Part shown: positions 1-64,000 of the stretch, in pieces
Position numbering within the stretch: the stretch's first letter is position 1
How the letters are laid out: every line of letters begins with the position of its first letter
DNA from: Methanocella paludicola SANAE
GTDB taxonomy: Archaea; Halobacteriota; Methanocellia; Methanocellales; Methanocellaceae
Length of the DNA stretch: 64,000 nucleotides
NCBI RefSeq assembly: GCF_000011005.1
Contig: NC_013665.1
Location: 2,519,501 to 2,583,500, forward strand
Reading direction: 5' to 3'
Notes under the pieces: model-generated
Told to the model about the DNA's origin: nothing
What the model saw: only the letters and a program-made list of their open reading frames with translations
The model's database searches: none
Made by a program: the position numbers and the translations under genes

Positions 1-625
1 GGCTCTGGCGGGTGTCCTTCTTCCAGAGGCGCATGGTGTCCGGCGATATCTCGTCCGCCACGACGATCTTCTTGTCCACCTTGCCGAACTCGAGCTTGAA
101 GTCCGGGAGGAGCAGGCCCCTCTCGTCGAAGAACTGCTGCAGGATCTCGTTCACCCTGAGGGAGATCTTCCTGATCTTGCGGATCTCCTTGTCGCTGGCG
201 ATGCCCAGGGCGATGGCGATGTCGTCGTTGAGCATGGGATCGTGGGCCGCGTCGTTCTTGTAGTCCATGACGATCAGGGTCGGGTCGAACTTCTGGCCCT
301 CCTTGAAGCCGTACTTCCTGACGATGGAGCCGGCGGCGTAGTTCCTGGGGATGACCTCGATCTTGACCATGTCGCAGGCGTGCACGAGCATCTCGTCCTC
401 GGAGACCATCTTGATATAGTGAGTGCTGATGCCGTTATCGGCAAGCAGCTTGAACAGCTTCGCCGATATCTGGGCGTTGTAGTACCCCTTGCCCTTCATG
501 TTGGCCTTTTTTGCCCCGTCGCCCGCGGTCACGTCGTCCCTGAACTTGACGATGTAGCGCTTCGGGTCCGTCGTCGCATAGACCGTTTTGGCCTTCCCGC
601 TGTATAATGCGTCCCCTTTAATCAT
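1..625 (-). CDS. purC: SAICAR synthetase (phosphoribosylaminoimidazole-succinocarboxamide synthase), 3' end cut by window
   Basis: PurC joins aspartate to CAIR with ATP in step 8 of purine synthesis, in the cytoplasm. About 208 codons are visible. They begin MIKGDALYSGKAKTVY, the usual PurC N-terminus with its SGKAK nucleotide-binding segment. Further on are IEVIPRNYAAGSIVRKYGF and LLPDFKLEFGK, followed by the ISPDTMRLW segment, all characteristic of the family. The reading frame runs off the left edge, so the C-terminal 30 or so residues are missing. The ATG at 623-625 is chosen because AGGTGATGACC lies just upstream as a ribosome binding site. The gene is divergent from hypB. Other purine genes (purD, purO) are scattered elsewhere in the window. 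Confidence 0.95.
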   Translation of the reverse strand, partial: MIKGDALYSGKAKTVYATTDPKRYIVKFRDDVTAGDGAKKANMKGKGYYNAQISAKLFKLLADNGISTHYIKMVSEDEMLVHACDMVKIEVIPRNYAAGSIVRKYGFKEGQKFDPTLIVMDYKNDAAHDPMLNDDIAIALGIASDKEIRKIRKISLRVNEILQQFFDERGLLLPDFKLEFGKVDKKIVVADEISPDTMRLWKKDTRQS

Positions 626-698
626 GGTCATCACCTATGATATAATTCGAATTAATGAATGAAACCTTTCGGTATTTTGTCTATACAAGGCGATTTTT

Positions 699-709
699 GC
701 TTATAAAGC
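699..709 (-). promoter_or_regulatory. Probable TATA box of purC
   Basis: Read on the minus strand this is GCTTTATAAGC, a good archaeal TATA element about 75 nt upstream of the purC ATG. A start site would be expected about 25 nt downstream, near 675-680. Assigned from sequence pattern only. Confidence 0.5.
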
Positions 710-733
710 TTCACATAATCCCCTGTGTTGGCG

Positions 734-745
734 ACAAATATTTAT
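734..745 (+). promoter_or_regulatory. Probable TATA box of hypB
   Basis: ACAAATATTTAT lies about 50 nt upstream of the hypB start in the divergent purC-hypB spacer. The distance fits a TATA element with transcription starting near 765-770. Pattern match only. Confidence 0.45.
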
Positions 746-792
746 TGCACCATCATGAACTATGGTTAATTCTTATCATTTAGGTGAGACCT

Positions 793-1443
793 TTGCACAA
801 AGTCGAAGTCAATGTAGGCGCCAACGTCACCGAGGCCAACCGCAGGGAGGCCGAGGAGAACCGCGAGCACCTGGACGAGCACGGCGTTAAGGCCGTGGAC
901 ATTCTCGGGGCGGTGGGCTCGGGTAAGACCATGCTCATCGAGAAGCTGACCCCCATATTACAAAAGCGGGGCATGAAGGTAGGCGCCATTGTCGGGGACT
1001 GCTATGGCGACGACGACTACCAGCGCATCCACTCGTTAAAAATACCCACGCAGAACCTGAACACGGGCACAGAGTGCCACCTGGACGCCCACATGGTCCA
1101 CCATGCGCTCCACAAGCTCCCGCTGGACGACATAAACTTCTTATTCATCGAGAACGTCGGCAACATGGTCTGCCCCACGGACTTCCCCGTCGGCAGCCAC
1201 AAGCGCGTCGTCATCGTGAGCGTCACGGAAGGCGACGACGTGGTCAACAAGCACCCCGCCATGTTCAGGGAGTGCGAGATCGGCATCATCAACAAGGTCG
1301 ACCTGGCCGAGGCGGTGGGCGCGAGCGTCGAGAGGATGGAGAGGGACATGAAGCGCCACAACTCGAACATTAAGATCCTCAAGACCAACCTGAAGAAGGG
1401 AGTCGGCGTAGAAGAGCTGGCCGACATGCTCCTGAAGAACTAA
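793..1443 (+). CDS. hypB: HypB, nickel-inserting GTPase for [NiFe] hydrogenase maturation
   Basis: HypB is the GTPase that, with HypA, delivers nickel to [NiFe]-hydrogenase precursors. The P-loop GAVGSGKT is at residues 39-46, and a C95-H96 pair (TECHLDAH) plus C127 (MVCPTD) reproduce the known metal-binding and dimer-switch residues of archaeal HypB. NKVDLAE is the G4 motif. A GTG at 784 would add three residues, but AGGTGAG at 782-788 is then consumed by the coding region. The TTG at 793 is properly spaced from that Shine-Dalgarno site, so I prefer it. There is no His-rich nickel-storage N-terminus. It is separated from hypC-hypA-hypE near 30.3-31.9 kb; hypD and hypF are not in the window. 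Confidence 0.95.
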   Translation: MHKVEVNVGANVTEANRREAEENREHLDEHGVKAVDILGAVGSGKTMLIEKLTPILQKRGMKVGAIVGDCYGDDDYQRIHSLKIPTQNLNTGTECHLDAHMVHHALHKLPLDDINFLFIENVGNMVCPTDFPVGSHKRVVIVSVTEGDDVVNKHPAMFRECEIGIINKVDLAEAVGASVERMERDMKRHNSNIKILKTNLKKGVGVEELADMLLKN

Positions 1444-1501
1444 GTATTTGTATGATGACTGCTCAATAAAAAAATAACGACCTATAAAGAGGTGAGCATA
1501 A

Positions 1502-1591
1502 ATGGCAGGATGTGGATGTGGATGTGGCAGCAGCACGAAGCCCAAGACCGCCGCGAAGGCGACTAAGAAGGCTGCGCCCAAGAAGAAATAA
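1502..1591 (+). CDS. 29-residue CxCxC, Lys/Ala-rich microprotein
   Basis: The ORF encodes MAGCGCGCGSS followed by a tail made almost only of Lys, Ala, Thr and Pro (TKPKTAAKATKKAAPKKK). A strong Shine-Dalgarno GAGGTGAG lies 5-12 nt before the ATG, and a hairpin plus T-tract follows the stop, so it has all the marks of an expressed gene despite its size. It begins 58 nt after hypB on the same strand and probably shares its transcript. Three cysteines in Cys-Gly-Cys-Gly-Cys spacing suggest binding of a soft metal, possibly nickel given hypB. The basic tail suggests nucleic-acid or membrane contact. Both ideas are inference, and I recognise no named family. Confidence 0.7.
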   Translation: MAGCGCGCGSSTKPKTAAKATKKAAPKKK

Positions 1592-1609
1592 TTCTGATTT
1601 TATCATTAT

Positions 1610-1633
1610 GGGGCTGCAGGCCCCGGCTTTTTT
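1610..1633 (+). terminator. Hairpin-T terminator after the hypB microprotein gene
   Basis: GGGGC-TGCAG-GCCCC forms a 5-bp stem with a 5-nt loop and is followed by a run of seven T at 1627-1633. It sits 18 nt after the stop codon of the CxCxC ORF and would end the hypB transcript. Confidence 0.6.
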
Positions 1634-1685
1634 ATAACATTTGCCCTTCGAAAAGATTATTTGCCAGCCATGCCTCGTTTAATCT

Positions 1686-2396
1686 ATGAGCCTGCTCACT
1701 GACCTTGAAGACCTGGCGAGGGACGAGGGCGCCGACTTTTTCGGCGTGGCCGACCTGGCGCCCGCTCGCGATGCCATATTAGATCAGGGAGGCGAGATCG
1801 TCGCCGGTTATCCCCGGGCCATATCCCTCGGCTTCAGGCTATTCGACCCGCTCGTGGACCAGCTACCCGGGAGGCGAGAGAGGGCTGTAGCCGTAAGCTA
1901 CCGGCTACATTGCTACGATGTCATCAACCAGAGGCTGGACCTGCTGGCCTCAAGGCTCTCGAGCGTCATCCAGCGCTCGGGATATAAGGCATTCCCGGTG
2001 CCCTCGTCGGCCAGGGCCAGTGACGAGAAGATCTGCGCCGTATTCTCGCATAAGATGGCCGCGCACCTGGCGGGCCTCGGCTGGATCGGGAAAAGTTGCC
2101 TTTTAGTGACGCCTGAAGCCGGGCCGAGAGTGCGCTGGACCACCATATTGACGGACGCCCCGCTGAAGGCGGGGACGCCCATGGACACGAGGTGCGGCGA
2201 CTGCCGGGATTGCGTGGATGCCTGCCCTGTAAAGGCCTTTACAGGCAGAGATTTTACTGAGGCAGAGCCCAGGGAGGCGAGGTACGACGCGAGGCGGTGC
2301 GAAAAGTACCTGAACGGCCTGGAAGCGTCCACGGGATACGGCGTCTGCGGCATGTGTCTCAACATATGCCCGCATGGTAAAAAAGTCGAAAAATAA
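1686..2396 (+). CDS. QueG-like 4Fe-4S double-cluster protein
   Basis: The 236-residue protein resembles the epoxyqueuosine reductase / reductive dehalogenase-like iron-sulfur family. Its C-terminal part holds two cluster motifs: C170-x2-C173-x2-C176-x3-C180 followed by a proline, and C205 with C221-x2-C224-x3-C228-P. The N-terminal two thirds (about 1-160) correspond to the cobalamin-contacting region of the family. Bacterial QueG also has a HEAT-like C-terminus, absent here. Archaea generally make archaeosine rather than epoxyqueuosine, so the substrate cannot be assumed to be epoxyqueuosine. It appears to be a single-gene unit, following the terminator at 1610-1633. Confidence 0.75.
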
Positions 2397-2424
2397 TATA
2401 ACGATACGGCCCCGATAATCTCGT

Positions 2425-3006
2425 ATGGCTCAAATGCAGGGGCACATGCTTCCCATCGGCGAGCTGATGATCGAGCACCGGCTTATCGACCGCATGTTGA
2501 AGCTGATGAGGATCGAGCTGGACCGTATCGGCGCCTACGGCAAGGCGGACCCGGAGCTCATCGAGTCCATGGCCACGTTCATGAAGGAGTACGCGGACAT
2601 CTGCCATCACGGCAAGGAGGAACAGATACTGTTCCCCCGGCTTTCAGAAAAGCAGATCTCGCCCGACATGGCGAGGATGGTGGAAGACCTGGTGCAGGAG
2701 CACAGGTTCGTCAGGAACCTCACGAACGAGCTGGTCAGGGCGAACGACCTGTACATTAACGGCAGGCCCGAGGGCAGGGCCGGCATCATTTCGAGCCTCA
2801 ACAGCATCGTGGAGTTCTACCCGAGGCACGTCGAGAAGGAGGAGAAGCACTTTTTCATCCCGGCCATGGGCTACTTTTCCGATGCCGAGAAGGACGCCAT
2901 GCTCCTGATGTTCCGGGAGTTCGACGACCGGCTGCTATACGACGAGTTCCGGATGATGGTCTCGGCCATGGAGGACCAGTGGCATGCCCCACCTCCTGGA
3001 AAATAA
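2425..3006 (+). CDS. Hemerythrin HHE domain protein
   Basis: The 193-residue all-helical protein carries the spaced His/Glu ligands of the hemerythrin cation-binding family: IEHRLID near residue 20, ICHHGKEEQILFPRL near 60-75, QEHRFVRNL near 90-100, and PRHVEKEEKHFF near 132-145. Such proteins bind a di-iron centre and act in oxygen or NO sensing and iron handling; the specific role here is unknown. It starts 28 nt after the QueG-like gene, so the two may be co-transcribed. Hemerythrin domains are common in methanogens that meet oxygen transiently. Confidence 0.85.
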   Translation: MAQMQGHMLPIGELMIEHRLIDRMLKLMRIELDRIGAYGKADPELIESMATFMKEYADICHHGKEEQILFPRLSEKQISPDMARMVEDLVQEHRFVRNLTNELVRANDLYINGRPEGRAGIISSLNSIVEFYPRHVEKEEKHFFIPAMGYFSDAEKDAMLLMFREFDDRLLYDEFRMMVSAMEDQWHAPPPGK

Positions 3007-3085
3007 TTTTTAGATTACTATCGCCCCGCTCATCCGCAACCCTTAAACCCCTTTAAAGCCTGGTTACTCCCCCGGAGGGGAGAAA

Positions 3086-3496
3086 ATAGACCATATCGTT
3101 TACCTGAACACGGCGGCCGAGCTAAACCAGCTTCTGAGCGGCGAGAAGACCATGCTTGCAAGGGCGTCCATGGGTAAGAAGCGGCCTTATGGCCGGGTAT
3201 CCGGGGGCGATTCCCTGTTTTTCCTGTGCGGCTTCAACCCCAGGGTCAAGGCAATGGCCGCGGTGAAGAGCGTCGCCAGCGCGGAGATGGAGAAGGACGT
3301 GGCCTCCGATATAAAGAAGCGGTATGGCAAGATACTGGCCCCCGCCGCGCAGCGGGAGATCCTGAACAAGCGCTACGTCATCCTCATCGAGCTGGAGAAG
3401 GCCAGGCCTATCGTGCCTTTTTTACTTTCCGAAGAGGTCCACGGCTCGCCAGGGGACTGGGTCGTCGTGGAGAACATCGACGAGGCTATCTCCTGA
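3086..3496 (+). CDS. PUA/ASCH-like small protein (possibly DUF365), apparent ATA start
   Basis: The open frame runs from 3047 with no ATG, GTG or TTG until 3152. Starting at 3152 would remove a conserved-looking segment (DHIVYLNTAAELNQLLSGEKT). GGAGGGG at 3074-3080 is a strong Shine-Dalgarno site placed five bases before ATA 3086, so the likely protein is 136 residues beginning (M)DHIVYLNTAAEL. The body, including GGDSLFFLCGFNPRVK and NKRYVILIELEKARPI, suggests a compact beta-barrel of the PUA/ASCH type that binds RNA. DUF365 is my best guess, held loosely. Either ATA is the genuine start, or the base is a mutation or sequencing error. Confidence 0.6.
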   Translation: MDHIVYLNTAAELNQLLSGEKTMLARASMGKKRPYGRVSGGDSLFFLCGFNPRVKAMAAVKSVASAEMEKDVASDIKKRYGKILAPAAQREILNKRYVILIELEKARPIVPFLLSEEVHGSPGDWVVVENIDEAIS

Positions 3497-3610
3497 GATG
3501 GCTGCACTTATTAAAATGCCCTTAGACACATAATTCAGCGGCAAACCCATTTATGGCCGGGGATAAAACCGTTAATATACGGGGGGTCCTGCCTGTCCAT
3601 AAGAAAATTA

Positions 3611-4726
3611 ATGTTATATACTGCGCTCTTTGCGCTTGCCCTGCTTATCGTCATATCCCTGGTATTCATCTTCTTCAATCCGTCAGTCGAAGGTAATAGC
3701 GACCTCCACCTGGACACCATCAAGCTGCCGGCCGGATTCAGGATCGACGTGTACTCGGATGGCGTGCCCGGCGCAAGGTCGATGACATGGGGGACGAACG
3801 GCACTTTATTCGTGGGTACTCGTGACGAGGGCAAGGTTTACGCGATCACCTCGAAGGACGGCAAAACGGCAGACGGGGTCATCGTGATCGCCGAGGGGCT
3901 GAACCAGCCCAACGGCGTAGCGTTCCGCAATGGCTCCCTATACGTGGCCGAAGTGAGTCGAATATTGCGCTACGACAATATCGAGGCCAGCCTGAAGAGC
4001 CCGCCCGAGCCCGTCGTAGTGAGCGACGCGTTCCCCTCTGATGCGTGGCACGGCTGGAAGTTCATCCGCTTCGGACCTGACGGTAAATTGTACGTGCCGG
4101 TGGGCGCGCCGTGTAACGTATGCGAGCGGCCGGACCCGTACGCTACCATCATGCGGATGAACCCGGACGGCAGCGGCCTGGAAGTTTACGCCCGGGGCAT
4201 ACGGAACACCGTGGGCTTCGACTGGGACGCGAACGGCAGCCTGTGGTTCACCGATAACGGCCGGGACTACCTGGGAAATGATATCCCGCCCGACGAGCTT
4301 GACCATGCGCCGACGATCGGGATGAACTTCGGCTTCCCCTATTGCCATGGCATGAATATATCCGACCCGGAGTATGGCTCTGGGCATAATTGTTCGGAGT
4401 TCACCGCCCCTGTGCTTGAGCTGGGCCCGCATGTTGCCGCTCTGGGGATGCGGTTCTATGATGGCGCAATGTTCCCATCCGGTTATAATGAGCAGATCTT
4501 CATCGCCGAGCACGGCTCCTGGAACCGGGATACGCCCATCGGGTACCGGGTCACGCTGGTGAGGCTGAAGAACGGCTCGCCCGTCTCGTATGAAGTGTTC
4601 GCCGAAGGGTGGCTTCAGAACGGCACGGCATGGGGAAGGCCCGTGGACGTAGAAGTTGCGCCCGATGGGGCACTGCTGGTCTCCGACGATAAGGCCGGGG
4701 CCATCTACCGGATCAGCTATGGCTGA
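3611..4726 (+). CDS. Membrane-anchored glucose/sorbosone dehydrogenase-like beta-propeller
   Basis: This 371-residue protein has one N-terminal hydrophobic helix (about residues 2-22) that would act as an uncleaved signal anchor. The rest faces outside. It matches the soluble quinoprotein glucose/sorbosone dehydrogenase fold: LPAGFRIDVYSDGVPGARSM near the start, repeated blade segments such as FGPDGKLYVPVGAPCNVC, and RGIRNTVGFDWD, TDNGRDYLGND, IAEHGSWNR and VAPDGALLVSDD. These are hallmark motifs of family members that bind PQQ or calcium. Archaeal members often lack a known substrate and may not use PQQ. The gene stands alone on the plus strand and is convergent with comB. Confidence 0.85.
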   Translation: MLYTALFALALLIVISLVFIFFNPSVEGNSDLHLDTIKLPAGFRIDVYSDGVPGARSMTWGTNGTLFVGTRDEGKVYAITSKDGKTADGVIVIAEGLNQPNGVAFRNGSLYVAEVSRILRYDNIEASLKSPPEPVVVSDAFPSDAWHGWKFIRFGPDGKLYVPVGAPCNVCERPDPYATIMRMNPDGSGLEVYARGIRNTVGFDWDANGSLWFTDNGRDYLGNDIPPDELDHAPTIGMNFGFPYCHGMNISDPEYGSGHNCSEFTAPVLELGPHVAALGMRFYDGAMFPSGYNEQIFIAEHGSWNRDTPIGYRVTLVRLKNGSPVSYEVFAEGWLQNGTAWGRPVDVEVAPDGALLVSDDKAGAIYRISYG

Positions 4727-4740
4727 ATACGCCGTACAAA

Positions 4741-4830
4741 TTAGTTCGGTAGGTATCACTCGCCTTTATTAATGCCGTGTATCCTGTGGGCATTGATTTG
4801 TTCGGTCGGTATCACGAACCTCTCCAAAGG
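4741..4830. repeat. Fragment of the 54.9-55.2 kb palindromic repeat
   Basis: In the spacer between two convergent genes, 17 bases at 4802-4818 (TCGGTCGGTATCACGAA) are identical, in inverse orientation, to 55214-55230 and match the left arm near 54930 in 16 positions. CGAACCTCTC then AAAGGA at 4815-4831 also resembles an internal part of that element near 55037. A second degenerate copy (TTCGGTAGGTATCACTCG) is at 4744-4761. This looks like a decayed or partial copy of the element. No gene is seen here. Confidence 0.6.
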
Positions 4831-4861
4831 AATCACGGCATAGGTACAAAACGGTACAATG

Positions 4862-5551
4862 CTAGTAGGGCTTCTCAACGGTGATGCGGCCGTTACTGTA
4901 TACGGGCACGATGGGGAACCGGTTCACATCACGGCAGATCATGTCCACGTCGGCCTGGTACCCGAGCCCCGCCACTTTCTCCCCGGCGGGAGTGCGCCGG
5001 ATACAATCCAGCAAATGCTGGCACTCCGCATCGTTCTGGATGAAGCGCTCGGCCTCGTACGTGAAATGCCCCCGGCCCAGCATCAGCGCCATGACCTCGA
5101 TGAGGCTCGCGGCGTCCAGGTCTTCCTCCGACTTCAGAGGGTCCGAGGCTAACAAATAGGTACGGTCACCGGCCATGGCGTACTCGGCCACGGCGCCGGC
5201 GTTGAGCGTGCTGCCGATGACCCCGCCCTCGACCATGACCCGGGTGCCGTTGGAGGTGGTGATGACCACGGTCTTCCCCTTGAGGTCGGCACCGAGCATC
5301 TCGGTGGGCGAATTATTAAAGTCGAATCCATCGATCTTTTTGCCGCCCCGCTCTCCCACCAGGACGGCCTCCATCTTCTTCCCCTTTTCGAGGGCCTCCC
5401 CCGCGAACTCGACGGGGATGACTCCAGCGGCCCCCGCCCACAGGGCGGCCACTATAGTGGAAGAGGCACGGAGCACGTCGACGATGATGGGCGTCCCTTC
5501 GGGCTCTGATAAGAATTGCTGCCTGCCTTCGGGGCCGATGAGATAACGCAT
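4862..5551 (-). CDS. comB: 2-phosphosulfolactate phosphatase (coenzyme M synthesis)
   Basis: ComB removes phosphate from 2-phosphosulfolactate, the second step from phosphoenolpyruvate and sulfite toward coenzyme M. The 229-residue protein shows the family segments IIVDVLRASSTIVAALWAGA, PVEFAGEALEKGKKM, VLVGERGGKKIDGFDFNNSPTEML, VITTSNGTRVM and DVDMICRDVNRFPIVP. Length is normal for the family. It lies 41 nt behind the last pilin-like gene on the same strand and could be read from the pilus promoter, but an independent promoter is equally possible. Its presence supports a methanogen host. Confidence 0.92.
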   Translation of the reverse strand: MRYLIGPEGRQQFLSEPEGTPIIVDVLRASSTIVAALWAGAAGVIPVEFAGEALEKGKKMEAVLVGERGGKKIDGFDFNNSPTEMLGADLKGKTVVITTSNGTRVMVEGGVIGSTLNAGAVAEYAMAGDRTYLLASDPLKSEEDLDAASLIEVMALMLGRGHFTYEAERFIQNDAECQHLLDCIRRTPAGEKVAGLGYQADVDMICRDVNRFPIVPVYSNGRITVEKPY

Positions 5552-5592
5552 GTGGCGGTTTGAATGCTTTTAACGATAAAAAGCTTTGCGAG

Positions 5593-6078
5593 CTAATCGA
5601 AGATGGCGACCTTTGATATCCGGCCTGACCTGCGGCCGTCATCGATGGTGATATCGCATGCACAGCCTTTGAGCAGGGCTTCATTGCCTTTTTTCTCCAC
5701 GATTACGCCTCCAATACCTTGTGTATCATTATGAAGGGCGGCGTATTCGCGGGCCAGGCTTTCGTTGTACGAGAGCCGGTACGACATGCCGTGCTTGAGC
5801 AGCACGAGGGCCATGCTGTCGGCGGACTTGTTCGCCTGGGCCTTGAATTCGGACACTGCCTTCGCCCTCGAGTCCCAGCTCGATGACGAATGGTAATGGG
5901 CCGTTCGCTGAAGTGCGCTCTCCTGCGCCCACACGACATTCGATATATAGTCGGTCGATAGTGCCGGCTCTTCCTCGTACGCTGTAGAGTCCATGGCCGA
6001 TACGCACGCTACGACGCCCATGAGGCACAGGCACGCCAGCAGCGCGGACAGCAGGATCATCTGGCCCCTGTCGTCCAT
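5593..6078 (-). CDS. Pilin-like exported protein, last gene of pilus operon
   Basis: The 161-residue protein begins MDDRGQMILLSALLACLCLMGVVACVSA: a charged N-terminus, then a hydrophobic helix of about 20 residues, as in archaeal type IV pilin-like and minor-pilin proteins. Glutamine at position 6 before the hydrophobic stretch recalls the DRGQ signature seen in pilus clusters of haloarchaea. The rest is a soluble extracellular domain with no recognised fold. Its ATG abuts the stop of the preceding gene, so translation is probably coupled. Function is inferred only from signal structure and operon position. Confidence 0.65.
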   Translation of the reverse strand: MDDRGQMILLSALLACLCLMGVVACVSAMDSTAYEEEPALSTDYISNVVWAQESALQRTAHYHSSSSWDSRAKAVSEFKAQANKSADSMALVLLKHGMSYRLSYNESLAREYAALHNDTQGIGGVIVEKKGNEALLKGCACDITIDDGRRSGRISKVAIFD

Positions 6079-6501
6079 CTACGCCCTCCATAGAGTGAGC
6101 TTGCAGTCGAGCATATCCCCATCGTCGTTGCAGACGATGAACGGTCTCACGTACAGGGCTGCTCCAGGCGCCGGCCTCTGTCCTATGGTCCCATATGGTG
6201 TGTCAATGTAGCAATAAGTCCCGGGGGGCAGCATGTACAGAATATCCTGGCAGATATCGGCCGAACTTTCTCTCCACTGAGCCGGGGACGATAGCGTAAA
6301 TTCAAGGGACGGGCGCTCCAGGGAGCTCCCCCGGAATAAAAGCACGTTAAGCAGGTCGGACGAAAGGTCTTCCAGGCTGCAGGAATGCCCTGATGCTGGC
6401 GAAGGCGCCATCGCGTTCACGTAGAATAGCGCCGCCATGACCATCGCCGCCGCCAGCGCCGCTTCGATGAGGTGTACCGCGCCCCGGTCATCTTGCCCCA
6501 A
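6079..6501 (-). CDS. Pilin-like exported protein
   Basis: A 140-residue protein with N-terminus MGQDDRGAVHLIEAALAAAMVMAALFYVNAMA, that is, a short acidic leader, a conserved-type DRGAV motif and one hydrophobic helix. The extracellular part has cysteines at SCSLED, ADICQD, TYCYID and FIVCND that could form disulfides. The start overlaps the upstream gene by 14 nt and the stop abuts the next start. No catalytic motif is visible; a minor pilin or pilus-assembly scaffold role is inferred from context. Confidence 0.6.
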   Translation of the reverse strand: MGQDDRGAVHLIEAALAAAMVMAALFYVNAMAPSPASGHSCSLEDLSSDLLNVLLFRGSSLERPSLEFTLSSPAQWRESSADICQDILYMLPPGTYCYIDTPYGTIGQRPAPGAALYVRPFIVCNDDGDMLDCKLTLWRA

Positions 6502-7012
6502 CGTCCTTCCTCCAGAGGTAAACGTTCACTTCAGCCTCCCTGTATATGCCGTCCTGGTCCTTGATGGCCGCGATGCGACGGGATTTGCAGACGTCCATCG
6601 TGTCCGGAGGGAGAGGGTACCCGGCGGCCCTGGATATGGTCCCATCCAGGCTGTCGATCTCTATCCTCAGGCCGTACTGCCCTTCATCATCAAGCCCTAC
6701 CGCCTTCTTTAGGGCCGAGGCGTTAAACATGTACAGGCCGTCGACCTTGTATACCGAGAGGATATTCGGGTCTCCGTCTGAAAGCCCTATGATGGCGGGA
6801 CTACCGGTGGCCTGAGGGCCCATGTGCCAGTCAGAGGGCTCCCCTGGCTCTTTCAGCAGCACGTCACCGATGCGCCCTGCAAGAGGGTCAAGCTCTCCGG
6901 CATAGCCGGCCGTAAGCCCGGCGGACATGATGTTGGTGGCCGTGAAGAATGTGCAGACGAGCAGTATCGCCAGCACCGTATAAGCCGCTGCGAAATCTAC
7001 GGAGAACGCCAT
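6488..7012 (-). CDS. Pilin-like membrane-anchored protein
   Basis: The 174-residue product has a single N-terminal hydrophobic helix (FAAAYTVLAILLVCTFFTATNIMSAG, about residues 7-32) followed by a soluble domain with the segments DPLAGRIGDVLLKEPGEPSDWH and GYPLPPDTMDVCKSRRIAAIKD. Similar proteins with a DxLL-GEP-WH segment occur in archaeal pilus clusters, in line with the neighbouring genes. The start lies 10 nt after the previous stop. Unknown biochemical role. Confidence 0.6.
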   Translation of the reverse strand: MAFSVDFAAAYTVLAILLVCTFFTATNIMSAGLTAGYAGELDPLAGRIGDVLLKEPGEPSDWHMGPQATGSPAIIGLSDGDPNILSVYKVDGLYMFNASALKKAVGLDDEGQYGLRIEIDSLDGTISRAAGYPLPPDTMDVCKSRRIAAIKDQDGIYREAEVNVYLWRKDVGAR

Positions 7013-7022
7013 GTGCCGCCCC

Positions 7023-7460
7023 CTACGTTAGCGTGAGCGTCTTCGAGGACGCCTCGTACTGTATCCTGTGTGAGCCCGGCGCGCTGACCATGAACCCCTC
7101 TACATTAATGTCGCCCGGGACGATCAGCGGCGCCTCGTACGCCTCTCGCCCGACCAGCACGCATACGGCCCTTCCGTCGCCGGACGGATAAACCAGGTAG
7201 CTTCGGCCGCATATCCGCTCGGGAAGGGCCATCTCATCGACGACAGAGGCATGGCTTTCCACCGCTCCCGACATGCGGTCGCTCACGCGGACGGCTACGC
7301 TGTATGCCGCCTGTGCCCTGGCGTCGGCGGAAGCCGTGTTATTGAAGCTGCTCACCCCGACGAACACCGCGGTAAAGATGAGCAGGGAGATGCCCAGGAG
7401 CGCCACGTACTCGGCGGCGATGGCTATGCCCTCGTCACTCGTGGATCTCAGCCTCCGCAT
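7023..7460 (-). CDS. Pilin-like membrane-anchored protein
   Basis: A 145-residue protein with leader MRRLRSTSDEGIAIAAEYVALLGISLLIFTAVFVGVSSF, a basic leader then one long hydrophobic helix as in archaeal pilin-type proteins. The leader DEGIA resembles a prepilin-peptidase recognition region, though no experimentally known site can be asserted. The start overlaps the preceding 247-residue gene by 26 nt, so the two are translationally coupled. The C-terminal domain (about 45-145) has no recognised motif. Confidence 0.6.
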   Translation of the reverse strand: MRRLRSTSDEGIAIAAEYVALLGISLLIFTAVFVGVSSFNNTASADARAQAAYSVAVRVSDRMSGAVESHASVVDEMALPERICGRSYLVYPSGDGRAVCVLVGREAYEAPLIVPGDINVEGFMVSAPGSHRIQYEASSKTLTLT

Positions 7461-8178
7461 ACGTGATATAGATATCAGAGACCTCCGTGCTTGAGGCCTT
7501 TACCGCCCCGTTCTCGTACGTAACGGCGAGCCCGCACCTCTCGAAGGCCTCTTCCCATGCAGGCAGGTCGCCGCTCCTCACATATATTACGGCCCTGCTG
7601 CCGGCCGGAACGTGGAATGCCAGAGGCTTTATCGAGACGCACCTGGCGTACATCGTCTCCGGGCCGGAGTGCCCGATATATGTGTCGGCAGATATGGATA
7701 CGATGGTAAAGTACAGCGCTTTCCTGCCTGACGGGAGCGCTGCGGCCCGGACGCAGGGGCTTATTTCGGAGCTCACCAGGCCCGTATCGTTCGATATGAT
7801 CGCGCCTCCCTCGAATATCACGGACCTGAACGGGGAATCCAGGGCCACGCTGCCCATAGGCAGGTACGCCAGAGGCGCAGAGTTCGAGTATATGCTCATG
7901 GAGCGAAAATCGTCGTGCCTGTCCCTGACGGCGAGCACGTATCCCGAGGGGACGGCCATCTCGAACGCAGTGTCGAACGTGTTATTGGACTCGATAATGC
8001 CGGCCATTAAATCGCCGAACGAGCGAAGTGAAGCGGCCGATCCCTGGAACTCAAGCTGCTTTTCGCTCGCCGACAGCGTCCCCATGCTCCCGGCGAGCAG
8101 CGCCACAGAGGCAATGGAAACGACCGCGACGAGCACCGTATAGCCCATAAGCTCGGACACGCCGGCATCGTCGATCAT
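7435..8178 (-). CDS. Pilin-like protein with archaeal pilin leader
   Basis: The 247-residue protein begins MIDDAGVSELMGYTVLVAVVSIASVALLAGS. The motif of acidic leader, V-S-E-L-M-G and a hydrophobic helix closely resembles the RAVSPVIG-type leader of archaeal type IV pilins, so cleavage by an EppA/PibD-like peptidase is likely. The exposed domain includes GSVALDSPFRSVIFEGGAIISN, a typical pilin-like beta-rich pattern. Its ATG overlaps the stop of the TadC-like gene upstream by 4 nt. It is the best candidate for a major or adaptor pilin in this operon. Confidence 0.65.
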   Translation of the reverse strand: MIDDAGVSELMGYTVLVAVVSIASVALLAGSMGTLSASEKQLEFQGSAASLRSFGDLMAGIIESNNTFDTAFEMAVPSGYVLAVRDRHDDFRSMSIYSNSAPLAYLPMGSVALDSPFRSVIFEGGAIISNDTGLVSSEISPCVRAAALPSGRKALYFTIVSISADTYIGHSGPETMYARCVSIKPLAFHVPAGSRAVIYVRSGDLPAWEEAFERCGLAVTYENGAVKASSTEVSDIYITYAEAEIHE

Positions 8179-9065
8179 ATGCCGAAAGCCCCCAGCATGT
8201 CGTATCCGGGAAAGATGACCAGCTCATATACGAGGAATGTCAAGCCCAGTAATATGGCTGCATCCCGCGCTCCTCCATAAACAATCGCTTCGCGCATCTC
8301 CCCGATAGCCAGCCCGGTGCACAAGGCAACGGAGACGGACAGTACGTAGTAGGGCATCACCGCGTCCCTGACGTTGAGCACTTCCAGGCCCGTCGCCAGC
8401 CTCATGTCCGCGGAGAGGTGCATGAAGGAGGTGATGCAGAGCATGGTGACGGCCAGAAAGATGATGGCCGTGAAGTAGATGACGAATACTGAGGAGGATA
8501 TGCCCGCCTGGCGCTCTTTTTTCAGTGACTGGGCCAGCCTGCCTTCGGAGGCGACTGCCTTGAGTATGCTCTCCAGGTTCGAGCTGGTCGTGAGCGCTTC
8601 GATGATGACCGATACTGACCGGTCCACATAGCGGTTCTTTGTCCTTAAGGCCATAGCCCGCAGCGCGGACGCTATGTCGTATCCCTCCTCCTCGATCTCG
8701 GAGAGCATGCGGCAGACCTCGTCGGAAATGGTGCCATACTCGTGGCGGGACACCCTCTTGAGAGCCTTCACTATAGAGCCGCTCGCCTTTACCTGCTCGG
8801 ACAGGTCGTAGAATAGCTCCGGGGCCTTGGCCTCCACCTCCGCATCGTATACGGCCACGGCCCTGAAAGCAAAGGCGATAGGGAGCAGCGGGGCCATGAC
8901 CCCTGCAAACAGGGCTATGTCGGGGCTCGAGGTGAGGACGAATACCACGAAGGCCGCGACCAGGCCGGCGATGACCGAGGCGGCGGCCACCGCAGGAAGC
9001 CCGGCCGACTTAACGAACGAGCAGGTATCAGATATGTCGAGCCTGTGCAGGGCGGTCAACGACAT
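8175..9065 (-). CDS. TadC/GspF-like pilus assembly membrane protein
   Basis: The 296-residue protein has two hydrophobic pairs of helices (about 20-75 and 200-290) flanking a cytoplasmic helical segment with SEQVKASGSIVKALKRVSRHEYGTISDEV and EIEEEGYDIASALRAMALRT. This is the type II/IV secretion system F domain pattern. Such proteins form the inner-membrane platform with the ATPase. It follows the other F-domain gene with only a 1-nt gap. Archaeal pilus systems often carry two fused or paired F domains (TadB/TadC-like), here on separate genes. Confidence 0.8.
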   Translation of the reverse strand: MSLTALHRLDISDTCSFVKSAGLPAVAAASVIAGLVAAFVVFVLTSSPDIALFAGVMAPLLPIAFAFRAVAVYDAEVEAKAPELFYDLSEQVKASGSIVKALKRVSRHEYGTISDEVCRMLSEIEEEGYDIASALRAMALRTKNRYVDRSVSVIIEALTTSSNLESILKAVASEGRLAQSLKKERQAGISSSVFVIYFTAIIFLAVTMLCITSFMHLSADMRLATGLEVLNVRDAVMPYYVLSVSVALCTGLAIGEMREAIVYGGARDAAILLGLTFLVYELVIFPGYDMLGAFGI

Positions 9066-9066
9066 C

Positions 9067-9915
9067 TCAGGCCTCCGGGTTAGAGGCCTTGATCATGCGG
9101 ATCACGATGAAGCTGCCCAGCGGCACCACGACGATGGCGTCCAGCCACACGAAGGAATCGTTGGCCAGCCACCCGGCCATGTTAAACACCAGGTTGATGA
9201 GCGAGACGAAGATGGACGCGATGCCGACCAGCGACAGATAGATCGAAGACAGGCCCTGTACGCTGTCGTTGAACTTTCGCATGTCCATGCGCTTTCTCTC
9301 GGTGAACGCCTGGTACTTGCCCCGGAGATATTCCTTCAGGCTGCCCCCGCTGCCGTATACCTCGGCGATGCCGATGAGCAGCTCCTGCCAGGCGATGGAG
9401 GGCGACGTGGACTGGGCCAGCCTCAGCGCTGACACGACGTCCATGCCGTCCTCCTCTACCAGCGATAGGATGTATGTCGCCTCGAGGGCGACGTCCTCTC
9501 CATACACATCGCCGAGGTTGGAGATGTTCTGGAACATCTTCTTCAGGGGCACGTTTGACTCGGCCATGGTGAGCATGAACCCTATGACGTGTACGATGCT
9601 CGCGTCGATGAGGGCGCCCCTGTAGTCTTTATTCGACCGTACGGTGTAGGACCTGGCATAGAACGTGGCCACCCCGGTCAATACGCCGGATACCGGCACG
9701 ACCGCCAGCACGAGGGGGTCCGCATACATGCCCGATAATATGATGTAAAGCCCGGATGCGACGACGGCCGCAATGGAAGCGATAAGCGTGAGGGCGGCAG
9801 TCCTGAGCATCCAGTCCTCGAACACGCGCTCCGGCCGGCACTTCTCGTAGTTCGAGCGAAGGTTTTTGGCCCGGAAGGCCATCAGCGCTGAGACGTTCCG
9901 TAGCGGGTCAGTCAT
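9067..9915 (-). CDS. TadB/GspF-like pilus assembly membrane protein
   Basis: This 282-residue protein has transmembrane pairs at about 35-90 and 210-275 and a central cytoplasmic domain containing LTMAESNVPLKKMFQNISNLGDVYGEDVALEA, typical of the F domain of type II secretion and type IV pilus platforms. Its start overlaps the ATPase stop by 8 nt. Together with the next gene it should form the membrane platform that the ATPase drives. Confidence 0.8.
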   Translation of the reverse strand: MTDPLRNVSALMAFRAKNLRSNYEKCRPERVFEDWMLRTAALTLIASIAAVVASGLYIILSGMYADPLVLAVVPVSGVLTGVATFYARSYTVRSNKDYRGALIDASIVHVIGFMLTMAESNVPLKKMFQNISNLGDVYGEDVALEATYILSLVEEDGMDVVSALRLAQSTSPSIAWQELLIGIAEVYGSGGSLKEYLRGKYQAFTERKRMDMRKFNDSVQGLSSIYLSLVGIASIFVSLINLVFNMAGWLANDSFVWLDAIVVVPLGSFIVIRMIKASNPEA

Positions 9916-11539
9916 AGGAGAAGTCCCCCAGCGCTATGTCCCCTTCAAAAGAGGAATGCTTTTTCATGAACCGAAGCAGGCCCTTACGGTCCCTGTGGAA
10001 TGACTCCACGATCTTCTTGACCCGGGACTCGTCGACGACGCAGTTCTCGCCGATCCACCGCAGCACAGAGGCCCGGGAGCTGAGCTCTTCGACGAGCCTG
10101 CCGTCGTCCCATCCCCGGTCGCGCTTGATGCGGTCGAGCACCGAGGAGCGCGGGGCCGTCATGGATATGGAGTCGCCTGCGGGGTCCCATTCGAAGAGCT
10201 CGCGGATCATCAGGGTGCCGTCTTCGTTCACGCCGCCGATCTCGCTGATGGAGCGGCAGCGCCTGACCTTGACGTCTACGGGGCCGGACTGTATGCTCAC
10301 CATGGCCAGGTTGACGCATAGCGAGAGGCTGGCCGCGGTGTGCGGGGGGATGTTGAACGGGGCGTTCATGACCCGGTTGAAAAAGCTCGAGGCGGAGTCC
10401 GCGTGGAAGGTCATGAGCACCGTGTGGCCTGAGTTGATGCCGTGAATGGCCGCCCTGGCGCCCTCCGGGGTCCTGACCTCCCCGACGATGACGTACTCGG
10501 GCCTCTGGCGGAACGCCGCCAGTAACAGTTCGAACTCGGTGATGGGGGACTCGCCCGACTCTCTCACGACTAAAGGCGTCCAGTTCTGCGACGCAAGCCT
10601 CACTTCCCGGGTATCCTCGATAGTGACGATCTTGTGCCTGTCGGTGATGGATCCCACGACGGCGTTCAGCGCGGCCGTCTTGCCCGAAGCCGTGCCCCCG
10701 ATGAAGGCCATGCTGCACCGGTTCTCCATGGCCAGCCAGAGGAAGGCCAGAGACTCGGGCGAGAAGGTTCGCTGCCTCAGCAGCTCCGCCGCCCTTCGCG
10801 TTCGGTTCGCCACCCGTATCGAGAACGTCGAGCCGTTGGAGCTTACTTCCCGGTATATCGTGCCGTTTAGACGGGAGCCGTCGGGCAGCGACACGTCCTG
10901 GATGGGGTGGGCGGCGCTGATGGACTTACCGCCCTTCTGAACTAAATAAAGAATAAAGTCATCAAGCTCCTCCTCGCTCCCGAACGATATGCCGGTGGGA
11001 ATGGACTCGTACTCGGGCACGTACACGTAGACGGGACTTCCGTACCCGTTACAGCTCACGTCCTCGACGTTCTCGTCCTTGAGCAGGGCATCGATCTTCT
11101 TGTATCCCCGGAAGTCCCGCTCGATGAAGTACCGCATCTTTTCCTTCAGCGTCGCCGGCACGTTCCTTTCCCTGCACAGGCGCTCGAACTTCTGGCGTAT
11201 GCGCTCCCTGCCCCCGGACTTTTTCATCGTCTCCAGCTCAGAGCGGGGCTTTTTATGAAGCTCGGCGACGATGGCCTCGTATATTTTGCATTCGTCCCCC
11301 GTAATGGAAGGCTCGATCAGGTCGTACCGGCACTTACCCGACCCGGGGTCCCACAGTATCTGTACGCTGCAGTTATCGTCGATCCGGTAGCTTTTCACGA
11401 CTTCTATGCCGCCGGCGGCAGGCACCGGCTCTTCCGCATCCGCCGGCCCGGCCTCGCTGCGATCGATCATGCCCGTTAGCAGGCTCTTCTTTGGCCCGTC
11501 GTCGTCCACGCCCAGTAGTGCATCCCGTGCAAGGCTCAT
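9908..11539 (-). CDS. Type IV pilus assembly ATPase (GspE/VirB11/TadA family)
   Basis: This is the motor protein of the pilus operon, 543 residues. The N-terminal 100 residues are variable. A CpaF/VirB11-like domain follows, with LNGTIYREVSSNGSTFSIR near 224-242. The Walker A motif GGTASGKT is at 281-288, then IEDTREVRL, VIVGEVRTPEGARAAIHGINSGH (Walker B and His region) and MTFHADSASSFFNRV. It would hydrolyse ATP to add pilin subunits through the F-domain platform encoded just downstream. It is the first gene of the operon and divergent from the 177-residue gene. The archaellum genes flaI/flaJ have similar ATPases, but no archaellin or fla accessory gene is present here. Confidence 0.9.
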   Translation of the reverse strand: MSLARDALLGVDDDGPKKSLLTGMIDRSEAGPADAEEPVPAAGGIEVVKSYRIDDNCSVQILWDPGSGKCRYDLIEPSITGDECKIYEAIVAELHKKPRSELETMKKSGGRERIRQKFERLCRERNVPATLKEKMRYFIERDFRGYKKIDALLKDENVEDVSCNGYGSPVYVYVPEYESIPTGISFGSEEELDDFILYLVQKGGKSISAAHPIQDVSLPDGSRLNGTIYREVSSNGSTFSIRVANRTRRAAELLRQRTFSPESLAFLWLAMENRCSMAFIGGTASGKTAALNAVVGSITDRHKIVTIEDTREVRLASQNWTPLVVRESGESPITEFELLLAAFRQRPEYVIVGEVRTPEGARAAIHGINSGHTVLMTFHADSASSFFNRVMNAPFNIPPHTAASLSLCVNLAMVSIQSGPVDVKVRRCRSISEIGGVNEDGTLMIRELFEWDPAGDSISMTAPRSSVLDRIKRDRGWDDGRLVEELSSRASVLRWIGENCVVDESRVKKIVESFHRDRKGLLRFMKKHSSFEGDIALGDFSYD

Positions 11540-11587
11540 TGTAACACCGAAAGTTATTTTCGTATATTTGTAAATAAGTAATGCGCA

Positions 11588-11600
11588 TATTATTTATAAT
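11588..11600. promoter_or_regulatory. Candidate TATA box in the divergent pilus/177-aa gene spacer
   Basis: TATTATTTATAAT is an AT-rich TATA-like element 34-46 nt before the plus-strand start at 11634 and 49-61 nt before the pilus ATPase start on the minus strand. The sequence is nearly symmetric, so it could serve either gene. Pattern only. Confidence 0.4.
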
Positions 11601-11633
11601 TTGTTGTAACTTAATCAGTTAAGGGGTTAACAC

Positions 11634-12167
11634 ATGTCAGACGACCTTGCGGCATGGCATAGCTCGCTGGAAAAGGGCATTTCTGAGGTCTTCCCCGGCA
11701 TCGGGAAAGTCATCGTTTCGTCGGGCGGCCGGAGCTATCCCGAGGACATCGGCTGGCTCGCGGAGCGAATGAGCCGCCTCAGGGCGAGCGAGATGCTCAT
11801 CGAGGAGGAAGAGGGCAGCGTGCTCGTGGTCAAGGACGATTATGGGGACATGGCCGTTGCCGTGAAATTTTCGGCCAATATTTCTCCCGTGAGCCTTTCC
11901 CGGTCCATACGGCTTACGTTCGCAAGGCGGGAGGCGAGGACGTGTATCAGGCCTTATGTGCCGGCCGCGGACGTGGACCGCCTCGTGAGGAGCTGGAAGA
12001 GCATGATCGCCCTCATCTTCGGCGAAAACTTCGCATCGAAGCTGGTTGAAAAGTCGTTCCGCGGCAGGGCCCGGGACGAGATGACCCCCGAAGAGGTGGA
12101 GGCCGCGAGAGCCTTTATATCCTCGGCGCTCGGCGATTGCCTGGCATTGGACAAAGTTAATAAATGA
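11634..12167 (+). CDS. Hypothetical protein, divergent from pilus operon
   Basis: A 177-residue soluble protein with no signal or membrane helix. The segment EMLIEEEEGSVLVVKDDYGDMAVAVKF (about 58-85) looks like alternating beta strands, and the C-terminal half is helical with the basic stretch KSFRGRARDEMTPEEVEAARAF. The centre could be a roadblock/LC7-like fold, which in archaea accompanies small GTPases and surface motility, but I cannot confirm it. A good Shine-Dalgarno AAGGGG precedes the ATG. Position next to the pilus operon hints at a regulatory or accessory role. Confidence 0.6.
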   Translation: MSDDLAAWHSSLEKGISEVFPGIGKVIVSSGGRSYPEDIGWLAERMSRLRASEMLIEEEEGSVLVVKDDYGDMAVAVKFSANISPVSLSRSIRLTFARREARTCIRPYVPAADVDRLVRSWKSMIALIFGENFASKLVEKSFRGRARDEMTPEEVEAARAFISSALGDCLALDKVNK

Positions 12168-12225
12168 AGCACGTATTAAATGGGATGTCAGGCACCCATA
12201 CGACAAACCTTATGGCTTCTCCTGC

Positions 12226-12246
12226 GTACGGTAAACCTTATCGTAC
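12226..12246. promoter_or_regulatory. 21-bp dyad, candidate operator of mptA
   Basis: A perfect dyad with half-site GTACG-n-TAA, a 3-base centre ACC, then TTA-n-CGTAC. It lies immediately upstream of a TATA-like GCCTTATAAC at 12253-12262 and about 40 nt before the mptA start. Direct AAACCTTAT-like copies at 12205-12213, 12233-12241 and (degenerate) 12250-12258 overlap it. Position and symmetry fit a transcription-factor binding site; the factor is unknown. Confidence 0.5.
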
Positions 12247-12284
12247 TTCAAAGCCTTATAACAACATCCCAAAGGTGAACATTC

Positions 12285-13289
12285 TTGATATTACCCGACG
12301 TGCAAGCCGGAAACCCCGACGTCAAGATCAGCCTCACGAAAGTAGGCGTCACCGAAGTTAAAAAGATGGTAGAGATCGCCCGCGGTCCCAAGAGGCCGAT
12401 CATCCTCATACCCACCTTCGACATTTTTGTGGATCTACCCTCGGACCGTAAAGGCGCCAACCTTTCCCGGAACCTCGCGGCCATCGACAAGGTCCTGGAG
12501 GACGCCATCAAGGAGCCCGTCTACGCGATCGAGGACCTGTGCGTCGACGTGTCGAAGGAGCTTCTGGCAAAGCACGACTACGCATCCCGTGCCGAGGTGA
12601 GCATGCAGGGAGAATACATGATGAAGCGCCGCTCGCCCGTGACGAACATGGAGTGCCAGGAAGTTTACGATATCTGCGCGGATGCCGTGGCCCTGCGGGA
12701 CGGACTCATCAGCAAGGGGATCGGCGCCCGTGTCATCGCCATGACCGCCTGCCCGTGCGCGCAGGACATCATGAAGGCCGAGGCCGAGCAGAAGCTGCGC
12801 AAGCTGGGGATAAAGCAGGGACAGATCGACGAATTTTTAGAGGATATGCCCATGCCCACGCACAACCAGCGCGGCATCGGGTCCATAAAGATCGAGTTCG
12901 CCGACCACCGTGATGGCGAAAATAAGCGCATCTCCATCGAGTCCATCATCGACATAATCGAGCAGTCCATGAGCTGCCGGATGTTCGAGTTACTGAAACG
13001 CCAGGACGAGGAGTACGTGGTCAGGACCGCCCACCAGAACCCGAAGTTCGTGGAGGACTGCGTGCGCGCCATGGCCAAGAACCTGGTGCAAAAGTTCCCC
13101 GACCTGAGCGACGATGCGACTATAACGATAAAGCAGGTCAACGAGGAGAGCATCCACCGCCACAACGCCTTCGCCGAGCGCATCGCCACCTTCGGCGAGC
13201 TCAAGAGGGAAGTTAACGGCAAGGCTATCGTTAAGGCTAAGGAGCCCTCCGTAACAGCCAAAGTTGGTCGCAGGAAGGCAAAAGTTTAA
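12285..13289 (+). CDS. mptA: GTP cyclohydrolase MptA (FolE2 family), methanopterin synthesis
   Basis: MptA converts GTP to 7,8-dihydroneopterin 2',3'-cyclic phosphate using ferrous iron, the first step toward tetrahydromethanopterin. The 334-residue protein matches the COG1469/FolE2 family: LPDVQAGNPDVKISLTKVGVTEVKKMV at the start, TFDIFVDLPSDRKGANLSRN near 47-66, the metal-ligand segment MTACPCAQDIM near 150-160, and MPMPTHNQRGIGSIKIE. The start is TTG at 12285, preceded by AAGGTGA nine nt upstream; no in-frame ATG precedes the conserved LPDVQ. It is a single-gene unit ended by a bidirectional terminator. A dyad operator candidate lies in its promoter. Confidence 0.93.
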   Translation: MILPDVQAGNPDVKISLTKVGVTEVKKMVEIARGPKRPIILIPTFDIFVDLPSDRKGANLSRNLAAIDKVLEDAIKEPVYAIEDLCVDVSKELLAKHDYASRAEVSMQGEYMMKRRSPVTNMECQEVYDICADAVALRDGLISKGIGARVIAMTACPCAQDIMKAEAEQKLRKLGIKQGQIDEFLEDMPMPTHNQRGIGSIKIEFADHRDGENKRISIESIIDIIEQSMSCRMFELLKRQDEEYVVRTAHQNPKFVEDCVRAMAKNLVQKFPDLSDDATITIKQVNEESIHRHNAFAERIATFGELKREVNGKAIVKAKEPSVTAKVGRRKAKV

Positions 13290-13312
13290 AACTCTTTTTA
13301 AAAAAAAGTTTG
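13290..13312. terminator. Bidirectional terminator between convergent genes
   Basis: AAACTCTTTTT and AAAAAAAAGTTT form an AT-rich inverted repeat directly between the stop codons of mptA (plus) and the 149-residue gene (minus). It provides a T-run on either strand, enough for archaeal termination in both directions. Confidence 0.55.
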
Positions 13313-13314
13313 AT

Positions 13315-13764
13315 TTACAGGCCGTAATCCTGTATGACATCCCACCCGCTCTCCACGTAGAAGACGGGCTTATCGAAGAGCCGCTGGTGCAGGGACAGGT
13401 ACTTTTCCAGGACCTCTAACACCTCATCACGGGGGATGAAGTACTTCATGTCTTCCATGCGCTCCGTGATCTGGTCGACCTCCTCGAAGATAGGGTTGAG
13501 GTCGTTGACTATGACGAACTCATTATCCAGCATGTGCTCCATGGATTCGCAGAGGCGGTCGGTCTTATCCATCAGCCTGTACTGGAGTTTGTTATATTCC
13601 TCGAGGTTCTTAATGAACTCGTCCACGTCGGCTACTTCGCCGCTCTGGACGATGTCGGCCCCGGCATCGAGGTAATAGCCCGATATGTCATCGGGCGTGA
13701 GGTCGATATTCGGGAAATCGACCTTTATGCGCCTCTCGGTCATCATGATATCAGAATTAATCAA
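13315..13764 (-). CDS. Hypothetical acidic helical protein
   Basis: A 149-residue soluble, acidic protein with mostly helical composition. Notable segments are DLTPDDISGYYLDAGADIVQSGEVADVDEFIKNLEEYNKLQYRLMDKTDRLCESMEHML and a C-terminal ESGWDVIQDYGL. I do not recognise the family. It might start at one of the internal methionines (MTERRIKVDF), since three lie within the first eight codons. It is convergent with mptA and has its own AT-rich promoter region at 13765-13872. Confidence 0.6.
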   Translation of the reverse strand: MINSDIMMTERRIKVDFPNIDLTPDDISGYYLDAGADIVQSGEVADVDEFIKNLEEYNKLQYRLMDKTDRLCESMEHMLDNEFVIVNDLNPIFEEVDQITERMEDMKYFIPRDEVLEVLEKYLSLHQRLFDKPVFYVESGWDVIQDYGL

Positions 13765-13872
13765 ATAAACTAAAGTATATAGCTTTTCTCGTTTACACTA
13801 CAATTTATTGGGTAAACTGAACATAAAATAGAAATTATTTCGCTTTTTAAAGCTGAGCAAGGGCTTGCTTAC

Positions 13873-15057
13873 CTATATGAGCAGTCCTGTGGCGTCCTCG
13901 ACGATACCGGCGCCTGTGCCGAGCTTTTTAAGGCCGATATTCGAATCGCCGGACTTGAAGTCGAACTTCCGGACGTTGACCATATGCTCGTTATAGTTGA
14001 ACACGCCGCCGTAGCGGAAGTTGAACCCGTGGTCGGCGTAGGCCTTCACCGCCATGCTCAGCGAGTAGCCCTCTCCCTGGCTGGATATCTTCCAGTTCTT
14101 CATCTTATTATCGTGCTTCACGTCGATGTTATGGACCCAGTAGAGCTTATCCTCGGAGGCCGAGTAAAAGGCGCCCTTATTCCTCAGCGGGTAGTTCAGG
14201 TCGTGGGTGCCGAAGTAGGGCTTGAAGAACACGAAGGACGAGCCGTCCTTGAACACGAACCGGGACCAGTACCAGGGCACCAGGGGCGTCGTCAGCAGGA
14301 CCTTCTGCAGATAGCAGCGGCCGCTGTACTCCTTTCCGTTCAGCATGCCGTCGAAGTCGTAGTACAGGTTATACACCTGGTAGTTCAGCTTCATCTTGAG
14401 CTCGTTGAGCACTTCGGTATCGTAGCCCGAGGCCGGCTTTGTGAGCTTAAAATCGCATTTGATGGCCTCGCTGTCCACCTTCACGCGGTATTGCGGCACG
14501 GTGCCCGAAATGTCGATGTTCAGCCCGTTGCCGGCGGAAGATATCGAATTACCGGAAATGCTGGTCATCGTCTCTACAGTGGGCACGGTAAGCTTCTTTT
14601 TACCGTCGAAGCACCAGACGAACCCGCCGGTTCGGGCCATGCCCTGCCCGGGGCTATCGACGGCGATCTCGACGTTGTCGACGGACGTGCGGGAGTTCCT
14701 CCGGCCGAAAGAGGAGATGAGCTGCATGGGGTTCTTCTTTTTGTCAATCGCGGTGAAGATCGCGAACCAGTATTCCTTGCCGTATGGCAGCAGGTTCTCG
14801 CATTTATAAAAGATCTCATCGAGGCACGGCGAAGGCTCCGAGGCCCTGTAGATGGCGGTCTTGTAGCCCGAGTTCGGGTAGACGTCGATGCGCGGGAACT
14901 GGTGCCTGGATATCACGCTGTACACCTGCTCCTCATAGCCTTCCGTAGCATTGAGTATATTCCGCCCTATGCGCCTTCCCTTGTTTATCAGCGGCCGGTC
15001 CATAGAAGGTAACCTTACAGCCCCCCGGATGCCGTTCAGTAACCTCATATATTTCAC
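13873..15057 (-). CDS. Hypothetical protein, possibly CrtC/AttH lipocalin-like
   Basis: This 394-residue soluble protein has repeated aromatic beta-strand segments. It includes GGFVWCFDGKKKLTVP near 140, SGRCYLQKVLLTTPLVPWYWSRFVFKDGSSFVFFKPYFG near 245-285, and NEHMVNVRKFDF near 360. The W-x-W-x-R followed by F-x-D-G recalls the double lipocalin-like fold of hydroxyneurosporene synthase (CrtC)/AttH proteins, which act on isoprenoid chains. That match is tentative. No signal peptide or membrane helix is evident. The GTG at 15055 has a GGTG ribosome site; an ATG nine bases later is an alternative start. Confidence 0.55.
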   Translation of the reverse strand: MKYMRLLNGIRGAVRLPSMDRPLINKGRRIGRNILNATEGYEEQVYSVISRHQFPRIDVYPNSGYKTAIYRASEPSPCLDEIFYKCENLLPYGKEYWFAIFTAIDKKKNPMQLISSFGRRNSRTSVDNVEIAVDSPGQGMARTGGFVWCFDGKKKLTVPTVETMTSISGNSISSAGNGLNIDISGTVPQYRVKVDSEAIKCDFKLTKPASGYDTEVLNELKMKLNYQVYNLYYDFDGMLNGKEYSGRCYLQKVLLTTPLVPWYWSRFVFKDGSSFVFFKPYFGTHDLNYPLRNKGAFYSASEDKLYWVHNIDVKHDNKMKNWKISSQGEGYSLSMAVKAYADHGFNFRYGGVFNYNEHMVNVRKFDFKSGDSNIGLKKLGTGAGIVEDATGLLI

Positions 15058-15110
15058 GCCCTTACACCATTTTTATGATACATAAGCATTCTGGAATTTA
15101 TAACCGTTTC

Positions 15111-15734
15111 CTATAGCATTCCATTGAGTACCGGGATGACGAACGCCTGGTAAATTGCCGATGCAGTGAGCAGTACGAGCACGACGGCGAGCAGCTTCAG
15201 GTTCTCGAGGACCGCTGCGCCGTACATCTTAAGCATCCACTGGTAGCCTGCCTCCATGTGCCCGGCGGCCACGGAGAGCTGCCGGACGCATGCGAAGATG
15301 GCGATGATATATGCCTCGCCCTCCAGGATTATTGCCAGGTACTGGGGAATAAGTTCACCAGGGGTCATCACCCCTTCAAGTGGCAGGACGTAGGCTACTC
15401 CCCATATGAAAAACCGTGCCCCTCCAATAATAGGACCCCATATCGGCAGGACCGCTGAAGGGATCGTGATCATCCCGAGCGTGTTCAGCAGGAAGCTCGA
15501 GACGAGGCCGCCGGCCATCACGGCCAGGGCGTCCGTGACGCCCGAGGGGTTCGTGAGCGGACCGCCAATGGTCTCGGCGCCGACATACCTGACCATGGAT
15601 AGCTGCAGGCCCGGGCTTATCAGGGCCAACACGGCCCCCACGACGAGCACGCAGAGATATAGCGCGTTGAGGCCGGCCAGGAGCTTCCAGTCCTTCTTCA
15701 TGATGCCGATGGCATCGCTTAGCGGGTTGTTCAC
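15111..15734 (-). CDS. SpoIIM-like (stage II sporulation protein M family) membrane protein
   Basis: The 207-residue integral membrane protein has about five hydrophobic segments. It carries the family signature NTLGMITIPSAVLPIWGPIIGGARFFIWG near 85-115 and IPQYLAIILEGEAYIIAIFACVRQL near 128-152. In bacteria SpoIIM works in peptidoglycan remodelling during engulfment; archaea lack sporulation and murein, so the archaeal role is unknown. It is followed, in the upstream direction, by a longer paralogue with the same EGEAYIVAIFACTRGL motif. The pair probably arose by duplication. Confidence 0.75.
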   Translation of the reverse strand: MNNPLSDAIGIMKKDWKLLAGLNALYLCVLVVGAVLALISPGLQLSMVRYVGAETIGGPLTNPSGVTDALAVMAGGLVSSFLLNTLGMITIPSAVLPIWGPIIGGARFFIWGVAYVLPLEGVMTPGELIPQYLAIILEGEAYIIAIFACVRQLSVAAGHMEAGYQWMLKMYGAAVLENLKLLAVVLVLLTASAIYQAFVIPVLNGML

Positions 15735-15805
15735 GGTGACCCCCTATGGCGTTTCATCCCTTATATTATTTGGCTCCCGCATGGCACGGGTTACACCGGC
15801 GGTCA

Positions 15806-16816
15806 TCAGCGCTTATACCTCACCTGCATGTGTATCTTCGCGTCCTTTTCGCCCGTGTTTCGCATGACCACCCAGTATGTGCCGTCCTGCGGCGGAATGA
15901 AGTCGAACGTCTCGTTCACCGCGTCCTTTTTCATCACGCAGGCGCTCCATCCTCCGCTATCAGGCGAGGCGCTGAACGCTGTCAAATTGCCCCGGTCCAG
16001 GATCATGACGTCCACCGGGGTGCCATTGGTCACTACCTGTGTCCTCATGAGCTTTCCGGCGCCGACGTTAAAAGAGCTCCATTCCGAGGTGTTCACCAGG
16101 ATGTTCTGCGTCCAGTTCGAATAGCTGGAGTCGGGGCCGAACTCCTCGTCATAGAAGCCGAACTGCCCACCGGCCACCACTCCTCCGGCCAGCCCCGCGA
16201 AGAAGGTGACCTCCCACGCCTCATAGACCGCGGCCACCGCCAGGAGAGCGATGACTATGAGCAATAGCTTGCCGTTGTCCTTGATGGACTGCCAGTAAGC
16301 TTTAAGCCTGGAGTCCATGCCGAAATTTTTCGGCCTTATGAGAGCGACCAGCCCCCGGGTGCAGGCAAAGATGGCGACTATGTACGCCTCGCCCTCCAGA
16401 AGTATGGTCAGGTAATGCGGCACTACGGTGCTCAACGGCAGGACGCCCGGCACCGGTATGATAAGCATGATGCCCCACAGGAGAGCCCGATAGGCGCCCA
16501 TGAGCACGGCCCAGAATGGCAGGATCAGCGATGGGATCGTGAGAGCGGCCAGCGTGCCCAGGAAAAAGTTCGTGATGAACGTATACAGGGCAGCCATGGG
16601 GATATTGCCGGACAGGTATGCCTCGCCGACGCCGCCCAGGGGGCTGCCGGAGCCGAAGGTCTGGCCGGCCGCCATGATCAGGCTCATCTGCAGGTCGGGC
16701 ATGGCCAGGGCGATGACCGCTCCCAGGATGACTGTACCAAAATAGATGATATTTATGATCACGAATAGCTTGAGGTCCCTCTTGAAGATGTCTTTAATAT
16801 CGCTAAACAGGCCCAT
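15806..16816 (-). CDS. SpoIIM-like membrane protein with extra external C-terminal domain
   Basis: The 336-residue protein has an N-terminal SpoIIM-type domain (about 1-225) paralogous to the adjacent 207-residue protein. They share the FLGTLAALTIPSLILPFWAVLMGAYRALLWG and PHYLTILLEGEAYIVAIFACTRGL segments. After a last hydrophobic helix (LLLIVIALLAVAAVYEAWEV) comes about 105 residues ending PPQDGTYWVVMRNTGEKDAKIHMQVRYKR. That ending resembles a GOLD/emp24-like or bacterial pre-peptidase C-terminal beta sandwich exposed outside. This fusion is unusual for the family and might bind a ligand or partner. It lies upstream of its shorter paralogue, 71 nt apart. Confidence 0.7.
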   Translation of the reverse strand: MGLFSDIKDIFKRDLKLFVIINIIYFGTVILGAVIALAMPDLQMSLIMAAGQTFGSGSPLGGVGEAYLSGNIPMAALYTFITNFFLGTLAALTIPSLILPFWAVLMGAYRALLWGIMLIIPVPGVLPLSTVVPHYLTILLEGEAYIVAIFACTRGLVALIRPKNFGMDSRLKAYWQSIKDNGKLLLIVIALLAVAAVYEAWEVTFFAGLAGGVVAGGQFGFYDEEFGPDSSYSNWTQNILVNTSEWSSFNVGAGKLMRTQVVTNGTPVDVMILDRGNLTAFSASPDSGGWSACVMKKDAVNETFDFIPPQDGTYWVVMRNTGEKDAKIHMQVRYKR

Positions 16817-16861
16817 ATAAACACCGTTTCAGGCATGTTATGGGCTATTTGATAATAAAGC

Positions 16862-17917
16862 TTATTCACTTACCTTAAACCGCAGGAGCGCCGCCACGCC
16901 GCCCAGCTTTTCCAGGCGCTGCCCCGGCTCGAACTCCGTCGAAAAAATGACCACTTTACCCCGGGACTGCTCCACGGACTTCATCATGCGCTCGATGTCG
17001 GCCTCGCCCTTTTCTCTATAATTCCTCAGCGTCTCGTCGGCGATGAGCAGCACCTCCACGGCGCCGATGCCCACGGCGTTCTTCGTCTGGGCGTACCCGT
17101 ACGTCGCCTTGCCGTCGCTCGCGATCTCCACCAGGAGTCGCTCGATGAGCTTAGCTTCGCGGGATATGCGCATCTCCTGGGCGACGCGCTCGATGGCCCC
17201 GCGCCTGAGGACTTCCTGGAAGCCCGAAGAGCCGATGGATGAGGTGTCCTCCACGATGACCTTGTCGGCCACCTCCCTGGCATGGTTCTTCAGGAACTTG
17301 ACGAAGTCGTCCTTGATGAAGCCGGGGCCGGCGACCACGAACGTCTTGACCTTGTCGGCATTCTTTAATTGTGCGGCCACTTCGCCGAAGAACTCGGACC
17401 TGGCGTCCGTGCCCTCCCGCTTGCCGGACGAGGACTGCCTGATCCTCGATACTTCTTCCACCCCGTACTGCCTGAGGAAACCGATAGCCGCTTCGCCTTC
17501 TTCGATGGTGACGATCTCTATTTCGGGCAGCTTCGCCTCCTCGATGGCGTCCCTGATACGCTCGATCTGGTCGAGCTTCCAGTGCTTGATGATGGACAGT
17601 TCAGAGTACGGCTCGATGTTGAGCGTGTGGTACATCCCCGTGTCCAGGTCGGAGATGATGGTGCCCTTGATGCGCAGCCGGTTCGAGAACTTGTGGAACT
17701 CGACGGACTCGACCCTGACGCCCAGCCTCACAGGCCTCTTGTCCATCTTCTCGGGCCTGAGCTTATCGGTGGCGCTGTCCAGGACACGGAAGGTCAGCGA
17801 GAACACCATGTCGCCGGGCTCGATGACGTACTTTAAATGCCAGAGGTCGTCGAGGGACTCGGGTGTAAGCGATATCTCCCCGTAGTCTCCTCTCAGTTCC
17901 TCTTTGTTGACCTTCAT
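16862..17917 (-). CDS. pelA: Pelota homologue, ribosome rescue factor
   Basis: Archaeal Pelota (aPelota) is an eRF1-like protein that binds stalled ribosomes with aEF1A and, with ABCE1, splits them. The 351-residue protein begins MKVNKEELRGDYGEISLTPESLDDLWHLKYVIEPGD, the usual start of the Sm-like N-domain. The central domain includes VAGPGFIKDDFVKFLKNHA and TSSIGSSGFQEVLRRGAIERVAQEMRISREAKLIERLL. The C-domain has AVEVLLIADETLRNYR. It lacks GGQ, as expected for Pelota rather than aRF1. It sits 14 nt behind the RqcH/NEMF-like gene, in one operon, a functional pairing in translation quality control. Confidence 0.93.
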   Translation of the reverse strand: MKVNKEELRGDYGEISLTPESLDDLWHLKYVIEPGDMVFSLTFRVLDSATDKLRPEKMDKRPVRLGVRVESVEFHKFSNRLRIKGTIISDLDTGMYHTLNIEPYSELSIIKHWKLDQIERIRDAIEEAKLPEIEIVTIEEGEAAIGFLRQYGVEEVSRIRQSSSGKREGTDARSEFFGEVAAQLKNADKVKTFVVAGPGFIKDDFVKFLKNHAREVADKVIVEDTSSIGSSGFQEVLRRGAIERVAQEMRISREAKLIERLLVEIASDGKATYGYAQTKNAVGIGAVEVLLIADETLRNYREKGEADIERMMKSVEQSRGKVVIFSTEFEPGQRLEKLGGVAALLRFKVSE

Positions 17918-17931
17918 TGCACTATCCTCGA

Positions 17932-19932
17932 TTATTGCGCTATCCGGGATTCCCCGGGCGGGAGGAACGGGGCCACCTTGTCGGGCGAAGCCGCCTGCCG
18001 TATTGCCTTAGAGTCATCCTCGCCCGAGTGCTCCAGGAAGTAGCGGTATATCTTCTTAGCGATGTCGCCCTGGTTGAACTCGCCGGGCTCGACGACGACG
18101 CTGTATTTTCCCCTCGCCTTAACTGCGGCCACGGGCCCGCCTACGACGTAGCACCCGGTCTCGTCGAACCTGATGCCGACGGCCGCCCGGGCCTCCACGT
18201 TCTTCACGTAGTTCCTGTCGCCCCTTATGATGAACGCTCCCTTGGCCACGTACTCGCCGGATTCCGGGGTCTTGCTCACCTGCTCGGGGCGGACCCAGAA
18301 GCAGTCCCCGGACGACTGGCCGGACTTCCATACGGACGAGTACGCCACGGCGAACTGGGCCACCTCGGCGATGGCCTCGGGCGTGATCTCCCGGCCTTCG
18401 GTCTTGACCACGGTGATGGGAGCGCCGAACGCCTGCGCGTGGAAGAATATGTCCTTCTTGTCCAGGTACTTCTTGACAATCTCCTCGTTCTGGTCGGCGT
18501 CCCTGCCCGCGATGACAAGGAAGCCGTCCGAGGTGAAGAACCACCGGTACTTTTCGTACCACTTCGGCTTACGGGGCTTCATTTTTACGGCGGGCTTCTT
18601 TGGCTCGGCCGGCTTTTCCCGGGGCATCTCCTTCGCCATTGCCCGCTTCGTGTCCTCGATGGCCTTGAGTGCGCCGTCCTTCTTGGACTGGACCTTTTTA
18701 GCCTTATCGTAGTACGTTTGAGAATTTTGGGGAACCGTAAGGTCCACGTTAATATTGATGGTGGCTTCGGGGAACTTCACGGCGACTGTGTTGGCAGCCG
18801 GGTCCACGGACTGTATCATCGATGCTGCCGGGTTGCCCGCCTTTTTGGCATCTTTGAGTATCTTACGGATATCGTCCCATGAGATGCCCCTGGAACGGGC
18901 GCCCTTGATGACCTTGATGATGTCGTCGACCGCCCCATACTCGGCGTATATCAGCTCGCCCTTGCGGACATACTCTTTCTCTTCTTTTTCAAATTTGGCG
19001 ATGGCATCTTCCTGCTGCTTCAGGCGCCGCTCCAGTACCCCTAGTTTTTCGGCCTTCTTCTCCACGACCTCTGCCTTCGCCTCGGCCACGATGTGCTTAC
19101 TGTAGTACTCGTCCAGCGCCTTGTTGAACGACTCGAAGTAGACCTTCTGGTAACCCGCATAGCGGCTGAGCTCGATGGGCAGCACATCCACGTCTTTGCC
19201 GTCCTTGAGCACGATGTTCGGCCTCAGGGTGCCCTCCTTGAGGGGCCTGAACAGCTCGTTCAGCCCGTTCACGACGAGCTGGATCTCGCTGTCCACGAGG
19301 CTCTTTGCGGGCTTGTTCTTGTCCACGCCCGCCAGGGCCAGCGCCTCTTCCGCGTACATGCCCCCGATGCTCGTCTCTGTGGCCAGCGTCCTCACCAGGT
19401 CCCGGTCCGATCTCTCAAAAAGGGCTTTAAGCGATTCCACAGTCACATCAAGAGGGCTCAACTGCGGGGGAGGGAACTCGTACTGCTCGCCCCGCAGGAC
19501 GTCCCTGTCCTTCATCTTCAGGGAGCGCAGGGGCATCATGATCCTGCGGTCCTGGTCCAGTAAAATGACGTTGCCCTGGCTGAACAATTCGGCGACCAGC
19601 GTGTTCATCACGCCCGCCCGGACCACGTCGATCTCCACGATGCGGTCGAAGTTATGCTGCGCTATCCTGGTGATGCGCCCGCCCATCATGTACTTCCGCA
19701 GCATCATCGGGAATGACGGCGGCAGCTTTGGCGATTCTCTCGGGTGCTCCGTGAGGTGTAATCTTTTACCGGCCTCAAGGATCAGGTCGTACTTGCCGGT
19801 CTTGAACTCCTGCAGTTTTAAGCGGATCTCGTCGGCGGTATGCTGGTAGGCCTTCTCGAGCTTCGAGTCGATCAAGAACTGGAGCTCCATGACCACGGCG
19901 TAAACGTCGACGCTCGACATTTCCTCTTTCAT
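17932..19932 (-). CDS. rqcH: NFACT-family RqcH/Rqc2/NEMF homologue
   Basis: The 666-residue protein has the NFACT architecture: N-terminal NFACT-N (about 1-180), helix-hairpin-helix region (about 180-260), a coiled-coil middle (about 270-330; AEAKAEVVEKKAEKLGVLERRLKQQEDAIAKF) and NFACT-R/DUF814 (about 450-560, WYEKYRWFFTSDGFLVIAGRDADQNE). The D96-R97 pair in NFDRIVE corresponds to the Asp-Arg of bacterial RqcH needed for tailing of peptides on split large subunits. Bacterial RqcH adds alanine tails, eukaryotic Rqc2 Ala/Thr. The adjacency to pelA supports a ribosome-quality-control role. Start at 19932 is ATG AAA GAG; a second methionine at codon 5 is an alternative. Confidence 0.92.
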   Translation of the reverse strand: MKEEMSSVDVYAVVMELQFLIDSKLEKAYQHTADEIRLKLQEFKTGKYDLILEAGKRLHLTEHPRESPKLPPSFPMMLRKYMMGGRITRIAQHNFDRIVEIDVVRAGVMNTLVAELFSQGNVILLDQDRRIMMPLRSLKMKDRDVLRGEQYEFPPPQLSPLDVTVESLKALFERSDRDLVRTLATETSIGGMYAEEALALAGVDKNKPAKSLVDSEIQLVVNGLNELFRPLKEGTLRPNIVLKDGKDVDVLPIELSRYAGYQKVYFESFNKALDEYYSKHIVAEAKAEVVEKKAEKLGVLERRLKQQEDAIAKFEKEEKEYVRKGELIYAEYGAVDDIIKVIKGARSRGISWDDIRKILKDAKKAGNPAASMIQSVDPAANTVAVKFPEATININVDLTVPQNSQTYYDKAKKVQSKKDGALKAIEDTKRAMAKEMPREKPAEPKKPAVKMKPRKPKWYEKYRWFFTSDGFLVIAGRDADQNEEIVKKYLDKKDIFFHAQAFGAPITVVKTEGREITPEAIAEVAQFAVAYSSVWKSGQSSGDCFWVRPEQVSKTPESGEYVAKGAFIIRGDRNYVKNVEARAAVGIRFDETGCYVVGGPVAAVKARGKYSVVVEPGEFNQGDIAKKIYRYFLEHSGEDDSKAIRQAASPDKVAPFLPPGESRIAQ

Positions 19933-20006
19933 GAAATAAGCGTGCCTCTCTCGAAATTATGGTGTAAAAAAGCCCGTGCTGGGTTATAAAGCTTATCACG
20001 GGATGC

Positions 20007-20393
20007 TTACTGGGCCACCTTGTGCTTTTCCTCGAGCACTCGCTTGATGCGCTCCAGGAGCTCCGCCCGGCCGAACGGTTTCGTAATATAGTCGTCCACC
20101 CTGACCACGTGCAGGCCGATCAGCTTATCGATCCGCTGGTCCTTGGCCGTGAGCATGATGACCGGGATATCGTGGGTCTTCGTGTTGCCCTTGATGCGGG
20201 AGAACACCTCCCAGCCGTCCATCCTGGGCATGATGATGTCCAGTAAGACCAGGTCGGGCATCTCCTTCTCGATCTTATCGAGCGCCTCCTGGCCGCTGTT
20301 CGCGGTGACGACCTGGTAGCCGTCGCTCTCCAGGATCAGCTTGACCACTTCGAGCAGGTCGGGCTCGTCGTCGACCACCATGATCTTCGTCAT
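20007..20393 (-). CDS. Single-domain response regulator (CheY-like receiver)
   Basis: A 128-residue receiver domain with D8-D9, the phospho-accepting D52 (LLDIIMPRMDGWEVF), T82 (MLTAKD) and K105 (YITKPFG). There is no output domain. One oddity is GLHVVRVDDYITKP, where the usual sequence is GLEAGADDYITKP; the loop before the conserved lysine is altered and may change partner recognition. It has its own promoter with a TATA element at 20421-20433. No histidine kinase is adjacent; the nearest in the window is at 50.9 kb. Confidence 0.9.
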   Translation of the reverse strand: MTKIMVVDDEPDLLEVVKLILESDGYQVVTANSGQEALDKIEKEMPDLVLLDIIMPRMDGWEVFSRIKGNTKTHDIPVIMLTAKDQRIDKLIGLHVVRVDDYITKPFGRAELLERIKRVLEEKHKVAQ

Positions 20394-20420
20394 AAGTGCT
20401 CCACTAAATATTTTAACCGT

Positions 20421-20433
20421 CGATTTATATAGT
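20421..20433 (-). promoter_or_regulatory. TATA box of the receiver gene
   Basis: On the minus strand ACTATATAAATCG is a near-ideal archaeal TATA element. A start site about 26 nt downstream would fall near 20400, leaving a leader of under 15 nt that still holds the GTGGAG ribosome site. Confidence 0.5.
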
Positions 20434-20530
20434 TTCGGAAATTAATCGAGCCACTTAAAAATGCGCCCGCGTCTTTTGAACGGGACATTAAAAACGTCGA
20501 CAGAATTTACGGGACGGTAAAAAATTTGCA

Positions 20531-20549
20531 CCGGGGACAACAGCCCCGG
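20531..20549 (-). terminator. Hairpin terminator after the 61-residue membrane gene
   Basis: CCGGGG and CCCCGG form a 6-bp stem with a 7-nt loop; on the minus strand it is followed by AAATTTTTT. It lies 48 nt after the stop of the small membrane protein gene. Confidence 0.5.
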
Positions 20550-20596
20550 CTATCGATGCGCTTTTTAAGAAAAAGTGCATGGGCCGCAGGGCGTGC

Positions 20597-20782
20597 TCAG
20601 TCCTTTACCGCGATCATCATGGAAAGGACGACCAGCCCGCCGAGCGTTATGTACGACGCCACGTTGATTAACGACAGGTCACTTCCGAATAGTCTTACGT
20701 TGACTATGATAGCCGCAACGGTCACGAGCAGGCCCAGCACGATGCCGAACAGCTGCGTCGTATTGACGCTAACGGTATTCAT
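20597..20782 (-). CDS. Small two-helix membrane protein
   Basis: The 61-residue protein has two hydrophobic helices (LFGIVLGLLVTVAAIIVNVRLF and INVASYITLGGLVVLSMMIAV) joined by a short polar loop. ATG 20782 is preferred to the GTG three codons earlier because GGATGTG then serves as the ribosome binding site. I do not recognise a family. Such small membrane proteins are common regulators or subunits of larger complexes. It is a single-gene unit with a terminator. Confidence 0.65.
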   Translation of the reverse strand: MNTVSVNTTQLFGIVLGLLVTVAAIIVNVRLFGSDLSLINVASYITLGGLVVLSMMIAVKD

Positions 20783-20791
20783 AGTTTTCAC

Positions 20792-21155
20792 ATCCTTTTT
20801 TGGGCATTTTTACTGCCACTAACCCCTATTCTTTGGGGCTTTTTTTATTACTACTGCATAGTAAGATAGGCTGTGGTCGCATATATACATTTGCCTCTGC
20901 CGATTTCGTTTTAAATCGGATAGCGTCGGCGCCATAATTTTGCCTTACAGAGCTATATCCGGGCCGGTTCACGAAAGCATCAGGTTAAACCAGATGCCTT
21001 AAGAAATGGCTCCATTTAACCAGAACGTCCTTATTATGGCTATTTATTCCCGGGCCGAACGGCATTAGCCGTGGTATAGTAAGGCCAAAAACCATCCGGC
21101 AAAGATATAGCGTGTATTTACCGGAAAGACAGGCAATAAAATAGAATCGAGGGGA
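20792..21155. other. Non-coding spacer with several inverted repeats
   Basis: This is the bulk of a 400-bp region without a convincing gene. Visible structures are a CCCC...GGGG hairpin with a T/A-run at 20822-20853, GGTTAAA at 20983-20989 with TTTAACC at 21015-21021, and ACGGC-ATTA-GCCGT near 21059-21072. GGGCCGGTTC near 20961 partly complements GGGCCGAAC near 21053. The only ORF on the minus strand (20985-21275) overlaps a real gene and has non-coding composition. It may be a leader or a structured RNA; no known RNA family was recognised. Confidence 0.35.
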
Positions 21156-21176
21156 TCGGGCTATTAATAAGCCCGA
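21156..21176 (-). terminator. Hairpin terminator after the 77-residue gene
   Basis: TCGGGCT and AGCCCGA form a 7-bp stem with loop ATTAATA, 17 nt beyond the stop codon of the minus-strand 77-residue gene, followed on that strand by a T-rich stretch. Confidence 0.5.
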
Positions 21177-21193
21177 AACCACATTAGTTCCTC

Positions 21194-21427
21194 TTATATG
21201 GTGATGATGGTCGCCTCGGACTTCTGGCGGGAGATCGTTATCTCCGCGGTGTTCTGCCCGACGACCGCATGCCATACTTCGATGCTGGCGTTGGGGTCGG
21301 CCTGCTTAATCCTCTCAAGCGTACCTTCCTCCAGCCTCCCCATGTTCGCCGAGTGAATGATCAGCTTGATGGTGTGCTCGGGGTGCTTCTTGTAATCGTC
21401 CATTTTGAACAGCACTGTTTTTCTCAT
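21194..21427 (-). CDS. Small hypothetical protein (77 aa)
   Basis: The protein MRKTVLFKMDDYKKHPEHTIKLIIHSANMG... is a compact alpha/beta domain with a strand-rich N-terminus (KTVLFKM, HTIKLIIHSAN), a helix (LEEGTLERIKQADP) and a final strand pair. I cannot assign a family with confidence; the layout is a little like DsrE/UspA-type small domains. Expression looks strong: AAGGAGGTGA, close to a perfect Shine-Dalgarno, lies six bases before the ATG. It has its own terminator. The promoter region faces a possible 50-residue ORF on the other strand. Confidence 0.7.
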   Translation of the reverse strand: MRKTVLFKMDDYKKHPEHTIKLIIHSANMGRLEEGTLERIKQADPNASIEVWHAVVGQNTAEITISRQKSEATIITI

Positions 21428-21476
21428 CTTGAGTCACCTCCTTTTTTAGCGGCATTGGTAGTCTATTATCTTTAAA

Positions 21477-21629
21477 ATGGTCCGCTCGCACTGCTCGCAC
21501 TGCGCCCTCCCCACGGTCCTCCTGAGGCGGAGGCACGTCCACGAGAACGCCATGCCGTCAGAGACGGTGATAGAGCACGTGACGATGTACGGACATTTTG
21601 GATATTCCTTCAAATGCCACACCTACTAG
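21477..21629 (+). CDS. Possible 50-residue Cys/His-rich microprotein
   Basis: The frame reads MVRSHCSHCALPTVLL, continues through RRRHVHENAMPSETVIEHV, and ends GYSFKCHTY. Codons are strongly GC3-biased like neighbouring genes, in contrast to the AT-rich flanks, which argues for coding origin. C6-x2-C9 and C47-x-H49 could be a zinc site. No Shine-Dalgarno is visible, so it would have to be leaderless, or this is the remnant of a larger gene. It is divergent from the 77-residue gene. Moderate to low confidence. Confidence 0.35.
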   Translation: MVRSHCSHCALPTVLLRRRHVHENAMPSETVIEHVTMYGHFGYSFKCHTY

Positions 21630-21792
21630 TTATACTTTACCTTTCTTTGACAGGCTTGTATTATGTTTTTAAAAGGATATACTTTGCCCGGTTGAAAATA
21701 AGATATCTTTTCCAGTATCCTATAGGCGTGGATCGATGATATAGACCCAGAATCTCCTGCCTGTATATCTTATGTTGTAATACCATTTGGTT

Positions 21793-22116
21793 TTTAAGCC
21801 ACTAAGCTTACGGAGCCACTATTTTCACCACAATGGCACGAAGCCCACTGAGTTTCACAAAGCTTTCTTTTAAATGTGAGTCACCAAGGCCACAGAGCAG
21901 GCTTTTTGTGTAAAGAGGCACGAAGGGGACAATGACACGATGGCAAAAAGTGTTCGCATGTTCATTCCATTGTGCCATTGTATCCTTTGTGCCCTAACGC
22001 CAATGAACCGGGCTTTGTGACCTCTGTCCCTCCATCTAAAAAAAAGTCTTAGTGAGCCTTCGTGAACTCCGTGCCATTGTGGTGAGAATAGTGCCTCCGT
22101 CAGCTTAGTGCCTTAA
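21793..22116. repeat. Long imperfect palindrome A
   Basis: The left arm starting AAGCCACTAAGCTTACGGAG at 21796 is mirrored by the right arm, whose complement starts AGGCACTAAGCTGACGGAGG (ending at 22114). The arms are about 155 nt each and also share TTTCACCACAATGGCAC versus TCTCACCACAATGGCAC. The centre is near 21955. The arms consist of degenerate CAC-n-GAG and CACAAAG words. The surrounding 21630-22214 is otherwise AT-rich with no supported gene. The element lies 99 nt beyond the stop of the exported-protein gene at 22215 on the minus strand. Confidence 0.75.
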
Positions 22117-22214
22117 AGATGCAAAAAATATTCATTAATAGATTCTCACCCGGGTCACTAACGAGGATTGTATTTTATCAACCACCCAAAAATTAAAAAA
22201 TTTAGAAAATATCT

Positions 22215-22787
22215 TTATCTCATCGGCATCTGGCCTGTCCCGTACGGCTGCGTGCCGTATTGCTGCTGTCCCGCGGCCGGCTGTTGCGGCTGAGAGGCGG
22301 CGGCGCTCTCCTTGACGTCGAAGTAGTCGAAGGCGTTCTTCGCAGTGTTGAATTGCGCGTCGATGATGGCGCTATTCGACGTGTCGTAGACCTTGAGCAG
22401 GATATTGCTGTCGCCCTTCTCGGTCATGGTGCTGTACAGGTCGGCGAGCATGTACGTTAAGTTCGCCATGGTGCCGGCGAGGTCGTACGGGCTCGCGTCC
22501 TTCTGCAGGTACACGCTGGCTGTGACGGCGTCGTTCTCGGTGATGAACACGTTCGCGTTGCCCTCGGCCGCCTGGGACAGGCGCTCGCCGATGATGGCGG
22601 CCCTAGCGGTGTTGCCGTACTGCATGTCGGCCTTCGCCTTCTCGGGCGCCGGCGGGATGTTCAGCGTCTGCGCCCCTCCCTGCTGTCCTCCGCCCGGCTG
22701 CATACCGCCCTGGTACTGCGCCGCAGCCATCCCGATGCCCGCCAGTAGAATGACGGCTATCAATGCTACACTGATCAATCTCTTCAT
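22215..22787 (-). CDS. Exported Gln/Gly-rich hypothetical protein
   Basis: The 190-residue protein starts MKRLISVALIAVILLAGIGMAAAQ, a clear Sec signal peptide with cleavage expected after AAA-Q. A low-complexity Gly/Gln region follows (QGGMQPGGGQQGG), then a globular core (about 45-165) containing ENDAVTASVYLQKDASPYDLAGTMANL. The tail is again Gln/Pro/Gly-rich (QPQQPAAGQQQYGTQPYG). The ATG at 22787 is chosen over the upstream GTG because GGGGTGG lies about 8 nt before it. No family recognised; an envelope protein is likely. Palindrome A lies just downstream. Confidence 0.7.
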   Translation of the reverse strand: MKRLISVALIAVILLAGIGMAAAQYQGGMQPGGGQQGGAQTLNIPPAPEKAKADMQYGNTARAAIIGERLSQAAEGNANVFITENDAVTASVYLQKDASPYDLAGTMANLTYMLADLYSTMTEKGDSNILLKVYDTSNSAIIDAQFNTAKNAFDYFDVKESAAASQPQQPAAGQQQYGTQPYGTGQMPMR

Positions 22788-22891
22788 CAACAATCCACCC
22801 CTGTTAAGTAGTTTTACCAACTCAACTTTGGAGAAGCATTTATATAAAAATTAATAGCTTTTAGCGCATAATTTCATGGAAAAATAGGGCG

Positions 22892-22928
22892 ACCTGCCGA
22901 AAGGCAGGTGCACCCGCCGGAAGGCGGG
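22892..22928 (-). terminator. Tandem tetraloop hairpins after ilvC
   Basis: Two adjacent perfect hairpins: ACCTGCC-GAAA-GGCAGGT (22892-22909) and CCCGCC-GGAA-GGCGGG (22913-22928), each with a 4-nt loop. They begin 16 nt past the ilvC stop codon and on the minus strand are followed by CGCCCTATTTTTCC, so they probably end or stabilise the ilvC mRNA. Confidence 0.6.
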
Positions 22929-22944
22929 CACATGAAAAAGGATA

Positions 22945-23940
22945 TTATTTCTTCTTGAGCCACGGCATCATGGAGCGCAGCTCTTTGCCGACCGTCTCGA
23001 TGGGATGCTCCGCATCCATCTCGGTGAGCTTGTTGAACACCGGCCTCCCGGCCATGTTCTCCAGCACCCACTCCTTCGCGAAGCGGCCGTCCTGGATCTC
23101 CTCGAGGGTCCGCCACATCTCCAGGCGGCTCTGGTCGTTGATGACGCGCTTTCCGCGAGTGAGGCCGCCGTACTGGGCCGTGTCCGACACGCTGTCCCAC
23201 ATGTTGGTCATGCCGCCCTCGTACATGAGGTCCACGATCAGCTTCAGCTCGTGCAGCGTTTCAAAATACGCTATCTCCGGCTGGTAGCCCGCGTCCACCA
23301 GCGTCTCGAAGGACGCCTTGACCATCTCGGTGACGCCTCCGCAGAGGTCCACCTGCTCGCCGAACAGGTCCGTTTCCGTCTCCTCCTTGAAGGTGGTCTC
23401 GATGACGCCCGCCCTCGTGGAGCCGATGCCCTTCGCGTAGGCCAGGCCCGTCTGGTGCGCCTTGCCCGAGTAGTCTTTCTCGACCGCGATTAGAGAGGGA
23501 ACGCCCTTGCCTTCCTGGTACATCCTTCTCACTAAATGGCCGGGGCTCTTGGGGGCGATCATTACGATGTCGATGCCCTCGCCGGGCTTGATCATGTTGT
23601 AGTTGATGTTGAAGCCGTGCGAGAACATCAGGGTCTTGCCCTTCTTCATGTATGGCTCGATCTGCTCCCGGTAGACCTTCCCCTGGAGCTCGTCGGGGAT
23701 GAGCATCTGGACTACGTCGGCTGCCTTTGCCGCGTCCTCGATGGTCGCGACCGCCAGGCCGTCCTTCTTCGCCTGCGCCCACGATGCGCCGCCCTTCCTG
23801 AGGCCCACGACGACGTCCAGGCCCGAGTCCTTCAGGCACTGGGACTGTGCCATGCCCTGGCTTCCGTATCCGATGACGGCGATCTTCTTATTCTTGAGGT
23901 ACTTGAGATCGGCGTCCTTATCATAATAGATCTTGACCAT
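22945..23940 (-). CDS. ilvC: Ketol-acid reductoisomerase
   Basis: IlvC converts acetolactate or acetohydroxybutyrate to the dihydroxy acids of valine/isoleucine synthesis with NADPH and magnesium. The 331-residue length is that of class I enzymes. GYGSQG at 24-29 is the nucleotide-binding loop. The catalytic domain has [37 protein letters not shown] and [13 protein letters not shown]. An upstream GTG-like extension (20 codons) is rejected because AGGTGGA lies five nt before ATG 23940. The gene is divergent from an HTH regulator across a 75-bp spacer with a dyad. ilvD is at 41.0 kb, so the pathway is dispersed. Confidence 0.95.
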
Positions 23941-23985
23941 GTGATTCCACCTGTAATATAATTCTCGACCAATGACTTTAAATGG

Positions 23986-24012
23986 TATACCGAACACATA
24001 CGGTTTAGTATA
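23986..24012. promoter_or_regulatory. 27-bp dyad between ilvC and the HTH regulator
   Basis: Outer half-sites TATAC (23986-23990) and GTATA (24008-24012), inner half-sites AAC (23993-23995) and GTT (24003-24005), with a 7-nt centre. It is symmetric about 23999. It ends three bases before the regulator's ATG and lies upstream of the ilvC TATA-like sequence. It is a plausible autoregulatory or shared operator. Confidence 0.5.
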
Positions 24013-24015
24013 TTT

Positions 24016-24639
24016 ATGTCAACCGCGCTCAGCATTGGCTTAAGGCATCGGGACTGCTGGCACTCCGCTCTTTCTAAGAAGCTGTCGGCGACCATCGTCG
24101 TGAAGTACACCTACGTGCTCCCGAATAACCAGCTCTACGGGTATCAGACCATTATCAGCCCGCGCATCGGGGAGCTGGAGGCTTTCCTGAAGTCGGCCCC
24201 GCAGATCAGGAAGTACGCAATATTGTCCCGATCCGCCGACAGGGCGGATGTCATCACGTGGGCCGAACAGGGGTCCATCATCGACAACATTATTAGAAAG
24301 AACTGTGTATTCATCGGCCCGACGGTCGTGAAAGACGGGATCGAGAACTGGCACATCATGGCCCCCACGAGGGACGAGCTCCAGGAGGTCGTGGCCGGCC
24401 TCGAGGAGTGCGCCGACATCGCCTACATCCGGAATTCTGAGGGCACGGAGCCCGACATCGGGCTCACGGAGCGCCAGATGAGCACGCTGAGGACGGCCGT
24501 CGAGATGGGCTACTTCGACACGCCCCGCCGCGCATCCATCAAGGACGTGGCCAAAATATTAAACATATCGGCCTCTACCGCGGTCGAGCACCTGAGAAAG
24601 GCCGAAAAAAAGGTACTTGAGAATTATGCAAGGTCATAG
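24016..24639 (+). CDS. HTH-10 (bacterio-opsin activator type) transcriptional regulator
   Basis: The 207-residue protein ends in a typical HTH-10 domain: [58 protein letters not shown] (about 150-207). The N-terminal 145 residues form an unassigned sensing domain that may bind a small ligand. Such regulators are frequent in haloarchaea and methanogens. Its position, divergent from ilvC and just upstream of an arginase-like gene, suggests control of amino-acid metabolism. The dyad at 23986-24012 could be its own binding site. That link is inference. The ATG has little leader, so leaderless translation is likely. Confidence 0.8.
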
Positions 24640-24673
24640 GCAGCGATCGACACTGAAGGATAAGAAGGACGCG

Positions 24674-25591
24674 ATGTCTAAAAAAGACGACGTCATCGGC
24701 AAGGTCCGCATTGTAGGCGTTCCACTGGACCTGGGCGCAGACAGGCGGGGCATCGACATGGGCCCCGACGCCCTGCGGAACGACGGGCTTGTCGAGGCGC
24801 TGGAGAAGCTGGGCATCGACGTGCAGGATACGGGCAACATCATGCTGCCCCCGCGGCCCCCGAAGAAAAAATACGATTCCCGGCTGAAGAACTACGAGGA
24901 GGTCATCTTCGCCTGCCAGCGCGTGAGGGACTTCGTGGGCAGGAGCATCGCCGACGGGTATTTTCCTTTAGTGATCGGCGGCGACCACAGCATCGCCATG
25001 GGCACGACCGCGGCCCTGAGCACCTTCTATAATAAGATCGGCATCATCTGGATCGACGCCCACGGCGACTTCAATACGGAAGATACGACCATCAGCGGCA
25101 ACATCCACGGCATGAGCTTCGCCACGTCCTGCGGCCGGGGCTCGAAGAACCTGGTCGGCAAGCTGGGCGTCAGGACGAGCGTCTCCGAGGCCAACTGTGT
25201 CCTCATCGGCGCCCGTGACCTGGATCCTTTAGAGCGGGAGCTGCTGAAAAAGTCGAACGTGACGGTCTTTACGATGCGGGACATCGACGAGCAGGGCATG
25301 CACAAGATCATGAAGAAGGCCCTGAAGATCGCCTGCGACGGCACGGATGCCCTTCACGTTTCCTTCGACATCGACGTCATGGACCCCATGGAGGCGCCCG
25401 GCGTGGGCACGCCCGTGCAGGGCGGGATGACCTATCGCGAGGCCCACCTGGCCATGGAGATGATCTCCGAGTGCCCGAATTTGAAGTCGTTAGAGGTCGT
25501 TGAGCTGAACCCCATTCTTGACCGGCAGAACGTCACGGGTAAGCTCGCCATCGGTCTGATAAGCTCGGCCTTCGGGAAAAAGATCCTATAG
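24674..25591 (+). CDS. rocF: Arginase family ureohydrolase, probably arginase
   Basis: The 305-residue protein carries the two-manganese signature of ureohydrolases: GGDHSIAMGT, WIDAHGDFNT and FDIDVMDPMEAPGVGTPVQGGMTYREA. Arginase splits arginine to ornithine and urea; the last segment and the length fit arginase better than agmatinase or formimidoglutamase. A TTG at 24617 or ATG at 24626 would extend it into the preceding regulator, but the ATG at 24674 has an AGAAGGA ribosome site and starts the conserved part. The gene overlaps the convergent dGTPase gene by 6 bp. A role with the upstream regulator in nitrogen use is plausible. Confidence 0.85.
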   Translation: MSKKDDVIGKVRIVGVPLDLGADRRGIDMGPDALRNDGLVEALEKLGIDVQDTGNIMLPPRPPKKKYDSRLKNYEEVIFACQRVRDFVGRSIADGYFPLVIGGDHSIAMGTTAALSTFYNKIGIIWIDAHGDFNTEDTTISGNIHGMSFATSCGRGSKNLVGKLGVRTSVSEANCVLIGARDLDPLERELLKKSNVTVFTMRDIDEQGMHKIMKKALKIACDGTDALHVSFDIDVMDPMEAPGVGTPVQGGMTYREAHLAMEMISECPNLKSLEVVELNPILDRQNVTGKLAIGLISSAFGKKIL

Positions 25592-26773
25592 CCGGCGCTT
25601 GGTCGGCAGGTAAATTTCCCGGAACGTGTCGTTGAAGTAGTCGTCCGTCATGCCGGAGATGAAATCCCTCACAATGCCGGCGTTGGGCGTATCATCCAGG
25701 TACCTTTTTAACTTCTCTTCCGGGAACGTGTCCAGGTAATTCTTGTAGATGCGGGAGCTTTTATCTCCCTTCTCCAGGTCCTCAAGGAACGTCTGGAAGA
25801 GCATTGAGAACATGCGCCCGACCTTCCCTGCCTCGGACTTGATCTTAGGGTTGTTGTAAATGTCCGTGTTATTGAACTCTCTCAGCTTCTGGAGGGCGGC
25901 GGCCGTGTAGCCGCTCAGGGCGACGTAGTCTTTTCCATAGCTGTTCTCGATGACGTCGATGACCAGGTTGTTCACGATGTCCCGGTTGTTGTCGCCCAGC
26001 ACTTGGGCACACTCCTCCGGGATCTCCTCGCGGCGAATTAGGCCTATAGTGATGGCGTCCTCGATGTCCCGGCCTATGAAGCTGATGGTGTCCGAGACCC
26101 GGACGACGCAGCCTTCGAGCGTCATGGGCAGGATGCCCGAGTGTTCGTCATTCGTGCCTTCGCAAAGCTTCACCTCGCCTTCGAAGGCCTTCCAGGTTTT
26201 ACCGAACGCGGGCTTTATTAAAAGGTCGTGAGCTTCGCCATTGTGGGCCAGGATGCCATCCAGAACTTGCAGCGTTAAATTAAGATCCTCGATCCGGTCG
26301 AGCGCACGGACGCTCTGCACGTTATGCCGGAAGCTGCCGATGCCGTGCCTCCGGCACTCGGCGGACAGGTACTTCTCCCCGTCGTGCCCGTATGGGACGT
26401 GGCCGATGTCGTGGCCCAGCGCTATGGCCTCGATGAGGTCCTCGTTCAGTAATAATCCCCGGCCGATCATGCGCGCTATCTTCGAGACAAGCTGGACATG
26501 GAGGACCCGGTGAGTGATGTGGTCGTTCTTGATCAGGTAGAATACCTGGGTCTTATCGATGTACCGGGCGTAGGCCCGGGAGTGCATGATGCGGTCGCCG
26601 TCGTGGAAAAATGGCCTGCGGATGTCCTCATGGTCGGGCCTCCGGCGGTCGGCGGCCGAGTTCTTTGCCGCAAAAGGCGAGAGCGAGCTATCGTAAGCCG
26701 TGTTATCGTTCTTGATGGCGGCCTCAATGTCCTCCGATAGCTTCCTGCGCATGCGTGAACGAGTATGCGGCAC
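25586..26773 (-). CDS. dgt: dGTPase-like HD-domain triphosphohydrolase
   Basis: This 395-residue protein is an HD-superfamily enzyme of the dNTP triphosphohydrolase type. Metal ligands are visible as H in ITHRVLHVQLVSKIAR, the HD pair in AIALGHDIGHVPYGHDGEKYL, and a later D in EGCVVRVSDTISFIGRDIEDA. DRIMHSRAYARYIDKTQVF is the usual N-terminal family motif. It probably hydrolyses dGTP or other dNTPs to the nucleoside and triphosphate, helping balance pools or limit foreign DNA. Its 3' end overlaps the arginase gene by 6 bp in convergent orientation. Confidence 0.88.
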   Translation of the reverse strand: MPHTRSRMRRKLSEDIEAAIKNDNTAYDSSLSPFAAKNSAADRRRPDHEDIRRPFFHDGDRIMHSRAYARYIDKTQVFYLIKNDHITHRVLHVQLVSKIARMIGRGLLLNEDLIEAIALGHDIGHVPYGHDGEKYLSAECRRHGIGSFRHNVQSVRALDRIEDLNLTLQVLDGILAHNGEAHDLLIKPAFGKTWKAFEGEVKLCEGTNDEHSGILPMTLEGCVVRVSDTISFIGRDIEDAITIGLIRREEIPEECAQVLGDNNRDIVNNLVIDVIENSYGKDYVALSGYTAAALQKLREFNNTDIYNNPKIKSEAGKVGRMFSMLFQTFLEDLEKGDKSSRIYKNYLDTFPEEKLKRYLDDTPNAGIVRDFISGMTDDYFNDTFREIYLPTKRRL

Positions 26774-26807
26774 GAAAATATTAAATTATGGGTCCTGGTA
26801 AAAAGGC

Positions 26808-27206
26808 TCATCTGCTCTTGACGTACCGGTACATGACATAGGCCATGTAGCTGAACATGCCAAGGAGCGTCGCGGCGATGAGATAGTCCAGGGCCGTGGG
26901 GGCCGGACTAAGAAGATAGGATGCAGCGATGAAGATGAGCGCGGCCTCGATGAGCGCCTCGCCGGCGACGGTCGCGTAGAAAATGTTATTCCTGGGGGCC
27001 CGCGTCTCCTGTTCGGCCGACTCCAGGCTGATGCTGCCATGCTCTACGCCCATGAGCCGCATATAGCTCTTCAGCTCCTGGCGGTCGAGCTCGTCCTCGA
27101 TGCGGGTGACCTTCACGCCTTTTCGGCGGTCGGTGATCTCTCTCACCTTCTTGTTGATAAGCTCCATCTTACTTGTGAGGGAGTCGCTCGCGGACTTCTT
27201 ATTCAT
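26808..27206 (-). CDS. Hypothetical membrane protein
   Basis: The 132-residue protein has a basic, helical N-terminal half (EINKKVREITDRRKGVKVTRIEDELDRQELKSYMRLMGVEH is the type) and two C-terminal transmembrane helices (FYATVAGEALIEAALIFIAASYLL and YLIAATLLGMFSYMAYVMYRYV). ATG 27206 is preferred to an upstream ATG because AAGGTTAC lies just before it. Family not recognised. It stands between dgt and nreA on the same strand. Confidence 0.6.
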   Translation of the reverse strand: MNKKSASDSLTSKMELINKKVREITDRRKGVKVTRIEDELDRQELKSYMRLMGVEHGSISLESAEQETRAPRNNIFYATVAGEALIEAALIFIAASYLLSPAPTALDYLIAATLLGMFSYMAYVMYRYVKSR

Positions 27207-27295
27207 GAAAGTAACCTTATGCTTATCTGATATAAACATTTCTATGGGGGGAAAAGATTATTCACTTTTTAATGGCATACAATTAATATATTTTC

Positions 27296-28531
27296 TCAGA
27301 AGAAGTCAAAAAGCCTCTTTTGTTCTTTCATATATTTGTACAGCCGGCTCGCGTCCAGCCAGGGCTTTATGGGAGAGTTGAGGCGGTTCCCGACTTCGGC
27401 GAGCGCCTGTTCAAGCGTGTCGAAAGCCTGCGGCGGGCCTGCCAGCGCGTCCTTTGCCAGCTCCCTGAACCTCCACACGCCCAGCGGTATCCAGTCGTTC
27501 ATGACCTCCAGGAATGCGATGGCCCCCGCCTGGCGCCCCGCGGCCTCCAGGTACTCCACGGCCGGGAGCCTGGCCGCATAGTAAGCGCCCGCGAGGGTCG
27601 AGGCGTAGCTCTTGCGGCCCTCGTAGAACTCGAAGTCCGAGTCGCAGTGCCAGTTCGGGGCGCTGATGTGCCACAGCTCGAGGCCCTCGAACATCCAGGG
27701 CGTGGGCGTGAGCAGGAAGACCACGTTGTTGGCCAGGGCTCCGGCGCTGAAAACGAGGTACTTGTCGATGGTGGGGTAATACTTGACCTTATCCACAAGG
27801 CCCTTGCTGACGATGTCGTCCACCGCCGTGATGCTCCAGCCCGTGGGCACGAGCCGCCGGTTCGTCTTCTCGCCCAGGAGGCCGACCGAGAATAGTCGGG
27901 TGATCTGCCGCTGGTCGATGTTGCTCTTGAAAAGGTCCAGCACGCCCGGCGCCGCCTTGTAGTCCGTGTCAGAGGTGACCCGGTCCACGGCCCTGGGTAC
28001 GGAGGGGTTGTCGATGATGGAAAAGCTCTTCAGGTCGGCGGACGGCCCCGAGGGCGCCTCACGCATGGAGAACGCCACCCGGGAGTCTGGCTTCTTCTCG
28101 AATGCGGCCTCGGTATCCACGGGCTTTTCGGACAGCACCATCTCCTGCACCTTCTCCAGTACCCCGACGGGCTCCGAGGCGGTGGTGATATCGATGACGG
28201 ACTTACTCCTGACGAGCTGAAAACGGTACTTGAGAATGTCGTCGAAGCCCAGCTTAAGCCACTTTTCGGAGTCCATGTCCATGGTGTCGCCGTAGAGAGG
28301 CGGGATGAGGGGGCCCGCGATGACCTTCGGGTAGCCGTAGCTGCCCACGAAGACGGCCGGGGGCGCCGAGCCCGAGATCTCCTCCTTCAGGCCTTTCAGG
28401 TCTAAGTACGTCTTCGCCTTCACCAGGATGGGGCATACCCGCTTGCCGCAGAGGGCCATGAAGCCCCGGCAGCGGACGCACAGCGACTCCTTTTTCGTCT
28501 CTCCATAGCCGAAGGTGACCTGCCTGTCCAC
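27296..28531 (-). CDS. nreA: DNA repair protein NreA with C-terminal PIP box
   Basis: NreA is an archaeal DNA-repair factor that works with PCNA. The 411-residue protein has an N-terminal cysteine cluster C18-x2-C21-x6-C28-x4-C33 (likely metal site), the family segments PAVFVGSYGYPKVIAGPL and TDYKAAPGVLDLFKSNIDQRQITRLFSVGLLGEKTNRRLVPTGWSITAVDD, and APNWHCDSDFEFYEGRKSYASTLAGAYYAARLP. It ends in QKRLFDFF (404-411), a good PCNA-interacting motif (Q, L, F, F in register). The close match to the described family makes this call firm; the exact lesions processed are not settled. Confidence 0.93.
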   Translation of the reverse strand: MDRQVTFGYGETKKESLCVRCRGFMALCGKRVCPILVKAKTYLDLKGLKEEISGSAPPAVFVGSYGYPKVIAGPLIPPLYGDTMDMDSEKWLKLGFDDILKYRFQLVRSKSVIDITTASEPVGVLEKVQEMVLSEKPVDTEAAFEKKPDSRVAFSMREAPSGPSADLKSFSIIDNPSVPRAVDRVTSDTDYKAAPGVLDLFKSNIDQRQITRLFSVGLLGEKTNRRLVPTGWSITAVDDIVSKGLVDKVKYYPTIDKYLVFSAGALANNVVFLLTPTPWMFEGLELWHISAPNWHCDSDFEFYEGRKSYASTLAGAYYAARLPAVEYLEAAGRQAGAIAFLEVMNDWIPLGVWRFRELAKDALAGPPQAFDTLEQALAEVGNRLNSPIKPWLDASRLYKYMKEQKRLFDFF

Positions 28532-28701
28532 GCCCCCATGTTGTTCTTTTAGGGGAATAATGGTTGCGTTAGCGGAGTAAAACTAATCCCAAAAGTACTG
28601 TTCAATAATTTATCCAAATAGCCCAATGCTAAGTTCATTATCTTTTTCTTTTATGCCATCTTGGTATGACCTTTCGCTGATGTGAATTCTCACTTTCTAG
28701 C

Positions 28702-29018
28702 TATGCCCTCGTGGCGTGTCCTTAACCACAGAGGCGCAGAGCCCACGGAGTGTCACAGAGTTTTTATTTAATAATTTGAGACACAGAGCCCACAGAGCCC
28801 GGTTTATTGGTTTACCTGGGGCACGGAGATGGCAGAGACACGGTTGATTAATAAACAACTAAAAGGTTTATCCTCACCAGTGCCTCTTACGACTCCGTGC
28901 CTCAGGAAAGTTATAAACCCGTTCTCCGTGCCCTCTGTGACCTCCATTTTTAAAAAATCTCTGTGAAACTCCGTGCGCTCGGTGACTCTGTGGTTAAGAA
29001 CACGCCGAAACGGCATAG
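28702..29018. repeat. Long imperfect palindrome B
   Basis: The left arm from TATGCCCTCGTGGCG (28702) to about 28860 matches the complement of the right arm, which reads TATGCCGTTTCGGCG from 29017 inward. Both continue with CTTAACCACAGAG, then CCACGGAG or GCACGGAG, and TCACAGAG. Arms are roughly 155 nt with many mismatches. Internal words CACAGAG, CCCACAGAG and CTCCGTG recur. It lies 86 nt past the stop of the exported 310-residue gene at 29104. Nothing else in 28532-29103 looks coding. Confidence 0.75.
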
Positions 29019-29103
29019 AATGTAAGGATAGGTATTCAGATTTATAAAAATCAGAAAACAATAGTTAGTACCATTAAAAAAGAGAAAAAGTGAGCGGTGT
29101 TGC

Positions 29104-30036
29104 TCACTTCGTGTAGTACGTCAGGTTGATGTTCCGGTAGAGCTGGTCCTGCGTGATGCTGCCTTCGCCATAGTCCAGGACGGGCACGGCGCCGGCGTCG
29201 ATGACGTAGTACTCGTTGCCCTGCTCGGAGATCAGGCTGAGGTAGTACCGGTCGTAGTCGCCGAATGCGGCGGCGCAAAGCTTCAGGCCCGTCTCGATGG
29301 CGTTGTATTTCTGGGCGTTGTCCAGCCCGCCGGGCATCGAGCAGGCCAGGCTCACAGCCTTACCACCGTCGGCCATGGAGCCGACCTGCAGGCTGAGCGG
29401 CTTATAGCTGGTCCTGTTCAGGGACTCCACCAGGTATGCCTGCCTGTCGGCAGGGGGAGTGAAGTTGCCCGTGGGCTTCGGCAGCGCGGTTGCCTGCTTC
29501 GTGGACGTGGCGTTGGCGCGCAGGCTCGTGGAGTTCGGCGTTATTATCAAAGCGTTCTTCACCATCTCGGACGGCGTGAGGTTGCCCGCCGCATATAGCT
29601 CGACCAGCGGCCTCTCCAGGGCGTATACGTCTACCTTATACTGCTGGTCGCTGACCTTCTGGGTCGTGTCGATCAGCCCTACGAGCAGCGGGTCCTGGGT
29701 CTGGAACACGTCGTATACGGCAGTGAAGCCTTTCGACATGAGGCCTGCATCGTCCGAGGAGCCGGCAGGCTTGTAGATGTAGACCATCGCCGTCTCGTCG
29801 CCCATGAGGTTCTGTACGGCGGCGCCGCCGAACCACATTCCCGACGCATTGATCTTCGCTTTTAGCAGGTCGAACTTCTCCAGCACGTCCGAGGCCGTCT
29901 TCACGGCCGGAGGAGCGGCCGTAGGGGTCGTGTTACCTCCGCCGGGCGCCAGCGAGTTATAGTTCAGCGCCACCAGCGCCGCCGCGCCTACGATGACGAC
30001 TCCCAGTACGATCGCGATAAGTGTGTTTTGTTTCAT
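29104..30036 (-). CDS. Exported hypothetical protein with signal anchor
   Basis: The 310-residue protein begins MKQNTLIAIVLGVVIVGAAALVALNYNSL, a signal anchor, then a Gly/Thr/Pro-rich linker (PGGGNTTPTAAPPAV). A globular domain follows (about 50-300) with VYIYKPAGSSDDAGLMSKGFTAVYDVFQTQDPLL and SKLEQ-like helices near the end. N-glycosylation-type NxT/S sites are common (NTT, NST, NAT, NLT, NRT). No family recognised. It is a single gene on the minus strand, divergent from hypC, with palindrome B downstream. Confidence 0.65.
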   Translation of the reverse strand: MKQNTLIAIVLGVVIVGAAALVALNYNSLAPGGGNTTPTAAPPAVKTASDVLEKFDLLKAKINASGMWFGGAAVQNLMGDETAMVYIYKPAGSSDDAGLMSKGFTAVYDVFQTQDPLLVGLIDTTQKVSDQQYKVDVYALERPLVELYAAGNLTPSEMVKNALIITPNSTSLRANATSTKQATALPKPTGNFTPPADRQAYLVESLNRTSYKPLSLQVGSMADGGKAVSLACSMPGGLDNAQKYNAIETGLKLCAAAFGDYDRYYLSLISEQGNEYYVIDAGAVPVLDYGEGSITQDQLYRNINLTYYTK

Positions 30037-30276
30037 CGTTACCCCTCAATAGAATATAGTACGATAAGAAGTTAATAAAAATATTAATATATAATTATTT
30101 GATTATTTAATATACGCTTCCCGTGAGGTTGTCTCTTAAAAACACGGAAAACGAGCCTTCGAGTCGCCCGCCCGCCATAGTTTCACGTGGATGGAAATGT
30201 ATTTGAACGTCCAGGGAAATATCAAGGACGAACGCCGGACCGGAGGATATACCGGCTTTTTAGGAGTTATCAGATC

Positions 30277-30522
30277 ATGTGTCTTGCAGTTCTGGCTCAG
30301 TTAAAGGAAATTAAGGAAGGCAACATCGCCGTAGCCGACTTCGGGGGCCTGACCCAGGAGGTGCGGCTGGACCTGCTCGAGGAGCCTAAGATAGACGACT
30401 GGGTCCTCGTGCACACCGGCTTCGCCATCCAGGTGGTCGACGAGAAAGAGGCCATGGAAATGAAGAAGGTCCTCGACGAAGTGGCGGCCATCAACGAGGA
30501 AATGGACAATGCACGAACTTAG
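30277..30522 (+). CDS. hypC: HypC, hydrogenase maturation chaperone
   Basis: HypC binds the hydrogenase large subunit and HypD during assembly of the Fe(CN)2CO group. The 81-residue protein begins MCLAVLAQLKEIKEG; cysteine 2 after the initiator is the conserved functional residue, which fixes the start at ATG 30277. An upstream in-frame methionine at 30187 would bury that cysteine, so it is rejected. AGGAG lies 10 nt upstream. HypC overlaps hypA by 14 nt in the hypC-hypA-hypE operon. Confidence 0.93.
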   Translation: MCLAVLAQLKEIKEGNIAVADFGGLTQEVRLDLLEEPKIDDWVLVHTGFAIQVVDEKEAMEMKKVLDEVAAINEEMDNART

Positions 30523-30853
30523 TATCGCTACCGACCTTGTTAATACGGCCCTGAGGACGGCGAACGAGAACAACGCCAAAAAGGTGCTCGCGGTGACGGT
30601 AGAGGCCGGCGAGCTGGCGATGGTGAACCCCGAGCAATTAGAGTTCATGTTCGACATCCTCATAGAGGATAACATGATGAAGGGAGCGAAGCTCAGGATC
30701 GAGACCGTGCCCGCGGTGGGCGAGTGCCCGAACTGCGGCTATAAGGGCCCGATCGAGGACCGCTTCGCCTGCTCATGCCCGAAGTGCGGCATGACGCTAA
30801 AAATAACGGCAGGCAGGGACATCTGCCTCAAAAACATGGAGCTGGAGATCTAA
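30509..30853 (+). CDS. hypA: HypA, nickel metallochaperone
   Basis: HypA hands nickel to HypB and the hydrogenase precursor. The 114-residue protein has the nickel-binding N-terminus MHELSIA with H2, and zinc ligands C73-x2-C76 and C90-x2-C93 (ECPNCG and SCPKCG). Length and layout are normal. Start and stop are tightly packed with hypC (14-nt overlap) and hypE (1-nt gap), so the three are translated from one message. Confidence 0.95.
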   Translation: MHELSIATDLVNTALRTANENNAKKVLAVTVEAGELAMVNPEQLEFMFDILIEDNMMKGAKLRIETVPAVGECPNCGYKGPIEDRFACSCPKCGMTLKITAGRDICLKNMELEI

Positions 30854-30854
30854 T

Positions 30855-31886
30855 ATGGAAAAGGTGGCTATAGTTCAAAAAATGCCGGAGAAGGTAAGCC
30901 TGATCCACGGCGCGGGCGGCGAGATGATGCAGTCGCTCATCGGCGGCGTGTTCGCCACCATCAAGAACAACAACGCCGGAGGCATCGGCCTGGAGGCGCT
31001 GGACGACGGCGCGGCCATACCGTTCGGCGACAAATTCATCGTCCTCACTACGGATAATCACGTCATCAAGCCCATTTTCTTCCCGGGCGGCGACATCGGG
31101 CGCCTGTCCATTTCGGGCACGGTCAACGACCTGGCCATGATGGGCGCAAAGCCTATAGCGCTCACGAACGGCGTTGTCCTGCCCGAAGGCTTCCCCATCG
31201 AGGACCTGCAAAAGATCGTAAAGTCGGTGGACGAGGCCCTGGAGGAGGCGGGCTGCGCCCTGGTAACGGGGGACACGAAAGTCCTGCCCAGGGAGGCGCT
31301 TGACAGTATCATCATCAACACGTCGGGAATAGGGATAACAGATAATCCTATAAGGGATTGCGGCCTGAAGCCTGGTAACAAGATCATCGTCACCGGCACC
31401 ATCGGCGACCACGGCATCGCCATCATAGCGCATCGAGAGGGCTTCAAGTTCGGCTCGGAGCTAAAGTCGGACGTGGCGCCCATCTGGAAGACCGTGGAGG
31501 CGGCGCTCGCCGTCGGAGGAATAACGGCCATGAAGGACCCCACCCGGGGCGGCGTGGCCAACGTTTTGAACGAGATGGCGAAGAAGAGCGGCGTGCGCAT
31601 CGTCATCCAGGAGGAGACGCTCCCCTTCCGCCAGGACGTCCGTGCCGCGGCCGACATGCTTGGCCTGGACCCCATGGAAGTGGCCAACGAGGGCAAGGCG
31701 GTCATCGGCGTAGAGGCCGATAAGGCCGATGCCGTCCTCGAAGCCGTCCGGAAGACTAAGTACGGGAAGGACGCCGTCATCATCGGCTCAGTGGAAGAGG
31801 GAAGCGGCGTCATCATGAAGACCCGCATCGGCGGCCAGCGGTTCATCGAGCCGCCCCTCGGCGACCCCGTGCCCCGCGTCTGTTGA
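30855..31886 (+). CDS. hypE: HypE, carbamoyl dehydratase for the hydrogenase cyanide ligands
   Basis: HypE takes a carbamoyl group from HypF onto its C-terminal cysteine and dehydrates it with ATP to a thiocyanate that supplies CN to iron. The 343-residue protein has the AIR-synthase-like core (HGAGGEMMQSLI, DDGAAIPFGDKFIVLTTDNHVI, MKDPTRGGVANVLNEMA) and ends in PRVC; the final Cys is the carrier. Most relatives end PRIC, so valine is a conservative change. It is the last gene of the hypC-hypA-hypE operon. Palindrome C starts three nt after its stop. Confidence 0.95.
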   Translation: MEKVAIVQKMPEKVSLIHGAGGEMMQSLIGGVFATIKNNNAGGIGLEALDDGAAIPFGDKFIVLTTDNHVIKPIFFPGGDIGRLSISGTVNDLAMMGAKPIALTNGVVLPEGFPIEDLQKIVKSVDEALEEAGCALVTGDTKVLPREALDSIIINTSGIGITDNPIRDCGLKPGNKIIVTGTIGDHGIAIIAHREGFKFGSELKSDVAPIWKTVEAALAVGGITAMKDPTRGGVANVLNEMAKKSGVRIVIQEETLPFRQDVRAAADMLGLDPMEVANEGKAVIGVEADKADAVLEAVRKTKYGKDAVIIGSVEEGSGVIMKTRIGGQRFIEPPLGDPVPRVC

Positions 31887-31888
31887 TT

Positions 31889-32222
31889 ACCACAGAGGCC
31901 ACAATGACTTTTTATTTTTCACCACAGTGGTCACAGTGGGATTTTATTCACCACAGTGGTTCACGGTGGTCACAGAGGTATTTTTATAAGCTGAAGGGGA
32001 CTCGCTTTGCTCGCCCCTCGCAGACCCCGCTCGCTATTGGGGCATTGTGACCTCTGTGGTGCCTCTGTGGCCCATTATAAAAAAGACCACTGTGACCACA
32101 GTGTACCCCTGTGGTGAATAACAACCCTCCGTGACCTCTGTGCACCATTGTGGTGAATATAATAGCCATTGTGCCCACTGTGGTAAAATCCCACTGTGGC
32201 CACTGTGGTGAACACCACAAAA
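31889..32222. repeat. Long inverted CACAGTGG/CACAGAGG repeat C
   Basis: The left part (about 31889-31980) has ACCACAGAGG, TTCACCACAGTGG and GGTCACAGAGG in the forward sense. The right part (about 32041-32222) holds their complements: CCTCTGTGG, CCACTGTGG, CCATTGTGG, CCTCTGTG. TTCACCACAGTGG-n-CACAGTGGGATTTTA at 31938 is closely repeated inversely near 32205. The right side is about twice as long as the left, so it is not a simple two-arm palindrome but an inverted array of 40-50 nt units. Lies between hypE and carS; no gene inside. Confidence 0.75.
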
Positions 32223-32277
32223 ACCTTGATATAGAAAGATAAGCCATTTCTTGTAGAAATCCGTCCCGAGGCTAAAA

Positions 32278-32835
32278 ATGCTCGACCTTATCATACTGGC
32301 CATGTGGCTCATGATGCCCGCATATATCGCGAACCCGGCGGCAGCTCTCCTCGGCGGCGGCCGGCCGATCGATATGGGCAAATATTTTACGGACAATAAG
32401 CGCATTCTCGGGGACGGCAAGACCATCCGGGGCTTCATCCTGGGCTCGCTCTGCGGCGCCATCGTGGGGCTCCTTCAGATCTGGATCGCCCCGTATATCG
32501 CGCCATATCTTGCAGCTTACGTCAGCGCGGACATGCTCATGCACGCCTCGTACATGGCGCTGTTCACCATGCCGGTGGGCGCGCTTCTGGGCGACATGGT
32601 AAAGAGCTTCTTCAAGCGGCGCCTGGGCTTCGAGCAGGGCGCCATGATGCCCATCGCGGACCAGCTTGACTTCGTCGCAGGCGCGTGGGCGCTCACGCTT
32701 CTCCTGGACACGTCGTGGTTCTTCTCGAACTTCACGCTCGCCATCGTGGTCACCGTATTGATCATCACGCCCCTCCTGCACCTGGCGACGAACATCATCG
32801 GCTTCAAGATCGGCAAGAAGAACGTGCCCTGGTGA
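32278..32835 (+). CDS. carS: CDP-archaeol synthase
   Basis: CarS makes CDP-archaeol from CTP and unsaturated archaetidic acid in archaeal membrane-lipid synthesis. The 185-residue protein has about five transmembrane helices. The family signature NPAAALLGGGRPIDMGKYFTDNKRILGDGKTIRGFILGSLCG is at about 18-60, and PIADQLDFVAGAW near 125. It sits just upstream of pyrE (6-nt gap), probably in one operon with it and perhaps purD. Confidence 0.92.
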   Translation: MLDLIILAMWLMMPAYIANPAAALLGGGRPIDMGKYFTDNKRILGDGKTIRGFILGSLCGAIVGLLQIWIAPYIAPYLAAYVSADMLMHASYMALFTMPVGALLGDMVKSFFKRRLGFEQGAMMPIADQLDFVAGAWALTLLLDTSWFFSNFTLAIVVTVLIITPLLHLATNIIGFKIGKKNVPW

Positions 32836-32840
32836 TACTC

Positions 32841-33368
32841 ATGGATACTCAGCTAGTCGAAATGCTCAAGCGGACCGGCGCCGTCAAGTTCGGCGACTTC
32901 ACCCTGTCATCGGGCCGGAAGAGCAGCTATTACGTGGATAAGTACGTTTTCGAGACGAACCCGCTGTGCCTTGAGGCCATCGGGGAGCGCATCTCGAAGA
33001 TGATCCCGCCCGGCACGCAGAAGCTCGCCGGCATCGAGATCGGGTCCATTCCACTGGCGGCCATCGCCAGCGTGAAGAGCGGCATGCCCTTCGTCATCGT
33101 GCGTAAGGCACAGAAAGGCTATGGCACCAACAAATTAATAGAAGGCGTCTACGAGAAGGGCGAGAAGATCTTCGTCGTTGAAGACGTTGTCACCACCGCC
33201 AGAGGGGCGCTCGGCGCCATTCATACCCTGAGGGATGCGGGCCTGGTCGTCGATTCAATGGTCTGCGTGGTCGACCGGGAAGAGGGCGGCCACGAAAGCC
33301 TCGAAGCGGAAGGCGTGCGCGTCAGCTCTTTAGTCAAGTCCAGCGAGCTCTTAGGGTACAAGCCCTGA
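32841..33368 (+). CDS. pyrE: Orotate phosphoribosyltransferase
   Basis: PyrE forms OMP from orotate and PRPP in pyrimidine synthesis. The 175-residue length is typical of archaea. The N-terminal SSGRKSSYYVDKY is followed by GIEIGSIPLAAIAS, and the PRPP loop is VVEDVVTTARGALGAIHTLRDAG (about 105-128). A longer ORF start is rejected; ATG 32841 has GGTGAT seven nt upstream and follows carS by 5 nt. Confidence 0.93.
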   Translation: MDTQLVEMLKRTGAVKFGDFTLSSGRKSSYYVDKYVFETNPLCLEAIGERISKMIPPGTQKLAGIEIGSIPLAAIASVKSGMPFVIVRKAQKGYGTNKLIEGVYEKGEKIFVVEDVVTTARGALGAIHTLRDAGLVVDSMVCVVDREEGGHESLEAEGVRVSSLVKSSELLGYKP

Positions 33369-33445
33369 AGGCGATGCTAAGCTTATTGTTCGCTAAGCTT
33401 ATTTATCCTCCCGCCCTTTACAATACGAAGTGAGGTTTGTTTTTC

Positions 33446-34759
33446 ATGAAGGTCCTGGTAGTCGGCTCCGGCGGCAGGGAGAATGCTATCGTTGACGCGC
33501 TGGCGCGCAGCGCCTATAAACCTAAGATCTATGCAGCCCTGGGCAACCTGAACCCGGGCATCCGGCGCAAAGCCGAGGATCATCTTTTGACGAAAGAGAC
33601 GGACGTGCCCGCCATCGTGCAGTACGCCGACGAAAAGAGCGTTGACTTTGCCATCGTCGGCCCGGAGGCCCCCCTGGCGGCAGGCCTCGTGGATGCCCTG
33701 CACGACAAGGGCATACCTGCTGCCAGCCCCACCAGGGACGCGGCCCGCCTCGAGTTCGACAAGGCCTGGACCCGGACCTTCATGGCCCGGAACGGCATCA
33801 AGGGCGTGCCCCGCTTTAAGGTGTACGAGGACGCGGGAGACGCTTATCGATATCTGGAAGAGTTCCCGAACAGCGTCATCAAGCCTGCCGGCCTTACGGG
33901 CGGCAAGGGCGTCAAGGTCATGGGCGAGCACCTGAAGACGCTCCAGGAGGGCAAGGCCTACATCGAGGAAGTCCTGAAAAGCGGCAAGGTCGTCATCGAG
34001 GACCGGCTGGAGGGCGAAGAGGTCACGATACAGGCGTTCGTGGACGGCAAGAACGTGTCCCCGATGCCCACTGTGCAGGACCATAAGCGGGCCTACGAGG
34101 ACGATAAGGGCCCGAACACCGGCGGAATGGGCTCCTACACGGACCACACTGAGCTGCTCCCGTTCATGTTCATGGAGGACTATAACGAGGGCGTCGAGAT
34201 CATGAAGGCCACCGTCGAAGCCCTGAAAAAAGAGATGGGCATCGTCTATAAGGGCACGCTGTATGGGCAGTTCATGATCACCGGCGATGGCATGAAAGTC
34301 ATCGAGTATAACGCCCGGTTCGGGGACCCCGAGGCCATGAACGTGCTCACGCTATTAAAGACCGATTTTGTTGATATTTGCCAGGCCATGATCGACGGCT
34401 CTCTTGATAAGATGAACATCGAGTTCGAGAGGAGCGCCACCGTGTGTAAGTACGTGGTGCCGAAGGGGTACCCTGACCACCCATTGAAAGACTCGCCTCT
34501 TAATGTGGTCGAAAAGCCCGAGTATAAAGTGTACTATGCTAGCGTTAACGAGCGCGACGGCAAGGTGTATACGACCTCATCGAGGTCCCTGGCCATCGTG
34601 GGCGTCGCGGATACCATCGCCGAGGCCGAGCTATTGACGGAGATGGGCCTGGCGAACGTGCACGGCGAGTTCCACAGCAGGCACGACATCGGAAAGGAAG
34701 CGCTCATCCGCAAGAGGATAGAGCACATGGACGCCATCCGGGGAAGACGGCAGCCATAG
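33446..34759 (+). CDS. purD: Phosphoribosylamine-glycine ligase (GAR synthetase)
   Basis: PurD attaches glycine to phosphoribosylamine with ATP. The 437-residue protein starts MKVLVVGSGGRENAIVDALARS, the PurD Rossmann start. It contains PEAPLAAGLVDALHDKGIPAASPTRDAARLEFDKAWTR, the ATP-grasp segments VIKPAGLTGGKGVKVMGEH and GEEVTIQAFVDGKNVSPMPTVQDHKRAYEDDKGPNTGGMGSY, and VIEYNARFGDPEAMNVL. ATG 33446 is preferred to a TTG nine nt earlier because GAGGT precedes it. Convergent with the nox-like gene, four nt between stops. Confidence 0.95.
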   Translation: MKVLVVGSGGRENAIVDALARSAYKPKIYAALGNLNPGIRRKAEDHLLTKETDVPAIVQYADEKSVDFAIVGPEAPLAAGLVDALHDKGIPAASPTRDAARLEFDKAWTRTFMARNGIKGVPRFKVYEDAGDAYRYLEEFPNSVIKPAGLTGGKGVKVMGEHLKTLQEGKAYIEEVLKSGKVVIEDRLEGEEVTIQAFVDGKNVSPMPTVQDHKRAYEDDKGPNTGGMGSYTDHTELLPFMFMEDYNEGVEIMKATVEALKKEMGIVYKGTLYGQFMITGDGMKVIEYNARFGDPEAMNVLTLLKTDFVDICQAMIDGSLDKMNIEFERSATVCKYVVPKGYPDHPLKDSPLNVVEKPEYKVYYASVNERDGKVYTTSSRSLAIVGVADTIAEAELLTEMGLANVHGEFHSRHDIGKEALIRKRIEHMDAIRGRRQP

Positions 34760-34762
34760 AAG

Positions 34763-36118
34763 TCACTTTTTATATTTTTTACACCTTAGTGCCAGCATCT
34801 CGGCCGTGTACGTGATCGGGTCGATCATAGGTGACACGGGCGGGGCATAGCACGTCTCCACGTCGGCCAGCTCGGCAGGGGTCATCTTCTTATGGATGGC
34901 CAGCGTGAGCACGTTGATGCGCCCGTGGACGCCCTCTTTTCCTATGATCTGGGCGCCTATGACTCGCCTGCCGTCCGCTATTAGCTTGATGTCCAGCTGT
35001 CCGCCCTCGGGGTAGTACCGGGCCCTCGTGTTGCTCTTTGCTTTAAAAGATATGGGCTTGATCCCGGCCGCCTCGCAGGCCCTCGTCGTCAGGCCCACCG
35101 AGCCTATCTGGAGGTCGCCGACCACGGTGATGGCCGGACAGAGGACCGGCCCGTATGGGACGCCCATGCCCATGAGCTCGTTAGCAAGATAGCCCGACTG
35201 CCGGTTTGCCACGGTGCCTATGGCGCAGACGACCTTACGGCCGGTAATGGCGTTAACTTCCTCGACGCAGTCGCCGGCCGCATAAACATCATCCAGCACT
35301 TTGCCGTTCTTCTTTACGCGGAAGTGCTCGTCCACGTCGATGCCGCCCGCGGGGCCGATGTCGATGCCGGCCTTCTTCGCCAGCTCGACGTTGGGCTTCA
35401 CCCCGGCCGCCAGGAGCACCATGTCGGCTTTTATCGTTTCCCCGCCAACGCTCACCGACTCTACACGGTCTTTACCGTTAATGGAGTCCACGCCCTTGCC
35501 CGTGATGACCACGGCGCCTTTATCCTTCAGGTGGTCCTCCAGCATCTTGGTCATGTCCGGGTCAAGGGCCCCGGGCATAAGCTGGGGCATCCGCTCGATG
35601 ATGGTCACATCGATGAACCTGTCCAGGAACGCCGGGGCGGTCTCCAGGCCGATGGGGCCGCCGCCGATGATAGCCACACTCTCAACGTTATCCATGGCCT
35701 CTGCAAGCCGCTTCCCATCCTCCAGCGTCAACAGCCGGTACACCCCCATCAGGCCCACGCCGGGAACTGGCGGCACGAAAGGCACCGAGCCCGTGCTGAT
35801 GACCAGCTTTCCATATTCGAGGGCCTCGCCGCCCTCGATCGTGACGGTCTTCGCCTCGAGATCAATGCCCGTTACGGCGGTGCCCGTGCGCACATCAAGG
35901 CCAAGGTCTTTAAAAACCTCAGGGGTATACAAGACAAGCTTATCAAAGCTCTCGATCTTCCTATCAAGAACGAAGGGCATACCGCACTGGCTGTAAGCCA
36001 CGATGGGGTCTTTAGAGAAAAGAGTTATCTTCATGTCGGGGCGCTTACGGGCTAGCGTAAAGGCCGTGGTAATCCCGGCTCCGCCCGCCCCGATAAAAAC
36101 AATGCGGTCAGAGCTCAT
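34763..36118 (-). CDS. CoA-disulfide reductase / NADH oxidase-type flavoprotein
   Basis: A 451-residue pyridine-nucleotide disulfide oxidoreductase with the FAD loop FIGAGGAGITTA (8-19), a single redox cysteine C45 in AYSQCGMPF, the NAD(P)H loop AIIGGGPIGLETA and the FAD-end motif DVYAAGDCVEEV. This single-cysteine subgroup includes CoA-disulfide reductases and water-forming NADH oxidases that protect anaerobes from oxygen. Which one applies cannot be told from sequence alone. It overlaps by 4 nt the downstream end of the winged-helix gene, with which it is probably co-transcribed. Confidence 0.85.
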   Translation of the reverse strand: MSSDRIVFIGAGGAGITTAFTLARKRPDMKITLFSKDPIVAYSQCGMPFVLDRKIESFDKLVLYTPEVFKDLGLDVRTGTAVTGIDLEAKTVTIEGGEALEYGKLVISTGSVPFVPPVPGVGLMGVYRLLTLEDGKRLAEAMDNVESVAIIGGGPIGLETAPAFLDRFIDVTIIERMPQLMPGALDPDMTKMLEDHLKDKGAVVITGKGVDSINGKDRVESVSVGGETIKADMVLLAAGVKPNVELAKKAGIDIGPAGGIDVDEHFRVKKNGKVLDDVYAAGDCVEEVNAITGRKVVCAIGTVANRQSGYLANELMGMGVPYGPVLCPAITVVGDLQIGSVGLTTRACEAAGIKPISFKAKSNTRARYYPEGGQLDIKLIADGRRVIGAQIIGKEGVHGRINVLTLAIHKKMTPAELADVETCYAPPVSPMIDPITYTAEMLALRCKKYKK

Positions 36119-36414
36119 ATGTCGCCGCTGACCTTTTTGATCTCTTCCACTTTCTTTTCCAGCCCGTCGATCCTGCCGTCGAGCGTCTGCACGAACTGCT
36201 TCGTCTTCTCTGTGGTGACCGCCCCGTGCATGGAAGGCCCGATGAGGCCCTCGTGCTCCAGGACACGCAGTGAATAGCGCACCTTATGCTTGGGCAGGCC
36301 GGTGGTCTCGGCGAGCTTCATGATGCCAATGGGCTCCTCCCGTATGACGTATTTTAATATCAGTAAATGCCGTTCGAGCATTTCGAGCTCAAGTTCGATC
36401 TTGCTGATGAGCAT
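36115..36414 (-). CDS. Small winged-helix transcription regulator
   Basis: The 99-residue protein has an N-terminal helix (LISKIELELEMLERHLLILKYVIRE), a helix-turn-helix (IMKLAETTGLPKHKVRYSLRVLEHEGLI) and a wing, then a charged helical tail (LDGRIDGLEKKVEEIKKV) suited to dimerisation. A longer ORF to 36588 would overlap the divergent aroA start, and ATG 36414 has AAGGGTAC upstream, so the short form is preferred. It lies just upstream of the nox-like gene with a 4-nt overlap, suggesting it regulates that redox enzyme. Confidence 0.75.
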   Translation of the reverse strand: MLISKIELELEMLERHLLILKYVIREEPIGIMKLAETTGLPKHKVRYSLRVLEHEGLIGPSMHGAVTTEKTKQFVQTLDGRIDGLEKKVEEIKKVSGDI

Positions 36415-36544
36415 AAGTACCCTTCTATTGGAGACCTTTCTTTTATGTTTATGCGTAATCCTTATTAAGGCTTTGTGGGTCATGCCGATATTATTTCCAC
36501 CATAATATTTTTTATACGCCGGGCCCATTACTTCACGTTGCATC

Positions 36545-37837
36545 ATGATGCCGATAAAATCTAAAGATAGTATCGTAGCGAAGGTCAAGAAGTCCGAGGT
36601 TTATGGTGAGGTCGAGGCTCCCCCGTCTAAAAGCTATACGCACAGGTCCATCGTTATAGGCAGCCTGGGGCACTATTCTAAGATAGAAAAGCCCTTGCTT
36701 TCTGCCGATACGTTAGCAACAGTGGGGGCGTGCAGGGCCATGGGGGCGGAGATCGACGTAAAGGGCGACTACCTTGAGATCGCCGGCGTCATCGGCAGGC
36801 CGAAGGTGCCCGACGACGTGGTCAACGCCGCTAACAGTGGCACCACTTTACGTTTGTGCACGTCCATGGCGGCGCTGGCGGACGGCGCTACCGTCTTTAC
36901 GGGCGATAGCTCGCTTCGGAGCCGCCCCAACGGTCCCCTCATCAAGGCGCTCAACGACCTTGGCGCGATCTGTTTTTCCACCCGCCACAACGGGCTTGCG
37001 CCTATCGTCGTGCAGGGCCCCATGAAGGGCGGCGAGATCTTTATCGAGGGGGGCATCAGCTCTCAGTTCATCTCATCACTGCTCATCTCCTGCCCGTTCG
37101 CCAGGCGGGACACGACGATCAACATTAACGGCGAACTGAAGTCTAAGCCGTACGTCGAGGTAACGCTCGAGATGATGGAAAAGGCCGGCGGGAAAGTGTC
37201 TACCGATTTTAAGGAGTTCCACATCGAGAGCGACCAGGATTACGAGCTCAAGTCATACCGTGTCCCCGGTGATTTCTCCTCCGCTTCATACATGCTCGCG
37301 GCCGGAGCGCTGGCCGGAAAGGTCACGGTCGCCAACCTTTTCGAGTCAAAGCAGGGGGACGCGGCCATCATGGAGTACCTGCTGGACATGGGCGCGAACG
37401 TGTACTGGGACACGGAGAAGGGCACGGTCACGGTGGAGCAGGCCGGGCTGAGGGGCATCGACATCGACGCGGGGGCGACCCCCGACCTGGTGCCGACGCT
37501 CGCCGTCCTCGCCGCGTGCGCTAAGGGCACGACCCGTATCACCAACGCGGCCCACGTCAGGTATAAGGAGACGGACCGTCTCCACGCCATGGCCACGGAG
37601 CTTAAGAAGATGGGCGCCGACATCACTGAGGAGCCCGACGGCTTAGTGATCAATGGCGGCAGGCTCAAGGGCGCGAAGGTCGACGGCTACGACGATCACC
37701 GCATAGTCATGGCGCTCGCGGTCGCGGGCCTGATGGCCTCGGGAACGACCTCCATAGACACGGCCGAGTCCGTGGACATCTCGTACCCGGGATTTTTTGC
37801 CGACCTTAAGCGCATCGGCGCGAAGGTGGACACATGA
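36545..37837 (+). CDS. aroA: EPSP synthase (5-enolpyruvylshikimate-3-phosphate synthase)
   Basis: AroA joins PEP to shikimate-3-phosphate. The 430-residue protein shows [16 protein letters not shown] (substrate loop, about 26-41), [40 protein letters not shown] (about 97-137), [13 protein letters not shown], and [19 protein letters not shown] (about 343-361), all highly conserved. Start is ATG 36545 or the next codon. Its stop overlaps aroC by four nt, so the two shikimate genes form an operon. Confidence 0.96.
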
Positions 37838-38916
37838 ACACGTTCGGCAGGCGCTTCCGGCTGACGACGTTCGGCGAGAGCCACGGCCCTGCCATCGGAG
37901 CCGTCGTGGACGGCTGCCCCGCGGGCCTCGAAGTAGGTGCCGGCGATATCCAGGCTGAGCTCGATAAGAGAAAGCCAGGGCAGAGCTCGGTCACCTCCGG
38001 GCGCAAGGAGCCCGACCGCGTGGAGATCTTGTCAGGCCTGTTCGAGGGAAAGACCACGGGCATGCCCATCGCCATGCTGGTCCGCAATGTGGACGTGGAC
38101 TCGTCGGCTTACGAGAATATCAAAGACCTGCTCCGGCCCGGCCACGCCGACTACGGGTACCTGGCGAAGTACGGCTTCAGGGATCACCGGGGCGGAGGAC
38201 GCTCATCGGGCAGGGAGACCGCGGGCCGGGTCATGGGAGGCGCCGTCGCGAAGAAGCTGCTCTCGCTCAGGGGCATCCACGTTTACGCTCATACGGCCTC
38301 TATATACGACGTCAAGGCTGGAGAGGTCACTCCAGAGGACATCATCAATAACACGTACAAGAACCCTGTGCGGTGCGCCGACCCGAGGGCCGTTAAAGAG
38401 ATGGAGGAAGCCATCAATATGGCAAAGCGGGACGGCGATAGCGTCGGAGGCACTGTAGAGGTCATAGCCACAGGAGTGCCCGCGGGCCTGGGCGAGCCCG
38501 TGTTCGGGAAGCTGGACGCCGACCTGGCGGGAGCTCTCATGGGCATCGGCGCCGTGAAGGGCGTCGAGGTCGGCCTCGGGTTCGGGGCCGCATCGCTCAG
38601 GGGAAGCGAGGTGAACGACGAGTTCTACTGGGACGGCGGCGTCAGGACGCGCACGAACCGTGCCGGAGGCATCCTGGGCGGCATCAGCACGGGCATGCCC
38701 ATCGTCTGCAGGATCGCCGTCAAGCCCACGCCATCGATATCGAAACCGCAACAAACGGTCAACGTTGAAACAAAGGAAGACGCGATCATCGAGATAAAGG
38801 GGCGCCACGACCCGTCGATAGTGCCGAGGATCGTTCCCGTAGTCGAGGCCATGACGGCCCTGGTGATCGCCGACCACATGCTCATATCGGGCAGGATAGG
38901 GCCGGCCCTGCCGTGA
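37834..38916 (+). CDS. aroC: Chorismate synthase
   Basis: AroC removes phosphate from EPSP to give chorismate, the branch point to aromatic amino acids, and needs reduced flavin. The 360-residue protein begins [32 protein letters not shown] and has [76 protein letters not shown] and [16 protein letters not shown]. The start overlaps aroA by four nt (ATGA). Confidence 0.96.
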
Positions 38917-38965
38917 AATTTTCGACAAAGTCTGCTATACATACGCATTTTACTTTTCTTATGTA

Positions 38966-40177
38966 ATGCCGCAGAGGATACCGGAGCTTACTATGGGCCC
39001 TTGCCGCGAGTTCGGGGAGCCAGGGCTGGAGGATATCGCCCGCCTGCCGGTGCCGCCTGTTATGCCTGACCGGGTGAAAAAGGTGGCCGGCAGGCTGGCC
39101 GCCGATGGGGCCATCGACGGGGACGAGGCCCTGTACCTGGCGGAGCTTGTAGATAAGATGGCCGTGGCCCCTGGCTACGTGCGCTTTCTCGACGCCAGTA
39201 AAAAGAGAGAGGAGGCCGTCCGTCTCTACGAAATAACCAGCAGGCTATCGCTGACGTCCCATCCGCTGAGGGACGACCTGCTCCTGTCCATCGGCATCAT
39301 TCTATTCAACCTCTCGCCATCCGAAAAGCTCGTGGAGCTGCTGGCGTCCATGAGGCCCGCGAAAGGTCCGCTGGCGTACGAGTTCCACTCGATGATGGCC
39401 CTGAACTATTTACTTTTGGAGAGGCTCGATACCGCGGCGTCTCACGCGGAAGAGGCGCTGGAGTCCGCGCCCGATGAGGATCAGGCCGCATACGTGAGGA
39501 TGCTCAAGGGATGCATTGCTCTACGGCAGGGCAATCCCGAATCTGCGATAACATTTTTCGATGAACGAAAGCCCGCCGGGCGCCTTCGGACACTGGCATC
39601 CTTCTACTCGGGTATCGTGCGCTATGAAAAGGAGGACTACGAGGGTGCCATCAGGCACTTCGAGTCCGCCCGGCCGGGGGCAGGGGACCCGCTGGACAGG
39701 ATGGCCATCGGCTGCAACGTGGGCGCCTGTGCCGTGAACATCGGCGACATGGAAAAGGCAGAAAGCGAGCTCCAGGAAGTGAGCCGGTCGGCCTGGAAGA
39801 AGAGCGGCGCAAAGGAGGCCTACCGCAAGCTGCTCGCAGACAGCTACATGGGTATCGTGTCGCGGGCGCACGGCGACTACCCGCAGGCTGAAATATACTA
39901 TAAGGAGGCCCTGAAGGCCTGCATACGGCAGAAGAACACGGTCGGCATCGCGAACCAGATCGGCAACATCGGGTTCCTGTACCTCTACGCGGGCGACCGC
40001 GCGGGCGCCCTTCGCCTGCTGAACTCGTGCATGGTGTACTCCGAGCGGATGGGCTACTGGGACGGCATCCGCTTTTCCTACGAGCACCTCTATGACACAC
40101 TGACGGTCATGGGGCACGCCCTCGAGGCAAGGAAGCTAAAACAGGTGTACACGTCCCGCTACCCCGGGCTGAGATAG
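38966..40177 (+). CDS. Tetratricopeptide-repeat protein
   Basis: The 403-residue protein is mostly TPR-like helical pairs from about residue 80 on, for example AYEFHSMMALNYLLLERLDTAASHAEEALESAPDE, AYVRMLKGCIALRQGNPESAITFF, FYSGIVRYEKEDYEGAIRHFESARP and SYMGIVSRAHGDYPQAEIYYKEALKAC. No signal peptide or enzymatic domain is seen. TPR arrays mediate protein contacts; the partner is unknown. It follows aroC by 49 nt on the same strand but has no obvious link to the shikimate pathway. Confidence 0.8.
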   Translation: MPQRIPELTMGPCREFGEPGLEDIARLPVPPVMPDRVKKVAGRLAADGAIDGDEALYLAELVDKMAVAPGYVRFLDASKKREEAVRLYEITSRLSLTSHPLRDDLLLSIGIILFNLSPSEKLVELLASMRPAKGPLAYEFHSMMALNYLLLERLDTAASHAEEALESAPDEDQAAYVRMLKGCIALRQGNPESAITFFDERKPAGRLRTLASFYSGIVRYEKEDYEGAIRHFESARPGAGDPLDRMAIGCNVGACAVNIGDMEKAESELQEVSRSAWKKSGAKEAYRKLLADSYMGIVSRAHGDYPQAEIYYKEALKACIRQKNTVGIANQIGNIGFLYLYAGDRAGALRLLNSCMVYSERMGYWDGIRFSYEHLYDTLTVMGHALEARKLKQVYTSRYPGLR

Positions 40178-40179
40178 CC

Positions 40180-40902
40180 TCACATGATGGCCCGGCCGGG
40201 CCGCATTTCGAACCTTCGAGCGAAGCACTGCTCGAGGTCTGAGAACGATTCGTCCACCTCGTCGGCCTCCTGTAAGTACGAAGGATCAAGCGTCGATGCG
40301 ATGGCGATGACGTAGCCCACCTTAGCGGCTTTCGCGGACTTTATACCGAGCGGGGCGTTCTCGATGGCTACGCAGTCGAGGGCCGGCATATCGAGCTTCG
40401 TCATGGCGGACAGGTATGGCTCCGGCCCGGGCTTGCCGCTCGCCACGTCCTCGGCGCCCACGATGACGTCGAACGCCCCATCCAGCCCCACCTTTTTTAA
40501 GACCGTGGCCACCGACTCCCTCTTGCTCCCGGTCACCAGCGCCAGCGCTACGCCATTGTTCCGGAGCATCCGGAGCGTTTCCCTCACGCCGTCGTATGCC
40601 CGCCCGTGCTCGTTGACCATCTCGCCAAAGGCCCTGGTCTTATCGTCGACTATGCGGCCGAGCTCTTCACCTGGTAAGTCTTTATTTTTTGAGGCAGCGA
40701 TGTCCCGGGCCATGGCAGTCGAAGTCATGCCCTCCCTGAGATAGACGTCCATCTTTTCGACAACTATGCCGGCCCGGGCAAAGGCGAGCTTCCAGGACTC
40801 GTAGTGAAGGGGCATGGTATCCGTGATCACGCCGTCCATGTCGAAGAGCGCTGCCCTGTATAAGTAAATGTCAACGGAGCATCTTTCGGCCATCAGCCTC
40901 AT
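40180..40902 (-). CDS. HAD hydrolase, beta-phosphoglucomutase-like subfamily
   Basis: The 240-residue protein has the HAD motif I ALFDMDGVITDTMPLHYESW (about 18-38), motif II LALVTGSKRESV, motif III lysine region and EDVASGKPGPEPYLSAM plus CVAIENAPLGIKSAKAAK as motif IV. The D-x-D-G-V-I-x-D form is that of phosphatases and phosphomutases with a helical cap. The substrate is not predictable. Convergent with the TPR gene, three nt apart. Confidence 0.85.
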   Translation of the reverse strand: MRLMAERCSVDIYLYRAALFDMDGVITDTMPLHYESWKLAFARAGIVVEKMDVYLREGMTSTAMARDIAASKNKDLPGEELGRIVDDKTRAFGEMVNEHGRAYDGVRETLRMLRNNGVALALVTGSKRESVATVLKKVGLDGAFDVIVGAEDVASGKPGPEPYLSAMTKLDMPALDCVAIENAPLGIKSAKAAKVGYVIAIASTLDPSYLQEADEVDESFSDLEQCFARRFEMRPGRAIM

Positions 40903-40954
40903 ATTGGCCTTTCAGGTTTTTAAATATCGCAAAAAGTTTATCGGACACGGGCAC

Positions 40955-40966
40955 CTTTTATATAGA
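40955..40966 (+). promoter_or_regulatory. TATA box of ilvD
   Basis: CTTTTATATAGA is a strong archaeal TATA element with purine-rich flanks. A start site near 40990 would give ilvD a leader of about 45 nt. Confidence 0.5.
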
Positions 40967-41032
40967 AAACCTGATAGGTACGGCAACACCTTTAAAATAA
41001 CGTGCCATAAACGAGTACAGTGAGACCTTTAT

Positions 41033-42679
41033 ATGAGGAGCGATACGGTAAAGAAGGGCATCGCCAGGACGCCCCATAGGGCGCTCCTGAAGGCGGTCGG
41101 CGTGACCGACAAGGATTTTGACAGGCCGTTCATCGGCGTGGCCAACGCGTGGAACGACATCGTCCCGGGCCACAAGCACTTACGCGAGCTTGCGGAAAAG
41201 ATCAAGCAGGGCATCCGCGAGGCGGGAGGCGTGCCTTTTGAATTTGGCGTCATCGGCATCTGCGACGGCATCGCCATGGGCCACGAGGGCATGTTCTACT
41301 CGCTCCCGTCCAGGGAGGTCGTGGCCGACTCCATCGAGCTCATGACGGAGTCCCACCGGTTCGACGGCATCGTCATGCTGGGCAGCTGCGACAAGATCGT
41401 CCCGGGCATGCTCATGGCCTCGCTGCGTATCAACATCCCGTGCATCATCGTCACCGGCGGGCCCATGGAGCCCGGGCGGCTCGATGGAAAGGACCTGACC
41501 CTTATTACTTCGTTCGAGGGCGTCGGGAGCGTCGGTGCCGGGAAGATGACCGAGGCAGAGCTGAAGCGCATCGAGGACGCCTGCTGCCCCGGGTGCGGGA
41601 GCTGCCAGGGCCTCTACACTGCCAACACCATGGCCTGCATGACCGAGGCCCTGGGCCTGTCGCTCTCTGGCTGCGCGACCGCCCACGCGACCAGCGCCGC
41701 CAAGTCCCGCATAGCGCTGGAGAGCGGCCGGCGCGTTGTCGAGCTCGTGAATAAGGGCATAAAGCCCCTTGACATCGTATCCCGGGACTCCTTCGTCAAC
41801 GCCATCAGGGTGGACCAGGCCATCGGCGGCTCCACGAACACGGTCCTGCACCTCATGGCCATCGCCATCGAGGGGGGCATCGACCTGAAGCTTGACGACT
41901 TCGACCACATCAGCGGCGAGACCCCTCATATCTGTCACATGGGCCCGGCGGGCCCCTATACCATGAAGGACCTGGACGAGGCGGGCGGCATACCGGCCGT
42001 AATGGGGCGCCTCGAGGGCATGCTCCACGACGTGCCGACGGTCAACGGCACCTCGCTCTTATCCATTGCAAGGGCTGCAAAAGTGCTTAACCCGGAAGTC
42101 ATCCATCCGCTTAGCTCGCCGGTCCATAAGACGGGGGGGATCACGATCATGTACGGCAACCTGGCGCCGGAAGGCGCTGTCGTGAAGAGCGGCGCCGTGA
42201 GCGAGAAGATGCTCAAGTTCAGTGGAAAGGCGAAGGTCTTCGACTCCGAGGACGAGTGCAACGAGGCCATCCTGGCCCGGCGCATCGTGGCAGGCGACGT
42301 GGTCGTCATCAGGTACATCGGGCCGAGGGGAGGCCCGGGCATGCCGGAGATGCTGGGCCCCACGTCGGCCATCGCGGGCATGGGCCTGTCAGAGTCGGTC
42401 GCGCTCATCACCGACGGTCGCTTCTCCGGAGGCACCAGGGGCCCCTGCATAGGCCACGTCACCCCCGAGGCCGCCGACGGCGGCATGATCGGCCTGCTGA
42501 AGGACGGCGACGTCATCGCTATCGACATACCCGGAAAACGGGTTGACGCAAAGCTGTCGCCCGAAGAAATAGAAGCCCGAAAAAGGGCGTTCACGCCCAA
42601 AAAGAAACAGCTGAAAGGCTATCTGGCCCGGTACGCGAGGAACGTCACGAACGCCTCGCTGGGAGGCCTGATCCGCTAG
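41033..42679 (+). CDS. ilvD: Dihydroxy-acid dehydratase
   Basis: IlvD dehydrates dihydroxy acids to the 2-oxo acids of valine, isoleucine and leucine synthesis with an Fe-S cluster. The 548-residue protein has [54 protein letters not shown] and [26 protein letters not shown], the three signature cysteine regions. Start at ATG 41033 with GTGAG 9-13 nt upstream. Single-gene unit. Confidence 0.96.
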
Positions 42680-42685
42680 GACGGC

Positions 42686-43051
42686 CTAAAGGCCGAGCTC
42701 CTTCGCGACCTCTTCGATATTAAAAATAAGGTCTTTCAGGGAAATGGGCTTCTTTAGAAACCGCTTCGCGCCCGATTCCCTGGCCTCTTTCTCCACTGCC
42801 TCGTCAGCAGAGACGAAAATGATGCCCGTGTCCGGGTAATCGGCCAGTATCTCCCTGGTGGCCTCGACGCCGTTCTTCGTGGGCATCCGGTGATCCATGA
42901 TGATGATCTGCGAGGGGTTCTCGCGGTTCTTTTCCACCGCGTCCGTGCCGTCGTTCGCGACAAAAGTAATTTCATATCCATGCGAAGCGAGGGCTAACTT
43001 ATATAGCCTTTGCAGATCCGGCTCGTCGTCAACGATGGCTACCTTTAACAG
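42686..43051 (-). CDS. Response-regulator receiver protein, apparent CTG start
   Basis: A conventional start (GTG at 42935-42937) would give only 83 residues and lose the first half of the receiver fold. Upstream in the same frame is a complete receiver N-terminus: LKVAIVDDEPDLQRLYKLALASHGYEITFVANDGTDAVEKNREN. It continues to the phospho-acceptor D53 (IIIMDHRMPTKNG), S/T region VSADEA and K in FLKKPISLKD. Between a stop and this region no ATG, GTG or TTG exists. CTG at 43049-43051, preceded by AAGGGAGGGGG, gives a normal 121-residue receiver aligned position for position with the protein at 20007. Either CTG is used or a mutation has occurred. Confidence 0.75.
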   Translation of the reverse strand: MLKVAIVDDEPDLQRLYKLALASHGYEITFVANDGTDAVEKNRENPSQIIIMDHRMPTKNGVEATREILADYPDTGIIFVSADEAVEKEARESGAKRFLKKPISLKDLIFNIEEVAKELGL

Positions 43052-43220
43052 TGTAGGCCCCCTCCCTTACGCGCAATGGGTTCTTTTTCAACTAATGTAA
43101 ATTCGAATATAAATATTCTGCCTAAGACAACGGTTCGCTATTAATGATTCTACATACGGCACGATAGCTTTTGCCGCTTAGAGTTTTTTCTTATGGAATA
43201 TTGAAGCTATGTGCCCCGAG

Positions 43221-43856
43221 TTACGCCCCTAATACTGGAAAAGCGTGGAGCAGCCCGTTCACCATCATTTCCACGGCGATGGTGGCGAGCACGATACCCA
43301 TGATCTTCGTGAGCACGCGGGCCCCGTCCTTCTTTATGGCCCCGTACACCCAGTCGCAGTTTATAACTATTAAAAACGCGGCGGCCATGGCGATCAGTAT
43401 GGCGATCATGATGGAGCCTTTTTCGATAGTAGTTCCCGCCTCGTTCATCAATATCATCACAGTGGCCATGGCGCCCGGCCCGGCAAGAAGCGGCGTGGCC
43501 ATGGGCGTCACCGCGACGGATTCCCTCTCCTCGTCGGGGTCGATCTTCGAGGCAGGGCTGCGGCCCATGAGCATATCGAAGGCGATCGCCAGTAACAACA
43601 AACCGCCCGCGATGCGCAGCGAGTCCAGCGTGACGTTGAGAAGGTCGAAAAGGAACTTTCCGATGAGGGCGAACACGAGCAGGATCGCCGTGGCGATGAC
43701 CACGGACTTCGCGATGGCGTTCCGGCGCTCGACGGCCGTGAACTTCTGCGTGAGCGATATGAACAGGGGCACGTTGCCGAACGGGTTGACGATGACAAAG
43801 ACGCCCACTAACGCATGGATGAAGAGCGTGCCTGTCAGCGCTATGTCGAATGCCAT
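43221..43856 (-). CDS. MarC-family integral membrane protein
   Basis: The 211-residue protein has six hydrophobic helices and the family motif VGVFVIVNPFGNVPLFISLTQ (about 17-37), MATPLLAGPGAMATVMILMNE and a third VIVNCDW-like segment. MarC proteins are conserved membrane proteins of unknown transport function; the once-proposed link to antibiotic resistance is not supported. A strong GC hairpin at 43903-43930 lies in the 117-bp divergent spacer to the DUF2111 gene. Confidence 0.88.
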   Translation of the reverse strand: MAFDIALTGTLFIHALVGVFVIVNPFGNVPLFISLTQKFTAVERRNAIAKSVVIATAILLVFALIGKFLFDLLNVTLDSLRIAGGLLLLAIAFDMLMGRSPASKIDPDEERESVAVTPMATPLLAGPGAMATVMILMNEAGTTIEKGSIMIAILIAMAAAFLIVINCDWVYGAIKKDGARVLTKIMGIVLATIAVEMMVNGLLHAFPVLGA

Positions 43857-43902
43857 CGTTAGCAGAACGATAAGTTACTATTAAAGTTTTTCCGTCGCCT
43901 GC

Positions 43903-43930
43903 GCCCCGGAGGCAGCGGGGGCTCCGGGGC
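43903..43930. other. 9-bp GC hairpin between divergent promoters
   Basis: GCCCCGGAG and CTCCGGGGC form a perfect 9-bp stem with a 10-nt loop, upstream of TATA-like elements on both sides (near 43885 for marC, near 43940 for DUF2111). It is unlikely to be a terminator because neither gene ends here. Role unknown. Confidence 0.4.
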
Positions 43931-43973
43931 CCCGAGATAAAAGTTTTATTTTCCGGCGGCAGTAACTCTAATC

Positions 43974-44348
43974 ATGAATCGTATCTGTATTTCTGAAGAC
44001 TCATCCGCCGACGACCTCGTGGAAGTCGCCATGTGCGTCCACCGCCTGTTCGGCCTCCCAGTCACCGCCCGCAGCAAGAACAGGCCGGGGGTCCGCATCG
44101 AGGACGGCCGCGTCGTGTCGAAGTCCCATACCGGCCCCGTGCTTGAGCGGGTCATTGCCGAGAATAGGGTGATCCAGGAGCGCCCGGCTTCGGGAGTCTA
44201 CGAGGGCATTCCCGTCATCGTGGCGCCCGTCGACGTGGGAGGTAAGGCCGTGGCGGCCATCGGCGTGGTGGACGTGACCGGCTCGCTCGACCTCAAGTCG
44301 CTCATGGACCAGTACTCCAGCCTGCAGAAGCAGGTCGGTGACCGTTAA
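43974..44348 (+). CDS. DUF2111 family protein
   Basis: The 124-residue protein begins MNRICISEDSSADDLVEVAMCVHRLFGLPVTARSKNRPGVRIEDG and matches the DUF2111 family, largely restricted to methanogens. The second half, GIPVIVAPVDVGGKAVAAIGVVDVTGSLDL, has the look of a ligand-binding GAF/PAS-like sheet. Function is unknown. It precedes a MoaD-like gene by 40 nt. Confidence 0.75.
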   Translation: MNRICISEDSSADDLVEVAMCVHRLFGLPVTARSKNRPGVRIEDGRVVSKSHTGPVLERVIAENRVIQERPASGVYEGIPVIVAPVDVGGKAVAAIGVVDVTGSLDLKSLMDQYSSLQKQVGDR

Positions 44349-44388
44349 TAAGATTTATATCCTGACGTCGCCATTGAGGTTTACAGCC

Positions 44389-44652
44389 ATGAAGATCAAC
44401 GTTAGACTTTTTGCTAATTTCCGTGAGGCCGTGGGCAAGAAGGACCTGTCTTTATCCCTGAATGGCGATACCGTCATGGCCGCCGTCCTCGGCCTGATCG
44501 CCCTCTATCCCGCCCTGGGGCCTCTGATGCTGCACGACGGGGGCCTGAAGCCCTACGTGAACGTCCTCGTCAACGGTAAAAAGGCCGGGACCACGGATAA
44601 GATAAAAGAGGGCGACGAGCTGGCCATCTTCCCGCCCGTGTCAGGCGGCTAG
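44389..44652 (+). CDS. MoaD/ThiS-like ubiquitin-fold sulfur carrier
   Basis: The 87-residue protein MKINVRLFANFREAVGKKDLSLSLNG... has the ubiquitin-like fold and ends in PPVSGG, the C-terminal Gly-Gly that is adenylated by an E1-like enzyme. Such proteins serve as sulfur carrier for molybdopterin/tungstopterin or as SAMP protein modifier in archaea. ATG 44389 has GAGGT eight nt upstream; the longer ORF into DUF2111 is rejected. It lies next to DUF2111 and rpiA. Confidence 0.88.
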   Translation: MKINVRLFANFREAVGKKDLSLSLNGDTVMAAVLGLIALYPALGPLMLHDGGLKPYVNVLVNGKKAGTTDKIKEGDELAIFPPVSGG

Positions 44653-44695
44653 AAACCGTAAGCTATTTTCTTTTTCCACGCTTTTACGTACTTGT

Positions 44696-45388
44696 ATGAA
44701 GGACCATTCGGGCAGCGACCTTGCGAGGAAGAACGCCGCCGTAAAGGCGTGCGAGCTGGTGGAGGACGGGATGGCGGTGGGCCTGGGGACGGGCTCCACG
44801 ACGGCCTACGCGATCAGAGAGCTGGGCAGGCGTGTGGACGAGGGCCTTGACATCGTGGGCGTTCCGACTTCGTACGCGTCCGAGGCGCTGGCCATCGAGT
44901 GCAACATTCCGCTTTCGACGCTCGCCGAGTGCCCGGAGCTGGACATCGATATCGATGGCGCCGACCAGGTGGATTCCTCATTGAACGTCATCAAGGGCGG
45001 CGGGGCAGCCCACACGAAGGAAAAGATCGTCTCATGCTCTTCGAAGATGTTCGCCGTTGTCATCGACGGCAACAAGCTGAAGGACGTCCTCAACCGGGGC
45101 GTGCCCATCGAAGTGTTACCGTACGCCCGCAGGCTCGTCGAGAAGAAGATCGCCGGCCTGGGCGGCAAATGCACGGTCAGGACGGGCTCCGGTAAAGATG
45201 GCCCTACTATCTCCGATAACGGCAACTTCATCATGGACTGCGACTTCGGCGTTATTAATAAACCGGCGGCGCTGGCGGAAGCGCTGGCGCAGATACCGGG
45301 CCTGGTCGAGCACGGCATTTTCACCAACGCCGACTTCGTGTACGTGGGATACGAGGACAGGGTCGAGCGCCTGGAAAGGAAAAAATAA
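44696..45388 (+). CDS. rpiA: Ribose-5-phosphate isomerase A
   Basis: RpiA interconverts ribose-5-phosphate and ribulose-5-phosphate. The 230-residue protein shows GMAVGLGTGSTTAYAIRELG (about 24-43), DIDGADQVDSSLNVIKGGGAAHTKEKIV (about 84-111) and KIAGLGGKCTVRTGSGKDGPTISDNGNFIMDCDFG. All are family signatures, with the catalytic Asp, Glu and Lys in the middle segment. It supplies ribose for nucleotide synthesis and, in methanogens, links to the RuMP-type pathway. Confidence 0.95.
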   Translation: MKDHSGSDLARKNAAVKACELVEDGMAVGLGTGSTTAYAIRELGRRVDEGLDIVGVPTSYASEALAIECNIPLSTLAECPELDIDIDGADQVDSSLNVIKGGGAAHTKEKIVSCSSKMFAVVIDGNKLKDVLNRGVPIEVLPYARRLVEKKIAGLGGKCTVRTGSGKDGPTISDNGNFIMDCDFGVINKPAALAEALAQIPGLVEHGIFTNADFVYVGYEDRVERLERKK

Positions 45389-45449
45389 CGGAAACGAAAC
45401 CGCAAAAGTTATATCATTTGATATGCTCTTTAGAATGCCAAATCGTGAT

Positions 45450-45554
45450 GTCGGAGTGGCCTAGTCTGGTTAGGGCGTCGGACTCATAGGGTATTGTAGT
45501 AATGCCATAACCTGAGACATCCGGAGGTCGGGGGTTCGGATCCCCCCTCCGACA
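45450..45554 (+). tRNA. tRNA-Met (CAT), with a 30-nt intron at 37/38
   Basis: Acceptor stem GTCGGAG (45450-45456) pairs perfectly with CTCCGAC (45547-45553), discriminator A554. D-stem GCC/GGC, anticodon stem TCGGA (45478-45482) with TCCGG (45520-45524), T-arm GGGGG-TTCGGAT-CCCCC (45530-45546). Anticodon CAT at 45485-45487. The intron is 45489-45518. It is bounded by a bulge-helix-bulge: CTCA pairs with TGAG, 3-nt bulges TAG and ACA, and the expected cuts leave 30 nt. CCA is not encoded. G1-C72 argues against an initiator; elongator tRNA-Met is likeliest, although tRNA-Ile with modified CAT is not excluded. Confidence 0.93.
45489..45518 (+). other. tRNA-Met intron
   Basis: Thirty nucleotides, from GGGTATT to GAGAC, between positions 37 and 38 of the tRNA. 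Predicted splice sites lie in the two 3-nt bulges flanking the CTCA/TGAG helix, the canonical bulge-helix-bulge substrate of the archaeal tRNA endonuclease. Confidence 0.85.
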
Positions 45555-45629
45555 CTACTATTTATCGCCTATTATTCGTTTTCTGCCTTCGACAAGCTAC
45601 ATATATCGACCGGGCGAACATGTCACTAA

Positions 45630-47054
45630 ATGGTATTTCCTCTCATCGCCGAGCTCTTCCGCACGAAAAGCGTCGACCAGCTTAAGGAGACGGCAGAAAA
45701 GAGGGGCCTGAAGAAGGCGCTCGGCCCTCTCGACATTACTCTCATGGGCATCGGCGCCATCATCGGCGCCGGCATCTTTGTTTTGACCGGGGTGGCGGCC
45801 GCGAACTATGCCGGGCCTGGCATCGTTCTTTCGTTCATCATCAGCGCCTTCGCCTGCGTCCTGGTCGCTCTCATCTACTCGGAGCTGGCCTCGATGGTGC
45901 CTGTGGCCGGGAGCACGTATACTTACACGTACGCCGCTTTGGGCGAAGTCGTCGCCTGGGTCGTCGGCTGGGACCTCATACTGGAGTACTTTTTCGCCGT
46001 GTGCATGGTGTCCTCGGGCTGGTCGGGCTACATGGTAGGTATTTTTCGGTCGGCCGGCATAGCGCTCCCGCAGTACCTGGCCGCGTCACCGGATGCCGGG
46101 GGATTGATCAACGTTCCAGCCATGTTCATACCCCTGCTTATCGGGTTCCTGCTGATTCGCGGCACAAAGGAAAGCGCTACAGTCAATCGCATCATCGTAT
46201 TTGTAAAGCTGGCCGTGATTTTCATCTTCATCGTCCTCGCCGTGCCGAAGGTGGATCCGGCGAACTGGACGCCATTCCTTCCATACGGGTTCCAGGGGGT
46301 GATGGCGGGAGCAGCCATCATATTCACAGCATTCTTAGGGTTCGACGCCATGTCCACTACCGCCGAGGAAAGTGGCAACCCCGGCCGGGACCTGCCCATA
46401 GGCATCATCGGCTCGCTACTCATTTGTACGGCCCTCTACGTGGCGGTATCAGGATTGCTCACGGGCCTCGTGCCCTATACGGAGCTGAACAACCCAGAGC
46501 CCGTGGCATACGCGCTGTCGGCGGTCGGCTACAGGCTGGGCTCGGCCATCGTGGCCGTCGGAGCCATTGCGGGCATCACCACAGTCCTCCTGGTCATGAT
46601 GTATGGCCAGACCCGCATCGTGTTCGCCATGTCCCGGGACGGGTTCCTGCCCGACTGGGTCGGCAGGCTCCACCCGAAGTACGGCACCCCCTACATGGTC
46701 ACGGCCGTATCGGCTGGCGCTGCCGCCATCGTGGCCGGCCTGGTGCCCATCCGGATCCTCGCAGAGCTGGTCAACATCGGCACGCTCTTCGCCTTTATCC
46801 TCTCCGCCATTGGCGTGTTCATATTGCGCTATAAGCTGCCCGACCTGCCCAGGCCATTCAAGGCCCCGGCCATACACATCGTGGCACCCCTGGCGGTCAT
46901 CATGTGCGCGGTGCTCATGCTAATGCTCCCATTGGCGACCTGGGTACGGTTCCTGCTCTGGTTCAGCTTCGGGCTTATCATTTATTTCGGGTACGGCTAC
47001 AGGCACAGCCGGCTGAGTAAGGAAAAAGCAGTAGAATTAGTAAGTAAGAAATAG
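45630..47054 (+). CDS. APC-superfamily amino-acid permease
   Basis: The 474-residue protein has about 12 transmembrane helices. The N-terminal LGPLDITLMGIGAIIGAGIFVLTGVAAANYAGPGIVLSF (about 31-70) is the signature of cationic amino-acid transporters of the APC family. LGFDAMSTTAEESGNPGRDLPIGIIGSLL is at about 230-258. It would import amino acids. The substrate cannot be told. A stand-alone gene with a long AT-rich region after it (47055-47347) that contains only the por promoter region. Confidence 0.88.
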   Translation: MVFPLIAELFRTKSVDQLKETAEKRGLKKALGPLDITLMGIGAIIGAGIFVLTGVAAANYAGPGIVLSFIISAFACVLVALIYSELASMVPVAGSTYTYTYAALGEVVAWVVGWDLILEYFFAVCMVSSGWSGYMVGIFRSAGIALPQYLAASPDAGGLINVPAMFIPLLIGFLLIRGTKESATVNRIIVFVKLAVIFIFIVLAVPKVDPANWTPFLPYGFQGVMAGAAIIFTAFLGFDAMSTTAEESGNPGRDLPIGIIGSLLICTALYVAVSGLLTGLVPYTELNNPEPVAYALSAVGYRLGSAIVAVGAIAGITTVLLVMMYGQTRIVFAMSRDGFLPDWVGRLHPKYGTPYMVTAVSAGAAAIVAGLVPIRILAELVNIGTLFAFILSAIGVFILRYKLPDLPRPFKAPAIHIVAPLAVIMCAVLMLMLPLATWVRFLLWFSFGLIIYFGYGYRHSRLSKEKAVELVSKK

Positions 47055-47347
47055 AACAAATTAGCATCGCTAACCCCTATATTAATCGTCATTTGACGAA
47101 CGCAGGCCACTATGATGCCCATTATGTTACATGATGCCCCGGTTCGCTTTTAGAGAAGAAAAAAACACAGCGTCAAGCTAATTATGGCCTATTATTTTTT
47201 TATACCTATATAATAGATTAGACAAAAAAGCACCTAAAATGGCCACATGACTGTCGATTATCTCACAAGGCTTATTTAGGCGTAGAGATATTCTACATGT
47301 AAAATCATTAAGAACTTTCATATATGGTTACATACGGAGGACGGAAG

Positions 47348-47887
47348 TTGAAAGAAATACGAATACACGGGCGAGGCGGCCAGGGATCCGTCACTGCGGC
47401 CGAGCTCATCGCGGTCGCCGCGTTCGAGGACGGCAAGTGGAGCCAGGCCTTCCCCTACTTCGGGACGGAGAGGCGAGGCGCCCCCGTGACAGCGTTCGCG
47501 CGGATATCGGATAAAAAGATACGGGTCAGAAGCCAGATCTACGAGCCGGACTATGTCATCGTGCAGGACCCTTCCTTGTTGCCGGGCGTCGACGTGGCCA
47601 GCGGCATGAAGAAGGACGGCCTCGTCATCATCAACACCGAGATGGCGCCGGAGGACCTGAAGCTGAACACCCCGGCCAAGGTCAAAACCATCGACGCCAC
47701 CACGATCGCCATCAGCATCATCGGCAAGCCCATCGTGAACACGGCGCTGCTGGGCGCGTTCGCGGGCGCGACGGGCCAGATCAGGCTGGAGTCGGTCAAC
47801 AAGGCCATCAAGGACCGCTTCCCGGGCAAGGTCGGCGAGAAGAACGTCGAGGCCGTCAAGAAGGCCTACGAGCTCATGAGCAGGTGA
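47348..47887 (+). CDS. porC: Pyruvate:ferredoxin oxidoreductase gamma subunit
   Basis: Gamma subunit of the enzyme that interconverts pyruvate, CoA and oxidised ferredoxin with acetyl-CoA and CO2. The 179-residue protein begins (M)[49 protein letters not shown], the POR gamma signature. The TTG at 47348 with GGAGG 7 nt upstream is chosen over the ATG at 47324, which has no ribosome site and places GGAGG inside the gene. First gene of the por operon, followed by delta 4 nt later. Confidence 0.92.
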
Positions 47888-47891
47888 GAAG

Positions 47892-48176
47892 ATGGCCAGG
47901 AAAGAAAAGCTAACCATCGGCCTCGTGGGAAAGCCCGGAAGCACACTTACGTATCACACGGGCGGCTGGAGGACCTTCAGGGCCGTAATAAGCCACGAGA
48001 AGTGCATCGGCTGCAAGCGCTGTGCCGATTCCTGCCCCGACGGGGCGCCGTACGAGTGCGCCCACGACGGCAAGAAAAAGAAGTTCTGTATCGATTATGA
48101 TTATTGTAAGGGCTGCGGCATCTGCGCCTACGAGTGCCCCGTGGATGCCATCAACATGGAAAAGGAGGAAAAGTAA
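47892..48176 (+). CDS. porD: Pyruvate:ferredoxin oxidoreductase delta subunit (2x4Fe-4S)
   Basis: The 94-residue ferredoxin-like subunit passes electrons from the TPP centre to external ferredoxin. Two cluster motifs, CIGCKRCADSCP and CKGCGICAYECP, are intact. Start 4 nt after porC; its TAA overlaps the porA ATG by one base. The order gamma-delta-alpha-beta is typical of archaea. Confidence 0.93.
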   Translation: MARKEKLTIGLVGKPGSTLTYHTGGWRTFRAVISHEKCIGCKRCADSCPDGAPYECAHDGKKKKFCIDYDYCKGCGICAYECPVDAINMEKEEK

Positions 48177-49372
48177 TGGCCCGCATGCATGTCGTCGAGG
48201 GCTCCATGGCAGTGGCCGAGGCCGCTAAGGCCTGCCGGCCGGCCGTGGTGTCCGCTTACCCGATCACCCCCCAGACGCACATCGTCGAGGACATATCCCA
48301 GATGATAGCGGACGGGGACCTTCAGAATTGCGAGTACGTGAGGACCGAGAGCGAGTTCAGCGCCGCGTCCATGGTACAGGGCGCGGAGGCCGCCGGAGCC
48401 AGGACATTTAGCGCCACGTCGAGCCAGGGCGCCGTGCTCATGTACGAGGTGCTGTTCTCGATAGCGGGCATGCGCCTGCCCTGCGTCATCGTGATGGCGA
48501 ACCGCTCCGTGTCGTCGCCCATCTCAATATGGAACGACCACCAGGACGCCATATCCGCCAGGGATAACGGCTGGATACAGCTCTGGGCGGAGGACGCGCA
48601 GGAGGCCGCGGACCTGGTCATCCAGGCCTACAAGATCGGCGAGGACCACCGTATACTGCTGCCGGTCATGGTCAACATGGACGGCTTCTCGCTCACGCAC
48701 GTCTACGAGCCGGTCGAAGAATACGACCAGAAGATGGTGGACGAGTTCCTTCCCCCGTATAAGCCGCTGTACGCGCTGGACCCGAAGAATCCCATATCGA
48801 TGGGCACGCTGGCGCAACCCGAGGTCTATACCGAGGCCCGGTACATGGTGCACAATGCCCAGCTCCGCGCTAAAGAAGTGATCGAGGACGTCGCGAAGGA
48901 GTTCGGCCAAATGTTCGGGCGGTACTATGGCGGCCTTATTGACACCTACAGGATGGAGGACGCGGAAGTCGTGCTCGTCGCGATGGGCTCCATTATCGGC
49001 ACGATGAAGGACGCCGTTGACGAGATGCGGGATGTGGGGATGAAGGTCGGCATCGTGAAGGTGCGGTCCTACCGGCCGTTCCCGGTCGAGGCCCTGCGTG
49101 CCGCTCTCAAGGACGTGAAGTGCATCTGCGTCATCGACAGGGACATCTCCATGGGAATGGAGGGGGCGCTTTTTACGGATCTGCGCGCCGGCCTCTATGC
49201 AAAGTCCAGCGCCGAGGTGCTCGGCTTCATCGCGGGCATGGGCGGCAGGGACATCACCATCCAGGACTTCAAGAACATGGCGAACAAGGGCTTTGCAAAG
49301 CTCAAAGGCGAGAAGGTGTCGGAGATGGAATGGTACAACCTTGACGTCGACATACTCCCGGAGGGGATATAA
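48176..49372 (+). CDS. porA: Pyruvate:ferredoxin oxidoreductase alpha subunit
   Basis: The 398-residue alpha subunit starts MARMHVVEGSMAVAEAAKACRPAVVSAYPITPQTHIVEDISQMIADGDLQNCEYVRTESEFSAASMVQGAEAAGARTFSATSSQG. YPITPQTHIVE is typical of pyruvate-type enzymes, distinguishing it from 2-oxoglutarate and 2-oxoisovalerate paralogues. AAGGAGG lies 6-12 nt before the ATG 48176; an upstream ATG at 48134 inside porD is rejected. Confidence 0.94.
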   Translation: MARMHVVEGSMAVAEAAKACRPAVVSAYPITPQTHIVEDISQMIADGDLQNCEYVRTESEFSAASMVQGAEAAGARTFSATSSQGAVLMYEVLFSIAGMRLPCVIVMANRSVSSPISIWNDHQDAISARDNGWIQLWAEDAQEAADLVIQAYKIGEDHRILLPVMVNMDGFSLTHVYEPVEEYDQKMVDEFLPPYKPLYALDPKNPISMGTLAQPEVYTEARYMVHNAQLRAKEVIEDVAKEFGQMFGRYYGGLIDTYRMEDAEVVLVAMGSIIGTMKDAVDEMRDVGMKVGIVKVRSYRPFPVEALRAALKDVKCICVIDRDISMGMEGALFTDLRAGLYAKSSAEVLGFIAGMGGRDITIQDFKNMANKGFAKLKGEKVSEMEWYNLDVDILPEGI

Positions 49373-50296
49373 ATGGCGGCACTGGAGGACCTGTTCGCGT
49401 CGGGCCACAGGGCCTGCGCGGGCTGCGGGTGCGCGCTGACGCTGAAGACGCTCATGCACGTCGTGGGCCCTAACGTCATCATCGCGAACGCCACGGGCTG
49501 CATGGAGGTCATCGCCTCCCCGTACCCGGAGACCGCGTGGAAGGTGCCCTGGATCCACTCTCTCTTTGAGAACGCGGCGCCGGTCGCCGCGGGCATCGAG
49601 GCCGGGCTGAAGGCCACGGGCCGGAAGAACGACACCAAGGTCATCGCCATCGGCGGCGACGGGGCCACGTTCGACATCGGCTTCGGCTTCCTGTCGGGCG
49701 TCATGGAGAGGGGCCACGACATTCTTTACTTATGCTACGATAACGAGGCGTACATGAACACGGGCATCCAGCGCAGCGGCTCCACGCCGTACGATGCCTC
49801 GACTACGACCACGCCCTCGGGTAAGATATCCTTCGGCAACCAGAGGCCCAAGAAGAACATGCCGGCCATCATGGCGGCCCACGGCGTGCCCTACGTGGCG
49901 GTCACCTCGATAGGCTATCCGGCGGACTTCACCAAAAAAATAAGAAAAGCGTTATCCATCGAGGGGCCAAAGTATATTCAGGTACACGCGACCTGCACGC
50001 CCGGCTGGGGCGTCGACAGCGCCCAGTCCATCGAGATCCTGAGGCTCGCCGTCGAGACGGCGATGTACCCATTATTCGAGTACGAGAACGGCGAGGTCAC
50101 CAGCGTGCACAAGATCAAGGACAGAAAGCCAGTCCGGGAGTACCTGGAAAAGCAGAAGCGGTTCTCGCACCTCTTCAAGATGCCGGGCGGCGATAAGGAG
50201 ATCGAGAAGATCCAGCAGCTCGCCGACGCGAACGCCGCCAGGTTCGGGCTTGACGTCAAGCCGAAGGCGCCGCAGGGGGCCGCTCCCGAAAAATAG
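49373..50296 (+). CDS. porB: Pyruvate:ferredoxin oxidoreductase beta subunit
   Basis: The TPP-binding beta subunit, 307 residues. It has [21 protein letters not shown] (cluster-linked cysteines), [46 protein letters not shown], and the TPP motif [43 protein letters not shown]. Start abuts porA. With porC, porD and porA it completes the enzyme, which serves acetyl-CoA and pyruvate conversion in an autotrophic methanogen. Confidence 0.94.
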
Positions 50297-50310
50297 GCAG
50301 GAGTAACATA

Positions 50311-50913
50311 ATGTACGTCGGAAGGTTCGTTTGCGTTGGAAAAACGAACGGGAAGCTGTGGGCAGGATACCGGGTATCCTCCCGCTCGTTCCCTAACCGG
50401 TACGCCGTGAAGCTGAGCGACAGCACCGTGGCGATCATGCCGAAGGACGTCAAAGACCTCGAGAAGAGCCCCTATATCTCGTATAACTGTATCAGGCTGG
50501 CTGATGGGGCGGCAGTCGTATCGAACGGCTCACATACTGACCCTATCGCCGAGAAGATCGCCAGAGGCTACCCGGCACGGGATGCGATCGCCTTGAGCTT
50601 GCTGGCTATGGACTACGAGAAGGACTCTCTCAACACGCCACGGATAGCGGCAGTCCTTTCGAACGACATGGCATACCTGGGCATCGTCACGAAGGACGGC
50701 ATCAACGTGAGCGATTTTCCCCTGATGGAGAACGAGTGCTACATGGTCGCCACGTACGAGAAGACCGCTTTCTCGCGGCTGACAGTAGAGGCGGACTCCG
50801 CCAAGGACGCGGCGAAGAAGATGTTCGACCTCACCTTCGAGAAGCCCGTGTGCTCCGCGGGAGCGTTCCAGACGGACGGCGGCTTCGAGGCCGACGTGTT
50901 TAACGGGCCTTGA
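50311..50913 (+). CDS. purO: Archaeal IMP cyclohydrolase
   Basis: PurO closes FAICAR to IMP, replacing the bacterial PurH in many archaea. The 200-residue protein begins MYVGRFVCVGKTNGKLWAGYRVSSRSFPNRYAVK and contains YNCIRLADGAAVVSNGSHTDPIAEKIARGYPARDAIALSLLAMDYEKD, in line with the PurO family. It lies 14 nt behind porB and is probably cotranscribed with por, although the two pathways are not functionally linked. Confidence 0.92.
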   Translation: MYVGRFVCVGKTNGKLWAGYRVSSRSFPNRYAVKLSDSTVAIMPKDVKDLEKSPYISYNCIRLADGAAVVSNGSHTDPIAEKIARGYPARDAIALSLLAMDYEKDSLNTPRIAAVLSNDMAYLGIVTKDGINVSDFPLMENECYMVATYEKTAFSRLTVEADSAKDAAKKMFDLTFEKPVCSAGAFQTDGGFEADVFNGP

Positions 50914-50966
50914 CATAAACACGCTTTTTTAATTTTTATTGCCCTAATATCTTTTTATATTTTTAA

Positions 50967-52757
50967 ATGAATATCATATCGAGACGCATGCAGGAAAAAT
51001 ATCGCGAGCATCAGCGCCCGGACAAATGGTGCTCACTTCTTTTCGAGAACGCCGCCATGATGGACCGGTCGGACAGGCTTGAGGACGCACTGGGCGGCCT
51101 GTCCTGCAATATGTCCGCATCCTCCGGGCTCGATTCCTGCTTTATATTATTAAGCGATGCCGGGGGCATCGATGCGAGGAGCGAGTGGAAGGTCGCCGCA
51201 GGATGCAGGGCCGACATAAGCCCCGGCCGTATACTGCATATATCGCGCACCGCCATGGCAGCCGTGGACTCCATGGGCCCTGCGGAAGCCCACGCGGGCG
51301 ACCTGGGGCTTTCCGGCTATGAGGGCACTGGTTTTCTCTGCGTACCCCTCGTCTCCCACATGCGGACGGTAGGCCTGGCCGTCCTGTACACATCCGGCAA
51401 GTGCGTGGACATACCCCCGGATACAATAGAGCTTCTCGTCATGATGGGAGTCCAGGGGGCACACGCCATCGACGAGTTCAACTATAAGCAGGAGCTGCAA
51501 AAGCGCACCGACGAGCTCCGGCGGGTCTACGAGATCCAACGCAGGATCACGAGCACCATCGACCTGGACGAGGCGACCGAGAGCATTGTCGAGAATGCCC
51601 CCTACATCACCCGCTTTCAGCATTGCCTCATTTACCTCCTGGACCCGAACGAGCGGCGGATCGTGTCCGTCAGGGCTCCCGAGGCCGTAGAAAAAAAGTT
51701 CGGCAAGCTCAAGTTCAGCCTGGACGAGCTCGTGGCCACGAGGATCGCAATGGACGAGCGAAAGCCGCTATTCATCGAGGACGCTCGTACGTTCCCCAAT
51801 ATCTCTAAGCGCATTGTGAACATGCTGGGCTGGGTATCGGCCATCGTACTGCCCCTTATATCGAGGGACCGCGTGCTCGGCGTCATGTGGCTCTACACAA
51901 CGGACCGGATGGTGCATTTCGACGATAACGACCGGAGGAGCGCGATCGCCCTTTCCGACCAGGCGGCCAACGTCATCGATGCAGCCAGGATACACAAAGA
52001 GCTCGAGGAGTCGTACGAGAAGCTTAAGGATCTCGACCGGACGAAGATGGAGTTCTTTACGCTCATATCCCACGAGCTCAGGAACCCGCTGGCCATCATC
52101 AAAGGCTATACGGAACTCCTGTACGACGGCACGCTCGGGCCGATAAACGATAAGCAGAAGGACAAGCTGGCCCGAGTGCGGGAGAACGTCGATAAGCTGG
52201 CCGACATGGTGGGCAAGATGTCCGAGATATCCTCGCTCGAGTCGAGGAAGTACACAGTGGACAGGGTGCCGGTCTCGCTGGGCGACATGGTAAGCGAGAT
52301 CGCGGAGACCATGGGCTTCCTGTTCCAGAATAAGCGCATTACGCTTAACGTGGACATACCCGAGAATCTGCCACTCGTGGAGGTAGACCGTAAGAAGATG
52401 GAGCAGGTGCTGCTTAATTTGCTGAACAACGCGCTCAAGTACACCCCGGAGGGGGGCCACGTGACCGTCACCGCCGAGGACAGGCCTGCGGACATACTCG
52501 TTTCGGTATGGGACACCGGGATAGGCATACCGCAAAAGGACCTGGACAAGATCTTCTCGGGGTTCTACCACTCGGGCTACAAGCTATCTTACGAGTATAA
52601 AGGCCCCGGCCTCGGGCTGGCCATTTCCCGGAAGATCATCGAGGGCCACGGCGGGCGCATCTGGGCGAAGAGCGAGGTGGGCAAGGGAAGCACATTTTAC
52701 TTCACGATACCGAAACGTACCGTTGCCTCCGGCTCAGCTGAAGCAAAAACAACCTAA
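50967..52757 (+). CDS. Soluble GAF-domain sensor histidine kinase
   Basis: The 596-residue protein has no transmembrane helices. N-terminal region (about 25-165) is GAF-like, then a coiled-coil linker (YKQELQKRTDELRRVYEIQRRI) and a second GAF domain (about 195-340). The histidine box FFTLISHELRNPLAIIKGY has H369. The ATP-binding lid has LLNLLNNALKYTPEGGHV, VWDTGIGIPQKDLDKIFSGFYHSG and GPGLGLAISRKIIEGHGGRIWAKSE. It would sense a cytoplasmic signal and pass phosphate to an unidentified receiver. No receiver gene is adjacent; the proteins at 20.0 and 42.7 kb are candidates only by presence. Confidence 0.93.
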   Translation: MNIISRRMQEKYREHQRPDKWCSLLFENAAMMDRSDRLEDALGGLSCNMSASSGLDSCFILLSDAGGIDARSEWKVAAGCRADISPGRILHISRTAMAAVDSMGPAEAHAGDLGLSGYEGTGFLCVPLVSHMRTVGLAVLYTSGKCVDIPPDTIELLVMMGVQGAHAIDEFNYKQELQKRTDELRRVYEIQRRITSTIDLDEATESIVENAPYITRFQHCLIYLLDPNERRIVSVRAPEAVEKKFGKLKFSLDELVATRIAMDERKPLFIEDARTFPNISKRIVNMLGWVSAIVLPLISRDRVLGVMWLYTTDRMVHFDDNDRRSAIALSDQAANVIDAARIHKELEESYEKLKDLDRTKMEFFTLISHELRNPLAIIKGYTELLYDGTLGPINDKQKDKLARVRENVDKLADMVGKMSEISSLESRKYTVDRVPVSLGDMVSEIAETMGFLFQNKRITLNVDIPENLPLVEVDRKKMEQVLLNLLNNALKYTPEGGHVTVTAEDRPADILVSVWDTGIGIPQKDLDKIFSGFYHSGYKLSYEYKGPGLGLAISRKIIEGHGGRIWAKSEVGKGSTFYFTIPKRTVASGSAEAKTT

Positions 52758-52786
52758 AAAATTTTGGGGCAGCCGGAGCCGCCCGC

Positions 52787-53797
52787 TTACAGGATTATTT
52801 CAATGTCGAGCTCTTCGGCGAGCTCCTTGTACCGGTTCCGGATGGTGACCTCGGTCACGCCGGCCACGTTGGCAACCTCTCTCTGGGTCCTGCGCTCTCC
52901 GCACAGGATAGAGGAGATATATATCGCCGCCGCAGCCACGCCCGTCGGGCCTCTCCCGCTGGTCAGCTCCTTCTCCGCGGCCTGCCTCAGGATCTCCACG
53001 GCCCTGCTCTGCACCTCGCCCTTCAGCGACAGTCCCGAGCAGAACCTCGGCACGTAGTCGATGGGGGACGTGGGCATCAGCTTGAGCCCCAGCTCGCGGG
53101 ATATGAACCGGTATGTCCTGCCGATCTCCTTGCGGGATACTCTCGACACTTCGGCGATCTCGTCGAGCGTCCTGGGCACGCCGTTCTGCCTGCACGCCGC
53201 GTACAGCGCCGCCGCAGCGACGCCTTCGATGCTTCTGCCCCTGATCAGGTTCTTCGTGACGGCCTTCCTGTACACGACGGCCGACGTTTCCCTGATGTTC
53301 CTCGGTAAGCCGAGAGCAGATGCCATACGGTCCAGTTCGGACAGCGCAAAGGCGAGGTTACGCTCAGTTGCGTTCGAGACACGGATGCGCCTCTGCCATT
53401 TCCTTAAACGGTATAGCTGAGCACGATTCTTCGATGAGATGGACTTACCATACGAGTCACGGTTGCGCCAGTCGATCATCGTCGACAGGCCCTTGTCGTG
53501 GATGGTGAACGTCATGGGAGCGCCAACACGCGACCGCTTCATTCTCTGGTCGTGGTCGAATGCCCTCCACTCGGGGCCCATGTCGATGAAGTCCTCATCG
53601 ACGACCAGGCCGCATTCGTTACAGACGAGCTCGGCTCTTTCGTAGTCGTGGACAAGCTGGCGGGAGCCGCATTCGGGGCACTCGACGATGCGTTCCTCTC
53701 CCTCTGCCTTCTCTCCTTCCTTCTTAACCCGCTCAAGGGTCTTCTCCTTAGGGATCTCTTTCTTCTCTATTTCTCTGATCTTTTCTATTTCTGCCAC
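52787..53797 (-). CDS. tfb: Transcription initiation factor IIB
   Basis: TFB bridges TBP at the promoter to RNA polymerase. The 336-residue protein has the zinc ribbon C40-x2-C43 and C59-x2-C62, the B-reader linker and two cyclin-like repeats ([28 protein letters not shown] and [23 protein letters not shown]). The N-terminal 30 residues are very rich in Glu and Lys ([25 protein letters not shown]), which is longer than in many relatives. The tfb gene follows gar1 on the minus strand, an arrangement common in archaea. Confidence 0.95.
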
Positions 53798-53808
53798 GCT
53801 TACACCTT

Positions 53809-54048
53809 CTATGCCGTGTAGACTCGGTCATTTATGAGCGCTTTAGCCTTGGACACCGGATAATTCTTAAAAAGCCTGACGGAAATATATGGATCCTTCT
53901 CCGGGCCAAAGATGTCGTAAACGGTGCCGATCTTCTCCATTTTTTTGGTTAACACGCTGCTGTTCATTCTGGGAAGTGACCCGTCATCCGAGCGGATTAT
54001 AAGGTTGCCGTGAGTCGATAAGTGTAATACCTTGCCAAGCCTCTTCAA
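53809..54048 (-). CDS. gar1: Gar1, H/ACA ribonucleoprotein component
   Basis: Gar1 is a beta-barrel subunit of H/ACA RNPs that promotes pseudouridylation turnover with Cbf5. The 79-residue protein [23 protein letters not shown]... fits archaeal Gar1 length and pattern, with [22 protein letters not shown] as the core. The start is TTG, no ATG or GTG being available near this conserved position. It is followed 11 nt later by tfb in one operon, a well-known archaeal gene pair. Confidence 0.85.
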
Positions 54049-54096
54049 AAATCGTCACTTCCAAAACTATAAATAGTCTCGCCTCATAGTATATAA

Positions 54097-54138
54097 ACTT
54101 TACGTAATGCTTAATAAGCTACGCTATATGCGTAAAGT
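54097..54138. promoter_or_regulatory. Inverted repeat near the gar1-tfb promoter
   Basis: ACTTTACG (54097-54104) and CGTAAAGT (54131-54138) are exact inverted 8-mers around a 26-nt centre, next to the TATA-like AGTTTATATAC (about 54090-54100, minus strand) of gar1-tfb. Could be an operator or chance; single instance. Confidence 0.3.
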
Positions 54139-54163
54139 AAGGGCGCTATCCTCTGATGTAAGC

Positions 54164-54826
54164 CTATACTCTCTTTTTGAGGATTTTTATTAATAAATCT
54201 TTCGAATTTTGGAGCGCTTTTTCGGCCTCTTCCGCCGTCAGGCCCGCGCCCCGGGCTACTGCGAGGGCCTTTTCCCTCGTTATGAGATCATCGGGCGAGT
54301 GCGTGTCCGTGTCGACGACGAGGCGCGCGCCCGCGGCCTTTGCCATCCGGGCGACGTGGCCGTTCGTCACGTTGTGGCCATACCGGGCCGTGATCTCTAA
54401 GCAGATGCCGTTATCCGCGGCGAGCTTAGCCTCCTCTTCGGTGATGTAGCCGGGATGGGCCAGAATGTCCACGTCCTCGCACTCCGCGGCCGCCAGGTTG
54501 GTCAGCGGAGCGACCGGCTCCACCGGGGACTCGCCGTGCACGACCACGATCTCCGCTCCCGCATGCTTCGCCATCCGGGCGAGCTTCGGGATGAGCTTCG
54601 GAGGAACATGGGTGATCTCCACTCCCGCCAGCACCCTGATGTCGTAGCTTTCCTCCAGGTACCGTGCCTTCTTCGCCCCCTCGAGTAAAAAGTCCAGGTT
54701 GGTGAAGTCAGCGTGGTCGGTGAGGGCGATGGCCTGGTATCCGGCCACCTTGGCCCTGCGGACCAGCTCGCTCGGGATCAGCTCCCCGTCGCTGAAAAGG
54801 GTGTGAGTGTGAAGGTCGATCATCAT
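54164..54826 (-). CDS. PHP-domain metal-dependent phosphoesterase
   Basis: The 220-residue protein starts MMIDLHTHTLFSDGELIPSELVRRAKVAGYQAIALTDHADF with H-x-H and following His/Asp metal ligands; later GVEITHVPP, VVHGES, DILAHPGYIT and VDTDTHSPDDL complete the trinuclear site of PHP enzymes (histidinol-phosphatase-like). The physiological substrate is unknown. It is a single gene between palindrome D and gar1/tfb. Confidence 0.85.
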   Translation of the reverse strand: MMIDLHTHTLFSDGELIPSELVRRAKVAGYQAIALTDHADFTNLDFLLEGAKKARYLEESYDIRVLAGVEITHVPPKLIPKLARMAKHAGAEIVVVHGESPVEPVAPLTNLAAAECEDVDILAHPGYITEEEAKLAADNGICLEITARYGHNVTNGHVARMAKAAGARLVVDTDTHSPDDLITREKALAVARGAGLTAEEAEKALQNSKDLLIKILKKRV

Positions 54827-54926
54827 ATTGACTTGAATAAGCTATTATTTATGCTTTATGAAAAGTGGCTTTAGCAGTTCTATGCTCTTCGTCCTTGTTT
54901 CTTCTATTCGACGCACGTACAGCCCC

Positions 54927-55230
54927 CCGGTCGGTATCACGAAAACACGAAACTTTTTATATCCCGCGTAAGGCTCGAAATGCACAAAGGTAGATGCTTT
55001 GGGGTTTAAAACACGAAACAACCTCTCTAAAATACGAACCTCTCGAAAGGATTGAAACACGAGAAAAAGCATTACCATTGAAGTTCATGCCGTTCTTGTG
55101 TTTCTATCCTTTAGTGTTTTGGAGCCCTTAGGGAGGTTGTTTCGTGTTTTGAACGCCCGGCATGAGCTTGGTGATTTCGGGCCTTACGTGGGATATAAAA
55201 AGTCTTTCGTGGTTTCGTGATACCGACCGA
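54927..55230. repeat. Long imperfect palindrome D
   Basis: The left arm starts CCGGTCGGTATCACGAAAAC at 54927 and the complement of the right arm starts TCGGTCGGTATCACGAAACC at 55230. Both continue with ACTTTTTATATCCC, CGTAAGG and AAAACACGAAACAACCTC. Arms are about 150 nt, centre near 55080, so nearly the whole 304 bp is one imperfect palindrome. The vocabulary (CACGAAA, AAACACGAAAC) differs from elements A-C, but length and location are alike. A minus-strand ORF (54845-55078) runs into the left arm and is not believed. The rest of 54840-55307 has no gene. Confidence 0.8.
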
Positions 55231-55307
55231 AGGGATCCAGCTCCACAGGAAACATGGTTAAGGGTTGATAAGCAAGCACGGAGCTACCGAATATAAAAAT
55301 ACAGAGC

Positions 55308-55616
55308 CTACTGCTTGCCACCGCGCAGCCGGATGATCTCGGCGCCTATGCGGTCCAGCAGCGCAGACTTCGGCCCGAGGTTGTCGATCGTCACGCGCCC
55401 GGACCTGTCGAACGGCCGGGCAGGGTGCGCCCGGTTAGCCTCGACCTCCGGATGTAAACCCAGATTCTCGGCCGCACGCTTGATCTCGGACACCTTAGGG
55501 GCCTTGACCGAGTGCTCCTTCTTCGTCAGGCGGCCCTCTTTCCTCGTATGGTTCAGGTCAAGGTAGACGGGCCACACGAAGATCCGCTTATTGCTTTGCA
55601 TCTCCTCTCGCTGCAT
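55308..55616 (-). CDS. srp19: Signal recognition particle 19 kDa protein
   Basis: SRP19 binds SRP RNA and helps SRP54 assemble. The 102-residue protein contains RIFVWPVYLDLNHTRKEGR near the start and DRSGRVTIDNLGPK further on, the two RNA-contact parts of the family, and ends in a basic tail. Start uncertain: ATG 55616 gives MQREEMQSNKRIFVWP; ATG 55601 would place GAGAGGAG directly before the start. Palindrome D lies 78 nt past its stop. Confidence 0.88.
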   Translation of the reverse strand: MQREEMQSNKRIFVWPVYLDLNHTRKEGRLTKKEHSVKAPKVSEIKRAAENLGLHPEVEANRAHPARPFDRSGRVTIDNLGPKSALLDRIGAEIIRLRGGKQ

Positions 55617-55754
55617 CACTGATACTATGCGGTCATCAACTATTTATCTTTCCAGCGCATACAGAATAATTTATAACGATTTATCCTGATGAATGAGCAA
55701 CACATTTATAACATTATAATCCAGAGTACTATTTGCCAATTATATGTAAAGCCT

Positions 55755-55812
55755 GTTGAACGCGGTTTAGTTGTTGAACAGTTGAGTTGTTGAACACGGC
55801 ACAGCGGTTGAA
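55755..55812. repeat. Four phased GTTGAAC motifs
   Basis: GTTGAAC occurs exactly at 55755, 55773 and 55789, and GTTGAAT at 55807, with 18, 16 and 18 nt steps; an extra GTTGAG is at 55781. The regular step of about 17 nt suggests tandem sites for a DNA-binding protein, or a decayed short tandem repeat. The motif lies in the 343-bp spacer 55617-55959 between DUF3194 and srp19, in which I see no gene. Confidence 0.5.
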
Positions 55813-55959
55813 TAGGTGTAGCATATGTACACGGGCCGCGGCGAGCCTTTAATCGCCGCCAGTGAAAACGGAGGCCTATCGGAAAGGGATCGTGAGATTC
55901 TGGAACGAGAAACTCGAAAACACTGTATTCCTTCTTTTTCTTTACTCTTTAAAATAAGC

Positions 55960-56199
55960 TTACGTTTTTGGGCCCATGAGTTTTTCAGCCTTCTCGGAGG
56001 CCACCTTGATGGCCTCGTCGACGGTCTTCTGGTCGACCGCCTCGCCGCGGTCGGTGATGAGCCGGATGTCGATGGTCACTTCGCCCTCGTCCAGTGCCAC
56101 GGCGATATCCAGGTCGTCGATGCGCTTGACGGGAACGACGGAGTAAATGTACTCGAGGGCGGCATCGTAGACCGCCTCGATCAGGGCTTCGTCCTTCAT
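55960..56199 (-). CDS. DUF3194 family protein
   Basis: The 79-residue acidic protein MKDEALIEAVYDAALEYIYSVVPVKRIDDLDIAV... matches the archaeal DUF3194 family, usually found directly after the prefoldin beta gene as here. Function is unknown; the conserved neighbourhood suggests a link to protein folding or to the adjacent translation genes. It ends the exosome superoperon in this window. Confidence 0.85.
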   Translation of the reverse strand: MKDEALIEAVYDAALEYIYSVVPVKRIDDLDIAVALDEGEVTIDIRLITDRGEAVDQKTVDEAIKVASEKAEKLMGPKT

Positions 56200-56223
56200 T
56201 CGCTTAGGACTTCTTCGCCGGCC

Positions 56224-56589
56224 TTATGAGGCCTCTTTCCCGCTGGGGCCCTTGCCAAGCGCGGCCTTAAGCTGATCCTGGAGCTGCGTGAAACGGGACT
56301 GGATGCGCTCTTCCTGGCGGGCCAGCGACTTCATCCTCACGTCCAGGGAGTCCTTCTTCTCCTCCAGGTCCTTGAGCACTTCTTCCTTGTTGGCCTTCAC
56401 GAGCAGCTCGCCGGCGGCCTTGTAGACGACGGCGTCGTCCTCGGTCTTCTTGAGCTCATCAAGCGCCCTCTCGGTCTCCCGGAGGACCATCTCGACCTGG
56501 CTTCTCTGCTGCATGAGCGCCTGCGCCTGCTGCTGGATCTGCTGCAGCTGGGCAAGCTGGTTCTGGATCTGCGGTGGTAGTTCGTTCAT
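56224..56589 (-). CDS. pfdB: Prefoldin beta subunit
   Basis: Prefoldin holds unfolded proteins for the thermosome. The 121-residue protein is a long coiled coil with the beta hairpin centre: QIQNQLAQLQQIQQQAQALMQQRSQVEMVLRETERALDELKKTEDDAVVYKAAGELLVKANKEEVLKDLEEKKDSLDVRMKSL. ATG 56589 has AGGTGA five nt before it. It lies in the conserved order pcc1-pfdB-DUF3194. Confidence 0.92.
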   Translation of the reverse strand: MNELPPQIQNQLAQLQQIQQQAQALMQQRSQVEMVLRETERALDELKKTEDDAVVYKAAGELLVKANKEEVLKDLEEKKDSLDVRMKSLARQEERIQSRFTQLQDQLKAALGKGPSGKEAS

Positions 56590-56607
56590 GTCCTTCACCT
56601 AGATAAG

Positions 56608-56850
56608 TCAAATAGTATTACGGGCATTCAACATCTCCCCGGCTATTTTTATGAGGCGCAGCCAAGTGTTGAGCGCCGCGCGAAGAGAGATGATGTCCTC
56701 GGCTTCGATAAATAATGTTAACAGGCCTCCGTCCTGCCTGAGCTCTATGCGGGAGCGCTCGGACGGAGCGGCCTGGAGTTCGGGCTTCAGTGCTTCATGC
56801 ACCTTGCCGGCCACGGGGCCGAAGGCGAACTCGACGAATACGGTGTGCAT
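56608..56850 (-). CDS. pcc1: KEOPS complex subunit Pcc1
   Basis: Pcc1 is the small dimerisation subunit of KEOPS, which makes the t6A modification of tRNAs reading ANN codons. The 80-residue protein MHTVFVEFAFGPVAGKVHEALKPELQAAPSERSRIELRQDGGLLTLFIEAEDIISLRAALNTWLRLIKIAGEML is typical. The GTG at 56856 is an alternative start but AGGTG lies right there as a ribosome site for ATG 56850. Sits between rpoP and pfdB. Confidence 0.9.
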   Translation of the reverse strand: MHTVFVEFAFGPVAGKVHEALKPELQAAPSERSRIELRQDGGLLTLFIEAEDIISLRAALNTWLRLIKIAGEMLNARNTI

Positions 56851-56869
56851 TCGCACCTAAGCGGGAGCT

Positions 56870-57007
56870 CTATACGGCTTTAACACGCTTGATGGTGGTC
56901 GGCCTTTCTTTGACCAGCACGCGGTGGCCGCAGTAGGGGCACCGGACGCCGCCATATTCCTTGTCAAGCTCCACTACGTGCTTGCAGTGGGCGCATTTGT
57001 ATACCAT
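56870..57007 (-). CDS. rpoP: RNA polymerase subunit P (Rpo12)
   Basis: This 45-residue zinc-ribbon subunit, [20 protein letters not shown]..., carries C5-x2-C8 and C23-x2-C26 and a basic tail ([13 protein letters not shown]). It corresponds to eukaryotic Rpb12. It lies between rpl37ae and pcc1 as in other archaeal genomes and is too small for usual ORF cut-offs. Confidence 0.93.
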
Positions 57008-57022
57008 TAACGGCTCTCCTGC

Positions 57023-57307
57023 TTATTCCTGGGCTTCGGTGGCCTTCTTGATGTTCCTGGCCATCGTCTTCCCGGTCGTGGTCTGGGGCAGGTACGTTCC
57101 GCCGGCGTAAGTGTAGCCGCACTTGGTGCAGGCCCATATGCCGGTGCCCTCTCTCCACACGGACATGCGTCCGCACTTGGGGCACTTGAAGGCCTGCTTC
57201 ATGTTCTCTTCGATGTCGGCGACGAGCACCCTGGTCTTGCGGCCGTATCTCGGGCCGAACCTGCCGGCGCTCCTCGTCTTCCTGCCTTTCGCGCTTCCTT
57301 CTACCAT
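57023..57307 (-). CDS. rpl37ae: Ribosomal protein L37Ae (eL43)
   Basis: A 94-residue zinc-ribbon ribosomal protein, C42-x2-C45 and C60-x2-C63, with a basic N-terminus ([34 protein letters not shown]). Length and the [15 protein letters not shown] segment match eL43. It follows rrp42 by 2 nt. Confidence 0.95.
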
Positions 57308-57309
57308 GA

Positions 57310-58089
57310 TTAGATTTCCTCCAGTTTTTGTCTGAGCACGTTCGCCTTCTCTTTTGCGATATGCACGATATATTTTACTTCGTCGGGAGTAAGCGTGCCT
57401 ACGCCGCTCTTCTGCATCCCGGCCAGCGCGCCCTCTTTGTTAGTGATAACGGTCAGCTTGCACGACGCCACGTTCTCCTCGTCCAGGCTCGGGTCCAGGA
57501 TGATAGAGCTGCCGATCTTTACGGCAGTGACGCCAACGGGGACGTCCTCGAGCGGGAGTTTCGCGTCTTCGCCGAGGCCGAACTTTGCGTTCGGGATCTT
57601 CGCGCTCATCAGGGCTGCGATCGCGCCCATCGAGGCTGCGTCCATCAGGTTGCCGTCGTGGTCCAGGACGTGGACGTCGATGAAGACCATCCAGACTTTC
57701 TGACCACTTTCAATGCACAACTTAGATAAATCTATCGCTTCGGATTCCCTGACGCCGCGGTCTACGACGCGGGCCAGCTCGATGGCATCTTCCCTCGGGG
57801 GCCCCGTCTCGAACGTTGGCGAAGCAAGGGGCACGAGCTCGAGGTTCGTGATGATGACGCCCTTGTCGGGCGTGTCCATGAACGGCTCTCCGGGCTGGAT
57901 CTTCACGCCGACGACAACCCGGGAGTCCCCGATCATCACGTCGGACGAGCCTTCAGCCTTGCCTATGACGCCGACCTTAATGGTCACCGGCCGGAACTCG
58001 TCGAACTTTCGGCCGTCGGCCCGGTCGCCCTGGCTTGCCAGGCTATAAATGTAATCCTTCTTGATCTCTGCGATGACGTCCTCACTCAT
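57310..58089 (-). CDS. rrp42: Exosome core subunit Rrp42
   Basis: Rrp42 is the structural RNase PH-like subunit which, alternating with Rrp41, builds the six-membered exosome ring. The 259-residue protein from ATG 58089 reads [35 protein letters not shown]..., the standard start; a longer frame upstream is noise inside rrp41. It overlaps rrp41 by 8 nt. Rrp42 lacks the catalytic phosphate-binding residues but helps form the active site of Rrp41. Confidence 0.95.
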
Positions 58090-58846
58090 TGGCAACGCCT
58101 CCGTTCGCCTTAGCCTCTTCTTCCGCGGGCTGCGCGACCATGGTGCCGTACTTCTCCACCAGGGCCTGCTTCTGCATCTCGTGGAGCTTCTTGCATCCAT
58201 CTACGGCCATGTCCAGTGCCTTGCCGAACTCTTCCTCGGTCAGGTGGCCGTCCATCTGGCAGAGCGTGACCTCGCCGAACTGGTTGACCGCAACGGGCAG
58301 GTCTGCCTGGCCGTAGTTGTCCTCATCCTTGTTCAGGTCGAGCACGACCTCGCCGTCGATCTTGCCGACCGAGCAGGCCGATACCAGGCACCGCATGGGT
58401 ATGCCGGCATCCGCCAGCGCGACCGATGCGGCGTTGATGCCCGCGACCCGGGTGCCCGCATCCGCCTGCAGGATCTCGACGAAGATGTCGACCGCCGATC
58501 TGGGGTATAATTCTTCCAGGACGACGGACTCGAGCGCCTCACGGCTGACCTTGGAGATCTCGATGCTCCGCCTGTCCGGGCCGGGCCTCTTGCGCTCCTC
58601 GACGGAGAAGGCGGCCATGTTGTACCTGTACCGCACGATCGCCCTCGAGGCGTTCTGTAAGTGTCTCGGGTGTACTTCCCTGGGGCCGTACACGGCAGCC
58701 ATCACCTTGTTGCCGCCGAACTCCAAATAGCATGAGCCGTCCGCCCTCTTCAGGACGCCGGCCTTGAACTTGATGGGGCGCAATTCGTTTGGTCCTCTTC
58801 CGTCCAGCCGCTTCCCATCGATCATTAATTTTTCTGGCTTGGTCAT
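58082..58846 (-). CDS. rrp41: Exosome catalytic subunit Rrp41
   Basis: Rrp41 is the phosphorolytic subunit of the archaeal exosome, degrading RNA from the 3' end and also adding A-rich tails. The 254-residue protein starts [74 protein letters not shown] and [19 protein letters not shown] hold the RNA- and phosphate-binding residues with the acidic catalytic pair. Start overlaps rrp4 stop by 4 nt. Confidence 0.96.
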
Positions 58847-59523
58847 GTCGTATTCCTCAACTGTTCCAGCTCTGTGCTGATGTACTCTTTGATCTTATCA
58901 GTAAGCCCTGACGTGTGCGCCTCGCGCTCGATCTTGAAGACCGTGCGTATGGCCAGGTCTACGTACTTGTCGTCGCCTTTCATCCAAATTCTTCCGTTCT
59001 GTCCGACGAAGATACTCACGTTCAGGTCCTTCTTGAGCATGCTGATCATGGAGCCGTTACGCCCGATGACGCGGGGGATCTTGACGTGCGATATGTCGAT
59101 GACCCTTCCCTGCTTCAGTATGCGTAAGTGCTCGTCTCTCATCGTAAGCTCGACCTTCATTGTAGGGTCGACATCCTCCACGCGGGCGATGATCAATTCG
59201 CCGATGTGAAGGTACTTGCCCATGTTCGCGGGGTCCACGCGCTCCGGGAACTCGGAGATGTGAAGCATCCCCTCGTAGGGCGAGTTGATGTCCGCGAACC
59301 AGTTCGAGAACGTCATGTCGACGATCTTGCCTATGACGAGGTCGCCCCGGGCGGGTATGTACCGTCCGGAAAGCGGTATGACCTTGATGTTCGTCCGCCT
59401 GTCCACGAGGCCGTAGTTGGCGGAATATACTCTTCCGTCCTGCACGTAGGTCCCGATCCCGGCAAGCTTCGGATCCTCCCCGAGCATGTCGCCCGGGACA
59501 ACGATTTCCCTCTCCATATCCAT
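58843..59523 (-). CDS. rrp4: Exosome cap subunit Rrp4
   Basis: Rrp4 forms part of the RNA-binding cap over the exosome ring. The 226-residue protein shows the N-terminal domain ([30 protein letters not shown]), an S1 domain ([38 protein letters not shown]) and a KH domain ([30 protein letters not shown] loop). It precedes rrp41 with a 4-nt overlap. Confidence 0.95.
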
Positions 59524-59574
59524 TCCTGTCGCATAGTTGCGTGTCGCAATACTTACGTTATCGTAATATATGCG

Positions 59575-60270
59575 TTATCGCAATAGTTTAGTCTCCGCCT
59601 CGCCCTTCGAAAGCTTATTGACGAGGTCGTAGAACTCCGGCTGCATGCCGGCTGGTATCTGCACGACGCCTATCCATGAGCCGTCGTTCTGCCACTCATC
59701 TCTCACCATCTTGCCGAACGCCGCGATCTCGCCGAAGGCGCGGGCCGCGTAGTTCGCGGGCACCTTCACGGCGACCTTGACTTCCTCGAAGCGGATCGGG
59801 ATGATGGGCCGGATGGCCTTCATGGCCACGTTGACGTTCTCCTCGACCGACTTCGACAGGTCGATGTGAACGCCGCCCTCCTCCATGGCCCTCTCGATGC
59901 GGGCCGGCGGATGGGGCGCCATGGTCTGCGGGTTGATGGCGTTCCTCGATATGAAACTGACCACCTGGCGCCTTTTTTCTTCCAGCATACGGTGCCGCTG
60001 ATCCGCCGTGAGGTTGATCTCGCCCTCGGTAATTATTTTCCTGGCGATCTCCTGCACGTTGGTCGTGCCGAAGGCCTTTATCAGGTCCTCCTCGGGGACG
60101 CGGTCCCCTCTGGAGGCGTTCTCGAAAACATCCTCTACCGCGAGCACGTCCTCCATCCTGACGGGAGCGCCCTTCTTAAGATCGTAAGCCCTGTCCGGGT
60201 CGACAAGTATCTCAAAATGCTCGCCGTGCGTCTTGAGCTTCGCGACTACGGCCTTATCGAGCGTCACCAT
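59575..60270 (-). CDS. sdo1: SBDS/Sdo1 ribosome maturation protein
   Basis: The 231-residue protein is the archaeal SBDS orthologue, which with EF-2-like factors releases aIF6 from new large subunits. [100 protein letters not shown] and the C-terminal ferredoxin-like domain are all present. Found between psmA and rrp4 in the conserved cluster. Confidence 0.95.
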
Positions 60271-60282
60271 GGCGATGCGCCT

Positions 60283-61053
60283 CTACTCTTCGCTGCTCCT
60301 CTTAGCGGGCTCCGCGCCGGGCTTCGTTACTCCGGCCCTCTCGACGTAATCCTTTACCTCGGCCTCGCTCAGCTTGCGGAACTTCCTCGTGGCCGCGTCG
60401 ATGACGCCGATCTCGATGGTCGGCATCTCGCCCTTGGATTCCATGGACTTGTAGAGCGCCTCGATGCCCAGGAGGATCACTTCGTCCAGGCTCATGCCCG
60501 TGTTGAAGCGGTTCTCCAGCATCTCCATGACCGTGTTGCGGTTCGCGCCTATGGACACGGCCTTGTACTCGTAGAGGGCGCCCGAAGGGTCGGTCTCGAA
60601 GAGCCGCTGGCCGGTCTCGTCGATGCCCGCAATTAAAAGGGCACTGCCATACGGCCTGACGCCGCCGTACTGGGTGAACGTCTGTATGTGATCGGAAATC
60701 TTTTTAGCCAGGATCTCAATGCTGATGGGCTCGCCGTACGTGATATGGTTGACCTGGGCCTCGACTCGCGCCTTATCGACTAAAGCCCTCCCGTCGGCGA
60801 CTAAGCCCGAAGCCACGGCCCCGATGTGGTCGTCGATCTTGAAGATCTTCTCGATGGACTCGGCCTCGAGCAGCTTGGTCGAGATCCGCTTATCGACGAT
60901 CATCGCGATGCCGTCCTTAGACTTGAGGCCCATGACGGTTGCGCCGCGGCGCACGGCTTCCTGGGCATAGTGGACCTGGAAAAGCCTTCCATCCGGGCTG
61001 AATACGGTGATGGCCCGGTCGTAACCCATCATCTGGGGTGTCATCTGCTGCAT
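60283..61053 (-). CDS. psmA: Proteasome alpha subunit
   Basis: Non-catalytic outer-ring subunit of the 20S proteasome, 256 residues. MQQMTPQMMGYDRAITVFSPDGRLFQVHYAQEAVRRGATVMGLKSKDGIAMIVDKR is the signature gate segment. The C-terminal 40 residues are charged. It lies 12 nt upstream of sdo1 in the superoperon; psmB and PAN are not in the window. Confidence 0.96.
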   Translation of the reverse strand: MQQMTPQMMGYDRAITVFSPDGRLFQVHYAQEAVRRGATVMGLKSKDGIAMIVDKRISTKLLEAESIEKIFKIDDHIGAVASGLVADGRALVDKARVEAQVNHITYGEPISIEILAKKISDHIQTFTQYGGVRPYGSALLIAGIDETGQRLFETDPSGALYEYKAVSIGANRNTVMEMLENRFNTGMSLDEVILLGIEALYKSMESKGEMPTIEIGVIDAATRKFRKLSEAEVKDYVERAGVTKPGAEPAKRSSEE

Positions 61054-61060
61054 CTTTCTC

Positions 61061-61570
61061 TCACTCCTTTAATGACCTTAAATCAAAAGAGGTAAGGCTT
61101 ACATAGTGTGCGTTAGCCCGTTTTAGTACCTCTTTATCGTCCGGAACCATTTCAAATTCCTCTCCTCTCTCCCTCACGACCGTTCCGGACATGTTGCTAA
61201 TCGGCTTAGAAAGGATATTAGTGGCAGATATATTTTTCAAGGGCATATATTTTTCTATTGCTGCCCGGATGGTGCCCGCCACGCCGAGTATCCTGATGGC
61301 CGCCCTGTTACCCTTTATGGCGCATACGGTGGACATTGCCGCCCTGGCGCTCTCCACGGCATTCAGGTTCACTCTCATGATGCCCCGCGAGCCGTTGAAG
61401 TCGATGAGCCTGTAACCTATCTCGCTGTTTCCAGTGTCGCCCACGAGCGTCTGGGTGGCGAAGAATATCTCGTCAAGTAAAGCCTTACGGTCGACGGGCT
61501 CGCTCTCGCAGGCGACCTCGAAGGCGATGTACCGCTTCTTCTCACGCAGGGACGAGGGCAGGATTTTCAT
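61061..61570 (-). CDS. rnp2: RNase P protein component 2 (Pop5)
   Basis: Rnp2 (Pop5) works with Rnp3 (Rpp30) to activate the RNase P RNA. The 169-residue protein reads MKILPSSLREKKRYIAFEVACESEPVDRKALLDEIFFATQTLVGDTGNSEIGYRLIDFNGSRGIMRVN..., with the ferredoxin-like core (RYIAFEV, RGIMRVNLN, ALLAI-type strands). Length is above the usual 110-140 because of a C-terminal extension of about 40 residues. It is separated from rnp3 by a two-gene ABC exporter. Confidence 0.85.
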   Translation of the reverse strand: MKILPSSLREKKRYIAFEVACESEPVDRKALLDEIFFATQTLVGDTGNSEIGYRLIDFNGSRGIMRVNLNAVESARAAMSTVCAIKGNRAAIRILGVAGTIRAAIEKYMPLKNISATNILSKPISNMSGTVVRERGEEFEMVPDDKEVLKRANAHYVSLTSFDLRSLKE

Positions 61571-61621
61571 GTTACTCTCAATAGCGAATCTAGATACATA
61601 ATACTAATGCAAATTCACCCT

Positions 61622-62380
61622 CTACTTCGTCCTCGTGAAGGCGTAACTCCCTACGATGACCATGACCACGTCGAAGAGCGCAATGACCGCGATGGTCTGC
61701 CAGAACGGCAGTATGGTCTGCCAGGCGCCGCCCATTGTGACGGCCCGGAGCGCGTCCACGCCGTAGGTCAGCGGGTTGATGTAGAAGACCCACTTCAGCC
61801 AGCCCGGGAGCGTTGCTACGGGGAAAAGGGCCCCGCTCAGGAAGAACATGGGCATGTTGACGAACGTCATGATCACCCCGAAGTTCTCCAGGCTGTCCAG
61901 CACGCTCGCGATAATGAGGCCGATGCACACCAGCCCGATGGTGACCAGGATCATCAGGGGGATGACCTCGAGGGTCATGGTCAGGGTGATGGGGATGCCG
62001 ATGAAGAACCCGAGGGCGTAGACGATGATGCCCTGCAGCAGGGAGTTGGTGCCCACGCCCAGCATCTTGCCGATGAAAATAGAAAGTCTCGACACGGGCG
62101 CGACTAAGATCTCCTTCATGAACCCGAACTGCTTGTCCCATATCACGGAGATCCCCATGAACATCGCCGTGAACAGCAGCGTCTGGCCGATGATCCCCGG
62201 GAAGAGGAACTCCTGGTACTTGTATCCCGTCTGAGCCCCCACGGACATGCCCAGTCCAGTGCCGAAGATGACCAGCCACAGGATGGGGGTGACCACCGAG
62301 CTTACCAGCCGGGACTTCTCCCGGAGGAGCCTGATCACCTCCCTCTTCCAGAGCGTGTAGATGCCCCTAAGCTCGCTCAT
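61622..62380 (-). CDS. ABC-2 type transporter permease
   Basis: The 252-residue membrane protein has about six helices and the family signature at LSIFIGKMLGVGTNSLLQGIIVYALGF (about 100) and FVNMPMFFLSGALFPVATLPGWLKWVFYINPLTYGVDALR (about 172-211). It pairs with the upstream ATPase, with a 4-nt overlap, to form an exporter of the daunorubicin/Nod type. Cargo unknown. Lies inside the exosome-RNase P gene series. Confidence 0.9.
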   Translation of the reverse strand: MSELRGIYTLWKREVIRLLREKSRLVSSVVTPILWLVIFGTGLGMSVGAQTGYKYQEFLFPGIIGQTLLFTAMFMGISVIWDKQFGFMKEILVAPVSRLSIFIGKMLGVGTNSLLQGIIVYALGFFIGIPITLTMTLEVIPLMILVTIGLVCIGLIIASVLDSLENFGVIMTFVNMPMFFLSGALFPVATLPGWLKWVFYINPLTYGVDALRAVTMGGAWQTILPFWQTIAVIALFDVVMVIVGSYAFTRTK

Positions 62381-63360
62381 GGCCGCCTCCTCATGCGCAT
62401 CATGGCCGACATCTCTTTGCCCTTACTGTCCCTCAGGGCCCGGCCCGTGTAGTGCAGGAACACGTCGTCGAGCTGGGGCTCCTGGACGGAGATGCTCTCG
62501 ATGTAGACCTTGTGTTCCGCCGCGATGTTGATGACCCGGGGAAGGAGCGTGTGAGCGTTCTCCACGGTAAGCTTTACTTCCTCGCCCGCGATGACGGCGC
62601 TCCTTGCGATGCCCGCCTCCTTCACTTTCTCCAGGAACAGCACATTATTCCTGGTCTTCAGGGTAATGGTCTCGCCTCCAAGCTCTTCCTTCAGCTTTTT
62701 GGGCGTGTCGAGCGCGACGATCTTGCCGTGGTCCACGATGGCGATGCGGCCGCAGAGCTTATCCGCCTCCTCCATGTAGTGCGTGGTTAGAATGATGGTG
62801 ATGTTCTCTTTTTTAATGAGCTCCCGGATGTAGGACCAGATGTGGTCCCGGCTCTGGGGGTCCAGGCCGATAGTGGGCTCGTCAAGGAAGAGGACTTTAG
62901 GATAGTGGATGAGGCTGCGGGCGATCTCAAGCCTGCGGCGCATGCCGCTGGAGTAGGTGCTCATGAAGTCGTGCTGCCGGTCCTCCAGCTCGACCAGCTT
63001 TAAAACTTCGTCGATGCGTTTGCCCATCTCTGACCGGGGGACGCCATACAGGTCTCCGTGCATCGCCAGGTTCTCCCGGCCGGTGAGCTTATCGTCGATG
63101 CTCGGGTCCTGGAACACGATGCCGATGGACTTGCGGACCTGCGATGGCTGCTTGACCACGTCGAAGCCGTTGACGGTGGCCGTGCCCGAGGTCGGCCTCA
63201 GGATGGTGCAGAGCATGGAGATGGTGGTGCTCTTGCCCGCCCCATTCGGGCCCAGCAGGCCGAATATCTCGCCACTCTCGACGTCGAATGAGATGTTGTC
63301 TACTGCGGTCAGGCTGCCGAACTTTCTGGTCAGGTCCCGCGTTTCAATGATATGAGCCAT
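62377..63360 (-). CDS. ABC-2 type transporter ATPase, DrrA-like
   Basis: The 327-residue ATPase has Walker A LLGPNGAGKSTTIS (about 34-47), signature YSSGMRRRLEIARSLIHYPKVLFLDEPTIGLDPQSRDHIW (about 136-175, including Walker B), and H-loop TTHYME. The C-terminal 90 residues are the DrrA-type extension. It energises the downstream permease. The gene overlaps it by 4 nt. It is inserted between rnp3 and rnp2. Confidence 0.93.
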   Translation of the reverse strand: MAHIIETRDLTRKFGSLTAVDNISFDVESGEIFGLLGPNGAGKSTTISMLCTILRPTSGTATVNGFDVVKQPSQVRKSIGIVFQDPSIDDKLTGRENLAMHGDLYGVPRSEMGKRIDEVLKLVELEDRQHDFMSTYSSGMRRRLEIARSLIHYPKVLFLDEPTIGLDPQSRDHIWSYIRELIKKENITIILTTHYMEEADKLCGRIAIVDHGKIVALDTPKKLKEELGGETITLKTRNNVLFLEKVKEAGIARSAVIAGEEVKLTVENAHTLLPRVINIAAEHKVYIESISVQEPQLDDVFLHYTGRALRDSKGKEMSAMMRMRRRP

Positions 63361-63436
63361 GCCTTCGCCTCTTCTATTAAATGACTACGAACGGCCTTAT
63401 CGGATATATATTTACAGGGCAATGCGAAAAAACAGG

Positions 63437-64000
63437 TCAGGGAAGGAGTTCTACGCCTTCCATTATGTATCCTGGCGAGCGCCTTTTCAATATCTGCGAA
63501 GGATAGTATGACATGCCTTTTAGCGCATCCTTATCGTTCATGCCAAAAAGCCGGCACAGCGATACGACCGCGCGCACGTCGCGCATATCGTAGTGCGACA
63601 TGGCCCCGGACACCACGACGAAGGGCGTACCGTACTTTTTCGCCAGCGCCAGGTTCGTCTTATAGTTGGACAGCATCCTCACGCGGGAGCCGCCCTTGCT
63701 GCAGATGATGGGCACCAGCTCGAAGCCGATGGCGATGTGCTTGTCGGCCGCCAGCTTCGCTAAAATGTGGTTGATGCCGCTGGTCTTGCCGTCGGGAGGG
63801 TGGAGCAGGATGTCCACGCGGTCGTCCTCGCATGCGGCCCTGTTGATGGCGGAGTCTCCGCCGTGAACTGCAAGGACTTTCACCCGGCTCCGGAACCTGT
63901 CGACCTGCCTTCGCAGGTCATTAGCGTTCTTCGCGACCACTTCAACGCCCTGGATGATCTCAAACCCCTCTATGGGGCTGACTTCGAGGAAAAACTCGGG
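63437..64000 (-). CDS. rnp3: RNase P protein component 3 (Rpp30), 5' end cut by window
   Basis: Reading backward from the right edge gives PEFFLEVSPIEGFEIIQGVEVVAKNANDLRRQVDRFRSRVKVLAVHGGDSAINRAACEDDRVDILLHPP..., a TIM-barrel-like Rpp30 homologue, with KRRSPGYIMEGVELLP at the end. The start lies beyond 64000. Rnp3 binds Rnp2; in most archaeal genomes the two genes are adjacent, but here two exporter genes intervene. Confidence 0.9.
   Translation of the reverse strand, partial: PEFFLEVSPIEGFEIIQGVEVVAKNANDLRRQVDRFRSRVKVLAVHGGDSAINRAACEDDRVDILLHPPDGKTSGINHILAKLAADKHIAIGFELVPIICSKGGSRVRMLSNYKTNLALAKKYGTPFVVVSGAMSHYDMRDVRAVVSLCRLFGMNDKDALKGMSYYPSQILKRRSPGYIMEGVELLP

Follow-up and report, generated by a model that had tools for sequence, protein, structure and literature searches.

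Element A of Methanocella paludicola is probably a MITE-like, non-autonomous representative of a class of mobile elements whose complete form bears a GxxExxY gene

The window analysed here is a stretch of 64,000 nucleotides of the Methanocella paludicola SANAE genome. Element A, a gene-less palindrome located between protein genes in this window, is probably a non-autonomous, MITE-like member of a class of small mobile elements, the complete form of which bears a GxxExxY gene. The assignment is based on the GxxExxY gene at the tip of a related copy, the co-occurrence of gene and arms across genomes, the three states of orthologous sites and the spread of gene-less forms. The results suggest a class of mobile elements that appears to be undescribed, and a likely role for the widespread, uncharacterised GxxExxY family (TIGR04256, PF13366), the name of which derives from a sequence motif only. 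The original prediction, made from the sequence alone, could not show that related palindromes carry this gene at their tip.

The original prediction described an imperfect palindrome which begins 99 nt past the stop of an exported-protein gene and would fold into a very long hairpin on either strand. The palindrome is found at this place (Table 1), the words quoted from its arms are right, and the stop of the minus-strand gene at 22215 is indeed 99 nt from the element. The ungapped arms (21793-21898 and 22012-22117) show 75% identity, and the pairing reaches the tip once small gaps are allowed. The RNA folding energies are -166 kcal/mol for the plus strand (z = -14.4) and -182 kcal/mol for the minus strand (z = -17.7), and both were equalled by none of the shuffles. 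The long hairpin is thus borne out on both strands. According to the Rfam scan, the window contains a single tRNA only, and element A belongs to no Rfam family. The exported-protein gene gave no family in the Pfam scan, and relatives of the gene are present in the genomes G001, G002 and G003.

Table 1. Positions of elements A and B and of the neighbouring genes in the window.
Feature	Position	Strand	Remarks
Element A, gene-less palindromic, ~325 bp	21793..22117	- (the gene-sense strand of the gene-bearing relative)	Orientation by alignment to L035
Arm 1 of A, CACNAAG-type word array	21793..21950		Ends TTTAAGCCACTAAG; 84% to one arm of the gene-bearing copy
Tip of A, GxxExxY gene position in the gene-bearing relative	21951..21958		By alignment to L028
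Arm 2 of A, inverted word array	21959..22117		Ends CTTAGTGCCTTAAA; 89% to the other arm of the gene-bearing copy
Exported-protein gene	22215..22787	-	Context only; upstream of A in gene sense
Small ORF, 77 aa	21194..21427	-	Context; opposite side of A; no Pfam families
Element B, gene-less form of the L041/L045/L048 GxxExxY elements	28690..29025	+	Tip 28857-28860

Further copies, which the original prediction looked for in the genome and in its relatives, were detected in the former only. The genome, a single contig of 2,957,635 bases, contains 23 full-length copies including A (84-100% identity), together with partial or interrupted copies. No copy of A was detected when 40 related genomes were searched at the DNA level; this suggests that the element has spread inside this lineage. 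Nearly all the copies share the ends TTTRAG...CTYAAA, and the tree of the copies is star-like. Two copies which are 97.7% identical are located more than 1 million bases apart at unlike flanks. Thus, the gene-less form itself has spread. The original prediction had considered a recent inverted duplication as the origin of A; a one-off event of this kind is ruled out, as the 23 copies are dispersed and have their ends in common.

One copy of the A family (G000:C1:1634738-1635536) is split exactly at the tip by a GxxExxY gene. The alignment between A and the gene-bearing relative L028 runs to position 21950 and resumes at 21959, with the gene in between. The tip gene matches PF13366 with 145 bits (cut-off 22) and TIGR04256 with 151 bits (cut-off 35), and is therefore included in the GxxExxY family. 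PF13366 is the only Pfam family in the gene, and an IS200/IS605-like tyrosine transposase was not detected in it. A similar arrangement was observed for element B, which is present at 40 or more places in the genome. The arms of the genes L041, L045 and L048 match B, and the match to B resumes directly where the reading frame ends. Thus, A and B represent two types of gene-bearing element in their gene-less form.

All six PF13366 genes of this genome have close inverted-repeat flanks of 86-208 bp. Further PF13366 loci came from three sources: sister genomes within the family, Bacteroidota, and 200 genomes sampled from the phylum to which a Methylophaga genome belongs. A fixed test, applied to archaea and bacteria, detected an inverted repeat with one arm on either side of the gene at 61 of 75 GxxExxY loci, and no flanking repeat at the other 14. 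The flanking repeat was observed in only 1 of 24 PIN-domain genes of the same genomes, and in 10 of 153 cases when the centre of the same loci was shifted by 750 bases. Loci with arms are found, for example, on a plasmid of Bacteroides finegoldii and in Sphingomonas parapaucimobilis. In the latter (L302:1519-1947), the word-armed gene lies between fabD and fabG of the fatty-acid operon.

Each arm is built from copies of the word C-R-C-N-R-A-G/T (CRCNRAK), which recur with a period of about 9 nt (at a lag of 9, the autocorrelation has z = 14). The words face inward on both sides and are arrayed along the whole arm length. Of the 200 sampled genomes, 32 have GxxExxY, and 20 of these contain two or more word arrays; among the 168 genomes lacking the gene, 7 do so. 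One of the 20 and two of the 7 are likely chance matches within coding sequence. At least five genomes (G072, G104, G175, G187 and G223) thus have arrays, of the CACAGAGG and CACGAAGA types, with no GxxExxY gene detected. In these genomes, the gene may have been lost or missed in an incomplete assembly, or the arrays may have a different partner. Between different genomes, the sharing of words climbs with protein identity from 0.06 to 0.33 and more, and unlike GxxExxY paralogues in one genome have few words in common. The words track the protein more than the host, and this fits the arms and the gene as one unit.

Five orthologous sites of Chryseobacterium were found in three states, namely empty, palindrome only, and palindrome with gene. 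At S4, the gene and the palindrome are present in one genome, and both are absent from eight relatives. At S2, three relatives have a palindrome that stands alone and is made of the type of word found beside the gene at S3. At S5, two relatives retain palindrome remnants without the gene. We considered these S5 sites as the state before gene insertion and rejected this, as pieces of the inner arms remain; the palindrome-only S5 sites are thus deletions. Some palindrome-only sites (L231 and L233) result from gene loss. The ends of the elements are approximate, because the empty counterparts belong to other species, in which the flanks have diverged. The same divergence limits the search for a target-site duplication at the Chryseobacterium sites, which gave none. 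The palindrome families at S2 (L179-L199) differ from one Chryseobacterium species to another (GTTGATGG words, CTTCGACTCCGCTCAGCG), as if S2 were a preferred landing place.

An alternative explanation is homing. The palindromes would then be independent repeats spread by other means, and GxxExxY would be a homing-type nuclease gene which invades their tips. Homing nucleases of the PD-(D/E)XK type are known, the gene is placed exactly at the tip in both A and B, and the gene-less copies far outnumber the gene-bearing ones. However, the gene and the palindrome at S4 are present or absent together, the words follow the protein and not the host as expected for a unit, and the palindrome-only S5 sites represent losses rather than targets. 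Homing is therefore unlikely.

The members of the GxxExxY family, about 130 aa in size, show a PD-(D/E)XK fold with a catalytic D and E-x-K. The invariant residues are the E of GxxE, the D, the E-x-K and Q-x3-Y. The predicted model of the relative L056, based on 12 sequences, has a pLDDT of 95.4, and among solved structures its fold is closest to lambda-type exonucleases and to SSO0001, a Cas4 protein (best E 1.5e-3). A weak match to a Cas4 profile agrees with the fold comparison. A sequence search of the PDB chains gave no hit, and the scan of viral contigs with the GxxExxY alignment gave 96 pattern matches and no relatives. A literature search limited to open-licence papers returned no function or element association for GxxExxY and no link between GxxExxY and palindromes; these may be described elsewhere. 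GxxExxY presumably cuts the arms.

A complete element would consist of two inverted arrays of the word of about 9 nt with a single GxxExxY gene at the tip. The nuclease may recognise the word arrays of its own element, possibly after their extrusion as a hairpin or cruciform. By cutting the arrays, it would move or copy its own element and, in trans, the gene-less relatives; mobilisation by the GxxExxY nuclease is presumed. The insertion would fall between genes without duplication of the target. The gene itself may be expressed via read-through from the upstream gene. Taking the strands of the neighbours from the longest open frames rather than from curated genes, the GxxExxY gene has the same strand as both neighbours in 58 cases and the opposite strand in 5 cases, which fits read-through. 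The tie between GxxExxY and the palindromes gives the protein a testable job and the palindromes an origin, and it extends the set of enzymes that may move DNA by a further type of nuclease.

Element A resembles the miniature inverted-repeat transposable elements (MITEs) of prokaryotes in that it is short, non-coding and dispersed in many copies with terminal inverted repeats. MITE searches rely on terminal inverted repeats and target-site duplications (PMC10969869). Among 15 copies of the A family, no excess of matching flanks was observed (p = 0.16), and thus the duplication is not seen. In addition, no known transposon corresponds to the gene-bearing partner. By these tests, element A is not a typical MITE. 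An origin of A as an ordinary MITE from a DDE insertion sequence, with the GxxExxY link as a by-product, would account for the size, the terminal inverted repeats, the intergenic dispersal and the absence of genes. A PF00872 (Mutator-family) transposase gene is present near the tip of another A copy (L029:1804-2964). However, this transposase gene was observed in one copy only, and we read it as an ordinary later insertion, whereas GxxExxY is the recurrent gene between arms across phyla. The arms with words arrayed along their length and the lack of duplication also argue against such an origin, which is very improbable.

The original prediction also suggested selection on structure, and a functional RNA hairpin (a small RNA, a double-stranded RNA or a terminator) with its structure under selection would be in line with the very stable fold. 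The solitary copies are located mainly downstream of genes, with 24 at convergent and 6 at divergent gene pairs and no preferred strand at tandem pairs, the neighbour strands again being those of the longest open frames. The convergent preference also fits loss of insertions at promoters. In the A family, two-sided compensatory change was detected in only 5 of 96 consensus pairs, and the majority of paired columns do not vary. Among the mismatches (G-U against A-C) of 63 arm pairs that flank a gene, G-U was counted 168 times for the gene-sense strand vs 172 times for the other strand. The solitary copies of A and B lean in opposite directions in G-U, where the orientation of the B copies is often near a tie, and the mean folding energies of solitary copies are nearly equal between the strands. 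Because the G-U counts are balanced and the solitary copies are inconsistent, selection on RNA structure is unsupported. With no Rfam family and no copy in the relatives at the DNA level either, a functional RNA hairpin is scarcely credible. The structure is therefore either kept as DNA or a plain result of how the element is built. For long hairpins of this sort, a regulatory RNA should not be the default reading.

Two known systems show a similar arrangement. In REP elements with their REP-associated tyrosine transposases (REP/RAYT), as in the present elements, a gene is flanked by inverted palindromic repeats, and many gene-less copies are present between genes. Element A works like REP/RAYT in its arrangement, yet it is not a member. 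The enzyme here is a PD-(D/E)XK nuclease in contrast to the tyrosine (HUH) transposase of RAYT, and the arms are long arrays of 9-nt words in contrast to the GTAG-headed REPs of 20-40 bp. The intervening sequences of 23S rRNA also form a long hairpin enclosing a small ORF. Their S23 ORF encodes a four-helix bundle (PF05635), and they have been called selfish, their origin being open (PMC4990558). Element A is not an rRNA intervening sequence, as the protein is unrelated and A is located between genes, not in rRNA.

PF05635 genes are found with similar arms outside rRNA. Among the genes of Bacteroidota (L269-L298), flanking inverted repeats were detected in 20 of 29, compared with 1 of 29 after shifting. 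The arms are similar arrays with other words (GTTGTCGG, GTTTGAGG and GTAAAATG), and they bear on how the 23S rRNA intervening sequences arose. A wider reading, which we propose tentatively and with slightly less than even confidence, is that archaea and bacteria harbour a large, unrecognised class of mobile elements in which a lone GxxExxY nuclease acts on the inverted arrays of 9-nt words and disperses itself and many gene-less palindromes, with a parallel PF05635 branch using other words. Intergenic palindromes of such words recur in many genomes, and no explanation for them was found. If true, the large class would explain many CACGAAGG- and CGCAGAGTA-type intergenic palindromes of prokaryotes, and its lone PD-(D/E)XK nuclease would be unrelated to the known transposases.

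The original prediction grouped A with two other palindromes of the window, B and C. The likeness holds for B, a family as described above. Element C (31895-32235) is a similar word palindrome (CACCACAGTGGTCACAGTGG), but its only other trace in the genome is one partial match of 83%, and no gene-bearing relative of C was found. A further inverted repeat is located at 54923-55257, with words such as AACACGAAAC and GGTCGGTATCACGAA, and a part of it recurs 50 kb away at 4775-4818.
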